Below the pieces are notes generated by a model. It was not told the DNA's origin. It worked only from the letters and a program-made list of their open reading frames with translations, and searched no databases. This document shows, in pieces, positions 1 through 64,000 of a DNA stretch of 64,000 bases. Both the position numbers and the translations under genes were made by a program. Numbering within the stretch: position 1 is the first letter of the stretch; each line of letters begins with the position of its first letter. Origin of the DNA: Linderina pennispora (taxonomy: Eukaryota > Kickxellomycota > Kickxellomycetes > Kickxellales > Kickxellaceae); the NCBI RefSeq assembly GCF_002104995.1, contig NW_024468250.1, positions 1,178,001-1,242,000 of the forward strand. Direction: 5' to 3'.

Positions 1-519
1 GAGGGAGTGACCTGGAGTTCCAAGTAGAACACAGTGGCAACGGCCACCAAATACACAGCCTGCGGCCATTGGGTCGGCCAGTCACCAGGAAGTTTGCCGG
101 ACCGGTAACTGTTGCGCACAGACATCGCCGCCACAACCCAGTTAGCAGGCCAGAATGTAATCAGAATATCCGATGTGTATACGCTGTGTCTGTGCTGAAG
201 AACGTGGAGCCTCAGTGCTGCTGCGGCCGCCAAGACCTGAGCGGCCGCCGGAATGATAGCTAAAAGTCTCCATTCGACTGAGACAGCCAACTGGAGCACG
301 GAAAAAGATCGATATGCTGGTAGCTAGGAACAGTGATACAAATTTGGTATGGGTGGACCAAGGACATGGGTAGTAAGAGCGGTCAATGCACGGGAGCGTT
401 GCCAGCTGAGGCGACCGAATGCATGCCGCCACAACAACTGCCAAGCTTATAGCAGCAGACGCTAGGCTCGTCCATTCTTCGACTGATAGCGAAATACTCG
501 GCAGGTAACTGTCTGCCAT
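1..519 (-). CDS. Partial ABCC (MRP/Ycf1-like) transporter N-terminus
   Basis: The minus strand carries the start of a membrane protein that runs off the left edge. The ATG at 517-519 opens MADSYLPSISLSVEEW, followed by hydrophobic stretches (LASAAISLAVVVAACI, KFVSLFLATSISIFF). After a +1 frame change near 300 it continues as LAVSVEWRLLAII, then an Ala-rich helix, HRHSVYTSDILITFW and YLVAVATVFYLEL. The order of helices and the His-Arg-x-S...SD-x-L-x-x-FW pattern resemble the TMD0 region of ABCC-family multidrug/conjugate exporters of vacuole or plasma membrane. No ATP-binding cassette lies inside the window, so the family call is inference from a short stretch. It could be another polytopic protein. 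The frameshift is one of many single extra bases in this window. Confidence 0.4.
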
Positions 520-1277
520 CTGCAAAGAAAGTATAAATTCCAATTGAGCAAACAGCAAAAGGAACTGTTAACCTTGGAATAGGACGAGTGTTTACGAGCG
601 TGTATGTGAGCTAAATAAAGGGTGAAACAAGATTGACTGGAGGAAAAGGGAGGTCCGGTCGGCCTGAGGTCTGATTTTATGTGGTTTGGTTGTTGGTATG
701 GTGACGTGGGAGTGGATCGGCACTCCAATGTCAACAGGAACTAGAGGAAGCTAAGAAAGGTGGGGAAAAAGTCCAACAACCCATGGTTCATGCCATGCGG
801 CCATGTATATCTGGAAATCCGAGTGGCCAATCTTATGACTCAGGACTGTGTAGTCTTTTTTAAAGTAAGCTCTAGCATGCTTAGGCTCGAGAAGACAGGT
901 GGCTCTAGACAGGTTGCCAGAATGCTGGGGAGAATGAAAATGACTGCGAATAAACCGGCGTGAATAAACCGGCGTGAATAAAGGAGATCCATAGAACACA
1001 CAGAAAAGGCTTTATGCCAAGCTGTTGCTTGCTCATCAAGTGCGTCCTTCCTGAAGATACTCTAGGACGGTGCTGGTATTTGTATCCAGAATGCAAATCG
1101 ATGAGTATATCTTGCTATGATCCATACTCAATCGCACCCAGATCAAGGTTACATAGATCGTATTTGCGCAGCCACTCTTCATTAAGAAAAAAAACAGTAT
1201 TCCCTAATTTTCCCTTTTTGTTGTTTTAAAGCACAATCCCCTGCGTCTACTTTTATCAACACAGCTTTGTTTTCACT
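520..1277. other. Intergenic, divergent promoter region
   Basis: This stretch separates the left-edge membrane protein (-) from the kinase gene (+). No convincing coding sequence is seen on either strand. It should hold both promoters. The minus-strand TATA-like stretch near 531-538 lies just upstream of the left gene. The last 70 bases before the kinase ATG are T-rich. Confidence 0.5.
948..975. repeat. 14-bp tandem repeat, two copies
   Basis: The unit GAATAAACCGGCGT occurs twice head to tail, followed by a partial third copy (GAATAAA). It lies in the intergenic region upstream of the kinase gene. No function is evident. Confidence 0.8.
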
Positions 1278-3813
1278 ATGCGAAAGGACGTGATGCTGAC
1301 TCAAGACGAAATCACGCAGCCCACTCAGCCGACACAGCCCACGCAGCCCACCCAGGAGACTCAGCCCACTGACACAACCCAGAAACCGCCGCGCAACGAG
1401 CACAAAAGCGAGCCCGATGTATTTGCGCATCTGGTTCCGCGACACCCGCACCTTCGGCCTGTTGCAATGACCGTTAGTAAGTTACTTGGCGATGGCTACA
1501 TGATCGGGCGGCTGAACAAGTGCGACATAGTGCTGGACCGCAACTATGTCAGCAACACACACTGCCGACTATACATGGAAGAAGATCCCCAAACAAACCA
1601 ACAGAGTCTGTATATTGTCGACGTGAGTACCAATGGTACATATATCAATGACCAGATCTTGGGCCGCGACAACCGCACACTACTGTTCCACATGGACCGG
1701 GTCGGATTCCTGCAGGCAATCGACGCACTGCCATCGGATGTGGCATTGGAGTATAGCGTTGAGCTGGCCAATTCCAGTAACCAGACTACGGGCCAGCCCA
1801 AATTTGACCCAGAGGTATTGCGTGTATACGACTTCAAGCGCGAGATTGGTGCAGGCAACTTTGCCAAGGTGTGGATGGCAATCCACAAGCCAACCGGCAC
1901 GGCATGCGCCTGCAAGGTGATCAATAAGAAACGGCACCTGTTCAGTAGCGGACTCTCAAAGGTCTTTGAACGCGAGGTCAGCATCTTGAAGCAGCTAAAG
2001 CAGGCACACGTCGTGCCATTGCATGAGCTGCACATCGATAAGGAGCGTATCTACATTTTCATGGAATACCTGGATGGCGGCGACCTATTTTCTTATCTAT
2101 CAGAGCACGGTCCCTTCACTGAGTCCGGGTGCCGGCCGATCTTCAAGCAGATCTGCAGTGCAGTGCGGTATCTGCACTCGAACGGCGTCACCCACCGTGA
2201 CCTGAAGCTGGATAATATTCTGATCAAGAAGACGCCAAGTGGAGCGATTGCGTCAGTCAAAATCGCCGACTTTGGACTGGCAAGGGCGGTGAGCGACGGG
2301 GACCTGATGCGCACGATCTGTGGCACGCCCAGCTACTTGGCACCAGAGATCATATGCCGCAACTCGACGTCGACTCCGTACAGCAAGAGTGTTGACATCT
2401 GGGCACTGGGTGTCGTGCTGTATGCGCTGCATCTGAACAGCTTCCCGTTCTCCAAGATGCTGCTAACGGGTGAGACAGGGAAATCAATTGAGTCCTATTT
2501 GAAGGCCAGCAAGCTGACCGACTCAAACCTGAAGTACATTCGGCTGTCAGAGAGCCTGCGCAATCTGATCGAGGGCATGCTGAATATTGACCCGGAGCTA
2601 AGGATTACAATTGACGCGACAGTGCTACACCCGTGGGTGCAGACAAGTGAGGACGGTACGCCTGGTCCGTTGTTTGAGCCCCACGACGTGTGGGGGAGGC
2701 TGGTTCCGGTGCGCAGCAGCGGTGAGGGTGACAGTGGATCCAAGGGGAGGCTGTTGCCCATCGACCTCTTCCGCTACCGCACCACAGTGGGTCGCAGCAG
2801 CAAGTGCCATATCCAAGTGCAAGATCCGCGTATTTCGTCTCAGCATTGCGAAATTCTGTTCAGAAATGGCAAGGCCAGCGTCCGCGACACCAGCCGGGGG
2901 TCATGCTGGGCAAATGGGCGCATAATTGGACCCAGCAATACAGCGATACTAAACGACCACTCTACGTTCTCGCTATGCTCGCTGTCGGGGGGCTTCGGGT
3001 CCGAGCGCCGCCCCTATGAGTTCCAGATCCAGGTTCTGGACAAGCCCTGGAAGCGCATCTGGGTGACTAGCCAGCCGGAAGCTCCCCGGCGGCTGTCGCT
3101 GGAGATGCATACGCGCCACGCAGCAGCTGATAGGATTCTCAAGGGTGGCGGATCAGATGTGGCTGGGGAATCCGAGAACTGTGCCCTGCAAAGCTGCCCA
3201 TCGCAGCAGCAGCAACCGCCGCCGCTGGTGATGCCTGTGCAGTCAGCGCACCTCTCGCATCTTTTGTTTGGAGGCGCCCAGGTAAGTACATCCAGCGAGC
3301 AGTTTGCTATAGGTGGAATATTATCCGGGCTCTGTAGCGTGTACAACAAACTCAAAAGATGCTGGGCTCTGCTTGAATAGAAGGCGTACGCTGTGGGGGG
3401 AAAGATCCTGTTTGATCCGGACTCCACGGCGCTCGAATTGGCCATTGGCACCGAGAAACGCAGCCCTTGGATAGTGCTGAGTGTGCTCGATGGCGAGTTC
3501 CCGCAGCTAGTCTGCTACGACCGCCGCATCACGTTTGGGCGAAGCACCGCAAGCACCGTTCGTCTGGACGACGCCCACATCAGCACCCACCATTGCGAGG
3601 TTTTCCTGGATGCTGACGAGCACGGCCTGCCAGTGCCTCGGCTCAAAAGCACAAGTCCAAACGGCACTTTTGTCAACGCTGAGCGGGTCGAGGAGACTGT
3701 CGATCTGGGAGAAAACGACGAAATCGTGCTGCTCTACGACAACATCGGGGCAGCGGCTGCCGGGCGGGCGTGGTTGGGGCAGCACCGGGTGCTTGACAGT
3801 CACGGATATCCCG
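1278..3813 (+). CDS. RAD53: Rad53/Chk2-type checkpoint kinase with three FHA domains
   Basis: A DNA-damage checkpoint Ser/Thr kinase. The N-terminus holds an SQ/TQ-type cluster with eight TQ dipeptides in residues 8-35, the kind of target phosphorylated by ATM/ATR (Mec1/Tel1). FHA1 (about 57-145) has GRLNKCDIVL and NGTYIN. The kinase domain (about 180-455) shows a glycine loop (IGAGNFAKV), lysine in ACKV, HRDLKLDN, DFGLA and GTPSYLAPE. FHA2 (about 490-580) has VGRSSKCHIQV and SSQHCEI. A GTAAGT intron (3282-3380) joins codon 668 in frame to a second exon with a further FHA-like domain (FGRSTASTVRL, STHHCEV, SPNGTFVN). Yeast Rad53 has FHA-kinase-FHA, so the third FHA is unusual. The second exon ends at a GTAAGT donor (3814). 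The last exon is unresolved: acceptors at 3850, 3863 and near 4046 each give a short tail. No frameshifts are seen. Confidence 0.85.
3282..3380 (+). other. Intron 1 of the Rad53-like gene
   Basis: Donor GTAAGT directly follows a CAG exon end, and the acceptor is TAG. Removing it keeps the reading frame (phase 0) and links FHA2 with the third FHA domain. Reading through gives a stop at 3378-3380, so the 700-codon open frame is not the true end of the protein. Confidence 0.8.
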
Positions 3814-4386
3814 GTAAGTACATCGCCACACCCCCACTCTGCTCAGACAGGGTGCTCTGCCCAGCGCCGGAAAGTTTTTTTGGCTGCCATGGCACCAAAT
3901 TAGGGCATGAGGAAAAGTGTGGGGTGACGAGGTGGACGAGCAGCCTGTAGCTGTACCGATGTTCGATGCTGGCTGTGGGGCGGGTGCAGCTAGAAATTCT
4001 GCGAAAGGCAGGTGTGTGTAATTACAGGCGCTAACTCTCGTCCTCAGCTGTAGTGCTCATTGGGTACAGGGTCGCCATGGTTTGCTCAAGCGCGCAGTAG
4101 GTGGCGAGGCGGATATTTTCAGTGCTTTTGGAACCACCCCAAGGGCGGCATTGCAAAACTGATCAACCGACCTCGGTTTGTTTTCCTCCCTCAGCGTAAC
4201 ATAAAATCGCGCCTGGAACACTCTGGCTGTCCACGTCAACGTAAACAGTTTTTCTCACAGAGCCTTTTTTCTATTGATAAAAGTTTGCTTCTACAGCCCC
4301 TGCGCCTGCCCGGTATCCCTCTCGTCCCCACGTTTCATTCCATTACTGCCTTTTACCAGCATATTGGGTAACAGGATACTTTACAT
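3814..4386. other. Kinase 3' end and thioesterase promoter
   Basis: This stretch starts with a GTAAGT donor and contains several possible acceptors. A CTAAC branch-site-like motif sits at about 4031-4035 ahead of CCTCAG near 4046, which would give a tail AVVLIGYRVAMVCSSAQ. The remainder is the upstream region of the thioesterase gene. Nothing else coding is recognised. Confidence 0.45.
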
Positions 4387-5909
4387 ATGCAATCACTAGT
4401 GCCCTCGACAAAGCTGGCTGCCCGCGCATTGCGCCCCACCCAGCCCATGCGCCGCCTCACGACTTCGCCACGCACACTGCAGGCGATCACAGACCAGAGG
4501 CTGGCGCAGGTTCCCACGACAAAGGTTCCCGCGGGCGCTGCTGGCATCAAAACGACGACCTCGCCGGCAGAGCAAGCACGGCTGGACGCCGAAGCCAAGC
4601 GCGCGCACGACTCGCACGTCGAGAAGCTTGAGGAGGAGCACAAGCGGATGCTGGAACGGTATGACGAATCGCAAAAGATCCTCGACAAATACTCCGTCAT
4701 GCCTGGCAAGAGCGCTGACTATATGGGCATCCTGCAGCGCATCAACGACGCCAACCTGGCCGACGCCAAGGCGCACAGAGAAGAAGCCGCTGGTGCTCAA
4801 GAAGATCAGCGACTCGTTCACGGAGACATTCCTGCGCTTCAAGGACAACAGGGCACTGAGGGAGGAGTATATCAACTTCTACGGCGAGATCCGGCTCGGC
4901 AAGGTGCTTGAGGATCTGGACCGGCTGGCAGGCGCCGTCGCTTATAAGCACGCGTCGGATCAGCAGGGCGAGCTGGCACCGATCGTGTTTGTCACTGCGT
5001 CTGTCGACCGCATCGACTTGAAGCAGCGCCTCAGCCCGAACAAGAACTACCGCCTGGCAGGTATGGTCACGTATGTCGGGTTCAGCTCGCTGGAGATTTA
5101 TATCCAGGTGCAGCCTGTGACTGAGCCCGGGATGCCGGCCGAGGCCGAGCCCAACCTGGTTGCCCGCTTCACCATGGTGGGCCGCGACAAGTACACCGGC
5201 AAGTCCTCGCAGGTCAACCCGCTGCTGCTGGGCGACGAGAGCGAGCGCCGCCTGGTCAAGATCTCGGAGCAAATCAAGGAGCACAAAAAGACGATTGCCC
5301 AGACCAATCTGTACAAGCGCCCGCCCAGCGAGGAGGAGACCATGGTGATCCACAACCAGTGGATGGAGACGAACAAGTTTGCGTCTAGCGGATATGGAAC
5401 GCATGTCAACCTACCGACAGACATGGTGTGGCTCGACAAGACCGTGATGGAGTCGGTGACTGTATGCTTCCCGTCGGAGCGCAACGTCCACAACAAGATC
5501 TTTGGTGGGTATCTGATGCGCCTGGCGCACGAGCTGTCGTTCGCCAACGGCGCCGTATTCACGCACAGCCGGCCGTCGTATGTGTCGCTCGATGATTTTT
5601 CGTTCCAGAAGCCCGTGAATATCGGGTCGATCCTGAAACTCACGTCTCAGGTCGTGTATTCAGAGCCAGAGAACAAGACCTTCCAGGTCGCGGTATCGGC
5701 TGATGTCATCGATAACCTGCAGAACAAGACCGAGCGCACAAACACGTTCTACTTCAACTTCCACTGCCCCAATGGTCCTTGTGCGCCGCGTCGTGCCTCG
5801 CTCGTACAAGGACATGATGAAGTACTTGGAAGGCCGCCGTCGTGCCCAGACCGGCAAGATTATCTCGCGGCTGCAGACCGCCATGCGCGAGAACCGGCAC
5901 CCAGTATAA
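4387..5909 (+). CDS. ACOT9-like mitochondrial acyl-CoA thioesterase (two +1 frameshifts)
   Basis: Hydrolyses acyl-CoA to free fatty acid and CoA, probably in mitochondria. The start has a basic, Ser/Thr-rich presequence (LAARALRPTQPMRRLTTSPR). The body carries two hotdog-fold halves. The first includes FVTASVDRIDLKQRL and GMVTYVGFSSLEIYIQV. The second includes ERNVHNKIFGGYLMRLAHEL, whose N-x-x-x-x-F-GG motif is typical of the double-hotdog ACOT9/ACOT7 type, followed by SYVSLDDFSFQKPVNIGS. The reading frame changes by +1 near 4777 (GCG CAC A GAG) and again near 5774 (CCC A ATG). The true C-terminus is in the third frame, ending RLQTAMRENRHPV. All parts align with the family in order, so I read it as one gene with two extra bases rather than an old pseudogene. 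About 507 residues, near the usual length. Confidence 0.85.
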
Positions 5910-6272
5910 GCAGCTCAGCAGAACTAGAAAACAATAGCCTGTAGCCACCTGATGGGACCTGTATATGAATATAGACATTCGCTAGATGAAAAAGTCCGCC
6001 CTCTATGGTAGATGCTGGAATGCAAGAATAAGCAGCCAGGAGAGCGAACGAGGCCTATGCGAGCCCCTTCGTGGACAACGGACCACTAGGCTTCTCGAAC
6101 AAGTGGGGCTGGAAGCAGCTCAGCCGATGCCCTCACACATATATCTGTGCATACAGCTACTCCTGACCTCTGTATTTGCTGTCTCCGGTGCAATTTCTAT
6201 CGTCCTTTACAGCGAGTACTGATAGCATCCATTTGCTTTAGAAATGTAAAAATGAAGACAGAAAAACTGGCC
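5910..6272. other. Convergent 3' region
   Basis: The region between the stop of the thioesterase (+) and the stop of proteasome beta-3 (-). It should contain both 3' UTRs. No further gene is seen. Confidence 0.5.
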
Positions 6273-6978
6273 TTAGTCCATGCGGCCCTTGAGATCCCGC
6301 GTAATGACCCCGTCCTTGGTGATGACATGCACAACCGCGCCCCATCCGCTCATAGCATCGCGGTCCACGGCGTTCAGCAGCGCTTGCGAAATGGTCTCAA
6401 ACAGCTCCTCAGGCTCCAGATCGGGCTCCCACAGCGACTCGCACATGCCAAACAAGTTGTCGCTGGCCGTTCCGCTGACAATAAAGTCTTCGGCGTAGTT
6501 CGGGCATCCCGATCAGATCCATGCCGCACACAAACGGCTTGTTGTCCTTATCCAGTCCGGCGATTACCGGCTCCACAAAGTACGGTCCGAACCGGCGCTC
6601 ATACAGCATGTGCGAGACCAGGTTCGAGAATGTCTTGGGCTCGATAATGCGCTCCTCAGCGCTGCCGGTACAGGTTCACGTTGAACCGGAACCGGTCGTA
6701 CAGAGTCTTCACATCCGTTGCCAGTCCCAGGGAGCCCAATGTACGTGCGGTCTGTGATCGGGAACACTTTCTGGAAGTTCATATCCACTGTCAGCGCGCG
6801 CTGTCCCAGGCGCTTATCCGCCGCGATAGCCACGCAGTTCTTCCCCACCATGGCCACGACGGCCGACCCGTTATATTCCATGATCGACTACATCGAGCGC
6901 TTGTTTTAGAGGTGGTGAACAGAATCTCGGCCGCGCCATTTTGAACCATGGGTGTGGCATTAGTCGGGCTCTTACCAT
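6273..6978 (-). CDS. PUP3: 20S proteasome subunit beta-3 (three +1 frameshifts)
   Basis: Non-catalytic beta-ring subunit of the 20S proteasome core (human PSMB3, yeast Pup3). Exon 1 contains only the start codon (6976-6978), immediately followed by a GTAAGA donor. The intron runs 6888-6975 and the acceptor TAG leads into [18 protein letters not shown], matching the conserved MSIM-x-YNGG start of the family. The protein continues [91 protein letters not shown] and ends DLKGRMD. Three single extra bases break the frame, near 6730 (CTC C CTG), 6661 (CGC T GAG) and 6509 (CCC G AAC). The family lacks a catalytic N-terminal Thr, consistent with what is seen. It is divergently arranged with NDUFV2. 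Confidence 0.93.
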
Positions 6979-7530
6979 TTTCGAGAGTTGTTTGCTGCTG
7001 TAATGCACGCGCTCAGAATATCTGTCCTTGCTGACCGGTCTGCTAAGAGTAGAAGACCTCTGCGATGAGAGAATAATGAGAGTATTAAACGTGTACCTTG
7101 AATTGGGAGCAAGGGAAAGGAGCAGCAGAAAAGCACGTCAGTTCTCTTTAAGCAGCCGCAAGCGCATCTGTGGACACCTGCGCTAGCCAGCGCATACGCA
7201 AGTGCTGACGACGCAACCGCGGCTATTGATTGATTACCAGATCATATCACGGCAGCGGAATCACCGCCTGTGATCAGCCCTATCTCATCTGCGTTCAGGC
7301 CTGTGGATTTTTATCTCTAAAATACCTGAGGTTGAAGCGCCAGGGCTCAAGCCCTTGACAGTCTCGAAATTTGCTGCTGTTGCAAGCGTGCCTCCCCTTC
7401 TCTCCATACGCTCTTTTTGTTGTCTTTTTAGATTCCGCATTTATTCAGCGCTGTCAATTTCTCGGCCCGAGGGACAGGATTCGCAACACTCAATCACATC
7501 AGCAGACCTCAGTAACACAGGACAACAAGA
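6979..7530. promoter_or_regulatory. Divergent promoter, PUP3 / NDUFV2
   Basis: A 550-bp gap between two divergently transcribed genes with no convincing coding sequence. It should contain both promoters. A pyrimidine-rich leader (around 7380-7440) precedes the NDUFV2 start. I did not see a PACE-type proteasome control element (GGTGGCAAA) on either strand. Confidence 0.5.
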
Positions 7531-8274
7531 ATGCTTGCCAGAATCAGACCCGGTATGATGAGCAGCGCCGCCCAGCGTCTTCGCATGTTTGGTATGCGTC
7601 AGTTCAGTGCGGCTACCGTCCGGCGCAGCGACGCGATCTTTGTGCACCGCGATACGCCCGAGAACAACCCGAGCATCCCGTTCGAGTTTTCCTCGACGAA
7701 CCTCTCGGAGGCGCAGAAGATCATGGCAAAGTACCCTCCTCAGTACAAGAAGGCGGCGATGATCCCGCTGCTGCATTTGGCGCAGAAGCAGAACGGCTGG
7801 ACGTCGCTCTCGGTGATGAACTACATTGCGAAGCTGCTTGAGGTGCACCCGATGCGCGTTTACGAGGTCGCCACTTTCTACACCATGTTCAACCGCAACC
7901 CTGTTGGCAAATATTTCCTGCAGGTGTGCACCACCACGCCGTGCGAGCTGTGCGGCGCCTCCAAGATTGTCAAGGCCATCGAGGACCACTAGGTATCAAG
8001 GTCGGCGGCACTACTCCGGATAAGCTGTTCACTCTTGTTGAGGTCGAGTGTGCCGGCGCCTGTGTCAATGCGCCTGTGGTGTCAGTCAACGACGATTACT
8101 TTGAGGACCTGACCCCTGAGAGCACCGTCAAGCTGCTGGATGACCTGAAGGCAGGTAAGGAAGGTCAAGCGCGGGCCTCTTAATGGCCGTATTAACTGCG
8201 AGCCGCTTGGCGGACAGACGACCCTGACCACACCGCCGCCTGGCCCGGGCTTCATGGTCCGTGAGGACCTGTAA
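7531..8274 (+). CDS. NDUFV2: Complex I 24-kDa subunit (NDUFV2/NuoE), two frameshifts
   Basis: Peripheral-arm subunit of mitochondrial NADH:ubiquinone oxidoreductase, carrying the N1a [2Fe-2S] cluster. A basic presequence (residues 1-33, with [17 protein letters not shown]) precedes the thioredoxin-like fold: [42 protein letters not shown]. The cluster ligands are visible as [12 protein letters not shown] and [10 protein letters not shown]. Near 7990 the frame breaks by -1 (CAC TAG, where one base is missing before GGTATCAAG). Near 8160 one extra base (GAA G GTC) shifts into the frame that encodes the conserved tail ([28 protein letters not shown]) ending at 8274. Without these corrections the protein would lose its second pair of cysteines. 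The presence of complex I separates this organism from Saccharomyces-type yeasts. Confidence 0.93.
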
Positions 8275-8584
8275 TTTTTTACCTTCTTGTCCACCCACAC
8301 CCGTTCTTTCAGCACAATCCCACTACACTTTTAAAAAATATATACTTTCTTTCTCCCACATGAGCGGGTTCAGCTGATATCGTGATCAGGGCAAGAAAAT
8401 CTATGTTGCATATCATGGCGGATGGCACGGCATGGTCCTGGGATGATGTCCTACCGCACCTCATGTATAGGTAGGCAATGTGGTCAAGATAGTTATCTCG
8501 TGAATAGAATGGGAAAGCTATTAATCGAATTTGTAAAAGGGGGGAACTGACGTATGAAACACAGGGATATATAAAACTGGGGGC
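8275..8584. other. Convergent 3' region
   Basis: AT-rich 3' flank of NDUFV2 (TTTTTAAAAAATATATAC near 8325) running into the 3' end of the phosphate transporter on the other strand. No gene is recognised. Confidence 0.5.
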
Positions 8585-10174
8585 TTAGATCATTTGGGTA
8601 GGGGCGTTCTTGCCGTAGGCAAACAGCAGACCAGCGAGCAGACCAGCAGCAGGCAGGGTGATGATCCATGACAGGAAGCACCAGCTGAGCATCTTCCAGT
8701 TCAGGGCGCGCCAGCTGCCGTTGCACAGGCCGATAGAGGTAATGGCACCAGTGATGCAGTGGGTGGTCGACACGGGCAAACCAATCTTGGAGGCAGTCAG
8801 GACAGTGAGCGAGGTGCCAAGCTCAGCCGAGAAGCCACGGCTAGGCGACAGATAGGTGACACCGTTGCCGAGCTTGCGCATGACATGGTAGCCGTAGGTG
8901 AGCAGACCAAGATCAATGGCAGCACCGGCCATGGCCAGAATCCAGCTGGGCACCTGAGCCTTGCCCGAAGGGTCGACCTTGGCAGTACGCCAGATATCGT
9001 AGATGGCAGCAATAGGACCGGCGGCGTTGGCGACATCGTTGGAGCCGTGCGAGAAACTGGCAAGGCACGCAGTGATGACCTGCAGGAACGAGAACAGGTA
9101 CTCGGTATCGCCGTCGAACTTTTGGGCAGCCTCGTGGACAGACGCCAGCTTCTGGTTGTCGAGGTTGCGCACATCCTTGCGCACGCCACGCAGGAACAGA
9201 TCCTTGGCCATAGTGAACAGCGACTTGACCCGCGACTTCTCCTGCTCCTGGAACTCAGCCTCGTTGTTAGACTCAGACTCAATGGTCTTGCCGCTGGCAG
9301 TGATCTTCTCCTGGATCTCGGTGCCATCACCGTTCTCCAGGCCACCCGGAATCTCCTCAGGGGCAGGGGCAGACGGGCGGGGCTTGACAAAGTGAATGAC
9401 AGGGATGTGGAACCAGCGCACGTTCTCCTTGTTGATGACACGGCGGCGGAGCCACGGCACAAAGAGAACCCAGGCCAGGATTGTGACACCGGCAGCAACA
9501 CCGAAGCTGATGCCAACAATAGTACCGATCGACATCTTAGCGGCCTTGGTGCCCGGGGCGCCCTTGTAGATCAGGTAGAAAGCACCGATGAGCGAGGTGA
9601 TGAAGAAGTAGATCGGGATAGCCTTGATTCCGCGCTCCAGCGAGTTCACACTCTTGAGCACAAAGATCTTGGTCGGCATGTAGATAATGGCAGTGACGAT
9701 ACCGGCGGCCACCGGCGAGACAAACCAGGAGGTGACAATCTTGGCCACACCCGAGTAGTCCCACTTGATAGTATCACCGCCGAAGGCAGCAATGCCGACA
9801 CCGATGATGGCACCGACGATCGAATGCGTGGTTGACACAGGCATACCGAACCTGCACGCAGTGAGGACCCACACAGCCGAACCAGCAACAGCGCACAGCA
9901 TACCGAGCATCATCAGCTCGGGCTGGGGCACGAAGAGCTTGACATCCATGATACCGCTCTTGATGGTCTCAGCCGTGTTGGAACCAAGCAGGAAGGCACC
10001 AAGGAACTCTGTGAACACGGCAATAATGCAGGCCTGCGCAAGCGTCAGCGAGCCCGACGAGACACTGCTAGCAAATGAGTTGGCCACATCGTTGGCACCA
10101 ATGCCAAAGGCATCGGCGCAAGCCGCAATGATACCCAGAACGAAGATCCAGGTGTAGTCGTGAATTTCCATCAT
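8585..10174 (-). CDS. PHO89: PiT-family phosphate transporter (Pho89-like)
   Basis: Sodium- or proton-coupled inorganic phosphate symporter of the plasma membrane (PiT/SLC20 family). A single 529-residue open frame with no interruption. Both copies of the PiT signature are present: GANDVANSFASSVSSGS near the N-terminus and HGSNDVANAAGPIAAIY in the C-terminal half. Each is followed by the duplicated helix motif ending PVSTTHSIVGAIIG and PVSTTHCITGAITS. A charged cytosolic loop (about residues 270-370) separates the halves, as in yeast Pho89 and human PiT1. The first two codons are both ATG. A long open frame on the opposite strand is a codon-bias shadow. Phosphate starvation control is usual for the family, but I saw no clear Pho4 box upstream. 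Confidence 0.95.
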   Translation of the reverse strand: MMEIHDYTWIFVLGIIAACADAFGIGANDVANSFASSVSSGSLTLAQACIIAVFTEFLGAFLLGSNTAETIKSGIMDVKLFVPQPELMMLGMLCAVAGSAVWVLTACRFGMPVSTTHSIVGAIIGVGIAAFGGDTIKWDYSGVAKIVTSWFVSPVAAGIVTAIIYMPTKIFVLKSVNSLERGIKAIPIYFFITSLIGAFYLIYKGAPGTKAAKMSIGTIVGISFGVAAGVTILAWVLFVPWLRRRVINKENVRWFHIPVIHFVKPRPSAPAPEEIPGGLENGDGTEIQEKITASGKTIESESNNEAEFQEQEKSRVKSLFTMAKDLFLRGVRKDVRNLDNQKLASVHEAAQKFDGDTEYLFSFLQVITACLASFSHGSNDVANAAGPIAAIYDIWRTAKVDPSGKAQVPSWILAMAGAAIDLGLLTYGYHVMRKLGNGVTYLSPSRGFSAELGTSLTVLTASKIGLPVSTTHCITGAITSIGLCNGSWRALNWKMLSWCFLSWIITLPAAGLLAGLLFAYGKNAPTQMI

Positions 10175-12130
10175 CTTGAGGAAGTCCTTTTCTGAAGTGT
10201 ATGTGAACTAGCTGAAAAGGGAGTCTTGGAAGATTAAAGTATACCCAGCTTCTCTGCAACAGGTGGTAAGGAACCGCGGTGTGAGAGCTGAAAAAGTGGG
10301 GAACTTGCTGACTAAATGGCTATTGTGTATATAGAATCTTTTTGCAGTCGATAGAGGCCAGCCGACACATGCCTGCTTATAAACAAGCTGATGGCGCTTG
10401 GACTTGACATTTTGCCAAAGTTTTTTAGGCGACTCTGGTACTATTGAATGGCAGTAGGGCATCATGCCCATGCCCCTCATAATGCTCATTTACTGGGTCG
10501 TGGTGGGCAATGAATCTTCGCGGGATATCTTCTAGAAATATATGCATAGAAAAATCTCCTGGCTCAGTGCATATCCCACACGCCGATTGATGCGTCCAAG
10601 CACAGGTGCAGCATGGGGGAGGTGTGCAAAATGATACGCGAGGAATCGTCCTCAGACGATGGGGTCATTCGCATTGTGGAACGGTCTCCGTAGAAGGATA
10701 ACCGGTCTTTGCCAACTACCTCAGTTTCTTTGCACCGCTTTGCTTGTGATAGGGCGGGGCGACGGGTCAATTTTTTTTTTTGCTCAGTGTCAAGCGAAAT
10801 TAAGCGAATTGAAGAGCTGAGCACCTCTTTTTCTCCTCACATCTTTTGCCCAAGCTGGTCTATAGCTGGAGTTTTTTGTTGAGCGATTTTGCTCTTCCGG
10901 TGGCTGCCTATTATTTATTTATTCTTTTCACTCAGCGACCCGTCCGATCTCTTTACAGAGACTTCCTCTCTTGCTGCCAGCTGTAGGGAATGTTCGAACA
11001 AACCATTCCATACAATCTCTCCTAATGTCCAACCAAAAGTTAGGACAAGAGCGCATGTGCGATCCCAGGGTTCATAATGATCAGGGCATAGGTGCAACTC
11101 TTCACATTCTGAAAGTCAACAAGGGGACGGATATATACGTTCCGCGCCATGTGCTAGTTTTTGGTGTTCGGACACGGGAAAAGATGTGAAAGCAGCCCAC
11201 GGCTATTTTAAGCACTGCAGCAGCAACAACAAAAGGCCGTCATCCGAGTCTTGGGAGCAACTTGCATGGTGTCGGCCGGACCCTCAACATATTTGACACC
11301 ATGCAAGTACATGGAAACACCATTGAATCCGTGCCATTAATGGCCAACCAACGTTCTGCAACCGGACCACGAGAGCTGCAGGCGCCGTGCACGCTTACCT
11401 GAAGCAGCACAGCTCTTCCCAACATCGTTTGGGGATCTTGTGAGCAGAGATAGTCGGAGCGCAGATGATCCAGTCCTGGCCATCTTTGGCTTCTCCGAGT
11501 GCATGGAATATTCATCAGCTTCCATTGCTTCTGTGCCGCTCGTATCCAACCAAAGCCAGCCACTCGGTGCGCATGTGTTAACTGCTGGGTGCCAGCGAAC
11601 TGAATTGAACCTTGGCATGCAATGGACAGTCAGAAGCTGTGTCAATTGCAGGAATGGCGACGGATCCCTCCATCTTCTGCACGCTGCACTGTCATTTGAT
11701 CTGGTACATCTGTGGGAACATGGGAGAGGAGCTATCTGAACACCACATGTTCTGGAGCACATGATTAATCGTCTGATTAGCCGTATGTGCAGGCACGGTG
11801 TTGGGTTCTGTGTTGGCTGAGCAGTGCAACCAACAAAGATCCCCTCCGCCGACTACCTGATGGGACCAACGACAAATGGCAACCTAGGGCCGGTCATACC
11901 ATCTCCATTATATGGGTATCCAAGCATACATTGATGACTTGAACATAAAGAACCAACGCAGCTAGCTGGATTGCATGACATCAATTCTCTTTTGACACTC
12001 CATTCCTCCAAAGACATGTCGCAGCAACAAGAATTCCTGATTTGGATATGCAATTCACCAGCATTCTGAAACCTCATAGATAAAGGAGTAACCCCAAAAA
12101 AGGTATATTGAAAGTCAAACCATTGGGCTT
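10175..12130. other. Long intergenic region
   Basis: Nearly 2 kb between the start of PHO89 (-) and the stop of the peroxiredoxin gene (-). The first part should be the PHO89 promoter and the last part the peroxiredoxin 3' end. A poly-T run lies near 10773. Apart from one small open frame (11025-11189), nothing looks coding. Confidence 0.5.
11025..11189 (+). CDS. Possible small ORF, 54 residues
   Basis: A short open frame beginning MSNQKLGQERMCDPRV and ending YVPRHVLVFGVRTREKM. It follows an AT-rich TATA-like stretch (near 10910-10923) and a CT-rich leader, the arrangement seen at other small genes here. The composition is protein-like, with a plausible alternating hydrophobic stretch (ATLHILKVNKGTDIYVP). 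No homology is recognised. It may equally be a chance frame or the start of a gene whose later exons I cannot identify. Confidence 0.2.
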   Translation: MSNQKLGQERMCDPRVHNDQGIGATLHILKVNKGTDIYVPRHVLVFGVRTREKM

Positions 12131-12643
12131 TTAGAGGGCGGCCAGAACCGCATCAACGCCGCTAACCGAGACCTCGCCGGGGTTGGGCTCCTGCTCAGCA
12201 TACGTGACCCTGCCATTATCGACGATGGCCGCGAACCTGGTCAGCCTGCCGCTGCCCAGGCCCTTGGCAGTCAGATCCAGGGTCAGTCCGGTCGCCTTGC
12301 CGAGCTCGCCATTGGCGTCGCTCACCAGCAGGATCTTGTCCTTGACGCCCTGCTGCTTGCCCCATGCGTCCAGCACGAAAAAGTCGTTGCTCGATGTGCC
12401 GATGACCAGATCAACGCCCTTGGCCCTCAGCTCGTCCACCTTGGCTAGGTATCCGGGCAGATGCTGCGCTGAGCATGTCGGCGTGAAGGCGCCAGGCACG
12501 GCGAAGATCACCACCTTCTTGCCGGCAAAGTCGGCCTTGGTGTCGAGCACCTGCGGTGCACCGCAGGCATCCGGGTTCGAGGCATCGTACGGAACGTACT
12601 TGAGCTGCACTTGGGGGAAGGAGTCGCCGACCTTGAGAGACAT
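12131..12643 (-). CDS. AHP1: Prx5/Ahp1-type peroxiredoxin
   Basis: Thiol peroxidase that reduces hydrogen peroxide and alkyl hydroperoxides. The intact 170-residue frame has the active-site motif PGAFTPTCS with the peroxidatic cysteine at residue 57 and conserved Thr54. An arginine in SGRLTRFAA matches the conserved catalytic Arg. A second cysteine at residue 27 (NPDACGAPQ) occupies the place of the resolving Cys31 of yeast Ahp1, suggesting a two-cysteine mechanism. There is no obvious targeting sequence and the C-terminus (AVLAAL) is not a PTS1, so cytosol is likely. It is transcribed in the same direction as NAC-beta, which lies 350 bp upstream. No frameshift. Confidence 0.93.
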   Translation of the reverse strand: MSLKVGDSFPQVQLKYVPYDASNPDACGAPQVLDTKADFAGKKVVIFAVPGAFTPTCSAQHLPGYLAKVDELRAKGVDLVIGTSSNDFFVLDAWGKQQGVKDKILLVSDANGELGKATGLTLDLTAKGLGSGRLTRFAAIVDNGRVTYAEQEPNPGEVSVSGVDAVLAAL

Positions 12644-12992
12644 TGTTCAGAAGTAGTAGAGGAAAAAATATGGATGGAGTAGATGGGTGAGGAGAAACAA
12701 AGCACCTACCCTACTCCTGCTTCTGCAGCGGCCTTTAAATCTGCATGCCGCCCTTACACTCTTCCTACTGCGCGCGCATTCCCACAGACTATGCGATGCT
12801 TGCGTGGCACTCCCGCCGCCGCACAGAGAGATTGCGTTATTTGACTGCTCCGATTGTCATTCTGGCCAAATAGCGCGCGAATCATCCCAAGTAATCACCG
12901 GATTATACGGGATATGTCCTTTTTTCAACAAAAAAGTATATTTTTGGTGGAACAAAAGTGAAAAGCGGGATGCTTAGTCGGCAGCGTTGAGG

Positions 12993-13617
12993 TCAGGTCT
13001 CGCCCTTGGCGGCCTCATCCTCGGCCTCGACGAGCTCGGGGATGTCGTCGTCGACGTTGCCAATGTTGGCCTGGTTCTGGAAGCTCTCAGGCAAGCTTCT
13101 TCAGGATCAGCCAGCGACTCGGGGCCGAGCTGCGACAGGATCTCCGGGAACATCTCCTCGATACCTAAAAGCAACGGGACAAGCAAAGAAGAATTAACCT
13201 GAATGCACACTGCAAACCCCCCCCCGTCATCACCCGCATGTATGCTTACCCTTGTTCTGGCTCTTGCCAGCGATGACAAAAGTGTTGCCGGCAATCGACG
13301 CGCTGACTACAATGCAGAGATATCATGCAATTAGCATACACAGAATTGCACACGCAGTGTTTGACATGCAGCAGATGCAGAGCTGGCGAGTACTTACCAC
13401 GCGGGGCAACAAAGTTGGTGATCTTGCCGTCATCATGGAACATGTTGACCTCCTCAATGGCAGAGATCGGCTGCACGTTCAGCTGCTTTAGGGTCGATGC
13501 CAGCTTCTTGTCCTCCTTCACGGCCGGCTTGTGCGCAGCCTTGACCTTGCGGCGGGGAGTGCCCTTACCGCCGGTGCGGACCTGGGCCTGGAGCTTGGCA
13601 AGCTTCTCGGGGTTCAT
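12993..13617 (-). CDS. EGD1: Nascent polypeptide-associated complex beta (BTF3/Egd1)
   Basis: Beta subunit of the NAC heterodimer, which sits at the ribosomal exit tunnel and shields nascent chains. Exon 1 (13398-13617) encodes the ribosome-binding basic start ([19 protein letters not shown], then RRKVKAAHK) and the first part of the NAC domain. A GTAAGT intron follows. Exon 2 encodes [20 protein letters not shown] second GTAAGC intron leads to exon 3 ([20 protein letters not shown]). In exon 3 two extra bases (GAT C CTG near 13103, GCC T GAG near 13090) break the frame. The expected continuation [34 protein letters not shown] is present in the shifted frames. The stop is at 12993-12995, or at 12974 if a further shift exists. 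A probable 5'-UTR intron (GTGAGT donor near 13697, acceptor TAG near 13623) precedes the ATG. Confidence 0.9.
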
Positions 13618-14116
13618 TTTTCTACACACAGCGTTGACAGGAACATCATGTCGCTTAGCTTGGCCCACACAAACACTTGCCAGGGGTTTGGAACTCACGC
13701 GTCCTGCTTTCGTAGTAGCTGCCGCGTACTGCTCGAATGCGGCTGTGATTACGCAGCTCTGATTTGGTCGGTGAGGAGGGGAAATTCTAGCGGCACAAAC
13801 TGGCTCCTCAAGCCCCGATCCTCCTTCCAGCTGCGTGTGCTCTCTTCGTTTCGTTCCAACAGCAACCCGACATGCCGACACCTACCTCTTCCTGGTGACA
13901 AAAAGGGGGGTGTTTCGAAATCAGAAGCGATTTTTTTTGAAAAGGAGAAATCGACCTCTCTTTATGCTGCGAATGGCGAATCCACTTCACCTGCTGAGAG
14001 GGAGAAAAAATTGAACGGGCTCCCCATGCATATTCCGCGCGCGAGTGCGCATATATAATTGGAAGGCTATGATTGGATAGAGAATAGACTCACGTGGAAA
14101 CTTTAGGGTCAGCCGC
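13618..14116. promoter_or_regulatory. NAC-beta promoter and 5' leader
   Basis: Region upstream of the NAC-beta start on the minus strand, bounded by the SMC1 stop. It contains a likely 5'-UTR intron (about 13623-13697) and AT-rich TATA-like sequence near 14051-14058. No separate gene is seen. Confidence 0.4.
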
Positions 14117-17100
14117 TCAGGCCGGGAACTGCTCGAGATCCACGGTGAGCACGTGCGAGCTGTTCTCGGCCTGGTCGCGGTAGATGCCGACGAGTGACTT
14201 GGCGCGCTCGTACAGCGCTTGCTTGAGAGAGATGACGATGAACTGGAAGTCGGCCTCCTTGGGCGGCTGCTTGTCGTCGCCGCTGGCAGTGCGCTTGGTG
14301 CGGGCGCTCTGGCGCAGCGCATAGTGGCCCGACTCGGCGACGTCCAGCTCCACGTCCGTCATCGGTGGCGGGCGGGGCATCAGCCTCAGGCTGGGCGCGT
14401 GCGTGCTCGCGCAGGTAGTTGGCCAGCTTGGAGACATTGGCCAGGTCCAGGGCTGCATCGACCTCGTCGAGCACAAAGAAGGGAGCGGGGCGGAAGGCCT
14501 GCAGCGAGAACAGCAGCGCCAGGGCAGCCACCGACTTTTCGCCACCGCTGAGCTGATCCATGTCGCGGAAGCGCTTGAGCGGGGGCATGGCGTGGTATTT
14601 GATGCCGCCCAGGTACGGCGAATCGGCATCCTCCAGCGCCAGATACGCGGTGCCGCCCAGCGGGAACACTGGGCTCTGCGTCAGTGCCTTGTAGGCGTGG
14701 TCGATTCCAGATGCCAGGTGGCTGTAGCACCGCATGAACAGGTCGTGCCGCCGCCGCCGCACGGTCTGGAACCGCTCCTTGGCATCCTTGGCTGCCTGCC
14801 GCGCTACGTTGTGCTCGCCCTCAATCTCGCGCAGCCGCTGCCGTGCAGCCTCCAGCCGCTCACGTGCGTGCGGGTTCGGGTTCAACGCGTCGATTTCGGC
14901 TGACAGTCGCGCAATATCGTCGGCAAACTGCTGCTCGGACCGTCGCCAGATCGCCGTTGCGGATGCGACTCGGCAGCTGCGAGTAGTCGGCCTCGATCTC
15001 GTCGGCCGCAATTGCCGATGTCTGCGAGCCGTTGAGCGAGAGCTGCGACATGTACGACTCGGCCAGCTGCGTGCCCGCCGCGACGCTGGTCGTGGCCTCC
15101 AGCGCAAGCGCCTCAAGCGAGCCCTGGAGCAGCGGGAGGCGGATGTCCTCGAGTTTGCAGCGCCGCAGCACTGCGAATTTGTCGGCCATGACACGGTCGA
15201 GCTCAGTGGCCTTGGCGCTAAACTCCTTGCTCATCTGGTCCAACTCGCGCTGCCCCTCCTCGAGCCCCTGCCGCGCCTTGCCAACATCCTCGCTCACGTC
15301 GCCATACTTGCCATTCAGAGTGCTGAGCTCGCTGCGCAAGCCCTCGAGCTGCTGCACCAGTGCAGCCATGTCTGCCGTCTCGCGGTCCAGGTTGGCCCGC
15401 AGCCCTTCGAGTGAGCTCTGCGTGGCCTGCAGCTGACTCCGTCAGGCGGTCCAGCTTGCCCTGCACCTCTGCTAGCTGCTGTCGCTCAAACTCGCGCTGG
15501 CTGTCAAGCCGCGACAGGTGCGTCGTGAACTGCAGCCGCCGCTCGGCCGTGGCCTCGGTGGCAACCAGCAGCTGCTTCTCGAACTCGTCAACACTACTGA
15601 CCCCGACAGTCTGGCAGAACTGCACGAAAATCGGCTCGGCAATCTGGCCGATGCGTGCGCTGAACCTCATCACGCTCGCGCCTGACCGCATCCAGGTCGT
15701 CTTCGGCCTGCTGGGCAGTTGGCTCGCCCTCGGCAATCTGCCGTTCAATGTGTTTGCGCTCACTGGCAATGCCCTCAAGCTTGCGCGTCACAGCATCCAG
15801 CGACTCGCGCGACAGCTGCAGCTTGGTCTCGAGTCCTGATAGATAGCTGCCGACCAACTCCTCCTTGCCGAGCTTGCGGCGCTCACGGGCGACGATTGTG
15901 CAGCTCCTCTGTGAGCCGGTCGCGCGCCCTGCGCAGCTTCTCGACCTCGGCAGCCTCCCACCGCCGCGCCTGCGCCTGCTGCCCGCTGCCGCGTCCGCTT
16001 GTACCGCCGGTGATCAAGCCGCTGCGGTGAATAACTGAGCCATCCAGCGTCACCGCCTTGACCTCAAGCCGCCGCTCGTAGCAGACATGCCGGGCCACGT
16101 TCGATACTGTCGCATATCAGCGCGTTGGCACACGCATGCAGCACTGCCAGCCTCGACGCTCCGGTCGTACTTTAGCACGTCTGTCGCCAGACGCGCTCCG
16201 GTGTGCACGTGCCGCAGGCTGTCGTTGGTCGCCTGCGGCTGCAGCGTGTCTAGCGGCAGGAACGTCGCCTGGCCTGCGCGCTGCTCCTTCATGTAGTTGA
16301 TGCACTCGATGGCCGTCGCCTGCTGGTCAACCACAATTGCGTCCACGTGCCGTCCCAGCACCGTCGCCACACCGATCGCGTAGCGCTGCTGCGTTGGCTG
16401 GACCAGCTCCGCCAGCCGACCATGCACGCCAGAAAAAACGCGCTGCAACGCGCTGATGACGTCCCTGAGCCGTGCCTCACGCGTCGACTCGCGCTGGTCG
16501 GCCCGTGCCTGCGCCAGCTGCTTCAGCACACCCGACAGCTTCTCGTTGAGCTCGACCTCGAGCTGCACAAGCCGCTCGTGGTCGCTCTTGGCCGCCTCCA
16601 CGCTACGTCGCGCCTGCTGCATTTCCTGCTGCACTGCAGCCAGGTCCGCCTGGGCTTGCTGCTGCTGCTGCTGGACTGCATGTCCCGACGCTTCCACGCT
16701 CTCGAGCTGGCTGCGCAGTGCCCCAAGCTTATCGCCAGCCCGCCTTGCTGCCTCGCCCATCAACTGCACCTGCCGGTCCAGCGTGTCGCGTCGGTACGCG
16801 TCCTCGACCGACTCGCTGCGCAGCTGCTCCGAAAGCCGGTTGTACTCGGCCATGGTCGCCTCGTTGATCTGTGTGCCGCGCCGTGCCTGCGCTGCCTGCG
16901 CCTGCTCGTCAAAACGCGTCGCTGCGTCCTGCACGCGCTGGTGTTCTTGATCAAGCTCCTCAACAATCTTGCGCTGCCGGTCAACATCCTCCTGCGCGCG
17001 CCCCACATTCTCGCCGATCCGTGCTGCCTTGCGCTCCGCATGGGCCACTTTCTCGCCCAACCCTGCAAGAGTCGGCTGCCGCCCCTCCATCTTTTGCTCG

Positions 17101-18005
17101 ACGAGCTTGATTCTGGCGCTCCTGGCGGTTGACAGCTTTGAACGCCTTGGCCTGCTTCTTCTGCTCGGCCTGAAGGCTAGCGTCCAGCCGCGCCCGCTGC
17201 TCGCTGGCCCCAACAATCGATTCGCCGTGCAGCGTGCCCATCTCCGCCTTGATCTCCTTGATGCGGTTCTCGGCCACATACAGCTTGTACAGCATCTGCT
17301 GCACTGTCAACTTGCTGCGCGTCTTGACCTTGCCCTCGTACAGCTCAAGTTCGCGCTTCTGCTCCAGAATCGACTGCACCTTCCGCTGCCACCGCGCGCT
17401 TCTTGTTGTACGCAAATGTGGACTGCTCCGCAGCCGTATCCTGCTCCTTTTCGAGCTCCGTGTACCGCTGGTGCAGCTCCCATGACCCACTGATCTGCTC
17501 TACCAGACGCGTCAGGTCTTTTGGCGACTGCGATGCCACCGCCTCCACGTCGCCCTGGAACACCAAAAAGTTTTTGGCCCGCACCAGGATGTTTTGATTC
17601 TCCAGCGCCTGGTTATACGTCTGCTGCGTCACCACGCGCCCGTTGATGCGATATTCGCTCGTTCCTGACACGCTGATCGCACGCTGGAAGTTAATCGTGA
17701 ATCCGTGGTCGTCCTCGTACACCACCTTCACCCACGCGCTTCGCTCATTCTGGTCGCCTGCTTCGTCAATCACATGCCCGTTGCGCGTCTCCACTGTGCG
17801 TCCGCGGTACACCAGATCCCGCAGCTGCGACGACCGCAGGTGTGACGACTTGACACCCAGAACGAAGCTGATCGCGTCCATCAGGTTCGACTTGCCGGCG
17901 CCGTTCGGTCCCACCACCGCTGTGAAGCTGGTGAACTGGCCCGATGACCTGGTGGCCGCGATATGACTTGAAGTTCTCAAGCTCCAATTGAACAAGCCTT
18001 CCCAT
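14117..18005 (-). CDS. SMC1: Cohesin subunit SMC1 (about ten +1 frameshifts)
   Basis: ATPase arm of the cohesin ring that holds sister chromatids together, partner of SMC3 and RAD21. The start MGRLVQLELENFKSYRGHQV is characteristic. Walker A is GPNGAGKSN. YRINGRVV and FLVFQGDVEAVASQSPK follow. Long coiled coils flank a hinge (VATVLGRHVDAIVVD, ECINYMKEQRAGQATFLPLD, LITGGTSGRGSG). The C-terminal head has YLGGIKYHAMPPLKRFRDMD, the signature LSGGEKSVAALALLFS and Walker B FFVLDEVDAALD. About 1290 residues, the normal size. The frame changes about ten times, each a single extra base, near 17941, 17402, 17115, 16148, 16103, 15895, 15670, 15438, 14938 and 14360. All segments lie in family order and the ATPase motifs are intact, so sequence error is more likely than decay. 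It is divergent from the gene at 18368. Confidence 0.93.
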
Positions 18006-18367
18006 GCTTAAAGATAGATTGTTGCGTTCAGAATAGTAAGAGGATAGAGTTACAGTGCCAGTCCGGAGACGAAAGAAAGCATCTGGAGTTGAAACACCAT
18101 GACGCGTTTAGCTAAACGCGTAGCGTTGGTTGAGCCGAGCCTGATGCGAGCCGAGCTGCGCTGTTTTTTGATGCCAAATTCAGCCATATATATGCCTGTC
18201 CAACTCATGGGACAATGGACGCAGCACATCCGCCGACCACATGATAAGAATCGGCAGGCACGCTGGCTGGACTTGCCTCTCTCCCTTCCTCTGCTCTCTC
18301 TCTGTCGCCTTCTCTGTCTTGGACCTCGAACCAGTGCATACATTTCAGTCCTCTATCACCAGACAGA
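18006..18367. promoter_or_regulatory. Divergent promoter of SMC1 and the 18.4-kb gene
   Basis: A 360-bp region between divergent starts. It contains the MCB palindrome at 18102-18121 and, toward the plus-strand gene, a CT-rich leader (18275-18320). Confidence 0.6.
18102..18121. promoter_or_regulatory. Perfect 20-bp palindrome with two MCB boxes
   Basis: The sequence ACGCGTTTAGCTAAACGCGT is its own reverse complement and contains two ACGCGT hexamers 8 bp apart. ACGCGT is the MluI cell-cycle box bound by MBF (Mbp1-Swi6 in yeast, Cdc10-Res in fission yeast) to drive G1/S transcription. It lies about 97-116 bp upstream of the SMC1 ATG, a plausible promoter position. Binding is inference from the motif. 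Confidence 0.6.
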
Positions 18368-18902
18368 ATGGCGGGGCTTACAAAGAGCAAGCTGGAATCC
18401 ATGCGCGACATTGCTGAGAAGATAGCTGATGCCCACTCAATCACCGGAGCCTGGTTCTTTCTCGAGGCCCTGCTAGCCCAGGTCGGGATCACTCACCACA
18501 ACGGCTACACATTCCACAAAAGGATCAAAAAACTGGCGCCAGGTAAAGCGAGACCCACGACAAAAAACCTGCGGGTGAGTATCCAGGACGTGAACATCAT
18601 CGTTGTTGTCCCTGCCTTTGGCGACATAGAGTACCGCAAGGTCAGAGGATCTCCTGATGCGGTGCATGACCTGTGGCAATGGCGTCCCAGTGGGGCTGCT
18701 TCTGAACCCAGCCCAGTTAACTGTTTTCAAAATCGATCAGGATGTGCGGCCCTTCAAACCGCGCGAGTCTGACAACTACGATGTTGTCGATGAGCTAGAG
18801 GTGGTTATTGAGTTTTTGGGATCGCTGCGTCGGCCCGACCTTGAGGAGCGGCTACACCAGCCTTGCTATCGAATGATCTCCGTCCCCATGTTAGTCTTGT
18901 AA
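18368..18902 (+). CDS. Unknown protein, degenerate PD-(D/E)XK-like, copy 1
   Basis: An open frame starting MAGLTKSKLESMRDIAEKI, broken by a +1 shift between about 18660 and 18710. It continues as NGVPVGLLLNPAQLTVFKI and ends at 18902, giving about 177 residues. It is paralogous to the next gene: both share AWFFLEALL/TWIFVEALL, a GYTFHKR/GYRITKR segment, VNIIVVV/TNILVIR, and a GLLLNP/GILMYAN strand before a C-terminal helix. The order of helix with ExL, strand, strand and final G-L-L-x-N resembles the GxxExxY (PDDEXK_3) fold. The acidic and lysine residues of an active nuclease site are not apparent. The fold is inference and the function unknown. It shares a promoter region with SMC1. Confidence 0.5.
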
Positions 18903-19417
18903 TGCGTTTAACCAATACACAGTGCAATATCATATACATGCAAGCTGTTGTCTGCTGTGCCTATCACCGCTGTGTACAAAAGCCTCACTTCCCATCAGAA
19001 GACGCCGAAACTTGGGAATTGCCCACGGCGCTAGCAGCAATCCCTGTTCAAAGCAGGCGGAAAAGCCACTGACAAGCTTGGCCCGATTTTATGTACATGA
19101 CAAAGTTGTCTGGCATGTCGGAACGAAAAAAAGCTGCCTTGGCGGAGGTTCAAAAATATAGGAAAAATATCTACCATGTCCTTAAACATCTGACATCATC
19201 ACATGGCTTCCTCGGCCATTCGTATCCACGACAGGGCTTAGGAAAGTATGTCATAACGTACTAACAAACCAACGATCAGCAGGTCACATTGCGTGATTTG
19301 TGTCGAGCAGTTCAATTATAAACACTGTCTTGGAGTGTGAGTGGAGCTGCTGTAAACTACTTCCACTCAACCCGTACCATCATACAGCTAACAAATTACA
19401 ATCAAATCCAAGTTGCG

Positions 19418-19892
19418 ATGGCATCCCATTACCAACGATAGACGCCTAGCAACCCAGTGGGTTGCTGATGTACTCTCCAAAAATCCCTCTGCTGCTGCAA
19501 CATGGATATTCGTTGAAGCCCTCCTCGAGAATGCCGGCATACACGCCAGGTACGGCTACAGAATTACCAAGAGGAACCTACGTGCTCAAGAGAGCAACGG
19601 TAACAGCAGTCGACAAATGAAGGTGACCATTGGACATACAAATATCCTCGTCATCCGCTACATACCCGAAGGAAGCAACCGACAGGTAGCTATGGATTAT
19701 CTGCGCAAGTCTATGAACGCTCTGGGCAGATTCCCCACTGGTATTCTCATGTACGCAAACCGCTTCGAGGCATATCAGTGGAGCAGCGAGTGTTCAGGCG
19801 CCAGGTTGTACTGCATGGGCAAGACAGACCTGTTTCAGCAGTGCGATCAAATCATGGACTATTTGGTTAGGACTGCGCAGACCCACACTTGA
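19418..19892 (+). CDS. Unknown protein, degenerate PD-(D/E)XK-like, copy 2
   Basis: Tandem paralogue of the preceding gene, 500 bp downstream on the same strand. I chose the ATG at 19418 (MASHYQR). One extra base near 19439 (CGA T AGA) then shifts into the long frame RRLATQWVADVLSKNPSAAA. The rest reads WIFVEALLENAGIHARYGY, KVTIGHTNILVIRYIPEG, FPTGILMYANRFEAYQW and ends YLVRTAQTHT. The start choice is supported by alignment to MAGLTKSK of copy 1. A TATA-like element (ATTATAAAC near 19315) and about 90 bp of leader precede it. Function unknown. As in copy 1, no convincing catalytic residues are seen. Confidence 0.5.
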
Positions 19893-21510
19893 GGCTACTC
19901 CGACAAACTCTTAGTGTGCTGGACTTGCACTGCCGATGGCCGTAGACGAAGATGATCTAGATATTTTCTCACAAAGCAATGCAACGACTAAGTAGCAGAT
20001 ATATTTATGCGAACGACCCAGACCCAGGAACAGATCCATCCAAGCGCTTGTGGAGCTCACAAAACTTTGAATCTCAGCTCATCCATGTACTCTATGTATC
20101 CAATGATGCGTGTATGTCATGATTCCCTAGTCGTGGCCCACCCTCCCCTTCAGAATCCTTCCGTCAGAAAAAATGTCCACGGCAGCCGATCCTCATGTGC
20201 AAGCACCATGCACACATGACCGCGGCAACTAAAAAGCCGGCTGAACGCAACCCTACCCTACTCGGCTTCTGAAAAACGGCGTCAAAAAGTCCGTCTGAGG
20301 ATGTGTAATCTTGTGCAAGGCTTGCCCCTACCTTGCTCCGAGTCCCATCACTGAGCTTCTCTTTTGAAGGAAGGAAACGCCAGACATGATAATCATTGAT
20401 TTGCAACGGCCGCAGCCAAATACACCTGCTTGCATCCCCTGTTTCCGAATACCACCCTGGTCCGCAACAGTTGTCAACTCTATACGCTCCCACTGCCAAT
20501 AAGAAAGGCAGCCAGTGGGTCGCTCCAACTTCCATGCTCAGAGATGCTGGCGCCAACTGTGAACGCATGCTGCATGCGGCTTCGTTGCTCATTGGGAGGG
20601 AGGGATATGGCTGGCTGGCTGTCCACAATGGCAAGGGGAAGTGACAGAGAGATAGAAGGATGTAGTTGCGACTGCCGAAAACCTATTCTCCAACCATCAG
20701 AGTTGATATTGTCACTTGGGTATTCCCGCCGAAAGCAGCTAGGTTGAGAAGGGGTACAGCAAGCTCACCAACATACATGCAAGAATCGTATTAAAACCCA
20801 TTGTACCAACCCAACTAATAAGCCCCCGAAACAAGATTTCAAAGAGCCTCTTCAGACCCACTCTCTGATTCCCTGTGTCGGAAGGTCCCACCTTCCTTGT
20901 TGCCTCCCGCTGGAATGCTACACCTGGGGGTAAGCCATGTCCTTTGTTCTAGTACAGGCAGCAGCAACCTTAATTAAACACCCCACAGTTTAAACAGGGT
21001 GCTAGGACATGGAGGCCATTTAGCGCAATTTTCACTCGGCGACGCTCATGCATGATGCTACAGAGAGAAGCAGGCATGGCATAGGCATAGGAGAGTGGAA
21101 AAGGAAGCGATGGCACACTACCCAAATAATTGTCTTTTACAAAATGACCACCCCCTTGCTCAAACATTTTCACACATCACCACACTATCCTGATTTTTTG
21201 GTGCCTGGTCAAATGCTTTCAGTGTGACCAAGTAGGGGCCGGACATGTCAACTGGGAGAGACAAATAAGTAAATGCAATCTTTCACTATGCGTCTGGATG
21301 CAAGCTAAGCCAGCCGATAAATAGAGTAGATACGTGGAAACGGTCAGCGACGGTATAGCAGAAAGTGAGTTTTTTGCTGAAAGCGAGGAAATCCTGCAAC
21401 TGAAACTTCATTAAATAGCTACCGGCATTCCTTCTCCCTGTCTCCACCTATTCTTCTTCCTCTCCTTTTTCAGCCATGTAGCCTCCCTCCGCCTTGCACA
21501 CTACTCTATC
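19893..21510. other. Intergenic, 1.6 kb
   Basis: No convincing coding sequence on either strand. Upstream of the F-box-like gene there is a TATA-like stretch (GATAAATAGAG near 21317) and a CT-rich leader (21428-21470), consistent with a promoter there. Confidence 0.5.
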
Positions 21511-23329
21511 ATGAAATTTGACCATTTTTGCCGTACCGACAGCTCCATCCTCACCAGGATTCTCGAGTTTGTAATCCGCCCTCTGCTGCATTCAGGGTTC
21601 ACCATGAATGAGTACTTTTCGGCCATGCAGCTTGCCGGCATTCAATCATACTTGGCGCTATTGCTTCCCAGACTTTGCCTGCCAGTACCTTGTGCTGCAC
21701 CGCCAGGTCAGCGGTGCATGCGAAAAGAAAGGGGTGCGCTCGTTCCACAAAGGGCACTGGCTGTCAAACTACCGCTTCCTATCATCCATGGGCAAGTTGC
21801 ATCATGCCATTGAATTCCGGGTCGCCATGCTCGATGAATGCAGGCATAGCTTGATGCTGGCCCAGGCTATTCGGGGTGCAGGTATTGGTGCCTGCCAGAT
21901 GCCGAATGTGCAAAGTCTGGTGTTTATCGGCGGCGGGATATTCACTTCTAGCATGTACATCTACCGGAGGGATCGCATGAAAATTGACAAGGACGCTGTC
22001 TCTCTGCTGCAAAGGACCTTCCCCAGCTTTACCAGCATGCGGTATTCCCTGGCCGACTCTTCCTTTCCGACTGCTGGCCTTCCAGCCTACCCGAACACGG
22101 AAAGCTCCCGGTTCTACGAAATGCTGTTGGCAAGTCGGCTCTGCTCTCTGCGCATGGCACAGGCATTTAACCCAGTGCCTGTCAATACCACCATCCAGTT
22201 TTCGCACCACCTTACGCATCTGCAGATGAACGCTGAGCTTGTCGCCAACAACCAGGCATTCGGGTTGCTTCCTGTCGATCAGCTCAGGCGTCTCGAGATG
22301 GTTAACATCGATGGTGTTGCGCCCTGGGACAAGTTTGAGCGCTCTGGCAACACTGTCAAGTTCCCGAATGTCGAATGCCTGGTCATGCGCTTCCGAAGAA
22401 CCATGCACCTGCGGCTGAAGTTCCCAGGCTACAACCTCAGGCTGCAGTTTCCATCGCTGCAATTTCTTACCATCTGCGATGCCGGATACGCATATCGAGA
22501 CCTGTACATATTCTTTTCCCGGTACCAGCTGGCGTCTGTGGATATTTCTGAGTGTCTGGACCACTACGAGATGATCGACCCCAGCATCTTCGAGAACAGC
22601 AAGGTGCTGAAGATAATGTGCCTGATGCCCAAGACAAAGGAGGGCACCAGGCTCTCGTCCAGCATGTTCCATGCCATGTTCAGCCAATGTGCCACCGCTG
22701 AGAAGATGTCACTCGCTGGCCTTTACTACCCAAATCCAAGACTAGTTCTGTGGACAATGCTGCTGTCGCTCGACATATCGATATGCATTGCTGACTACCA
22801 GAGTCTTGTCAGCCTCATCAGCCAACTTCCGTTTCTGAAGGAGCTGTGCATGTGCTGCTTTTCAATGGACCGCCGCGACGCTGTGTTGACCATCTACACC
22901 GACCTGGATGCAACATTCGCATATAACGATATTATGCACCGGCCCGAGGATAGGTCAGCAGTCAACTTCAATCTTCGCAGGCTCGAGATAAATGCGGCAC
23001 AGGCACTGAACAAGATAGCAATCCTGGCGCTTGCTTGTCGGCTCCCCGCGCTGTGCCAGCTTGGGGTCAACAAAGAGCATGTCGACGGTCTTCACAGCAT
23101 GGTTAAGGCAGCCAATTGGCTCAAGGACAGGGTCTTCGTTCCACAAATTCCAGCCACTAAGCTAGGCACCTTTTTGTATATTTTCCTTCTCAATTTCTGG
23201 CACCGTCAGGTTCTTGGCACTGCTGCGCACACAGAAAACATGGCGAATACATCGTGCTGGTGGTGGCAAAAGGACCCAATTGATGAGACTTCCATTGTCC
23301 TTTGCCACTATGTATGCCCCCGTCTTTAG
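21511..23329 (+). CDS. F-box-like / LRR-like hypothetical protein
   Basis: A protein of about 605 residues. The N-terminus (SSILTRILEFVIRPLL) has the spacing of an F-box-like helix pair. A +1 shift near 21642 (GCC G GCA) joins it to FNHTWRYCFPDFACQYLVLH, a W-R-x-x-x-x-P segment typical of the post-F-box helix in fungal F-box proteins. The remainder is a series of Leu-rich units such as LTHLQMNAEL, LRRLEMVNIDG, FPNVECLVMRF, FPSLQFLTICDAGY and LRRLEINAAQ, consistent with a degenerate leucine-rich solenoid. A role as substrate adaptor in an SCF ubiquitin ligase is inference. Such F-box/LRR-like proteins are common in large lineage-specific families in Kickxellales. A Trp-rich C-terminal segment (SCWWWQKD) is unusual. 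Confidence 0.5.
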
Positions 23330-23496
23330 CGGGTTTGAGCAGCAAGCAAGATGGGCGTCCATTGTTTACATTCCATACCAGGCCCTTAAAACCCAGGGGA
23401 TGGTGCCTGCATGACGCTCCTTGGCCGTTGTCTCCTCGCTAATTTTTTTTACTTCCTTTTCGTCTAGTTCAATATTGCAGCTGGTTTTTTTTATAA

Positions 23497-24190
23497 ATGA
23501 CTCAAAATGAGAATGCTTCTCCTGTCCCGCCGCCCAGAAACACTCCAGCTCGCGGGCACCATGATGTAGCACAGGCTAAGCGCAAACAGCCCCAGGGCAA
23601 GCACCACCACAGTGCCCACGCAGAGAAAAAGGCATCAGATACGGGGGCTGTTACACAAGCTGAGAAGAAGCAGAAGCCGCCATCTAAAGCGCGATCCGCG
23701 AACGATGGCACAGCCCGATGTCGACAAGCGACTCAAGAAGCTGCACCGCCGAGCCAAACTCCTAGACAGCCAGTTTTCATGCTGCTGTGGCCTGCTGCGC
23801 TTTGGGCTTGACTCCCTTATCGGCCTCATTCCGGTTATAGGCGACTTTGCCGGTGTATTCCTCGCAGTCACCTACATGAACACAATCCGGCGGCAATTTG
23901 ACATTCCGGCGACGCTGGCATCGCAGATGACGCTCAACATTGGTATAGATTTTGCCGTCGGGCTGGTCCCGCTGCTGGGTGATATTGTGGACACCATGTT
24001 CAAAGCCAATATGCGCAACTACAAGATCGTCGAAGAGTACGTCGCGAAATCGCGTGCTGATGCATCATTAAGAACCGTTGAAGAGGGACGCGCTGGCCAA
24101 CACCATTCAAAGCGGGATTATCTGCCCACGGTCCCTCTGAGGAATGCGGAGCATATCACGCAGGCATTGGCCAACTCGCGCAAAAAGTAG
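23497..24190 (+). CDS. DUF4112 membrane protein
   Basis: A predicted integral membrane protein of unknown function. The first 65 residues are Lys/His/Pro-rich and disordered-looking (HHDVAQAKRKQPQGKHHHS). A +1 shift near 23704 (AAC G ATG) leads into MAQPDVDKRLKKLHRRAKLL, then the DUF4112 core: FGLDSLIGLIPVIGDFAGVF, YMNTIRRQFDIPATL, MTLNIGIDFAVGLVPLLGDI and VDTMFKANMRNYKIVEEYV. The duplicated G-L-x-P-x-x-GD motif and FKAN-x-RN are diagnostic of the family. If the frameshift marks the real gene start instead, the protein would begin at the second ATG (about 161 residues). The tail is basic (ALANSRKK). Function is not known for this family. Confidence 0.75.
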
Positions 24191-24354
24191 CGGCGGCTCA
24201 GCATCGGCACCGGGTACCGCTGCTTCGTCATAAGACACCTTGTTTTGTGCGCCTTTTTCATCCCCAACTTTTGGCTAGCAGCGGCGGTGCTTATCGCTCC
24301 AACCTTTCTGCTTTTCATTTATTTTTCTATTTTCCATTTGCTTCTCTTTTTGGA

Positions 24355-25195
24355 ATGCAGCGTCACTTTACACTAAAGTACTTGCAGAGACTCGGTACAG
24401 CAGCCGGTGCGCAGCAGGCTGGTGCACGGCGGCGAGCCGTAGCTACCTGTGTGCATGCAGCCAGTACACTGGCACAGCCAGCAGCAGCAGCCACACACTG
24501 GCCGGCTGGTGAGCTCGTTCTCTACCGCCACGATGGCTCAGCACACAGCAACCGCAGCAGCGCCTGAGACTCTGCCAAAGAAGAGAAAGACCTGTTGGCA
24601 CTGCCAGCAAGAGTCCGATCCCGCAAGTGTTTTCTGCTCCAACAACAAGTGCGGGGCCATTCAGCCTGTGGGCCCAACAACAACCTACTTTGACGTGTTG
24701 GTGGGCGGCCGGCGAACCTTTGATGTCGACATGGGCGAACTGCGGCGGGTGTTCCTGAAACTGCAGCAGGGCGTGCATCCCGATAGCTACTCACAGAAGG
24801 AAGACATTGAGCGGACTTTGGCCGAGACGCAGTCGTCGTGGATCAACCGCGGATATGCTACCCTGCGCGACCCACTGCACCGGGCGCACTACCTGCTGAA
24901 GCTGGCCGGGCGTAAAATCAACGAGGAGGACAAGATCACTGACCCAGAGCTGCTGATGGAGGTCATGGAGCTGCGCGAGGAGATTGAAATGGCGCAGAGC
25001 GAGGAGCAGATGGCCGCAATAAAGCGCAGGAACGACAGCAGCATTGAGCATGTTGTTAGGGAACTGGCCGCGGCGTTTGGCCAAGACGACCTCGATCGTG
25101 CGCGGCAGCTCACTAACCACTTCCAGTATCTGCGCCGGGTGTCGCAGGCGATCCAGAACTGGGAGCCTGGAAAGTCGGTAGATATCGGCAATTGA
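24355..25195 (+). CDS. JAC1: Mitochondrial HSC20/Jac1 J-domain co-chaperone with zinc finger
   Basis: Co-chaperone that delivers Fe-S clusters from the scaffold protein to Hsp70 in the mitochondrial matrix. An N-terminal presequence (MQRHFTLKYLQRLGTAAG, Arg- and Ala-rich) is joined by a +1 shift around 24505-24515 to LVSSFSTATMAQHTA. Next comes a CxxC...Cx4C zinc-binding segment (CWHCQQES and CSNNKC). The J domain follows: TYFDVLVGGRRTFDVDMGEL, VHPDSYSQKE with the essential HPD, and INRGYATLRDPLHRAHYLL. The C-terminal helical bundle that grips the scaffold includes ELLMEVMELREEIEMA and FGQDDLDRARQLTNHFQYL. The zinc motif is known from animal and plant HSCB but is absent in yeast Jac1, so this fungus keeps the ancestral form. 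Confidence 0.88.
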
Positions 25196-25500
25196 ATGCT
25201 GTCTGAGAATGCGTGACTGCTGGCCTACTGCCGCTAGTGAAAGCAGCACCCATCTGGGGCGGGCCTGGCCCGCCTGCCAGTTCGGAATGTCAAAGCCCGA
25301 CTTTTGCAATACCAGTTTCGGTCGCTACTTTTCTGCTCGGCTACTCCTCCCACGCAGCATTGTGGACAGGCTAATTTGCCGCATCGATGGCAAGCATGTG
25401 TGGCCTCCGTCATGGCCACCAGTTCCCCTCTGCTTGCCTTTTTTGAATTTATTAAAATTTCCACTTCCAATTTCAATACAGTATCTCTCCCCCTCGTTGA
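25196..25500. promoter_or_regulatory. Intergenic, sugar transporter promoter
   Basis: 300 bp between JAC1 and the transporter, ending in a T/A-rich leader with CTCTCCCCCTCG just before the ATG. No gene is seen. Confidence 0.4.
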
Positions 25501-27042
25501 ATGACTGCCAACGGCGATATCGAACATGGCGATGCAGATAGGGCGGCAGGCGTGCCAGCAGGTACCATTGAGCAGTCGCCGCTGCTGCACAATGGGGGAA
25601 ATGCAACCAGCAACCTGACAGCGCTGGTGAGCAGCGGCGACGGCCCGAGGTCAATGGATAGCGGCATTACACGCACATGCCTAGCCAGCGCCATTATCAT
25701 GGCCATTGCGCCGCTGCAGTACGGATACCACATTGCAGAACTCAATACGCCCAAGGGAATTATCACAAAGTGCGACAGCGACGCAGCACATGGCAGCCGC
25801 CTGCCGCTGTGTCTCCCAATGAACGACAACATGTACTCGCTGGCCACATCCATCTTTGCTATCGGTGGGCTGTTTGGGTCGCTAGCAGCTGGATGGATGG
25901 CCGAGCGGTGGGGACGGCGCGGCGCGCTCATGTACAACAACCTGCCGTTTGTCATTGGTCCACTGCTGATGGCCTTTGCGCTGACGCCTGGCATGCTGGT
26001 TGCAGGGCGGCTCATTAGCGGGGTTGGCTCAGGCGCGTCTATCGTCATTGCACCGCTGTACCTGTCGGAGATCGCGCCGGTCAAGCTGCGCGGCACGCTG
26101 AATCTGCTGAATCAGCTGAGCATCGTGGTGGGAATCCTGGTCACGCTGGTAATCGGCGTGCTGGCCAATTCTGGCCCGTACTGGCGTGTCAGCGTCGGGT
26201 TTGGCCTGGTGCTTGCTAGCCTGCAGCTCTTGATTATCCAATTTGCCGTTGAGAGCCCGCGGTATCTGTGGTCACGTGGCCAGAGGGTTGAAGCCCGCCA
26301 TGTTCTGCGCTATCTGCGGGGCACAGCCAACGTGGATGATGAGGTAGCGGGGTGGGTGTCGACCAGCGACGCATCCGACAGCGACGAGGTTCCTTCGCGT
26401 GCCGAGCGGACCGTGACCATCTTCAACATCTTCATGTTCCCCGAGTACCGCAAGCCGTGGGTGCTTGTTCTGTTGCTGCAGTTTGGGCAGCAGCTATCAG
26501 GGATCAACACGGTGTTCTATTATTCGTCATCTGTTCTCGAAAAGATGTTCTCGAGCCATGTGAGCAGCATCCTGACCATGCTGATCGGTGTCCTGAATGT
26601 ATTGGCCACGTCTTCAGGTGCGTTAATTGTCGACCGCTTTGGACGGCGTCCGCTGCTATTTGCCTCGATGGCGACCATGACGATCTCTATCACGCTGCTA
26701 GGCCTGAGCCTGGCGTTCAGCTGGAATGTGATGGCCGTCGCCTCGCTGTACCTGGTGGTGGCTTCGTTTGCGCCCGGCTATGGACCGGTACCGTTTTTGC
26801 TTCGGCACCGAGTTCTTTGATGTCAAAGGCAGCCGCTGCTGGCGGCTCGTGGGCGCTGGCGGCAAATTGGACTGGCACATTTATTGTTGCAGCGGCGTTC
26901 CTGCCTGTGCAGAACATCATAGGGCAGTGGGTGTTTGGCTGTATTTGTTGCCGCATTGGTGATCTGTGGTGCGGTGTTTTTTGTGCACATTCCGGAGACC
27001 AAGGGGAAAACCATCGAGGAAATCGCAAAGAAACTCAGGTGA
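25501..27042 (+). CDS. Sugar porter (MFS) with three clustered +1 frameshifts
   Basis: Facilitative or proton-coupled sugar transporter of the MFS sugar porter family, about 513 residues, 12 helices. The hydrophilic N-terminus contains a dileucine-like IEQSPLLHN, found in some vacuolar or lysosomal transporters. Family signatures: MAERWGRRGAL, GRLISGVGSGASIVIAPLYL, ESPRYLWSRG, QQLSGINTVFYYSS, DRFGRRPLLF and the C-terminal PETKGKTIEEI. Three single extra bases fall within about 160 bp near the end: near 26801 (CTT C GGC), 26833 (AGC C GCT) and 26938 (TTT G GCT). They separate GYGPVPFLL, GTEFFDVKGS, GGSWALAANWTGTFIVAA and AVFVAALVICGAVFFVHIP. The stop is at 27040-27042. The substrate cannot be told from sequence. 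Confidence 0.88.
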
Positions 27043-30000
27043 ACGCCCTTAGCAGGCTTTCTCACGTCCCTTCGCATAGCATGCTTGTTTCGAAATACAG
27101 CAAAATCCACAGCATGTGTGCTCAGGCGTTGGGCATGAGTGTGATACGGAGCTTCAATAACCACCGGACATTGCGCTGGCATGTACGTCCAGATAATAAA
27201 CTGCACGCTAAAGCCGCTTTTGGCAGGAAATAAAAATACGCCCCGCAAATCTTTCTGTTTGTCGGCCTTTGCGGAGATTTTCTGCTGTTGTCTCTTCGAA
27301 ATATTTTCTGATAAGCAGGTACATGTCGGGCATCTTTTGCTACATGGATAAGAGGCAGTCGCACAACAAATAAACCGTATTTCCAATAATAGCCCGCCGA
27401 CTGTATTGTGGCGATGGGGAGAGCCACATCGCGCCTACCAGTTAGTGAGGCATGGGATTCGCACACATTGCCGAGATGTGACGCACAGGAAGCGAGCACT
27501 CCCATTCGCATCCACGCAACTGTGCCCACCCAAAGAGCCGCATATTACCACATCCAAAGCTCCACGTGTCGAAGGCAGGTAAGCAATAACACGGGTTGCA
27601 AGCAGTCTCCAAATCTCTGGCCGACAGAGCAACAGTGCGGCAGAGGTTGTATATGAATGTGCAGCGCACCTCCATCCCCACGTCTGGCGGGGTCGTCAAG
27701 CGCGGTGCAGCTAGCGCCTTGAGCATTTCATAAAACACAAAAATAACAACCTGACATCATCAGATGGGTCGTGAGTGACCCAGGTCGGTTTCTGAAAAGC
27801 ACAAGAAACCAACTGTCATACTTGCTATGCAAAGCGCAGCTCAGAGGGAGAATCCTGCAAGGGGCGAGCGCGCGCAGTGCAAACAAAACCGTACACTATT
27901 CTGGTGTGATGGCGCCGAGCATTTGCAATTCCTGTCCATCCTGGCGCGGAAAACTGTAGCTGTGCCATCTAGTTGTCCTTAGCAGGCGCAAACAAGCCCA
28001 TGCCTTTTTCTTTCCTCGTTGTTGAGAAGCAAGCACATGTCAAATTTATGATTGGAGGATGCCCAGGTTCCCACATGCGACAGCCTTTTTTCCCACCTCT
28101 ACCTGTGGGTGTTCAGCATGAGATCGGCGACGGGGCGGGGCGGTGCCATGTTTATCTTTTTAGTTGACAAAAATAGAACCGACTAGGAACAGACCGACAG
28201 AAACTAGAAATTACACGAAAAGTGGGGACCATAGAGGGATAGTCTGAGCGGCGTGCTGGTGGCGGTATGTTCAGATCCATATTGCGAAGCGTGGCTTTTG
28301 TCAAAGCGCTGTCAAAACGGCAGTATGTAGAAATGCAGGCTGAATGTGAAAGAACGACGCCAGCCGACTAGGCGTGGCATTGGCTGCAGATAAGCCAGGA
28401 TAGCAGGCCGCTGCAGCCCATGGGGCATCGGCCCTCATCCTGCCAGAGGAAGCATGCATCCGAGGGGAACCGCAAGCTGGCCAAAGCCGAACAGATTATT
28501 AATTGCAGGCTCAGCAAGAAAAAATACACGCGCAAGGTGCATATTGTTGGGGGTGGGACGCGGAGGAGACGCACAGCCTTGGCATAAATGAGGCTCTGAA
28601 ACAACTTTCTCGTGAAGATTCGCGCCTTCACAGGCATACATCGCAGGCTGCAGTGGCCTATGGCAAGTCTCTCGAGCGCATGCCGAATTGAAGTTACAGC
28701 CTATGTCAAATCCGCTATCTTCCACCTGCCTTCCCCTCCTCCCCAAAAAACGCGCACAGCCCAGATGTAATGTGGGTGGAATGTCGCCATGATGTAGGTG
28801 TATGTGAAAATACCCATCCTCACAGGCAGTCAAGGTGCTGCATTGATTATACAGCTCCAAGCGGGATGATGCAGCAAGTACATGCAGCCGAGGGGGTTTG
28901 TTGTTTGCGTTGGGGCAGTCAAGGCAGGGGAGTCTGCGAATTCGACCCGGATCCACCCCGGCAGATGCAGAAAACGACCCTCTTGTTTGATCTTTCCACA
29001 CCACCCCTCCCCTTTCACATTGACTTTGCGAGTGCAGGTGCATATGCAGCATTGGGTACATCATGCTCAACCTTTTTTGCTTTTAAAAAAGTCCACGCTT
29101 TGGACTCCTGAGCCAACATGTAAACATTTACCCTTGCTCTGAGCGGGGCCTTGAGCACTATTGCCGGCAGCAATGTAGTGCGTCGTTTTTCTAGCCATTC
29201 CCGCGAACCCGCTCTTTGCGCCGAATCGGCCGGAGTTTGTATTATCCAGGCTTTTTGAATGGATACAAAACAGCGAGGCGGATCCAGCCCAAACCTACGG
29301 ATTGCTGATCGATGGCTTGTGGGAATTGCGTGGACGAGCGGAAGAATGGTCTTTCACAGTCAAGATTCGCACTGAGAAGTGGTCTCGGATGCAAGGCAGC
29401 TGCTGTTCGGCAGCCGGCTTCCTTGCCCTGCAGTTTCACAGGATAAAAGCTTGTGTTAGCCTAATTGGCGCAGCACGCTTGCACGTAGTGGGGCATCCCA
29501 CTATTGGTGCGCATGTTGGGCAAACAGGCAACAGGACACCAATGCACGAGCAACCACCATTGTCCCATGTGCAGTCTGAATTTGGGAAGGAGTTGCCATA
29601 TTGGGGAGGGGACCTGTACGTGCCTGCCTAAGAGGCACGCATATGCGTATCTGCGGGTTGCAAGGTTGCCAAAACCGGCTGCTCCATGCCGCCAGTATCG
29701 ACATTGTATGCCAGATAAATGCAGGCAATGATGCCATATACCGGAAAAATTCTCCCTGCAAATATACCCGTTGGTCTGGCTGGTCGGCCTAGCACCTATT
29801 TCCGAGTATAACTCGGTGACCGACAGCTGCATTATCCCTGTTATGCGGGAGTGACGATGGCGATGGCGATGGCGATTGTTTGTCGGACCCATTTTGCCCC
29901 GAGAACGCTGAACCCTGGCCGTCTTTCTGCTCTGCAGTTTGTAATCGACAATAGCGAGGCGCGCACTGGTCCCAGACCGAAGCACATCGGTTCCCACATT

Positions 30001-31460
30001 GCAAAATCGAATAATAAGCAAGCGAATCTTTTCTCCCCAAAAATTGCTGCTTCCTGAGTGCCGTGGCAGGGCCGGCTCAACACAACATCAAGCTGAACAT
30101 CCTTTTTTGAGCGGCGCCATTAAGGCGAATCCCTCAAGCCTTCCTGCGATCCAAACTCTGCCGCTTTAGAAGTTCGGGGTTCTGAGAGCTCCATACGCAG
30201 AGTCGCATCTCGGGTGGGTTTTCCGCATGGGTGTGGCATTTTGTGCTCATATAGGGCAGCTCCATAGCTGGAAAGGGGACTGCAATCGTGATGTGGGCCG
30301 AAGCCCGCACGGATCCTGTTCCTGACCGCGCATCAATCCACTTCTGCCAGTGCAACGTGGCGACATCCAGAAGAGCAGGGCGTGCGCTTGTTGTTTGGGT
30401 CGGCTGCTCCCACACCAGGTTGCCAGACGTCGTACGGCATCCAGAACATGGCCCCTCCCACGTCCTCCCCAACCCCAAATCCGCAATCACGATCGCCGGC
30501 ATCCACATATGATGCTCTTGCGTCTCCCCCGCTCGCACACCTCCCCGCAATCCCCCCCGCCACCATGACCCGCCACCGCTGCAATCATCTGAATAGTGGC
30601 ATTCAACGATCCGCCGTCTTTCTTTGGCAATGACGAAAACACGCCTCTGCAGTTGCGCTATGTGTGGGGCGCGATGGTAAGGAGGCGCGTGTAGTAGAAT
30701 GTGAGGATCGCTAATTGTGAGTGGGCAAGTTCCCAGCCATGTTTGCACCACAGCGCTTTCCAAAAATAAGACGAGTGTGGTGGCCATATGAAAGCGAAGG
30801 CAGGCGCCTTTATGAATCACATCACCCTGGGAAATCTAAAGGCCATTTCTAGCCCTCTCCAGGAGGTGGACATGGCCTGACGGCGATAAAATTGGGAGAC
30901 TGCAGCGCGTGGGGAGCACAGAGCGCACCAGCCATAGCGGGTGTGTCATCGCTCTTTGCTGTGCCTCGGTTATGAGGCTGTGGATCTCAGCGCATTTCAT
31001 GAACGAAAGGAGACCTGCATCACCACGCTGCTATGTTGGCAGAAGGCAACAGAACAATAGGAAAGGGAACGGGAAAGCAGAGTGGATTGCGTGGAGAGGC
31101 CGGGGGTGGTGGCAGGGAGGGGCAGAGAGCCTGGATAGGATTGCCGCTCCCTAGAATGCGGGTTAGCCATGGGGTAGCAACACCCCCTGTCTTTTTTGCG
31201 CGCTTTCCAGAGTAACAAATTTTTTAGCGGGCCTGAAGATTGCAAGGAGAATTACTGTGTTCGCCGGGCAGCGGAAACGGAATAAATAGAACCGCCCTGT
31301 GGCTAGATTCCCTCTTCGAATACAATCCAAATCAACATCAACACTTTTTTCCCTTTTCTCCTCTCCCTTTTACAAAAGACGCAAGAAGCGCAGCCCTTCT
31401 CGCCTCTCCAAGCAAAACCCTCGCAGGGAAACCATCACCCAAAAAAACAACCCATCAAAA
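27043..31460. other. Gene-poor block, left part
   Basis: 4.4 kb in which no open frame on either strand looks like a real gene: the frames are short, overlap in all phases and show no recognisable motif. A short GATGGC repeat lies at about 29855-29872. The last part (31280-31460) looks like a promoter with a CT-rich leader for the small frame at 31461. Confidence 0.5.
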
Positions 31461-31550
31461 ATGCTCGCTGCTGCCAACAACGTCTTCGCCGCTGCCAACA
31501 GCCCAGCCCGGGATTACCCGTACGATGTCATCGAGGACGACACCAGGTAA
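31461..31550 (+). CDS. Candidate 29-residue microprotein A
   Basis: A short frame, MLAAANNVFAAANSPARD then YPYDVIEDDTR and a TAA. It sits behind a strong-looking promoter: AATAAATAG at about 31283 and a 150-base CT-rich leader without upstream ATG, ending in a favourable AAAA before the ATG. The acidic end YDVIEDD resembles FDVESDSD of microprotein B at 35001. The last codons (ACC AG then GTAAAC) could also be a splice donor, so this may be exon 1 of a longer gene. A polyadenylation-like AATAAA lies near 32180. Function unknown. Confidence 0.35.
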   Translation: MLAAANNVFAAANSPARDYPYDVIEDDTR

Positions 31551-34500
31551 ACGGTGCAATCTCGACGCCTCGAGACCAAAAACAAAACCTGATCGGACGA
31601 GACCAAGAGGGACTGGACTGAACCGGCACAAGGGGGCTTTGTGGCCACAGAGCGGCTTTGCCTCCCGGGCCTGCTCAGTGCCGTGAGACTTCTCGGAACC
31701 CATTCTGTCACAGACAGGTGGGATGGAGCTCTGTTCGAAGGTGATCTTTCACCGATGCTCGTGCCCCATGCCCGGGCCCCTCACGCTCGTGCTCTCTCCG
31801 CCCTGGATCCCCCTTCGCCGTCCGCCAACACCGACCTTGTCTCCTGCCCGATTCAACAAAAGACATCGCCCTTCCTGTTCTATTCCTCCCTTTCCTTTCT
31901 CTTATACTCCTCAGATAATCATTCTTACCATCGTCCGTCTGGGGGAGGCTGCACACAACAAAAAAGCACCGCTGTTCTGGCCCCTATTGCGCTCCTCCCG
32001 CAGCCTATTGTCCACCCAAAGTTGAACACCGTCCCTCTTTTGAGCCTCCTCCAGTATGCGTCCTGCTATTTCTCACGCAATGCACATTTTTTTGCTGTAT
32101 ACACCCCTCACTCTTTCTTTCTTCTTTCTCTCGCTCTCACCGCATTCTGTAAAGCTCCTCTCTCCCCCCCATTTCAGAATCAATAAAACCCTGTCCATTT
32201 TTTGCCTCCGTCCAAATAACCTCGCAATTGCCTGTGCTTGTCGTCATGTATATCCTTCACATGCGACTTGTAAGTTGCACATTGCTGCATTTAGGCAGCA
32301 TCCCTGCGCTGTCGTCACCAGCAAAGCGAGGTAAACGGCATTCAGCCCCTTGCCCGCATGCGCTCGCGCTCTTCCGGATCGTCCGCAGATCAGTCCTCAT
32401 GGCAGCACAGGGCCAGACGCGTTATCCAGAATGATGCATCCATGGCGCGGCGACAATCATTTACAAACAGCAGCCTTGCTTTTCTCCTACAAAATAACCA
32501 GCGATCGGAATATTTTTGCAGCAAACGAGGATGCCCGATGGCTGTCTCTTCTGGTTGGCCCACACCCATTCGTCCAGCTCTAGAGACAATGGAAATAGGC
32601 GTGCATATATTGCAGGATAACGTCCCCTCGACACAGATTGTGTTTTCTTGCTCTCTGCTGCTGTTCGGGCTTTTGGCGCAAACCTCACATTCCGCCGTGC
32701 TTGCTGCCCATGCTTTAATTTGTTTCAGGTTGGCCGCCCCTTAATATTTTTGTTTATACCAGAGCTCGGTCCTCACGCAGCGGGTGCATGCTGCCAAGAC
32801 CAGGCTTGTGCCGACACCCTAGCCATGCCCTGCTCGCTTTAACATTTGTCCACCCTCCTGTTCCCTGCAGACACAAAGAGGTGTGCCAGAAGCAGGGCCA
32901 GGGCTGGTGATCACAAATTTTAATTTATTCGGGCACATTTTTTTCTTGGCTGCGTCGCCAGTGCTTTGCCGTTTTCAGACAATCGCGGTAGCATGCTGCA
33001 TCCCATCCCATTTCTCTGGCAGGACCCATTCGCGGTATGTATGCCCAGTGCCATCATGGCGAGGGGCAACGATTGGTGGCGGTCAACAAGTGGAATACAG
33101 CCGGACAAGCTCAGTATGCACACATAAAATGGTCAGACGGGAACCATCATTGTTTGCGCTCGGATCTGCTTGCTCCCCTTTTTCGTTCTGGCTATTCAGG
33201 TACAGAAACTCCGTTCGGGTCACCACAAGCCGTGTTCTAGCGCTTGTTGCCGGACCATCCCTTATTTCCAGATACGTATTATACAATTGGTGGTTGCCAA
33301 TAGTCTATACGCGCTATTCAGTCTTTTGTGTCTGTACACCCATGCTCTTGTTGGAATATGTCTATTTGTGAACACCCTGGACAATGTGCTCGCAGCTTGA
33401 ATATTCAGATATCCTTAGGATCGGATTCCTTCTCTCCAATTGCCAATAGCAAGGGCAGTGGCAATGCCTCAACCAAATCCACAATAACAGAATAGAACCA
33501 GGCAATCCCATCTCCATTGCCGTGCCAACCCCATATACATATATATCATGCCAATTCTCTCTTAATCTTTGTACAAGGCAGTGAACGCTACTTGTAGAGT
33601 GCCTGGTGTGGCTAATCAGTATCGCGACCACGGTACAATATCCACAGCATTTCTTACTGCACTGCAAAGAAAGCATGGCACTTCTTTGCCTCAGGGGTAG
33701 AAAGGCCTTGCTGCCAAGGAAAGAGACAAAGGAATACAATGAACACAAAATTAACAACAATAATGTCCACAGCAAAACAAACGCCAAAGGGGAAGAGCAG
33801 CATTGGTCTGTTGGACCAACAAACCACCTTTTGGCACTCTCACAGCCCGTGGCCTGCAATACTTCTTGCTGACAAGCTCGAGCATGGGCTGGCAGTGCTG
33901 CGCACCAGTAACAGCCGCTGTCCGTAACCAGTTTTTGTGCCTCCGGGCCTGGTGATGCGTTTACGGTAATAAACGGGTGTTCTTGAGAACAGCTTGCCTG
34001 AAAAGGCAATTGACATGTAAATCAATACCCCACCACACTGCAAAAATTGATGTCGGAAAAGCAAGGGATGCAGAAAACGCCTTTGAACCCCTATCATCAT
34101 CAGACACCTATTCACTCATCCTCGCCAGGAAAAAAGAGCCACGGCACGTAGAGTCGGACACTAAAATTAGAACCTTATTATGCGAATAAGAGAATGGCGG
34201 GTGTCAATGCACTCTGTGCACAAGGTTCAAATGTCCAGGAACTTATTTCAGGCTGGTGCCATCGAGAAAAGAGCTCTCTGCTTTTGCCAGCCCTAGCAGA
34301 AATTAAGAACAAGCGGCTGTATTCACACACCCCAATGGGACTTTCGTTTGATAGACCAATGGACCGAGCGGAAGGTGGGCGTATTATAGAGGATCGTCGG
34401 TGCCATTATAAGGGTCAATAAACGATATAATTATCGATTATCGCTGTTGCCGTGCTTGATATTCAATAGGCTGCATCTGTGGCTATGGACCGCAAAAGGT

Positions 34501-35000
34501 ATTTGGGAAGTCGGTAAGCGCGAACTGGCCTTTATCATGCGCTTTTCCTCATCTTCCCCAGCTTTGGCCTTGCCTATTCCTCGCACATATACAGCCACGT
34601 TGACACCGTTTCCTGTTTCCCCACATTCATTCATATCAAAGAAACCACAAAGAATCATCAATTTACAAGATCTCCTTATTCATTCTTTCTTGCTTTTGTG
34701 TCCTAGAGAAGCGTGCAAAAAGGAGCAGCTGGGCAAGCGGGTAAGGCAGCTGGACTGGTTGGAAAGAATAAACAAAGAAGCATATATAACTACCCGACTG
34801 CCCGGCGCACTGTGTCTCACGGTACTAGTTCAACAAATAGCTATTCTCTTCTGCACTCAGTTTCTTTTTCTTTCTTCTCTAGCCCGTGTGTTGGGGGTTC
34901 AATTCTAGCATCATCTTCCCTCGCATCCCTTGCATACCACCATTGTTGACTTTTCAGTACTAACAGCTCGACCTACATACATTCCACAAATCAGTTAGTC
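31551..35000. other. Gene-poor block, middle part
   Basis: 3.4 kb without a convincing gene. It includes long CT-rich tracts at 31860-32200 and an AATAAA near 32180. At its right end lies a promoter-like element for the small frame at 35001: CATATATAAC near 34781-34790, a CT-rich leader and a TACTAAC branch-site motif near 34960 followed by an AG, suggesting a 5'-UTR intron. Confidence 0.45.
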
Positions 35001-35096
35001 ATGTCGATTATTAGCACCTGTGCTCCTTATACTGCCCTGTACCGCCACTCACCACTGCCCATTTTCGATGTAGAATCCGATTCAGACACGGGTTAA
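35001..35096 (+). CDS. Candidate 31-residue microprotein B
   Basis: A short complete frame, MSIISTCAPYTALYRHSPLP then IFDVESDSDTG and a TAA. The TATA-like box near 34783, the CT-rich leader and a probable 5'-UTR intron with TACTAAC branch site give it a promoter and leader like those of well-expressed genes here. The end (SPLPIFDVESDSDT) loosely matches SPARDYPYDVIEDDT of microprotein A, with a shared S-P, D-V and acidic D-T end. No homologue is recognised. A chance frame within a non-coding transcript is the main alternative. Confidence 0.33.
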   Translation: MSIISTCAPYTALYRHSPLPIFDVESDSDTG

Positions 35097-37150
35097 CAAA
35101 GGACTACCGGGGTGGTAGTATCGTATATATACCGTCTACACCGCAGTCAAATATAGACCACATGCACTATTGACTAGATGCATGATTCACTTTTGTGCGA
35201 CCTATAGAGCTGGTTATTTATATTGACACACCCCCATGTCACGCACACACAATTTCTTTTTTCTCACTATGCCAGCGTCACGATACAATTAACGCAAGCG
35301 ACGAGCCCTTGCATCACACACCCAGTCCAACTCTCTTCATTCCGTGTATTATTATCTTCATAGAATTTCGCTTTAGACAATATATAAATACATTATCCCT
35401 ATATAGCATGCCAGAAACAACACAGGGTGCCGGTGTAAAACGAATCTTAGATGGGCTGTTGCATGGGATGCCATTTCCTCTCGGCAACTTTTTGTGCAGC
35501 GAGTTTTCTTGCAGGTAGGCCAGAAACAGGTTTTGGTGATGGCATGAGCAAAGACGGACAATAGTGGTGCGGGTATGGAGGGAAGGTAGAAAATCATGCT
35601 CCAAGCCTGTTTCAGCTACCTTGCACCTTACATATGCAATCAGAGGGCATCGGCATACAACACGCCCAAGGGGATTTCCACACTGCCATTTGAGGATACT
35701 CTGTCCCCATTTGCAAGGCAGGTGCAAATGTTTTTTTGTAAACAATTGCACGATGCTTGCAGGAGCAGGATCTTTCAGGTGCAAGCAGCAAATGGAAAAA
35801 TCGATGGCTTGAACAGCTGTTGTCAACAAAAATAAATACTACCTACCCACCCCCTTTGCACATGGCTCACGTTCCTGCCAAACATCCCCAACAAAGACCA
35901 ATGTGCTCCTATTCACCTGAGCAAGTTTGAACGGGTACTGGCATCGTCCAAAATTTTTGCACAAGAGAAAAAATGAACAGCCATTCGTAATAGCAGATTC
36001 CTATAGATAACACATGAGCGTACATGGATAGAACAGGGACAGAAGTGCAGAGAGGTGCAGTTTGGATAATGTAGATGGTATCCATATAGTGTTTTTGGTC
36101 GTTCCTCGATGAATGTTTTGTTTGCTCTTGCGACACCTATCACTTTCACTAAGAGCATTCCACCTCACCCCACATGGAGCCCAAACCAACTGCCTGCTGG
36201 CCGACAGACGTGACAAGAGTACTGGATGTGCAGGGGTCTGGCGAGCGTGCTCTCGATGGGAACAGAAAATCTAGCAGCTGGTGTCTTGGCCCGGTAGAAT
36301 GTCCTTCTCTCCTCCGTCTCGTGCTTGGCGGAGGGTGACCGGGGGCTGGCTTGTGAACATCAAATCTATTTTGCGCACACGCATGCATGCCGATTATGTA
36401 TGTTATCTACACTCCATCCCAGGCACTGCCAGGATTGGCTTCGCCTGCCCCGTCAGAAACACAATTGCCCTTAATCCGCGCATACCTATGTCTGTCCTCG
36501 CTTGTTCCTAAACAAACGCATGCCGGCACATTGCATCGAGGCGAATAAATTGCATGTCCGACTGCTGCAGCTTATGCTGCTCAAAAGGAAAAGCGTCATG
36601 TGACCTTAATTAAAGCCTGCTCTTATAGCAGCGGTGGTAGGAACACCAGGGTGCACGATGCCGTTGTCCTTGCCGCAACTCCTTTCCCGCCTGCATCTCT
36701 GCCCACTCTTGTGTCTTTATCCTGTCACCGCGCTCATCCAATATCTGGACCTGAGTTGAACTTTATTCCTTTTGTATCTGGGCATCTGCGAGAACAAGTA
36801 TGCGGGCTCGGACTATGTGATCTACCGCCCCTGTCTACATGTTGCCTCCAGCCACATCGTGCTGGGTTTGCAATTAGCAGTATTTGATCAGCACCCCTCT
36901 TGATCAAGGGCTCTGGCCAGCACAGCCAATCACGCGTAGGCAGGTTCGCTACCAGCGACGCGTTCGATTATCCCCGCTCTTTAGCAACGCGAATTGCAAG
37001 GAAAAACAAATTGGAAAAAAAAAAGCTTGCTGCCAGAGTTCAGGCTCGCATCTTCTCTTCTTATTGCGTCTGCTGGCTATCTAGCTCTATTTCCCACATC
37101 GACAACAAAAATTTATCATATTGTAAAATACTCACTTTCTTCTCGGAGCC
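35097..37150. other. Gene-poor block, right part, and RAD21 promoter
   Basis: 2 kb with no convincing gene. The final 250 bp should be the RAD21 promoter and contain two ACGCGT boxes (36932-36963). A pyrimidine-rich leader lies at 37050-37080. Confidence 0.5.
36932..36963. promoter_or_regulatory. Two MCB-like boxes upstream of RAD21
   Basis: ACGCGT occurs at 36932-36937 and again at 36958-36963, 188-219 bp upstream of the RAD21 ATG. The same hexamer, also paired, lies upstream of SMC1. Paired MCB boxes near start sites are the usual form of MBF-regulated G1/S promoters. Function is inference. Confidence 0.5.
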
Positions 37151-38986
37151 ATGTTTTACGCCGAGGCTATCCTGTCAAAGAAGGGTCCGCTGGCCAAAGT
37201 CTGGCTCGCCTCGCATCTTGAGCGCAAGCTTACCAAGGCGCAGCTGCTGCAAACCAGCATCCCGCAGTCGGCTAACGCCATAGTTGGACATGAGCATGGG
37301 CCGCCGCTGGCACTGCGTCTCTCTGGCCAGCTGCTGCTCGGCGTCTCCCGCATCTACGCGCGCAAGGCGCGTTATCTGCTCGAAGACTGCAATGAGGCGC
37401 TGATCCGCATCAAGCTGGCATTCCGTCCTGGCGCTGCTGACATCACATCAGACTCAGTGGTTGCCACACACACATCGATTACGCTTCCCGAGGCTCTGAC
37501 CGAATTTGACATCCTACTACCGCCATCGTCGCGTGTGTTTGGCGACAGCGCGCTTGAGGTTGAGATGGCTGCGGCGGCAATGAATACGTCCCGTATCCAG
37601 GATATCACGCTGGCGGAGCAGTCGTTCGATGTATCGGCGGTGGCACGAGGGGTCGAGGCAATGGATATGGGTGAGGAGGACCTGCTCGGCCACGACAACG
37701 ACTTTAAGCTTGACCTCGATGAGGACTTCATTCTGTCACCTGGTCCCCAGGGCGACGCCAGCATGCTTGAGCCTGAGATGGGCCGTGACGCGATGCAGGG
37801 ACTCGATGATAGCATGATCCGCCCTGAGGGCCTATCGCTGGTCGGAAAGGACGGCGAGCCGTTGCTGCCAGGAGATATTTCGCGCGAGGACCTCAACGGT
37901 GATTTCAACGGTGATTTCAACGGTGATATCCTGCGGTTTGGTGACGATGGCCTAGACATCTCGCTGGGCCCTGACTCGTCGATGGTGCCCAGCACTCAGG
38001 AGGTTGCGCTACAGGAGGCAGAGGCTGCTGTGCTGGCAGCGGCAAACAGGGATGCCGCCGAGCGCCAGGCCAAGCGTCGGAGACTGAACATGTCTGACTT
38101 GGTCACCAACGAGGCCACGTCGCTGTCGCCTGACGAAATCCGCAGCCACCTGAACGATGCTAGTGATATTGTTCGTGTGCCGACGTATCTGCCATCCACT
38201 CGGGCGCCGCGCCTCGATGCTCTGAGCTCTGCTGCTGTCGCGTCGCGGTTCCTTTCTGGCGCTGGTGCTTCGCCATTTGATTCGCTCTTTGAGCGCACAG
38301 GAATGGATCCGTTCGAACAGGAGGTGCCTAGCTTTGTTGGCGGCGCCGATATTGGTGCTGTGGAAGGCGAAGACTTTAGACTGGACGACGTCGAGGACAT
38401 GGACTTTGATGCGGGCATGGCCGAGGGTCTTGCCAGTGCCGCAGGCCAGCTCGACGAGCAGAATGCTCTGCTGGGGGGAAAGTCGATCGAGCAGCTGGAG
38501 CGCCTTGAAGAGGAGTCGTTCCTGCGTCTGGCCGACGAGCAGCAGGGTGATGGTGTGCGTCTGTTTGCTGAGGACCTGCCGGTGCGTGATGAGGATCTGT
38601 CAATGCAGGCCACTCAGCTTGAGGCTCTGGCAGCCCAAGACCACGAGGAGGAGCCTGCTGCCACGTCCAGCGCGTCGGGCGCACTGGAATCCGGATACAG
38701 CAAAAACACAATCCGCGCCATCCATCTCATTGACAGCGAGTGCCGCAAGGCCAATATCCCGATGGCTGACAGCGTCGCTGAAAGCCAGAAGTCGCTGTCG
38801 TACCTAAATGTGAGCAAGGGCGCGCAGCGGTCAGATGCAGTCAAGCTCTTCTTTGAGCTGCTGGTCCTGAAGACCAAAGGCTTTGTCGATGTCAAGCAGG
38901 AGGACCCGTTTGAGGATATCCTGATTGCACCGCGCGATAAGCTCCGGCGAGCGGCCGATTCGGTGACTGCTGCGTCGCCAGTCTAA
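37151..38986 (+). CDS. RAD21: Cohesin kleisin RAD21/Scc1
   Basis: The kleisin subunit that closes the cohesin ring between SMC1 and SMC3. Intact, 611 residues. The N-terminal domain (FYAEAILSKKGPLAKVWLAS, then ALRLSGQLLLGVSRIYARK, YLLEDCNEALIRIKLAF) matches Rad21/Rec8, which binds SMC3. The long acidic middle contains the repeat NGDFNGDFNGD (about residues 248-258) and possible separase-type sites such as SPDEIRSH. The C-terminal winged helix (SLSYLNVSKGAQRSDAVKLF, then FELLVLKTKGFVDVKQEDPF) binds the SMC1 head. The mitotic Rad21 form is more likely than meiotic Rec8, judging from the well-kept ends, but this is not certain. No intron or frameshift. Confidence 0.92.
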   Translation: MFYAEAILSKKGPLAKVWLASHLERKLTKAQLLQTSIPQSANAIVGHEHGPPLALRLSGQLLLGVSRIYARKARYLLEDCNEALIRIKLAFRPGAADITSDSVVATHTSITLPEALTEFDILLPPSSRVFGDSALEVEMAAAAMNTSRIQDITLAEQSFDVSAVARGVEAMDMGEEDLLGHDNDFKLDLDEDFILSPGPQGDASMLEPEMGRDAMQGLDDSMIRPEGLSLVGKDGEPLLPGDISREDLNGDFNGDFNGDILRFGDDGLDISLGPDSSMVPSTQEVALQEAEAAVLAAANRDAAERQAKRRRLNMSDLVTNEATSLSPDEIRSHLNDASDIVRVPTYLPSTRAPRLDALSSAAVASRFLSGAGASPFDSLFERTGMDPFEQEVPSFVGGADIGAVEGEDFRLDDVEDMDFDAGMAEGLASAAGQLDEQNALLGGKSIEQLERLEEESFLRLADEQQGDGVRLFAEDLPVRDEDLSMQATQLEALAAQDHEEEPAATSSASGALESGYSKNTIRAIHLIDSECRKANIPMADSVAESQKSLSYLNVSKGAQRSDAVKLFFELLVLKTKGFVDVKQEDPFEDILIAPRDKLRRAADSVTAASPV

Positions 38987-39146
38987 ATCTGGCTAATTAC
39001 ACGGTGATTTGTATTTACCGATTATTTCATCTAATGCAGCTTGCTGTCAGCTTTTTCTTTTTCGAGTGGCCAAGCGGTAGCGTGTTTTGCTCTTGAGCTT
39101 TCAGACGTATTTTTCTTGCATTACATTTACAATAGTGATATTCGTC

Positions 39147-39932
39147 ATGCTGCGCGCGGCATCAGTTCGGTGTAGGGTTCCGCCTATGGCTTGCACCCGT
39201 CTGCTATCGACAGTAGGGGCTAACAGATCCGATAAACCAGTGTCAGGCGTGAGCAAACCGATCAGATCGATTCTGACCGATCCTGACACAGACTTGCAGG
39301 GACAGAGCAGCACAGGCTGGCTGCAGCAGCGGTTAAAGGAGGATAACTCCACTGCAAAAACCCGTCGGTCTGCCCGGCCGTTCAAAGTACACAATGCGAG
39401 AACAGCTGGCACGCCAAATGATCGCACATCTGGGTTTGTCAAGATCGACAAGACCAGCACGAGCGCGAAAGCAACGAAAGAAGAGGGTATCGAGTCAGAA
39501 ACGACGCTGACGCCCAAAACCCTTATAGATAAGCTCAAGTGGGAGCAGAGCGGAGAGCGGCTGCAGCGGCTGCGTGCGCGCGCAAAGGACAGGGACCTGG
39601 ATGGCTGGCAGCGGCGGAAAATTGAATGGAGGATCAAAAAGGTCGAGGAAGAAGGCGATGGAGCATGGGGACCAACAAAGAAGCTGGCAACCTCGAGCAT
39701 GGAGAAGATCAGGCTGCTGAATGCAGAGTTCCCAAACGAATGGACCGTTAGGAAGCTGTCGGACCAGTTTCATGTCTCGCAGGAGGCTATCAGACGGATA
39801 ATCAAATCCAAGTTCCGGCCGACCGAGGAGCGCACCAAGAAGCGCGAGACCAAGCGTAGAGAGCAAATGGAGCAGTATCGGAGAGATGGAAGCAGGCACG
39901 AGAGGGATCAGGCAGGTAGTCGGCCTGATTAG
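39147..39932 (+). CDS. RRG9: Neugrin/Rrg9-like mitochondrial protein
   Basis: Family required for mitochondrial genome maintenance in yeast (Rrg9) and mitoribosomal 16S rRNA stability in animals (neugrin). The ATG at 39147 gives a mitochondrial presequence (MLRAASVRCRVPPMACTRLL); the open frame extends 20 codons further upstream, but without this targeting pattern. A disordered basic middle is followed by the family core: LDGWQRRKIEWRIKKVEEEG, WGPTKKLATSSMEKIRLLNA, FPNEWTVRKLSDQFHVS and QEAIRRIIKSKFRPTEER. The W-x-P-x-K-L-x-x-x-x-ME-I-R-x-L and helix-turn-helix-like S-x-EAIRRI-x-KSK are distinctive. The tail is highly charged. 261 residues, intact, co-directional with RAD21. Confidence 0.8.
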   Translation: MLRAASVRCRVPPMACTRLLSTVGANRSDKPVSGVSKPIRSILTDPDTDLQGQSSTGWLQQRLKEDNSTAKTRRSARPFKVHNARTAGTPNDRTSGFVKIDKTSTSAKATKEEGIESETTLTPKTLIDKLKWEQSGERLQRLRARAKDRDLDGWQRRKIEWRIKKVEEEGDGAWGPTKKLATSSMEKIRLLNAEFPNEWTVRKLSDQFHVSQEAIRRIIKSKFRPTEERTKKRETKRREQMEQYRRDGSRHERDQAGSRPD

Positions 39933-42162
39933 TTGCTAGCTGGTATAGCCGCTTTCAGTGGCCTTAAATATATTGCGATCGTGAACAGCAAGCGCTTTGG
40001 TTGACTGGCGGACTGGCGGACTTGCCAATATGTGCATGAGCACCGGCTTCTGCATATCCAGGCAGCCATGAGCAAACCTTGTTGATTATTGCTATTAACT
40101 TGCCGTATCTTGAAGGGTCATTCATTCAAAAAGTGCCGCTGAGCAGCAGCATCAACGGAAGCTGCTGCTTGGCACAAATGTCGTACGATATTTCAACAGC
40201 CTGCTGGCTGTTTTTAACCTTTGCCATTCCTGCTGTCCCTGCCGTCTGTGCCTACAAACAAAGGATCTTGCTCTTCGTTGCCAATTCCTGAAGGGCCCAG
40301 AGACAAACTGCATTTACATCACCAATGCGGCTGAGGTATTCATAACAGATATCACAGCAACATCTGGAGGGTAGCGAGTCCAGGAAACTGCACCCCCTCC
40401 CTGGCCTTCGGCGCTCCGTGGTATCCCAAACGGCTTGCAGCCAGTGGCGGGCGTTTGTTCTTCCGAAGGGCACCGACACAGCTCCTTTCTGTTCATCGGT
40501 CGTCAGGCGACAGAAGCGCATGGGCAGGTAGGTTGAAGTGTCCTATGCTGCTGCTGACACCCATGTCTCCTCTCCCCCTGCAGCCGGCGGGCTACCGCAA
40601 ACGAAGCGTCTTGAAGCGAACTGCAGGCTCTTTGAGTGCCCGCAATCCCACACAGACACACAGAATAGGCTGAGATTATTCTTTTGAGGGCGAACTATTT
40701 CCGCAAGGTGTCTCGTAGTGCCAATCTGCCAGTCTGCCAGTCAATGCGCGGGGCAGCAGCAGCAGCTGCACATCGTCACCGCGCATCAGTCCGGCGCAAC
40801 CCGTGGAATACCGGAGGCTACGGGTTATATTTAGCTCCTCAGTTAGATCCCGGTACAATGCCGCTCAGTCGATCCTGCACCAGCTTGTGTCAATGAGGAC
40901 GCAGGAATGGTCAGAGGCACAAAAATGATTAGGGTGCCTTCATTGCCCACCATTGACGACGACGACGGCGACGACAACGCCCACGCCCACATCCGCTACC
41001 ACCAACATCCGCCGCCATTTTCGCAGGCAAGAGTGCGGGATTGAGAAGATTCTGGCAGCACACATTGGGGAACGCTACCAGGGCGTAAGAATAAAAGAGT
41101 GTGGGATGGGCAGCTGCGCCGCGCCCAGCGCTGCTTGGTCTATTCTAGGAACACAGTCGACATTGGACGGGACGTTACTGTGTCAAGAGATGCTGTGCTA
41201 CATGGAGCGGATCAGTGTTTGGCGCAAAAAGTGGTCTCGCCACTCGCTGTGTTTGGCTGAGGAGATGCAAAGGAGAAGCGCAAGAGTGAGAAAAAGCGTC
41301 ATTCGAACGCATTTGCCAGCCCGCTACACAAACCGCCGGTTGTGCGCACTGGGGATACGAAAAAGGTGATGGGCAGCACAAAGAGTGGAGCGAGTGGGTG
41401 GGAGGAGCGCTCTCGTAAGAGCCGAGCGGCGGTAGACAGAGGAGAACAAGCAGCAGCACGCAGCAGGGGTTGAGGATTCATGGAGCAGCGCTCTGTGGTC
41501 GCACAACGGGTTCAGCTCTAACGATGCAAATATAGCTTCAGCACCTTGCCTCACGCAATGCGCCCATCATTCCCAAAGCAGGCCGCCTTGTGTTCCTCTG
41601 GGCAACGCTTTCTGTGGACCACATTGGCTGATGCCCGCGACAGAGTGCCGGATCGGGCGGTGTGGGGGTGAGAGGAGGAGAGAGCCGGCGGTGGGTGGGC
41701 AGTTCGAATGTGTGCGGATATGCTGCGTTCTGTGTGGACCTGCCGCCATTTGGGGGCGATTATAAAACGGCCGTGGATTTTGACGCTCGAGGTGGTCTTT
41801 TTCCTCTAGTGAATTTTTTCTTTCTTGTTTGGTACAGCACAACTTTCTCTCTGCTCTGCTTGTTGTTATACAAGACCTCGCTTTATAAAACCCCAAGGAC
41901 TCAAAGAAAAGCAAACTTCACCTTTCTTCTTTCCCTTTCTTTTTCCTTACACCTTATTTCTCCTCCCACCTTAACCTTTATTCCCCTCATATCTCCTACC
42001 CCTTATAAGCTTACCTTATATCCGACATCTTTTTGATTGTTTTCAGCATCTTTTGGCCAATTTCGATCGATTTCCAATCCCGAATCCAGAAGATCATCCC
42101 CCCTTGAAACATAAAAGACCCCTCCCTGCCCTGCATTTTGACTTAATTTATCCAGAGTAAAA
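39933..42162. other. Intergenic, wall-protein promoter
   Basis: 2.2 kb between RRG9 and the repeat protein. No convincing gene. The right end is the promoter and leader of the wall protein, with a TATA box at 41761 and long CT-rich stretches (41820-42010). Confidence 0.5.
41761..41767 (+). promoter_or_regulatory. TATA box of the wall-protein gene
   Basis: TATAAAA about 400 bp upstream of the ATG, followed by a long pyrimidine-rich leader. This matches the layout of the other strong promoters in the window (52400, 55153, 58729, 60187). Confidence 0.5.
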
Positions 42163-45100
42163 ATGGTTCGCGCTTCGATTCTTTCTATCATCGCCCTCTC
42201 GGCCGCGGTTCACGCCAGCACCTACGAGTCCAACACGGATGCCGTTGAGTCCACCTCTGTCCCGGCTACCAGCGTCACTCCGACTTCCTCTGTCGCGGAG
42301 ACCACTTCGGTTTCGTCTGTTGTCCCGACCCTATCTTCTCTCGAGGAGACCACCGAGGCCACCACCGAGGCCACCACTGAGGAGACCACTGAGGAGACCA
42401 CTGAGGAGACTACCGAGGCTACCACCGAAGAGACCACCGAGTCGACTACTGAGGAGACCACCGAGGCCACCACTGAGGAGACCACCGAGGCCACCACTGA
42501 GGAGACCACTGAGGCTACCACCGAAGAGACTACCGAGGTCACTTCTGAGGAGACCACGGAGGTCACTTCTGAGTCTACTTCTGAGGAGGCTACCGAGGCC
42601 ACTTCGTCTGAGGCTACTTCTGAGGAGACTACCGAGGCCACTTCGTCTGAGGCCACTTCGGAGGAGACCTCTGAGGAGACCTCTGAGGAGATCTCTGAGG
42701 AGACCACCGAGGCCACTTCTGAGGCTACTTCGGACGAGACTACCGAGGCCACTTCTGAGGAGATCTCTGAGGATACAACCTCATGCGAGAGCACCACCAC
42801 CGACTGCTCGACTACTGAGGAGTCTTCTACAGAAGAGTCCTCGTCTGCCGACGAGTGCCACGGTGACTGCAGCACCGATGTTGAGACCGTCACCGAGACC
42901 ACCCCGTGCGAGCCCACCACCGTCACTGAGACCATTGTCACGACCCCGTGCCATGAGTGCGAGCCGACTACCGTCACCACTGTCTACACTGTGACCCCGA
43001 CCACCGAGGTCCCGTCGTCGGTCGAGTCCACCTCGGAGACCACCACCCCGTGCGAGCCCACCACCGTCACCGAGACTGTTGTCACGACCCCGTGCGACGA
43101 ATGCGAGCCGACTACCGTCACCACTGTCTACACCGTGACCCCGACTACTGAGGTCGAGTCCACCACCCCGTGCGAGCCTACTACCGTCACTGAGACTGTT
43201 GTCACGACTCCGTGCCATGAGTGCGAGCCGACTACCGTCACTACTGTCTACACCGTGACCCCGACCACCGAGGTCCCGTCGTCGGTCGAGTCCATCTCGG
43301 AGACCACCACCCCGTGCGAGCCCACCACCGTCACTGAGACTGTTGTCACGACCCCGTGCCATGAGTGCGAGCCGACTACCGTCACCACTGTTTACACCGT
43401 GACCCCGACCACCGAGGTCCCGTCGTCGATTGAGTCTTCGTCCGAGACTACCTGCCCCGCTGAGGTTGTCACCGTGACCGACGCTGACTGTGTTGAGACC
43501 GTCACCAATGACGTCGTTGAGACCGTCACTGCCAGCGGCAAGGACTCGACTGTCACTGAGACCATTGTCAAGTCGGGTGAGGGTGCCGTCGTTACTGAGA
43601 CCATCAGTGCCGAGGTTCTCGTCTCGATCGAGGACTGCACCACCGAGTACGTCACTGAGACCGTCCCGGGCTCTGACATCTGCCCCACCCAGACCGAGAC
43701 TGTTGGCACAACCACCACTGTTGTTGTTACCAACGAGAGCGAGCTCACCAACTACGTCACTGAGACCGTCGCCCAGACCACTGGTGGCGCCGAGCAGACT
43801 GTTACTGTCACTGTCGAGAACACCGTCCCGGCTGCCGATGTCACCGTGACCGAGGCCGTGACCGAGACCTGCGAGGGTGAGGATGCCACCGTCACTATCC
43901 CGGGCGCTGCTGGCGAGACTGTTACCGTTACCAACGCTGTCCCGACCACGGTCACTGTCGACAACACTGTTACCGAGTACCAGGAGACCCACACCGCCCC
44001 TGCTCAGACTGACATCAACACCGTCACTGTCGCTGGCTCCGACGTTGTCGTTGAGGAGACCAAGGAGGTCACCATCCAGGAGGTTTGCGATGAGGAGGTC
44101 ACCGTCACTGAGACCCGCGAGGAGGACGTCACTGTCTCCCAGACCATCGAGTCCACAAACATCGTCACTGTCCCGACTGACGTTGTCGTCCCGACCACCG
44201 TCTACTGCGAGAACGTCGCCACCGAGACCGTCCAGAACGACGTGACCGTCACTGTCCCGATGGTTGCCACCGAGACTGTCCTCAGCACCAACCAGGCGAC
44301 TGCCTACTACCCTGTGTACGAGACCATCGTCCAGGATAACACTGTCACCCAGACTGTCACCCACGTCGTGGACACCACCGTCACCAACGTCCAGACGGTC
44401 CTGGTCGGCGGCGAGACTAGCGTCGTCCTGAACACTGTTACCCAGACCGTGCCGAGCGAGACTATCACTGTCACTCAGGTCCAGGAGGAGACTGAGGCGT
44501 GCGAGGAGGATGTCATCGTCACCGTGACCGAGGCCGTCACCGAGACCCGCAAGGAGGATGTCACCGTCACTGTCTGCGACACTACCCCGAGTGAGGTTCT
44601 GCCCACCAGCACGACTGCCACCACCCCGTGTGAGCCGACCACCGTCACCAAGACCATCGAGACCACCCCGTGTGAGGAGTGCGAGCCGACTACCATCATC
44701 ACCACCATCGTGGAGACCCCGTCGTCGGTTGAGTCGTCGTCGGAGACCACTACCCCGTGCGAGCCCACCACTGTGACCTCGACCATCGTCACGACCCCGT
44801 GCGAGGAGTGCGAGCCGACCACCATCACCACCACCATCGTGGAGACCCCGTCGTCGGTTGAGTCGTCGTCGGAGACCACTACCCCGTGCGAGCCCACGAC
44901 CTACACCACGACCTACACCACCACCCCGTGCCCGGTCTGCGAGCCGACCACTGTGACCACTGTTGTCACGGAGACCCCGTCGGCTTCGGAGGAGTCGTCG
45001 GAGGAGCCCTCGTCGGAGGAGCCTACTGAGTCGTCGGAGGAGTCTGTCGTCTCGTCGGAGGAGTCTGGTGTCTCGTCGGAGGAGCCCGCTGAGTCATCAG

Positions 45101-45435
45101 AGGAGTCTGTCATCTCGTCGGAGGAGGTTGTCTCTTCGTCGGAGGAGTCTGCTGAGTCGTCGGAGGAGTCTGTCGTCTCGTCGGAGGAGGTTGTCTCTTC
45201 GTCGGAGGCCGCTTCGTCTGATGCCGCTTCGTCGGAGGAGGTTGTCTCGTCTGAGGAGCCCACCACCGAGGAGTCTGCTGCTTCTACTGCTGAGGAGACC
45301 TCCGAGGCTACCTCCGAGGCTACCTCTGACGAGCAGACCACCGAGGCTACTACTGAGGCCACCACTGACGTCGATGAGTCCACTGGCTTCGAGTCGTCGG
45401 CCCCGGCCACCAGCATCACCGCTGCTCTCTTCTAA
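42163..45435 (+). CDS. Secreted Ser/Thr/Glu-rich repeat protein (wall or adhesin-like)
   Basis: 1090 residues, one exon. A signal peptide (MVRASILSIIALSAAVHA) precedes three kinds of repeat. Residues about 60-210 are ETTEATTEETTE-type acidic Thr repeats. Residues about 245-425 hold four near-identical units with TTPCEPTTVTETVVTTPCHE, then CEPTTVTTVYTVTPTTEV. Residues about 820-940 hold three related Cys units. Residues about 945-1030 are SSEESVVSSEE repeats. The middle is Val/Thr-rich (TVTETV). Such Ser/Thr density implies heavy O-glycosylation, as in fungal wall proteins and flocculins. The C-terminus (SSAPATSITAALF) lacks the long hydrophobic tail needed for a GPI anchor, so secretion or disulfide/covalent wall attachment is likelier. 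Codons are strikingly uniform (GAG, ACC, ACT, GTC). The long open frames on the opposite strand are shadows of this bias. Confidence 0.8.
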   Translation: MVRASILSIIALSAAVHASTYESNTDAVESTSVPATSVTPTSSVAETTSVSSVVPTLSSLEETTEATTEATTEETTEETTEETTEATTEETTESTTEETTEATTEETTEATTEETTEATTEETTEVTSEETTEVTSESTSEEATEATSSEATSEETTEATSSEATSEETSEETSEEISEETTEATSEATSDETTEATSEEISEDTTSCESTTTDCSTTEESSTEESSSADECHGDCSTDVETVTETTPCEPTTVTETIVTTPCHECEPTTVTTVYTVTPTTEVPSSVESTSETTTPCEPTTVTETVVTTPCDECEPTTVTTVYTVTPTTEVESTTPCEPTTVTETVVTTPCHECEPTTVTTVYTVTPTTEVPSSVESISETTTPCEPTTVTETVVTTPCHECEPTTVTTVYTVTPTTEVPSSIESSSETTCPAEVVTVTDADCVETVTNDVVETVTASGKDSTVTETIVKSGEGAVVTETISAEVLVSIEDCTTEYVTETVPGSDICPTQTETVGTTTTVVVTNESELTNYVTETVAQTTGGAEQTVTVTVENTVPAADVTVTEAVTETCEGEDATVTIPGAAGETVTVTNAVPTTVTVDNTVTEYQETHTAPAQTDINTVTVAGSDVVVEETKEVTIQEVCDEEVTVTETREEDVTVSQTIESTNIVTVPTDVVVPTTVYCENVATETVQNDVTVTVPMVATETVLSTNQATAYYPVYETIVQDNTVTQTVTHVVDTTVTNVQTVLVGGETSVVLNTVTQTVPSETITVTQVQEETEACEEDVIVTVTEAVTETRKEDVTVTVCDTTPSEVLPTSTTATTPCEPTTVTKTIETTPCEECEPTTIITTIVETPSSVESSSETTTPCEPTTVTSTIVTTPCEECEPTTITTTIVETPSSVESSSETTTPCEPTTYTTTYTTTPCPVCEPTTVTTVVTETPSASEESSEEPSSEEPTESSEESVVSSEESGVSSEEPAESSEESVISSEEVVSSSEESAESSEESVVSSEEVVSSSEAASSDAASSEEVVSSEEPTTEESAASTAEETSEATSEATSDEQTTEATTEATTDVDESTGFESSAPATSITAALF
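42898..43435 (+). repeat. Cys-containing coding repeats, four units
   Basis: Four highly similar DNA units of about 120-140 bp, each encoding a CEPTTVTETxVTTPCxECEP module. They start near 42901, 43045, 43165 and 43315. One unit is shorter because it lacks the PSSVESxSE linker. Related units recur at about 44628-44962. Likely a site of copy-number change. Confidence 0.75.
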
Positions 45436-46351
45436 GGAGACAACGAGTCTTAGTGGCCCGTTGCTGAAGGCTGCATCTTAGAGCTGTGGTGCGCAATCCT
45501 GCGCAATGCTACTCTTGTAAAATCGTTGCGATTTTTGTTTCTACAAGATTCCCCTCCCTCCCACTTCCCCTTTTCTCTGGTTATCTAACGCACAACAACT
45601 TGTTCTAGGATGAAGGCATAATTGTTTTCCCTTTTGTTTCTTTTTGTTTCTCTTTCAATACTACAACTGGCTTATTAAAAATTTCCTACTCTGTGGATAC
45701 GGTGCAGCTGCTCTGCATCTTTATCTTTATCTTTATCTTTATCTTTACCTATATATAAGATTTTATAGTCCAAAAAGTGTCCGACCGTCCGCTAGAACCT
45801 TTTTTAATTCGTTAACAAGTAAAACTCTTAAGCTTCAACACGGGTTTGAGTGACTTGCTCTGTAAACTCCCTTTGGTTTTGTGCGGCATCTGACCTCACC
45901 GGTGAAACCAGGGTGACAAGTTATTGTTGTAGTGGTCACAGGTCTCTACTGGATATCTCCATTGGTTCAGCGCAAGAGCTGCTCTCAGTATCGGTCGACC
46001 TGATAACTTCCATAGTGTCATCATGGTGGTCATCACTGGCTGCGCAACACTCTTAGGATATTTATGAGCACCTATTGAATAAGGCCATGTAGCTCTTCTA
46101 ACAGTCATGCAAAGTTTGTGGGTTTATTTTACAAATTAATTTGTCATATGAATATGCATAAGCAGTAGTATTTGGGCCACAATGGACCCAGTCTGTATAG
46201 ACTGATTCAAGAGACTGTATCAGTGCTAAGGGCCCCAAGAACCATGCAAGCCAGAAAATCTTTAATAAAAAGTTCTTAATGCTATGCATACGCAATACAG
46301 CAAAACTGAACAGCATCATTTCTCTTCTTACTTGCCTATTGAATTTCTCAA
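45436..46351. other. Intergenic, upstream of the Fanzor locus
   Basis: 900 bp holding the 3' flank of the wall protein, a CTTTAT microsatellite, and the upstream flank of Fanzor. A short stem (CAGTCT-GTAT-AGACTG, 46189-46204) is visible. I found no clear terminal inverted repeats or target-site duplication marking the edge of a mobile element. Confidence 0.45.
45719..45747. repeat. CTTTAT microsatellite
   Basis: Nearly five tandem copies of CTTTAT between the wall protein and the Fanzor locus. Confidence 0.85.
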
Positions 46352-48851
46352 ATGAATATTACCCGCAGCACTACTGTCATAAAGACATCACTTGGTGGTA
46401 TTGGCTTCCGTGATTCTATGTTGCCCCGCCTAGAGCAATTTGTACACAGCGTCAATATCATCAAAGAGCATACATACTTGCTTGCACGATGGATATTACT
46501 CCATCAACTAGCTGACGATGATGCCTTTGACCCTGCAATATTTGTGAAAAAGGGGTTTTTTCGTTCAATTTATTTATTTATTTATCGCAACCTGAAGGCG
46601 AAGACTGTCATATCTGCCGAGGATTTCGTCAACCGGAAGGACCGGCCAGAACTGTCGAGCGCAGATTTCGGTGATGTAATTAGATATCATATTTATGATT
46701 ATCTATTACATAATGGCGATATCGAGCTACATGGCGTACGTGAAATGAATCAGGTAGCGACATATGTTGACACCGAGCTGCTAACAGCATACAAGAACAA
46801 CATTGTGTTGCACTATGGCACTTGCCTACAGCGGATTCTGGCCAAATTGATTGATATTCGCAGCCGCAAAACCACACTGCACAGTACAATGGGCAATGTG
46901 TCCAAGGCTGAGTTAAATAATGCATGCCAAGTGTGTATTTATACACCTGCACAGAAGCTCCGCCAGGCAGTTGCCTCTAGGCGCCCTGATCTCAGTGTGC
47001 TCACCCCACCGATGCTTGCAATCTACAACAAGCTGGCACCAGTCCTTAATGCCTATGATGCCAAGTACAGATTCGCTAAAGACAGCCGATACTATGATGC
47101 CAAGGTAAATCCACTTAAGCATCTGCGTGCATACATTCGCCTATGCCAGCTTATCGAGAATGAGCAGCTTGGCAAGTCTCCTCCCCAATGCTTGCCTCTG
47201 CGGACATCATGGATCCCAGGCCATGTGCGCTTAGACAAGCAAATAATCAAGCGGGTGTTTGTTTCGAAAACCCGTGAGCAGGTTACCAAGATCAACGCAG
47301 CAAAGAGGGCAGCAACAGAGGCAAGGAAAGCAGCAGAAAAAAAAGCGAAAACTTAGCCAAGAAGGCTGCACGCGAAGCAGCGAAGATGCCATCAGATGAA
47401 ACAGAGGCCACTGCAGCAACTGCAGCAGTAGCGGCTGATTCGCTTGCTGCTGCATCGGCGGCAGCAGCAGACACTGTTGCAGCACTTAACAATGCATATG
47501 CACCAGCACCCCCAGTCTGTGCACACGACCCGGTCCAAGGGATCATACAATCTGTGTGGGATGTATGGGGCCGGGTCGCAGATCTAACATCAAAGCCATT
47601 TAAGGCGCATGGTGATAGAAAATTCCACGGGATGGTGACAACAGATGGTGTAACGATATGCATTTTGTTACAAGACAAGGTACCTAAGACTGGTGCTGCA
47701 GTAGATGCTGATGCTACAGCTGACTGTTGCTGCAGTAGATGCTGATGCTACAGCTGACTGTTGCTATATCCACCAAATACCACAGCCAGAGCTGCAGAAT
47801 CTGAAAGGCCGCTGTGTATTCATCGATCCAGGTCGGGGCGATTTGCTATACATGATGCACGAAAATAGCAGCAATGGGAAAGAGGGTGAAAAAAATGCTC
47901 TACCGCTACACACGGCAGCAGCGCAATAGGGAGCTCAAGCTGCGCCACTATGACAGGATTCGTTGGGATACAAAGGATCAAGTCCCAGAAGATGCTGTCC
48001 GCAGAGCAGAGGCTGAGCTTTCCAAGCACTGCTGCCGGAGCCTTAGCCCAGCAAAATTCCGTGCCTACGTTGCTGCCCGTGCATCTGTGCGGTGTGTCCT
48101 AGCACCGTTTTATGCCAACACGATGACAGCGCGAAGGCTACTAGAGCAGCAGCCCACTAAGTCAAACAAGCAGCATCAGAGGCGCTGGAAGGTCCATCCA
48201 GGTGTCAGTACCAGTCCCAAGGTGTACCCACTTCACCGCAAGCTGCGCCTTGATTCATTCATGAACCAGGCCCGTGCAGACCACAGGCTTGCCGCGAAAC
48301 TCCGGAGCAAGTTCGGTCCAGACCCAGTGCTGATCATGGGCAATGGGAGTGCGCCGATGGCCCGGCACCATGCGCCGATTCGTGGCAAGGGATGGCGCGA
48401 CAAGTTCAAGCACCATGGCTTTGAAGTCTATCTGATCGACGAATTCCGGACATCGTCGGTGTGCCCGTTCTGCTGCGATAAGTCACTGCAGACATTCCGG
48501 CATGTTCCCAATCCGCGGCCCTACCAGAGATCGAAGAACCCAACTGTGAAGTGCCATGGCCTTCTCCGCTGTACAAGCGAGTCATGTAAGCGGGCCATGG
48601 CACAATACAGGCGGGCCTATTCGTCTCGGCTCTTGAACCGCGATCTCGCAGCAGTTCTAAACTTCAGGCTCATTTTCCAGTCACTCTTTGATTCAGGCAG
48701 AATTCCTGAACGGTTCTGTCGTTCTACGGCCATTGCTGCCGATACTTCTGGCACCACCCCTGCAACAAAGAACCCGCACAAGAGGCGTGGACCAGCTGCA
48801 GGTGATTCTGCTGCCAGCAGCAGCGAACCAGCCCTGAAACGTCTGCGCTGA
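46352..48851 (+). CDS. Fanzor: TnpB-like RNA-guided nuclease (frame broken)
   Basis: Eukaryotic relative of TnpB and Cas12, known to cut DNA guided by an omega-RNA. About 830 residues across three frames. The N-terminal part (MNITRSTTVIKTSLGGIGF to about 47350) is the recognition and wedge region. A Lys/Ala-rich basic linker follows. RuvC-I is CVFIDPGRGDLL (Asp at 47825). Then come YRYTRQQRNRELKLRHYDR and VLIMGNGSAPM. RuvC-II is VYLIDEFRTSSVCPFC (Glu at 48441). A zinc-finger region has CxxC, CHGLLRC and SESC. RuvC-III is LLNRDLAAVLNFRL (Asp at 48642). The C-terminus KNPHKRRGPA...PALKRLR looks like a nuclear signal. The frame is broken by A8 at 47337-47344 (one base short), a 34-bp tandem duplication, and A7 at 47889-47895 (one base too many). 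All three catalytic residues remain. Either sequence errors plus a real duplication, or a young pseudogene. Confidence 0.88.
47694..47761 (+). repeat. 34-bp tandem duplication inside Fanzor
   Basis: A 34-base unit (47694-47727) is repeated exactly at 47728-47761. Because 34 is not a multiple of three, the second copy shifts the frame and brings in a stop at 47743-47745. One copy fewer keeps the frame into the RuvC-I segment. Confidence 0.9.
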
Positions 48852-49758
48852 GCAGGCAATCAAGATGGGAAATGATCATGATCACCATTGCACCAACAAC
48901 CATCCGACACGTTCAAATGACCGGTTCGCCGTGATGCCCTTATCGACGTGTCAACCCATGCTGACTAGCAGCCGAGCTCGCATCGCGAGCAGAGCAATTC
49001 TAGTATCTTCCATGTGAATATAGCCTCCACCAAGCTTGGGCATGAGCGCGATGATGCCAGTCAGGGATTCCATCATGACATCTGTCAGCTTGGCGATTCC
49101 TTTACCCTGAATACGCTTTTCACATAGAGATGATGGCAAGTGCTCACCACCCCTTCAGCCTGACACAGCTGTCTATTTTCTCCAACGACAGGTGCTCGTC
49201 TCCTAGAGCTATTTAGGCAATCTGTTGTCTTCGGAGCACGTTAAGGGCGAAGGATGCGCTGATTTTCATATGACGGTGCAGCAGCTCTTACATATTTTTC
49301 GCGCTCTCCCAAAAACTACCGGAGGAAGTGGTCTACCTCTTTGGTACCCCGTTTCACATGCGCATCCGCAACAGTCATATAGAGGAGTCGTTGCCACTGC
49401 ATGTGAAAGCAGCCGTGTAGCTTGAGTTTTCTATGGAAACCAGGCACCAAGCAAGCCAGAACCCAAGCACGTTCCTTCGCATTTAGTGCACGTGAGAAAG
49501 TTCAGAAAGGAAATGGTCAAAAATGCCGCGCCCATCGCTGCTACTGTCTCTCCACTGCTTCCCCGCTGCACTCCATTTAGCAACGCAGGCAAGCAGCAGC
49601 CCCGTTTAAAAGGAGTGCGCCGCGCGTTGGCAATGGCATTGGTAAAGGACAATAAGAAACCCCGCCCGGATACAACTCTCTTTCCTTGTCTCTATCTGTA
49701 TTTTTTTTTTAGCGTTTCAGTTCTCCCTTCCACCTACACATTTACTCCAATTCAAACA
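48852..49758. other. Fanzor 3' flank and SCP2 promoter
   Basis: The first part is the 3' flank of Fanzor, where omega-RNA is usually encoded in these systems. A perfect hairpin GCTCGC-ATC-GCGAGC lies at 48976-48990. A 62-codon minus frame (48951-49139) has plausible composition but no recognised family. The right end is the promoter of the SCP2 gene (TTTAAAAGG near 49605 and a CT-rich leader). Confidence 0.4.
48976..48990. other. Perfect 6-bp stem hairpin 3' of Fanzor
   Basis: GCTCGCATCGCGAGC folds with a GC-rich 6-bp stem and a 3-base loop, 125 bp past the Fanzor stop. It could belong to a structured 3' RNA, but a hairpin this short can occur by chance. Confidence 0.3.
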
Positions 49759-50622
49759 ATGCCTCTTGCTGGTTTCAAGTCAAGCGCTATCATCGACGAG
49801 CTCACGGCCGTGCTCAACTCGTTCTCGGCTGAGGAGCGCAAGAAGGAGGTCACCAAGACCAAGGCTGTGTATGCCTTTGAGGTCACCAACAGCGACGGCC
49901 AGAAGCACTACTTTGTCGTCGACCTGAAGCAGGCCGGTAAGGTCACCGACGGCACGACCGAGGCTGCTGCGGCTAAGGGTCAGCCCAAGCCCGATATCAG
50001 CATCACGCTTACAGACGAGACCTTTGTCAAGATCTCGGAGGGAAAGACTACGGCTGCGGGCGAGTTCATGAGCGGCAAAGTCAAGATCAAGGGTAACATG
50101 ATGCTGGGCATGAAGCTGGAGCCCCTGCTCAAGCGGTTCAAGGGCCTGGCTGCCAAGCTGCCTGCTACCCCGGCGCCTGCTGCTGCCCCTGCCGCTGCCG
50201 CCCCTGCTGCCGCTGCTGCCGAGCCCATTGCTGTCGAGGGCTACCAGGGTAGCGCCATTATTGCTCAGATTAACAAGACGCTTGGATCGGACGATGCCAA
50301 GCGCGAGGCTCTGCTCAAGAAAACTAACGCTGTGTTCCAGATCGACCTCAACGGACCCGCAGGCATCAAGTCGTGGGTGCTGAACCTGAAGCCTGGCGCC
50401 TCTGCCTCCGACGCTGTGCTTGTTGGCACTGCCCAGAAGAACAACAAGACCGCCGGTGTCACGCTGACCCTCAAGGACTCGGACTTTGTCGACCTTGCCT
50501 CGGGCAAGATCACTGGCCAGAGCGCGTTCATGGGTGGCAAGCTCAAGACGAAGGGCAACATGATGCTTGCTCTGAAGCTCGAGAACGTCCTGAAGGCTGC
50601 CAAGCCGGCTGCCAAGCTCTAA
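49759..50622 (+). CDS. Tandem SCP2 sterol/lipid carrier with PTS1
   Basis: 287 residues with two SCP2 lipid-binding domains. Domain 1 (about 5-127) has FKSSAIIDELTAVLNSFSAE, ITLTDETFVKISEGKTTAAG, EFMSGKVKIKGNMMLGMKLE. Domain 2 (about 160-283) repeats the same pattern: GYQGSAIIAQINKTLGSDDA, TLTLKDSDFVDLASGKITGQ, AFMGGKLKTKGNMMLALKLE. An Ala/Pro-rich linker joins them. The C-terminus ends AKL, a peroxisomal PTS1 variant, so peroxisomal import is likely. The family binds acyl-CoA, fatty acids and sterols. I chose the ATG at 49759, after the CT-rich leader, because the upstream 91 codons of the open frame lack homology and span the TATA-like element. Single-domain SCP2 is the norm in yeasts, so the duplication is notable. 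Intact. Confidence 0.9.
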   Translation: MPLAGFKSSAIIDELTAVLNSFSAEERKKEVTKTKAVYAFEVTNSDGQKHYFVVDLKQAGKVTDGTTEAAAAKGQPKPDISITLTDETFVKISEGKTTAAGEFMSGKVKIKGNMMLGMKLEPLLKRFKGLAAKLPATPAPAAAPAAAAPAAAAAEPIAVEGYQGSAIIAQINKTLGSDDAKREALLKKTNAVFQIDLNGPAGIKSWVLNLKPGASASDAVLVGTAQKNNKTAGVTLTLKDSDFVDLASGKITGQSAFMGGKLKTKGNMMLALKLENVLKAAKPAAKL

Positions 50623-52546
50623 CCGCCGTATCATCACTTTAATATATATCGTTTTCTGGCGCATAGCGTCTCCCAGCATTGCTGCTAGACCCGGTTCGGA
50701 ACCTTCACCTGAGCCATTCACTTTGCAGAGATTATCACCACCGATTATACAGCCGCTAGGCTGATCGCAGCCATTTATCGGCACTTGCCACTTGTGAATG
50801 AAGCCGGCTGTGAAGGCAATGTAGTGTATGATAGCCGGTGTTTGGCAGCCTTGACAAATCAAGCCACTCGTTTGTAGTTAGCCGTTTGTCCGGCAGAACT
50901 CTTTCAGCTACTGAGGTCTACATGTATGGCACGCTACCCACACCTCTATGCATAGCGTGTAAACACGTTCAGCAACTGTCCGTATGACGAGCCCCCAGTA
51001 CTGATCCGGGGTCTGGTCGCAGAGGCATCCATAGCTCTTTCTACCGCTTTTTGCACATAGCACCAGCCGGCACCTATAGCTAGTAAGCGCTAGCGACTGG
51101 CACCTACAGTGTGGCCATGCCAACATGGCTCTATTGCGGCCTTTGCGCTATTGCAAGGACAGCAGCCTTTGCTGTTGACTTCTGAGGATATATTTTTAGT
51201 AGCCAACATGGCACCGTTTCCGATTTAGTCGAAAAGTGCCCAGCGAATGCACATCTGACACCTGTGCTCATAGCACTGAACAATCTTTCTCAAGAGGAAC
51301 ACAGCGGTGTGACTTTTGGCGACATCATCTTGCTGCAAAATTTCTGCCAGACACTGCCAGACACTGCAAGACACAACCGGGTATCTGCTGCTGCATCCCA
51401 CTGTCGAGTCTTTTTGGCACAAGCGTATCTCAGAATGATTGATCCCTTTTTGCTGGCAGAGGTCAGGCACGCAATCAGCCTCACTTGACCCCATTGTGCA
51501 TTCGGGCATAGGTATTTTTGGCAAGGACACCACATGAGCCGATGTGTTGGTGTTTGCAGCATAATAACACGTCGTCATGCAAATCAGCGCGTGGCAAAAT
51601 GCAGGCAGGCGTGTGTTTTTTTTCTGCGACTTGTATGGCTCGGGAGAAGTGGAGTGGAACCCGGAACGGCAGCATAGGGCAACCACCTCGGCGCTGAGGT
51701 GATTGAGTAGTCAAAAAATGGATAAGTGGTATCCCTTGCCCGGTATTCCTACTCTCGATAGGCGGGGTATAGAGCCGCCAGAACAATATCACATAGAATC
51801 CGGCGAATGCCACACGGCAAAGTAAATACCAAAAAGAGAGGCGTTCGCATTTTCAGAATGCGGTATTATTGCTTTCGCAAAGGCTAGGAATAAGCCAAGA
51901 AAATAAAGACGCTGCAGTTCGGGCAGCCCAGTGCAGTTTATCGGGTAGAAAGGAGAGGCAGCCATTCTTTTGAGGATTGGTAGGCGTAGCCGAGGCTGAC
52001 TGCTGCTGCTCAATGACACCGGAAATTGATGGGGCGGGATGATATTTCCCACTTGTTTGCTCTTGCCCAGTAGATGGTGTCTGTCTCTCACTCAAGTTTG
52101 CCACGGTATATGGCAAGATAAATACCGGAAAAAGGGGGAGGGTGAGGGGAGGGGCTGGATGCACCACCCCCAGTACCGCACACCCCCCAATGTGGCCTGG
52201 GAGAAGACATGTCGTGTATCATGTGCAAGTCGTCACTTTATTTTAGCGGACACTCTTGCTTGGCGCAGTATGTTTACTTTTTGTCTCGCGTTTTGACAGC
52301 ACGCCTCCCTTCAGATAATGTCTGGCAAGCAGCAGCCAAAATGCAAAAGCTTTTGTTTCAGTTTTTGAATAGCACTTGGCCGCCTTACAAGCGCTCTCCT
52401 ATATAAAGGCAGCCGGGAGGCAGGGATCGAAGGATTCAACATCAGCCCTTTTGCAATTCACCCCTTTCCCTTCTTCTACCTCTACGCATCTAAGTTATAG
52501 CATCTTGCACTTTTACATATACAAGCCACCATCCTACACATATACA
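50623..52546. other. Intergenic, 1.9 kb
   Basis: No convincing coding sequence. A short CAGACACTGC direct repeat lies near 51348-51370. The right end is a strong-looking promoter: TATATAAA at 52400-52407 and a CT/CA-rich leader up to the ATG at 52547. Confidence 0.5.
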
Positions 52547-52831
52547 ATGACCTGGACTGTTTGCAACGTGCCAAAGCCTGTCCACCACGACCATGGCTAC
52601 GCGCAGCTCACTGTTCCGCTTGTGCCCGGAGAGTATGAGTACAAGATTGTTCTGCCATCCAAGGAGACTGTCAAGCACAACGAGGAGGCCTGGGTTATGC
52701 AATATGACAGCTGGAAGACCACCTTTAGCGGACATAACTACCATGGCCACCACGGACACATGGCATGCAGCTGCAGCCACACCAATCACTGCCACCATCC
52801 TCACCACGGACACTGCGGCCACCACCACTGA
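52547..52831 (+). CDS. Small His/Cys-rich protein 1 (putative metal binder)
   Basis: 94 residues. The N-terminal part (MTWTVCNVPKPVHHDHGYAQ, then LTVPLVPGEYEYKIVLPSKE) looks like a small beta-rich domain. After about residue 62 the tail is dominated by His with some Cys: HNYHGHHGHMACSCSHTNH, then CHHPHHGHCGHHH. There is no signal peptide, so it is probably intracellular. Binding of Zn, Cu or Ni through His clusters is inference. First of four similarly built + strand genes between 52.5 and 60.9 kb. A TATA box 140 bp upstream, a CT-rich leader and a CACATATACA context before the ATG suggest high expression. Homologues not recognised. Intact. Confidence 0.65.
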   Translation: MTWTVCNVPKPVHHDHGYAQLTVPLVPGEYEYKIVLPSKETVKHNEEAWVMQYDSWKTTFSGHNYHGHHGHMACSCSHTNHCHHPHHGHCGHHH

Positions 52832-55152
52832 GCGGTTACCAGTGAGGCGTGGGCGCCACTGGATCTGCTTCTTTCACGGATAACCCCAGATTCCTCAGTT
52901 TCACTCTGGCCCATTTATCATCCAACCACACCAACCTAATGCTCCACTCTACTCTCTTGGCGAGCATTGTCACACAAGCCTCCTCTCCCGATACCTTCCT
53001 TTGACTCAGTTGTTGCCGCGCATTGCATTTTTCAAAAATAAATTACGCTGACACACTACATCAAATAGCTGGCTGGTCATGGTAGCAATGTGCGAATGTG
53101 CAAATCGGATATAGAGACATGCACAATGTATTAATAGGACACACATCGAAGCCTGTGTTTGCAATAGCAGGTGTATGGCTGCAAAGGGCAACCGGCGGAC
53201 CAGCCAGAAAGAGTGGTGCCCTTGAAAGAAAATAGCCTCATGCTGGAGTATTCGCTTACCCAAGCCCATCCCTCCTCTTTCTGCAAATCTCTTGCGGTCG
53301 ATTACTGAGGGCTGTCGGGGGTCCAAAATAAGCTGCCCACCGCCTAGCGTTGTTTGCCCATTTCTTATATAATTGCTCTTATAAACGCCATGCCTGTCTG
53401 CTCTTTGTCTAAGCAGCTGTCGTATGGAGCGCGAAGATGTAGGTTGAATTATCTGCTCACAGGCGGGCAGTGTGGTCGTCGCTACGTCCGAGAAATAGAT
53501 TGACGTTGACACCAGCTTTTTGGAATGCGTTCATCATAAATTGCGGTGGTCTCCCCAATGCGGACCACAGACGAGCGGAACCAGACAGAAAATAGAGGCG
53601 TGCTTACTGCCTCCAGTCTAAATGAATGGGCGAGCTTTTTCAGCTGCTGACGCGTGCAGAGCCTGGATTACACCCAGTCCGCGTACAGGTGGAGCAAACC
53701 ACGCACTTTACTCGGCACTTTATAGTGGCATTCAATTTCCTTCCCTGTGAAATCTGTGAACCAATGTATGCACAAGATGGATAAGTAAAAAATCAGCTGT
53801 GCGCTAAGACGCTGCTGGAAAAAGGGATAGACCCCGTCCTATGCACCGATCGGCGATGTCCATGTCCCAGTCTGCATAGATTTTCCTCTGTGGATAGTAT
53901 CGCCGCCCTTCTTTTTCCAATGCCAGGGCAAATCCTTTGCGTGCGCTCAGACATTCGTCTTGTCAGAGCGCACATATTCCTACATGGGTCTGCATCCACT
54001 ATACCTGAGGGGTGCAGAGGAAATAAAACCATCTGCAAATCCGTTTGCCCAACATCAAGGATAGGGGATAGATAAAGTACGTGTTCTCTCCACTATGGAG
54101 TCAGAAACGGGCTGTGCTGGACTCGAGTCTTGGCCACAGTGCGGCAGTTGTGAATACGCAAAAGGGATGTGAATACATTCACAGGCGGTTTCTGATTGCG
54201 CATTCATGGTCACTGAGATAGCAGATGCAAAAACACGCCTCCTGTTTTCACGCAAAAAAGGAGCAGCAGTGCTGGTCCGCAGTTATATTTAGATCCAATG
54301 CTACGACCCGGCTGCTGCATCAGTGCGTGGGTAGAGTGAAAGGTCGGGCCGGCGCGTAAAACGTGTATATAGTGCAGATACACACAGATACATTATATGG
54401 GGTGCGTGTTTTAGTGTTTTGTGTGGAGCACAATGAAGCGAGGAGGAGAGTGTGGCTGATTTAGACGTGCCAGAGAACAAGTGCAACAGAGAGGAGGGAT
54501 GGCATTGAAGAATGCGCGACGCGACAGGAGTGCTCCTCCCCTTTTCTCCCTCTCTCCCTCCAGCCAAGCCTCATTTTTGGCGGTTTCTTGCTCTGGCACA
54601 GCCGCAATCTACCAGCCAGCGTGTAACCCGACTGAAGCCGAGTGACCAGGGGCAATGGCTGGCGGTATGTCACCGGCGTGGAGTCGGAGGAGGCCACCAC
54701 CACGCGCTATGTCTGCGGATCCGCGAATGCCTCTGCTAGGTTACTGCATTCGCGATTATTATTGCCCACCTGCGAACGGGAATTGATTGGCTTGTGGTTA
54801 GGTTGCTAATTCTGCATCAAAAGGGAAAAGGGTGACCAGAGCGGGTTTTATTCTGCGAAAGTGCTGGCAGAATAAGAAATAACCCATCATGCCGGGTGAC
54901 CATCGTGATTGTGCATTTCTCGCCGCAGCGTGTCACTCGAGGCTGGTCACCACTCGGAATTGTGCATATAGCGGTTTTTAACCCTTCACACTTTGCACCT
55001 CTGCTACAAAAAGCACTTTGCTTGATGGCCTGGCAGCGGCCAGCCGGGGGATGATTTTTATTCTGTTCATCGCGGGTTAGTAGCATGGGTTCGCGGTCCC
55101 TCCCCCCTTGCATTTTCAAGCAAGTGCTTGGCAGCCAGCTCCTCAGTCGAGT
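52832..55152. other. Intergenic, 2.3 kb
   Basis: No convincing coding sequence on either strand. It separates the first and second Cys/His genes. Short minus-strand frames near 54300-54700 follow CT-rich sequence but have no recognised family. Confidence 0.5.
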
Positions 55153-56084
55153 TATAAAAAGCAGCCCAAAGGACATCGTCTCCACCTCTCGCCTCTTCCT
55201 GCTTTCTTATCCACACCAGACTCCACACCGCCTTTTCTCTCTCTCTATTACTTCTTCAGTACACAAACCAGCGGATTACAAGCTCTGCACCACTACTCAG
55301 CTACAAGCAGCATACCCGGTCCTCAGTTCCCAGAGCCCAAGTCCATACACCATCATCACATAAATACACTCGCAGCAAGAACTACAGCTAGGTAAGTTCC
55401 GTGGGCTCTCTCATTACCAATGCGCTGCTGTCGACATCATCGGGCAAACGGCTGCGCTTGCATTCTTTGCGGTTGGGCACGCTTGCACCGATGCTTCGAC
55501 TTCTGCCTGTTCGCCTTAGCGCGCTTCTCACATTGCAGATCCTCCTCGCCGGTGAATGCAGCTGCGCACACCTTTTCCTCCCTGACTTGCCCCCTCTACT
55601 TCTCTCCCCCGACTCTATGTCGCTGACATGCACGTTGGCCGAAGAAGTATATTTGCACCTCACAGGTTAATAGCAGTGCAGTAGTTTACACGTAACTATT
55701 TGTTCTGCGAGCAAGCTGTGCGGGGCTGGGCTGGCAGTAGCAGCTCTCCATGCACACAGGCGCATCTGTTGGTTCTTTTTCCGAGTGACACCCCACCGAC
55801 TACATAATTGCTTTGTGCAGACCTGTCGATCCATGCATGTACTGCATTGGCACCACTCGGTTCGTTAACAATACCTGGTCCTCATGCACCAGAAAGAGTG
55901 CAATAATAATAAAAAGACTGCAGCTAGAGCGGTCTTGCGCGCGAGAAAGCACGGCTTTGCGATGTTTTGAAGAAGCGCACTATAGCATCCAACTGGCCGA
56001 CGCGTATGCATGTATTCGGTGTGGCACACTACCCCTCAACACCATCACTAACATGCGGCCCCCCTCGATGTAGAACAAGACACA
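55153..56084 (+). promoter_or_regulatory. TATA box, 5' UTR and UTR intron of Cys-repeat gene
   Basis: TATAAAAA at 55153-55160 is followed by a CT-rich leader. At 55391 the leader meets a perfect GTAAGT donor. The matching acceptor is TAG at 56071-56073, preceded by a CACTAAC branch site near 56045-56051. The spliced leader then continues AACAAGACACA into the ATG at 56085. The 682-bp UTR intron is long for this window. Leader introns of this kind often boost expression. Confidence 0.6.
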
Positions 56085-56911
56085 ATGGCCTACAAACTCC
56101 ACAAGACACCCTACTTTGAGAGCGAGGAGGGTCTCCCGGTTGTGACCTACAAGTGCGACGCGGATGACTGGACCGATCTGCCAATCAACCTCAGCGTGTC
56201 CGAGCAGACGTTTGTCATCCGCAAGCCCGGAGCCCCCGCCCCAGCTCCGCCCAAGACCTGCGGTGGGTGCCATTGCCATCAATGCAAGGCCGAGGCGGAG
56301 GCAGCAGCAAAGAAGGCGGCAGCCGAAGCAGAGGCGAAGAAGAAGGCAGCCGAGGCATGCCCATGCGCGGATTGCAAGAAGGCAGCGGCCGAGGCAGAGG
56401 CGAAGAAGAAGGCGGCGGCAGCCTGCCCATGCGAGGCCTGCAAGAAGGCAGGCGGCTGAAGCAGAGGCAAAGAAGAAGGCAGCCTGAGGCATGCCCATGC
56501 GAGGCCTGCAAGAAGGCAGCGGCCGAAGCAGAGGCAAAGAAGAAGGCAGCGGCGGCCTGCCCATGCGAGACCTGCAAGAAGGCAGCAGCTGAGGCAGCCA
56601 AGAAGAAGGCTGAGGCAGAGAAGTGCGCTTGCCCATCGTGCGTCAAGGCAGCGGCAGAGGCAGCAGCAAAGAAGAAGGCCGCCGAGGAGGCATGCCCCTG
56701 CGAGCACTGCGCGAAGAAGAAGGCCGAGGAGGCAGCCAAGAAGAAGGCCGCCGAGGCTGCTGCCCAGAAGTGCGGCTGTGCCAACTGCAGCGCTGTCGTC
56801 CCTGTGCGCTTCTCACCGTTCGCGTCATCATGGAGCCCCTTCAACAACTACAAGCGCGAGGTGCCCTGCTATGGTGGAAGCTTCTTCACAAACTTCGCCC
56901 ACTGCATGTGA
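56085..56911 (+). CDS. Cys-rich repeat protein 2 (CPCEACKK repeats)
   Basis: About 275 residues. The N-terminus (MAYKLHKTPYFESEEGLPVV, DADDWTDLPINLSVSEQTFV) is followed by a Pro/Ala hinge and CGGCHCHQCK. Then come about seven units alternating a Lys/Ala/Glu helix-like spacer (AAAEAEAKKKAA) with a Cys motif: CPCADCKK, CPCEACKK, CPCETCKK, CACPSCVK, CPCEHCAKK, CGCANC. Each motif has three Cys as C-x-C-x-x-C, suited to soft-metal or Fe-S binding; that role is inference. The C-terminus (NNYKREVPCYGGSFFTNFAH, then CM) is non-repetitive. Two extra bases, near 56450 (GCA G GCG) and 56486 (GCC T GAG), break the frame inside the repeats. Second member of the cluster. The spacer helices could form coiled coils. 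Confidence 0.65.
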
Positions 56912-58839
56912 GGTTACCGCTGGTGTCTGCTCGGCTCGATGGCTGAATGAAAAATAATTGTAACGCGAGGGGGGCGCTGCTTCACACTCGCCTCTCTGTC
57001 TCTCTGCAGCGCCTCGTTCCCACTCACTCTCACCCTCTCACTCACCCCTCCACACTCCGTCATGGCACTGTGTCTGTCCGCCAGGAGCGCTGTGGAGAGG
57101 CAACCGCTGTCGGCAAACGGTCTTCTCAGTGCGCCTCCCGAAGCTACCTTTTTTACCCTGCCGGTAATGGCCGGCTAGGACCTCACTTGACCGCTAGCTG
57201 CGGCCTGCACTCCCGGAATCAGGCAGCTGGCAGCCTCATTCTCTTTTCTTTTTCTATTTCTCAAAGTTTTCTGTATAAAATTATTGACTCATTCCGCAGT
57301 CCTCACATCTGCCAAGGGGAATAACTATGAGAAGGAAGAGCGCCCCGCAGCTGACAATAATGCTGACACAGAAGAAATCAAGACTGGACGAGCATTATGC
57401 TAGCGTGTGCCGCAGCTTTTTCTTGCTGCAAGGCTGATTTTGGTTCTCCTGCTCCTTTTTGGGATAGCGACAATCAGTGAGACCCTTGGTTAATTCCAAC
57501 CGCGGTGGTAGCAACGTTGTTGGGCGCCGAAGTTCCGCAGCAGTCAGCAGCAGCAGCCAGCGGTTGGTCGCAGCATTATGTAGATAGACGCCAGTGTCGC
57601 TATCCTTCCTGGGTCTGGGATGCGCACAATGCGCTGTTCCAAATTGATATATGCGTTCCTAGTTTGGGCAGGTGCTGATTTTCCAGCAAAATATCCCTCG
57701 CTCACTGTCAGCGGTGTGGGCTCGGTGTGCTGCGGTAGGGATAATGCAAGAGACCCGCAGCAAGAGTACCGGGGCTGAAGGTTGAAATCGAGGGATTGAA
57801 CAAGCTTATTGGGTCTGCCAACCAGTGCCAACACGGAAAATCCATGTGTGGTAGGATTCCAGCTGCCTAAATATACACATGGAGGCGCGTCGGCACAACA
57901 TAAGGCACAACATAGGACACAATGGGCTGTGGCCATCCAGCCAATACCACTGACAGGAAGAGTGTGCTGGGAATTCATATCATGTGTGTAATCGGAAACT
58001 CAATCGTGAACGCGCTCCCCCACCAAACATATGATCTACCGCCAATTGGCATAGTGCGGCCAAAGGGGGGTCGACCATCTCTTTTTTAGGCGGGTACCCT
58101 ACCGTGCCATGACAGCCTACCATTCCAGTGATGAGAGCTATTGTGAAAAATAAAAGACGTGTCCTTTACATTATGCATCTTGTATTTACTACCTGGCGGG
58201 CGCAAAACCGGAAACTGCTGTCTGCCAGCATGGCCCTCTCTGGTCGATCCCCCGTGCCCAGTATAGGCACTTGGCAGCCAGCACGCCTTATTTTGGCCCT
58301 GCAATGGTTGTCAGTCAGGGTTGTCAGCTTTCCGAGCTGACCAGGGTCAGCTTTTATTTTTGGGCACGTACCCGAGCAAAGAGTACGGGTGGCCAAATGT
58401 GCCCGAGATGGAGGCGAATGCCTGGCTTGGCACTGCCAGCACATGCCGCTGAAGGCAAGCGAAAGGAGACTAACCTGGGCTGGCAGCCACGCGCAAAGAG
58501 TTATTCGCATCTTCGTCATTGCATGCCAAAATGGACTTTCTGGAGAAAGTCAGACATCAGAAATAGCTTTTGAAATAGCTGCTTGTTTTCCTTCCATTTG
58601 GCCGCTGCAAAGCACGCACATAATGGCTTAGAAAAGGGGTATTCAGCTGGCCAGTAATTCTTTTTGACAAGTTGGGGGGTGGGTCATCAACCCCTTTCCC
58701 CATGTATCCTGCCCACCACCAGGAATCATTTAAAAGGCTCAAGTCCGATCCGCCAAGCAGACCCTTTTCTCTTTATCTCATCACCAAATCCTTTCCTCCA
58801 CTTGACCCAGTCCACAACTACCAAGCCAAATACCCAAAA
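56912..58839. other. Intergenic, 1.9 kb
   Basis: No convincing gene. The right end is the promoter of the third Cys/His gene: TTTAAAAGG near 58729-58738 and a CT-rich leader of about 100 bases. Confidence 0.5.
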
Positions 58840-59091
58840 ATGCCTTACATTACCTTCGACAACGACCTTAGCCACCCGGTCCACTTCAACATGACTGACG
58901 GGACATACACCTCCACCATCATCACTGTCCCTCACAAAGTCGAGACCTGCATCTGCGACGAGTGCAAGAAGATCCGTGCAAAGAAGGCTGCCGAGGAGGC
59001 TGAGCGGCAGGCTCGTGAGGCCGCCGCTCGCCATTCGTGCTTCTACTACACACCGAACTACAGCTGCTGCTGCTGCCATCACCACCACTAA
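58840..59091 (+). CDS. Small Cys/His-rich protein 3
   Basis: 83 residues, intact. The N-terminus (MPYITFDNDLSHPVHFNMTD, GTYTSTIITVPHKVET) looks beta-rich. A C-x-C-x-x-C motif follows (CICDECKKIR), then a charged helix (KAAEEAERQAREAAARH). The tail SCFYY...NYSCCCCHHHH ends in four Cys and four His. The C-x-C-x-x-C plus Lys/Ala/Glu helix is the same building block as in the repeat protein at 56085, here used once. There is no signal peptide. Metal binding is inference. Third member of the + strand cluster, with the same TATA and CT-leader arrangement. Confidence 0.65.
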   Translation: MPYITFDNDLSHPVHFNMTDGTYTSTIITVPHKVETCICDECKKIRAKKAAEEAERQAREAAARHSCFYYTPNYSCCCCHHHH

Positions 59092-60600
59092 GCGATTGCT
59101 GTGGGCCCGAGCGTTTGTGCTAAATTTTCCGCAGTCCAGCCCTCTCCCTAAGCGCTCACTGCCAATTTTCGCGCCCCTATTTTTAAAATACCGTCGCTGC
59201 TGGCCCTGTTTTGTTTTTATACTTTTCAAACTCTTCTTTGTAAGCACTTTCCACTAGTCATTTTTTAAGTTATACAAAATCACAAACTCCCCTCCTACCA
59301 TCGGTAATAGACAACGAGTGTGCTTTTTGCAAACGGCGTTGAAAGAAGCTGACAGCGAATCAGTGGATTGGCTGGCTCCAATCCACAAGGCTTGGCTTGC
59401 GATATCACGTCTCCTTTTCCTGACCACGGCCACATCCTGTACATAGCATTCTCGTGACATATGGTGCTGGCAGTTTTAACAAGGATTATTCTTGGTGGCA
59501 TTGTATGTCTACAGAATGCACAACCGAAGCTGCATCCTTTCCCAAGCGGCCCAGGCAGATAATAGCCCTAGGGCATGGGATGGAGCGGTGGATGCAGCCC
59601 TGGTATGACATCCACAGGGCGAATGCAATGCACATGCAGCATGGGCAGTTGCCTGGGGGAGTCTGCTATCCTTTCCTACTCGCCGGGTGCTTGCTGGGGT
59701 TGAAAAGCATCGGCAGGGCTCGTTCACCGAGAAGGTCATGTATTCGGATGGTGAGGAAATCAAGCCTGGCCGCAAGGCGCAGACGTTCCCATGGCATTCC
59801 CCCACCGGCCACCCCGTGTCGCTGCCTTGTGCTTGTCTCGGGATACAAGAAAATGCAGCCAAGCACCGGGCTCAATGTCCACGGGTCATTTATACCCGGC
59901 GGCTCCCCACCCGCCTTCTTGCTCATGCTTGGACCCACTGTTTTTCTGCCGAAAGCGATGCACGCAATCAGCGAATCAAGGGCGAAGATCTTGTGCGGAT
60001 ACAGCATGTGGCCAGGGCTGGTATAGTGGGCCAGGATGTGCATTAAGAGTATGTGGCCCAAAAAAGTACACGGTCGAGCAGGCGGGTCGGGAGTAGAGTG
60101 CGCTGGTTGCTCCCCTTCGTGATTCGCACTAGTCATGAAGCGAGGAAGGGAACTCTATTCGACAGGGACGCTACTGCCAAAGGGTCATTTAAAAAGGAGG
60201 GGGCGCTAGAGCCGCGCGCAACAGCATCAGTTACTTTCTTTTCTTTATCTCTCTTCCACAGCCCGTGTCTTTTATTTTCAACTTTCATACTATCCTCTAC
60301 GTGTATATTTCTTGTAAAGACAGCGGGGCATATTGTAGGCGACTGTAAAATAACCCACGACGGAATTAAAAGTAGCAGTCCAGCAGGTTTCCTATTGACA
60401 CAAAAGAAACACGGGTATTTGCATTTATACAGGTACGACGACATGGCATCAGTTGTTTTTTGTTTTGGCATGGGACTGCGGAAGGTGGACCTCTGCTAAA
60501 AATGGGTGCATATGTGTTCATACTCGGCGCCATCTAATGTCTCCTGTGACACAGGGATCTCAGTGCATCATGAGCTTATGACTAACCTGTCACCTTTTAG
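59092..60600. other. Intergenic, 1.5 kb, with promoter of Cys/His gene 4
   Basis: No convincing gene. TTTAAAAAGG near 60188 and a CT-rich leader (60230-60300) mark the promoter of the fourth gene. The sequence immediately before its ATG is a polypyrimidine-AG (CACCTTTTAG), so a 5'-UTR intron probably ends exactly at the start codon. The donor is not resolved (candidates near 60300-60315). Confidence 0.5.
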
Positions 60601-60900
60601 ATGGCGATTTGGAAGCAAGGCGGATTTTTCGAAGAGCTGGCCGAGCGTGAGCAGCACCTGCAGTGGTACCCGAAGGCGTTCGTGCCAGCAGTGAAGAAGG
60701 GCGATGAGTACGTCGTGTCGGTGACATGCTGCACATGCGGCAAGTGTGAGTGCTGCCTGGCCAAGAAGAAGAAGGAAGAGCCGCCAAAGCCTGCTCCTCC
60801 CCCACCCAAGCCGGCCCCGCCTCCACCTCCGCCCAAGAAGGAGTGCCACGGTCATCATCACCACCACCACCACTGTCACTGCTGCAGTTGCTGCTGCTAG
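60601..60900 (+). CDS. Small Cys/His-rich protein 4 with Pro hinge
   Basis: 99 residues, intact. The N-terminus (MAIWKQGGFFEELAEREQHL, QWYPKAFVPAVKKGDEYVVS) is followed by a Cys block (VTCCTCGKCECCLAKKKK), a Pro hinge (PPKPAPPPPKPAPPPPPPKK) and a metal-ligand tail: ECHGHHHHHHHCHCCSCCC. The His run flanked by Cys clusters would chelate Zn, Cu, Ni or Cd well; that is inference. The tail length and Cys density recall metallothioneins, but the Pro hinge and the N-terminal domain do not. It shares with members 1-3 an N-terminal 45-residue domain followed by ligand-rich modules. The ATG directly follows a likely splice acceptor. Confidence 0.65.
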   Translation: MAIWKQGGFFEELAEREQHLQWYPKAFVPAVKKGDEYVVSVTCCTCGKCECCLAKKKKEEPPKPAPPPPKPAPPPPPPKKECHGHHHHHHHCHCCSCCC

Positions 60901-60987
60901 AACCACAGAAGGGCACATATCGCCTAGGGCAACAAAATACTGTTTCCTTGAATTTTTATTGTTGAATTACATAAAGACACTAAGCTG

Positions 60988-61519
60988 CTAGGTTCGGCGC
61001 TTCTTTGCTGCCTTGGCAGGGGAGCTGGGTTCAGGCGGGTTGTCCTTCAGGCTCTGCATTTCGCTGAGCATGGCCTCGAAATCCTTCTCCGAGTCATCGT
61101 TCGTGGACGTTGGCAGGAGCCCTGCTTCATCGTCCCAGAAGGGACGGACAAACACCTGCTACAAGCAGAGGGGTGGTGGGTTAGCAAACGCTGAGTGCTC
61201 TACGTGCTCCGCACATGCCAGTGTTTTTGCACTTTACCTTGCGCTTCTTGCCGTACTGTTTCGCAGTGGCATTGTTTGCTTGCTTTTCGCACACAACGAC
61301 CATATCTTTTACGGATTTCGCTGTCTCCTGCTGCACGCCATTGCTGCCTGCTGGCTTGCTCACATTGCTGGTGGGCAGCTGTGGTATGGATGGCGGGATT
61401 GGTGATTTGGCGGTCTTGGATATTGGCGGGAATGAGCCGTCGTGTGCCTGGTTCCATGAAAATCGCTTGAACCGCACGGACCTTTTGGTCGGCACTGGCA
61501 GGGCGAGTGTGGCCATCAT
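60988..61519 (-). CDS. Hypothetical 150-residue basic-tailed protein
   Basis: Two exons. Exon 1 (61239-61519, possibly through 61238) encodes MMATLALPVPTKRSVRFKRF, a Pro/Ser-rich stretch and ends YGKKRK. The GTAAAG donor follows. The acceptor region reads TAGCAG, so either AG could be used (one codon difference). Exon 2 (to 60988) encodes VFVRPFWDDEAGLLPT, then DDSEKDFEAMLSEMQSLKDN and ends PAKAAKKRRT. Both ends are basic, with nuclear-signal-like KKRK and KKRR. The acidic helix between them could mediate binding. No family is recognised. It is divergent from cytochrome c, sharing a 360-bp promoter region. I favour a real gene because splicing gives an uninterrupted frame. Confidence 0.55.
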
Positions 61520-61878
61520 GTGTAATTTATTTGAAGGGCGGGCGCGGCGAGGAGTTCTTCACTGAGAAAGCGAGAGCATAGGGTGATTTTGAGGTTGGCT
61601 GGTGCCGCAAGGATGCTTCCTGGACCTATATGTGGAAGGCGCTCCAATGTGCTTGGGGGACAAGAAAAATTAGTGAGGTGTGGGGCGTAAATAAAAAATG
61701 CAGCGCCCGTTTTATCCCCAGGCGCTATACCGCCAAGCTGGTGCACAGCCCGACTATGGTTGAACCGCTCCAGGTCCAAGTGGTCCGACACTTGCTCGCT
61801 GCCCACTGCTTTCCATTCTCTGTTTTTCGATATTTTTCTTTGCTGTCACGCCTCCTTTTCCTACACTTTGCGTTTTCG
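61520..61878. promoter_or_regulatory. Divergent promoter, hypothetical gene / cytochrome c
   Basis: 360 bp between divergent starts. It includes an AT-rich stretch (AAATAAAAAATG near 61690) and a CT-rich leader toward cytochrome c (61810-61870). Confidence 0.45.
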
Positions 61879-62402
61879 ATGCCCATGTCGCCGCCGTCGC
61901 CATCATCGCCGCCGTCGCCGCCACACGAGCAGAGCGGTGCTCGATCGCCAGCAGCCGATGGATCAGAGATCAATATGGCAAAAGGAGCACGGCTGTTCCG
62001 TACGCGCTGCGGGCTCTGCCACACAGTGACGCCTGGATGCAACAAGTCGGGGCCGTCGCTCTGGCAGGTGTTTGGCAAAAGGCTGGCACGGTGGAGGGCT
62101 ATGCGTACACGCCGGCGATGAAAAGCTCCAAAGTCCTGTGGTCTGAAGATACCATGGCGGAGTTTCTGCGCTCGCCCAAGCGGTACATTCCGGGGAATAA
62201 AATGGTGTTTCAAGGGTTCCAGCGAGACAGCGATATCAGAGGTAAGGGTGGGTTGGCGAGGGGTGTCTTGAGCATGGGGGTGGTGAACATGGGCTGTATT
62301 GCATGTACTAGAAAACTCGCTGCTATTGGCCACTCGTTTATTCTTGTGGTAGATGTCGTCGCTTATGTCAAGGCGGAGTCCGAGCGCAAAAAGCTGTTCT
62401 AG
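61879..62402 (+). CDS. CYC1: Cytochrome c with Pro-rich N-terminal extension
   Basis: Mobile electron carrier between complexes III and IV in the intermembrane space. Haem attachment is RTRCGLCHTV. The conserved body follows: GPSLWQVFGK, then after a -1 break near 62084 (an A-run one base short) GTVEGYAYTPAMKSSKVLWS, EDTMAEFLRSPKRYIPGNKM with the axial Met, VFQGFQRDSDIR. An intron (62242-62352, donor GTAAGG, acceptor TAG) joins the last exon DVVAYVKAESERKKLF. The haem motif begins at about residue 43, some 24 residues later than in typical cytochrome c. The extension is Pro/Ser-rich (MPMSPPSPSSPPSPPHEQSG) and encoded by CCG/TCG repeats. A second ATG at 61885 and an internal Met (NMAKGARLF) at about residue 33 are alternative starts. 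Confidence 0.9.
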
Positions 62403-62417
62403 CGTCTTGTTTAACAA

Positions 62418-63081
62418 TTACATACAATCAATGCCTCTTGTCATCAGCAGGGCATCGCGGCCCTCGGCGTAATAGTTGGGCACCACCGTCTTGACGCCAA
62501 ATCCGCACTGGAGTGTACAGCTGGATCGCCTCCACCCGTGCCTTGTCCACATGGAGCTGCACCGCACATATCTCCATGGTGGTTGGCAGGAACACGTACT
62601 TTGACAGCGGGATTGTTGGGCAATTGTGCCCCTCTGCACTCTCCACGTCACATGCGCCCAGCGCACCCAGCATGCTGCGGACAACCAGCCTGCCTGCACC
62701 CTGCCGCCTGAATGCCGGGTCCGTACAGATTTTTGAGATCCGTGCGGTGCGGTCAATTCGCGACAGAGCAAGGACGCCGTAGGCTAGCAGCTCAATGTTG
62801 CCAGCATTGGTGCGCCGCAAGACAACAAACAGGAACTGGTTGGGTTTTTTCAGCTCGCTGGCCAGATCCATAGCCTCGGACTTTGGGAACACGCGCTTCT
62901 CCAGGTGCTGGCAGCGTGGGATCAGCTCCTTGTATGCAGGGACAGACAGCCATGGATGCAAGTCCTTGGGTTGCCGTGGGATCGGTGAGGCCACAAGCGA
63001 GCTTGGCACATCCTCTGGCACGCTGTCCTGGGCTTGGCCCTTCTTGCTGCCCTTGCTGCGAATGCTCTTATCTTTCCCCAT
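62418..63081 (-). CDS. GNAT-family N-acetyltransferase (one +1 frameshift)
   Basis: Acetyl-CoA-dependent N-acetyltransferase, probably acting on protein N-termini or a small amine. The start MGKDKSIRSKGSKKG was chosen because the open frame upstream has no homology. GNAT features in order: FPKSEAMDLASELKKPNQFL, LLAYGVLALSRI, ARISKICTDPAFRRQGAGRL with the acetyl-CoA motif R-R-Q-G-A-G, CAVQLHVDKARVEAIQLY and, after one extra base near 62515 (TAC A CTC), LQCGFGVKTVVPNYYAEGRD, ALLM. The C-terminal Y-x-x-x-G-F and NYY-x-x-GRDALLM pattern resembles RimI/Naa50-like enzymes. It is about 220 residues. A loop insertion (DVESAEGHNCPTIPLSK) separates the motifs. Divergent from DIM1. Confidence 0.8.

Positions 63082-64000
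<919 letters not shown>

Follow-up and report, generated by a model that had tools for sequence, protein, structure and literature searches.

A degenerate Fanzor1 gene carried by a multicopy, non-autonomous Helitron in Linderina pennispora

Results

A frame-broken Fanzor1 gene lies at the locus

Judged from its sequence, segment 46352-48851 of the window, by which we mean the whole stretch of 64,000 nucleotides analysed here, encodes a Fanzor1 protein that is spread over four overlapping frame pieces instead of a single frame (Table 1). The + strand carries IDPG, YRYTRQQRNRE, DEFRTSS followed by CPFC, CHGLLRC, NRDLAAVLNF and a basic tail, and thus every motif named in the original prediction for this locus. 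The series IDPG, RTSSVCPFC, CHGLLRC and NRD conforms to the pattern D-X(n)-[TS][TS]xx-C4 zinc finger-RD of Bao & Jurka 2013. Among 30 copies, the DNA around CHGLLRC (48529-48588) is almost invariant, with a pairwise difference of 0.4%, below that of the remaining RuvC/zinc part.

Table 1 Coordinates of the features of the element and its gene within the window
Feature	Position	Strand	Source
Whole element: non-autonomous Helitron with broken Fanzor1 gene, 3.29 kb	45718..49003	+	
(ATCTTT)n repeat at the 5′ terminus	45717..45747	+	TRF
5′ terminal block common to the Rep/helicase Helitron, 93% over 75 bp	45741..45815	+	
Fanzor1 N-terminal piece, frame 2	46352..47356	+	ORF list, PDB-sequence match
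Ala/Lys-rich middle piece, frame 1; variable minisatellite at its end	47278..47745	+	
34-bp tandem repeat, 2.3 copies; itself a frame-break region	47688..47765	+	TRF
RuvC-I piece, frame 2; catalytic Asp codon 47825-47827	47705..47929	+	
C piece, frame 3: C4 zinc finger between RuvC-II Glu and RuvC-III Asp codons	47856..48851	+	
Slow-evolving 3′ non-coding block, candidate omegaRNA scaffold, overlapping the Helitron 3′ end	48889..49003	+	
Helitron 3′ hairpin GCTCGC-ATC-GCGAGC	48976..48990	+	
3′ terminal CTAG (CTRR type)	49000..49003	+	
Host TA, then the 20 nt that would act as guide of the window copy	49004..49025	+	

Comparison with PDB sequences matched the C piece (47856-48848) to Parasitella parasitica Fanzor1 (E 1.6e-44) and to SpuFz1 (5.5e-26), the N piece (46355-47353) to Parasitella Fanzor1 (E 2.3e-26), and an intact sister copy of 870 aa (L075) to the same protein at E 1.1e-81. 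These matches to characterised Fanzor1 proteins lie far above chance and thus establish homology; the predicted Fanzor identity is borne out in both halves, as Fanzor1. In the profile check suggested with that prediction, scores stayed below the cut-offs of PF07282 (17.5 against 26.3 bits) and NF040570 (14.7 against 100 bits); a PF07282 profile search of the genome returned 0 matches at E 0.001. Since both models are of the TnpB/Cas12f type and not Fanzor1 models, we did not treat these failures as decisive for Fanzor1, and the assignment rests on the PDB sequences rather than on a Fanzor profile.

The catalytic residues were also retained as predicted. L075 residues D530, E735 and D802 align with SpuFz1 D383, E541 and D606 (counted along the chain), which are named as metal ligands in PMC10432273. 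The window has all three: its RuvC-I Asp is the counterpart of D383 by way of the intact-copy alignment, and the RuvC-II Glu and RuvC-III Asp codons were read directly at 48441-48443 and 48642-48644. D530 and E735 never vary in the 27 proteins aligned, and residue 802 is Asp in 20 of them and Asn in seven; the RuvC-III Asp is therefore not invariant among these relatives.

The window copy has decayed

Set against seven intact copies (94-97% identity), the copy in the window has lost its frame three times: in an A-run near 47.34 kb, where a minisatellite is rearranged at 47.69-47.77 kb, and in a second A-run near 47.89 kb. Introns were ruled out as the reason for the divided frame, as the sister copies are single-exon; the pieces are thus damage and not exons, and with three breaks the copy is inactive as it stands. 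The suggestion that this or a sister copy may be active hence falls for the window copy, which is dead, and stands for its sisters, among which intact ORFs with D/E/D would be candidates. The minisatellite at 47688-47765 encodes a stretch rich in Gly, Ala and Asp that separates the middle part from RuvC-I, and its length varies among the intact copies at the same place.

The gene belongs to a large family

The predicted origin of the window in an early-diverging fungus agrees with a phosphate transporter encoded in the window, which shares 97% identity with a partial protein of Linderina pennispora (65% covered) and 92% with one of L. macrospora, and so points to the genus Linderina. Linderina is a saprotroph. 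The picture of a lone locus did not survive a search of the 26.17-Mb genome, where at least 124 matches to the C piece and at least 123 to the N piece were found, 121 candidates being scored for each. Among the matches listed, Fanzor pieces lie at at least 180 places, of which the window copy is one: 57 with both halves, 64 with the N part only and 59 with the C part only. The proposed search for intact sisters succeeded, as one shared open frame of 860-894 aa was present at nine of the 57 both-half places (matches listed). All seven intact ORFs that were read keep D/E/D, and their median pairwise dN/dS is 0.31 (21 pairs). Reported figures of about 150 copies for CMe-1A (PMC3627910) and of up to hundreds (PMC10711439) mean that a copy number of this order is not unheard of.

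A first homologue search, in which the 7999 candidates sharing most words were scored, gave one match. A search with the RuvC region gave 95, with Fanzor homologues in Coemansia, Dichotomocladium, Rhizopus, Mucor and Thamnidium. Our literature search found no paper combining Fanzor with Linderina or with Kickxell.

The element has Helitron ends

The ends of the element were mapped with the help of sister loci, 30 on the upstream and 30 on the downstream side. In the window, comparison with an unoccupied site places the last host base, A, at 45717 and the TC start of the element at 45718. The same TC after a host A was found in 19 of the 22 readable loci among the 30 upstream ones (hand count), where (ATCTTT)n is frequent; the eight loci left out comprise three behind a Helitron, one nested, one ambiguous and three that fall short of the end. 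At the 30 downstream loci the 3′ terminus reads CTAG (27), CTGG (two) or CTTG (one), and TA directly follows the element at all 30 of these occupied junctions. The 3′-end pattern, with up to three mismatches, occurs 213 times in the genome and 0 times in a reversed control. With TC at the 5′ end and a hairpin followed by CTRR at the 3′ end, the termini are, on these sequence grounds, Helitron termini. The ORF list contains no Rep or helicase ORF inside the Fanzor element; with Rep and PIF1 found only in a separate Helitron, the element is at most a non-autonomous Helitron member.

Insertion occurred between A and T without target duplication, both in the window compared with its counterpart on C99 and at L060, L051, L032 and L045, for which both flanks were read in both versions. 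Directly upstream of the window element, at 42163-45435, lies a gene for a long Ser/Thr/Glu-rich repeat protein, which, to judge by its sequence, is likely to be secreted or part of the cell wall.

The state of these copies bears on whether Fanzor is a passive passenger, captured by Helitrons and without a role in their spread. In its favour, 48 of the 57 both-half places have no shared frame of at least 860 aa (matches listed), and there are shortened copies with both ends (for example L045, L051, L054 and L060), which means that elements lacking an intact gene either spread or decayed once inserted; the 213 3′ ends against at least 180 Fanzor-bearing places favour it weakly, 180 being a lower bound. 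The median dN/dS and the D/E/D retained in seven of seven intact copies oppose it, and a selection of intact copies is depleted of stops but not of missense changes. We consider a passive passenger quite unlikely.

A related Rep/PIF1 Helitron abuts family 5′ ends

The original prediction had noted that no partner transposase was visible. The annotations of the portion of the window examined include none, but a Rep/PIF1 Helitron with related ends is present elsewhere in the genome. A profile search placed Helitron_like_N at seven places (13 matches), and locus L074 (C157:13700-23699) holds one such Helitron, with Helitron_like_N and PIF1 domains spread over several frames, which leaves its intactness unproven. 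Over 75 bp, the 5′ ends of this Helitron and of the Fanzor element share 93% identity (score 151; the highest score among 500 shuffles was 45). At the 3′ end of the Helitron, the hairpin GCTTGC-ATC-GCAAGC is followed by ATGAGACTG and CTAG; here the two elements score 33 against a best shuffle of 31, so that their 3′ likeness rests on the hairpin design and not on the score. Because 5′ end and hairpin design are shared, the Rep/PIF1 Helitron is a likely mover for the Fanzor elements.

The 3′-end pattern of this Helitron (up to three mismatches) occurs eight times, at L074 and on C1, C2, C23, C112, C171, C212 and C157 (1115k), and all eight occurrences abut a 5′ end of the family. The element behind is a Fanzor element in six cases (by reads or coordinates) and carries other cargo on C2; the end at C157:1115k adjoins an unresolved element bearing the family 5′ end. 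Contig C5 repeats the upstream flank (94.7% over 300 bp) and carries a sister Fanzor but no Helitron, a pre-insertion state from which it follows that, there, the Helitron came second and settled at the 5′ end of an element already in place. For the Rep copy at C212:572k, the supposed 3′ end was not present in L080.

Two further arrangements were considered and set aside. A composite Rep/helicase-Fanzor unit spreading jointly was rejected, as the Fanzor partners are not one clade: starred branches force at least three label changes on the partner tree, and the partners of L033 and L048, whose Helitron parts are 99.2% and 98.3% identical to the L074/L039 Helitron part, differ by roughly 5-9% (sum of branch lengths). 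Integration of a circle through homologous recombination within the 75 bp that the elements share found no support in the one readable case, L083, where CTAG is followed by the bases of the resident Fanzor element.

Other occurrences of the terminal block and of Rep were also seen. L081 (C2:649600-649760) represents a further cargo family with the same 5′ terminal block, not Fanzor-like where read, and L011, whose flank resembles L081, seems to have inserted into a copy of this type. A single divergent Helitron_like_N match at C68:198243-198650 (L067) lies in an open frame of 1989 aa and possibly represents an intact second Helitron lineage.

Taken together, we are highly confident that the window element is a decayed member of a non-autonomous Helitron family of high copy number that carries a single-exon Fanzor1 gene, and this confidence extends to the family identity, the Helitron ends, the A/T insertion, the copy number, the intact copies with low dN/dS and the related Rep/PIF1 Helitron.

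Unoccupied counterparts differ next to the insertion point

A search with the downstream flank of the window led to C99, which matches at 91% and lacks the element across the junction: C99 reads CTCTGCA-TCTCTTCC and the window CTCTGCA-[element]-TATCTTCC, the second base after the insertion point being C in C99 and A in the window. Two more searches, with 18 upstream and 25 downstream flanks, gave nine further readable unoccupied places; their matches were the best 40 of 71 and the best 40 of 64 candidates, and more unoccupied sites are possible. Dropped from the count of ten were C156, the counterpart of L054, which is itself occupied, and a match on C2 to the 5′ flank of L038, a divergent repeat without a clean reading. 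L002 (mismatched 5′ flank) and L005 (5′ match limited to 9 nt) are weak but were kept, and at L026, L030 and L021 the junction was placed from the 3′ side alone. Ten places occupied on both versions served as the control, including the L003 pair, aligned with a gap by eye, and the L025/C175 pair, counted from a 100% flank-search match; a search with the flank of L016 found two occupied places and no further copies. Many short contigs, among them C5, C31, C53, C99, C106, C203 and C221, are about 91-99% identical to the long-contig parts compared, and the assembly seems to include second haplotypes or near-identical duplicates.

All ten unoccupied sites showed a mismatch within the first 10 nt 3′ of the junction, and three of the ten in nt 11-20. 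Ordinary haplotype divergence, with such differences arising by chance or in faster-diverging flanks, would account for the control, in which five of ten pairs have a first-10-nt mismatch too, and would fit L032 and L045, whose unoccupied sites are divergent overall. Several figures nevertheless make it unlikely: the ten of ten has a conditional P of 9e-4 (0.009 after leaving out L002 and L005), near-junction mismatches affect 13 of 90 sites, compared with 17 of 368 at other positions (Fisher p 0.002, excluding L045), none of the six pairs with matching 5′ flanks is mismatched within 9 nt on the 5′ side, and the TA itself is changed in five of the ten unoccupied sites (TC, TG, TT, TC and AA) against none of the ten control pairs. 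Given the control value of five in ten for the first 10 nt, only the TA part is clearly special. Guide positions 1-8 are mismatched in all five TA-bearing unoccupied sites, against five of ten in the control. As for a terminal TA belonging to the element itself, the unoccupied sites are evenly split, TA being present at five and absent from five.

The TA excess may also arise from insertion itself, if this rewrites the second base to A and leaves an element end that is effectively CTAGTA, without any removal of cuttable alleles by Fanzor. Rewriting predicts both the changed TA at unoccupied sites and its constancy in occupied-occupied pairs, the mismatches in guide positions 1-8 are not clearly above control, and rewriting explains the TA excess as well as a loss of cuttable alleles does. 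On the other side, the second base is not A at six of the eight Rep/PIF1 Helitron junctions, a two-base target replacement would be required every time, and L005 differs at the first base. At the one Rep/PIF1 junction with a pre-insertion counterpart, the first 45 nt are unchanged; as TA stands on both versions, this pair tests junction damage and not rewriting. We regard rewriting as a serious possibility, although we would sooner doubt than accept it.

Between L045 and L088 (C139 / C31), an inversion lies within the first 45 nt 3′ of the junction: a stretch of 37 bp that starts inside the would-be guide target and runs beyond it has opposite orientations in the occupied and the unoccupied allele (score 59, best of 500 shuffles 23), which could be a repair scar.

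The 3′ block is a candidate omegaRNA

In 30-nt steps across 48889-48993, the 3′ block differs by 0.9-3.5% between pairs of 30 copies, compared with 10-11% for the steps just upstream (48844-48888), mostly 4-16% for the 5′ non-coding part (26 copies) and mostly 0.4-6% for the RuvC coding part. It is thus as slow as constrained coding sequence and no slower than much of the RuvC part. The predicted fold, with a z of -1.34, is only slightly better than that of shuffles, and the two weak Rfam matches (E 0.021 and 0.67) fell well short of the gathering threshold. Part of the block must act as the Helitron end; the remainder fits an omegaRNA scaffold, for which it is a candidate. The putative guide position adjoining it (49004-49025) follows from the SpuFz1 and PpFz1 literature, and its bases were read directly.

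A tentative model for the spread of the element

A model on which we are nearly evenly divided, leaning slightly to caution, joins these features. The Rep/helicase of the Rep/PIF1 Helitron would move the Fanzor elements in trans, and intact copies would supply both the nuclease and an omegaRNA, the latter from the conserved 3′ block, with the host DNA just 3′ of each copy as guide. Insertion would split A^TA, so that an occupied site reads AGTA and an unoccupied one ATA beside the guide match; A^TA, whole only at the unoccupied site, would serve there as the TAM, and cutting at that site would favour spread or retention of the element. For TnpB, cutting of the unoccupied site has been proposed to favour the element (PMC10432273). 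The TAMs described for PpFz1 (ATN; PMC11423790) and SpuFz1 (CATA; PMC10432273) imply that the Helitron target A^TA holds a plausible TAM that insertion splits, and ATN fits A^TA directly. FoHeli1 and FoHeli2 of Fusarium oxysporum insert at TNAT^A (PMC5148889), which is also readable as A^TA, so the coincidence need not be due to Fanzor.

A stronger role, that of a homing nuclease for the Helitron, with A-TA as both Helitron target and TAM and the 3′ flank as guide, appears to us distinctly improbable. Under homing, the unoccupied allele, alone in having both an intact TAM and a guide match, would be cut and then filled from the occupied allele. The surviving unoccupied alleles would be those with a changed TAM (five of ten) or with changed near-guide bases (the other five), one of them altered by the 37-bp inversion inside the guide target. 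The TA difference at unoccupied homologues may be a trace of such homing on empty alleles, a reading with which, given the control, the rival explanations compete.

Relation to known Fanzor elements

The account in PMC10432273 describes the biological role of Fanzor as unknown and reports that no transposase was found inside Spu-1 elements. In the Linderina genome, intact copies occur together with a Rep/helicase Helitron that has related ends and is a probable partner, and with 30 insertions whose would-be guides were read; natural unoccupied counterparts of some insertions make Fanzor cutting of the empty site testable with defined substrates. As far as our searches show, three things are new: the genus of the host, a matched Rep/PIF1 partner that sits at family 5′ ends in eight of eight cases, and the natural occupied/unoccupied pairs.

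Fanzor1 on Helitrons was already known from CRe-1, CRe-2 and CRe-3 of Chlamydomonas (Bao & Jurka 2013, PMC3627910). As those elements are described there, they and the Linderina element share a Fanzor1 gene carried by a Helitron that lacks a Rep/helicase of its own, termini resembling those of Helitrons of the same genome, high copy number and a surplus of 3′ ends. Unlike them, the Linderina element has one exon rather than five or ten, inserts at A^TA rather than after TTTT, shows no duplication at the sites read, resides in Linderina, and has a Rep/PIF1 Helitron whose 3′ ends abut family 5′ ends in eight of eight cases. Tandem Helitrons have been reported elsewhere (PMC5148889); in the FoHeli4 example of that source, one Helitron precedes the 5′ end of another by 2 bp, a single case compared with the eight in Linderina. 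CMe-1A of Cyanidioschyzon merolae is likewise a large Fanzor1 family with some intact genes, but is given no element class in the same 2013 account (PMC3627910), whereas the Linderina family has Helitron ends and unoccupied sites.

SpuFz1 of Spizellomyces punctatus (PDB 8gkh; PMC10432273) resembles the Linderina protein in that the counterparts of its three catalytic residues are kept. Its element differs: SPu-1 is described with 33-bp terminal inverted repeats and putative TA duplications (PMC3627910), unlike the Helitron ends and the absence of duplication at the ends read in Linderina. The best solved relative is PpFz1 of Parasitella parasitica (PDB 9cf0-9cf3), which has the same order of catalytic motifs and a cyclophilin-binding FRI domain (PMC11423790); the Ala/Lys-rich middle segment of the Linderina protein, with its Gly/Asp minisatellite, is unlike PpFz1. 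Fanzor1 proteins of Coemansia (e.g. P0001 and P0003) and Dichotomocladium elegans (P0002) belong to the same protein family, at 29-46% identity.
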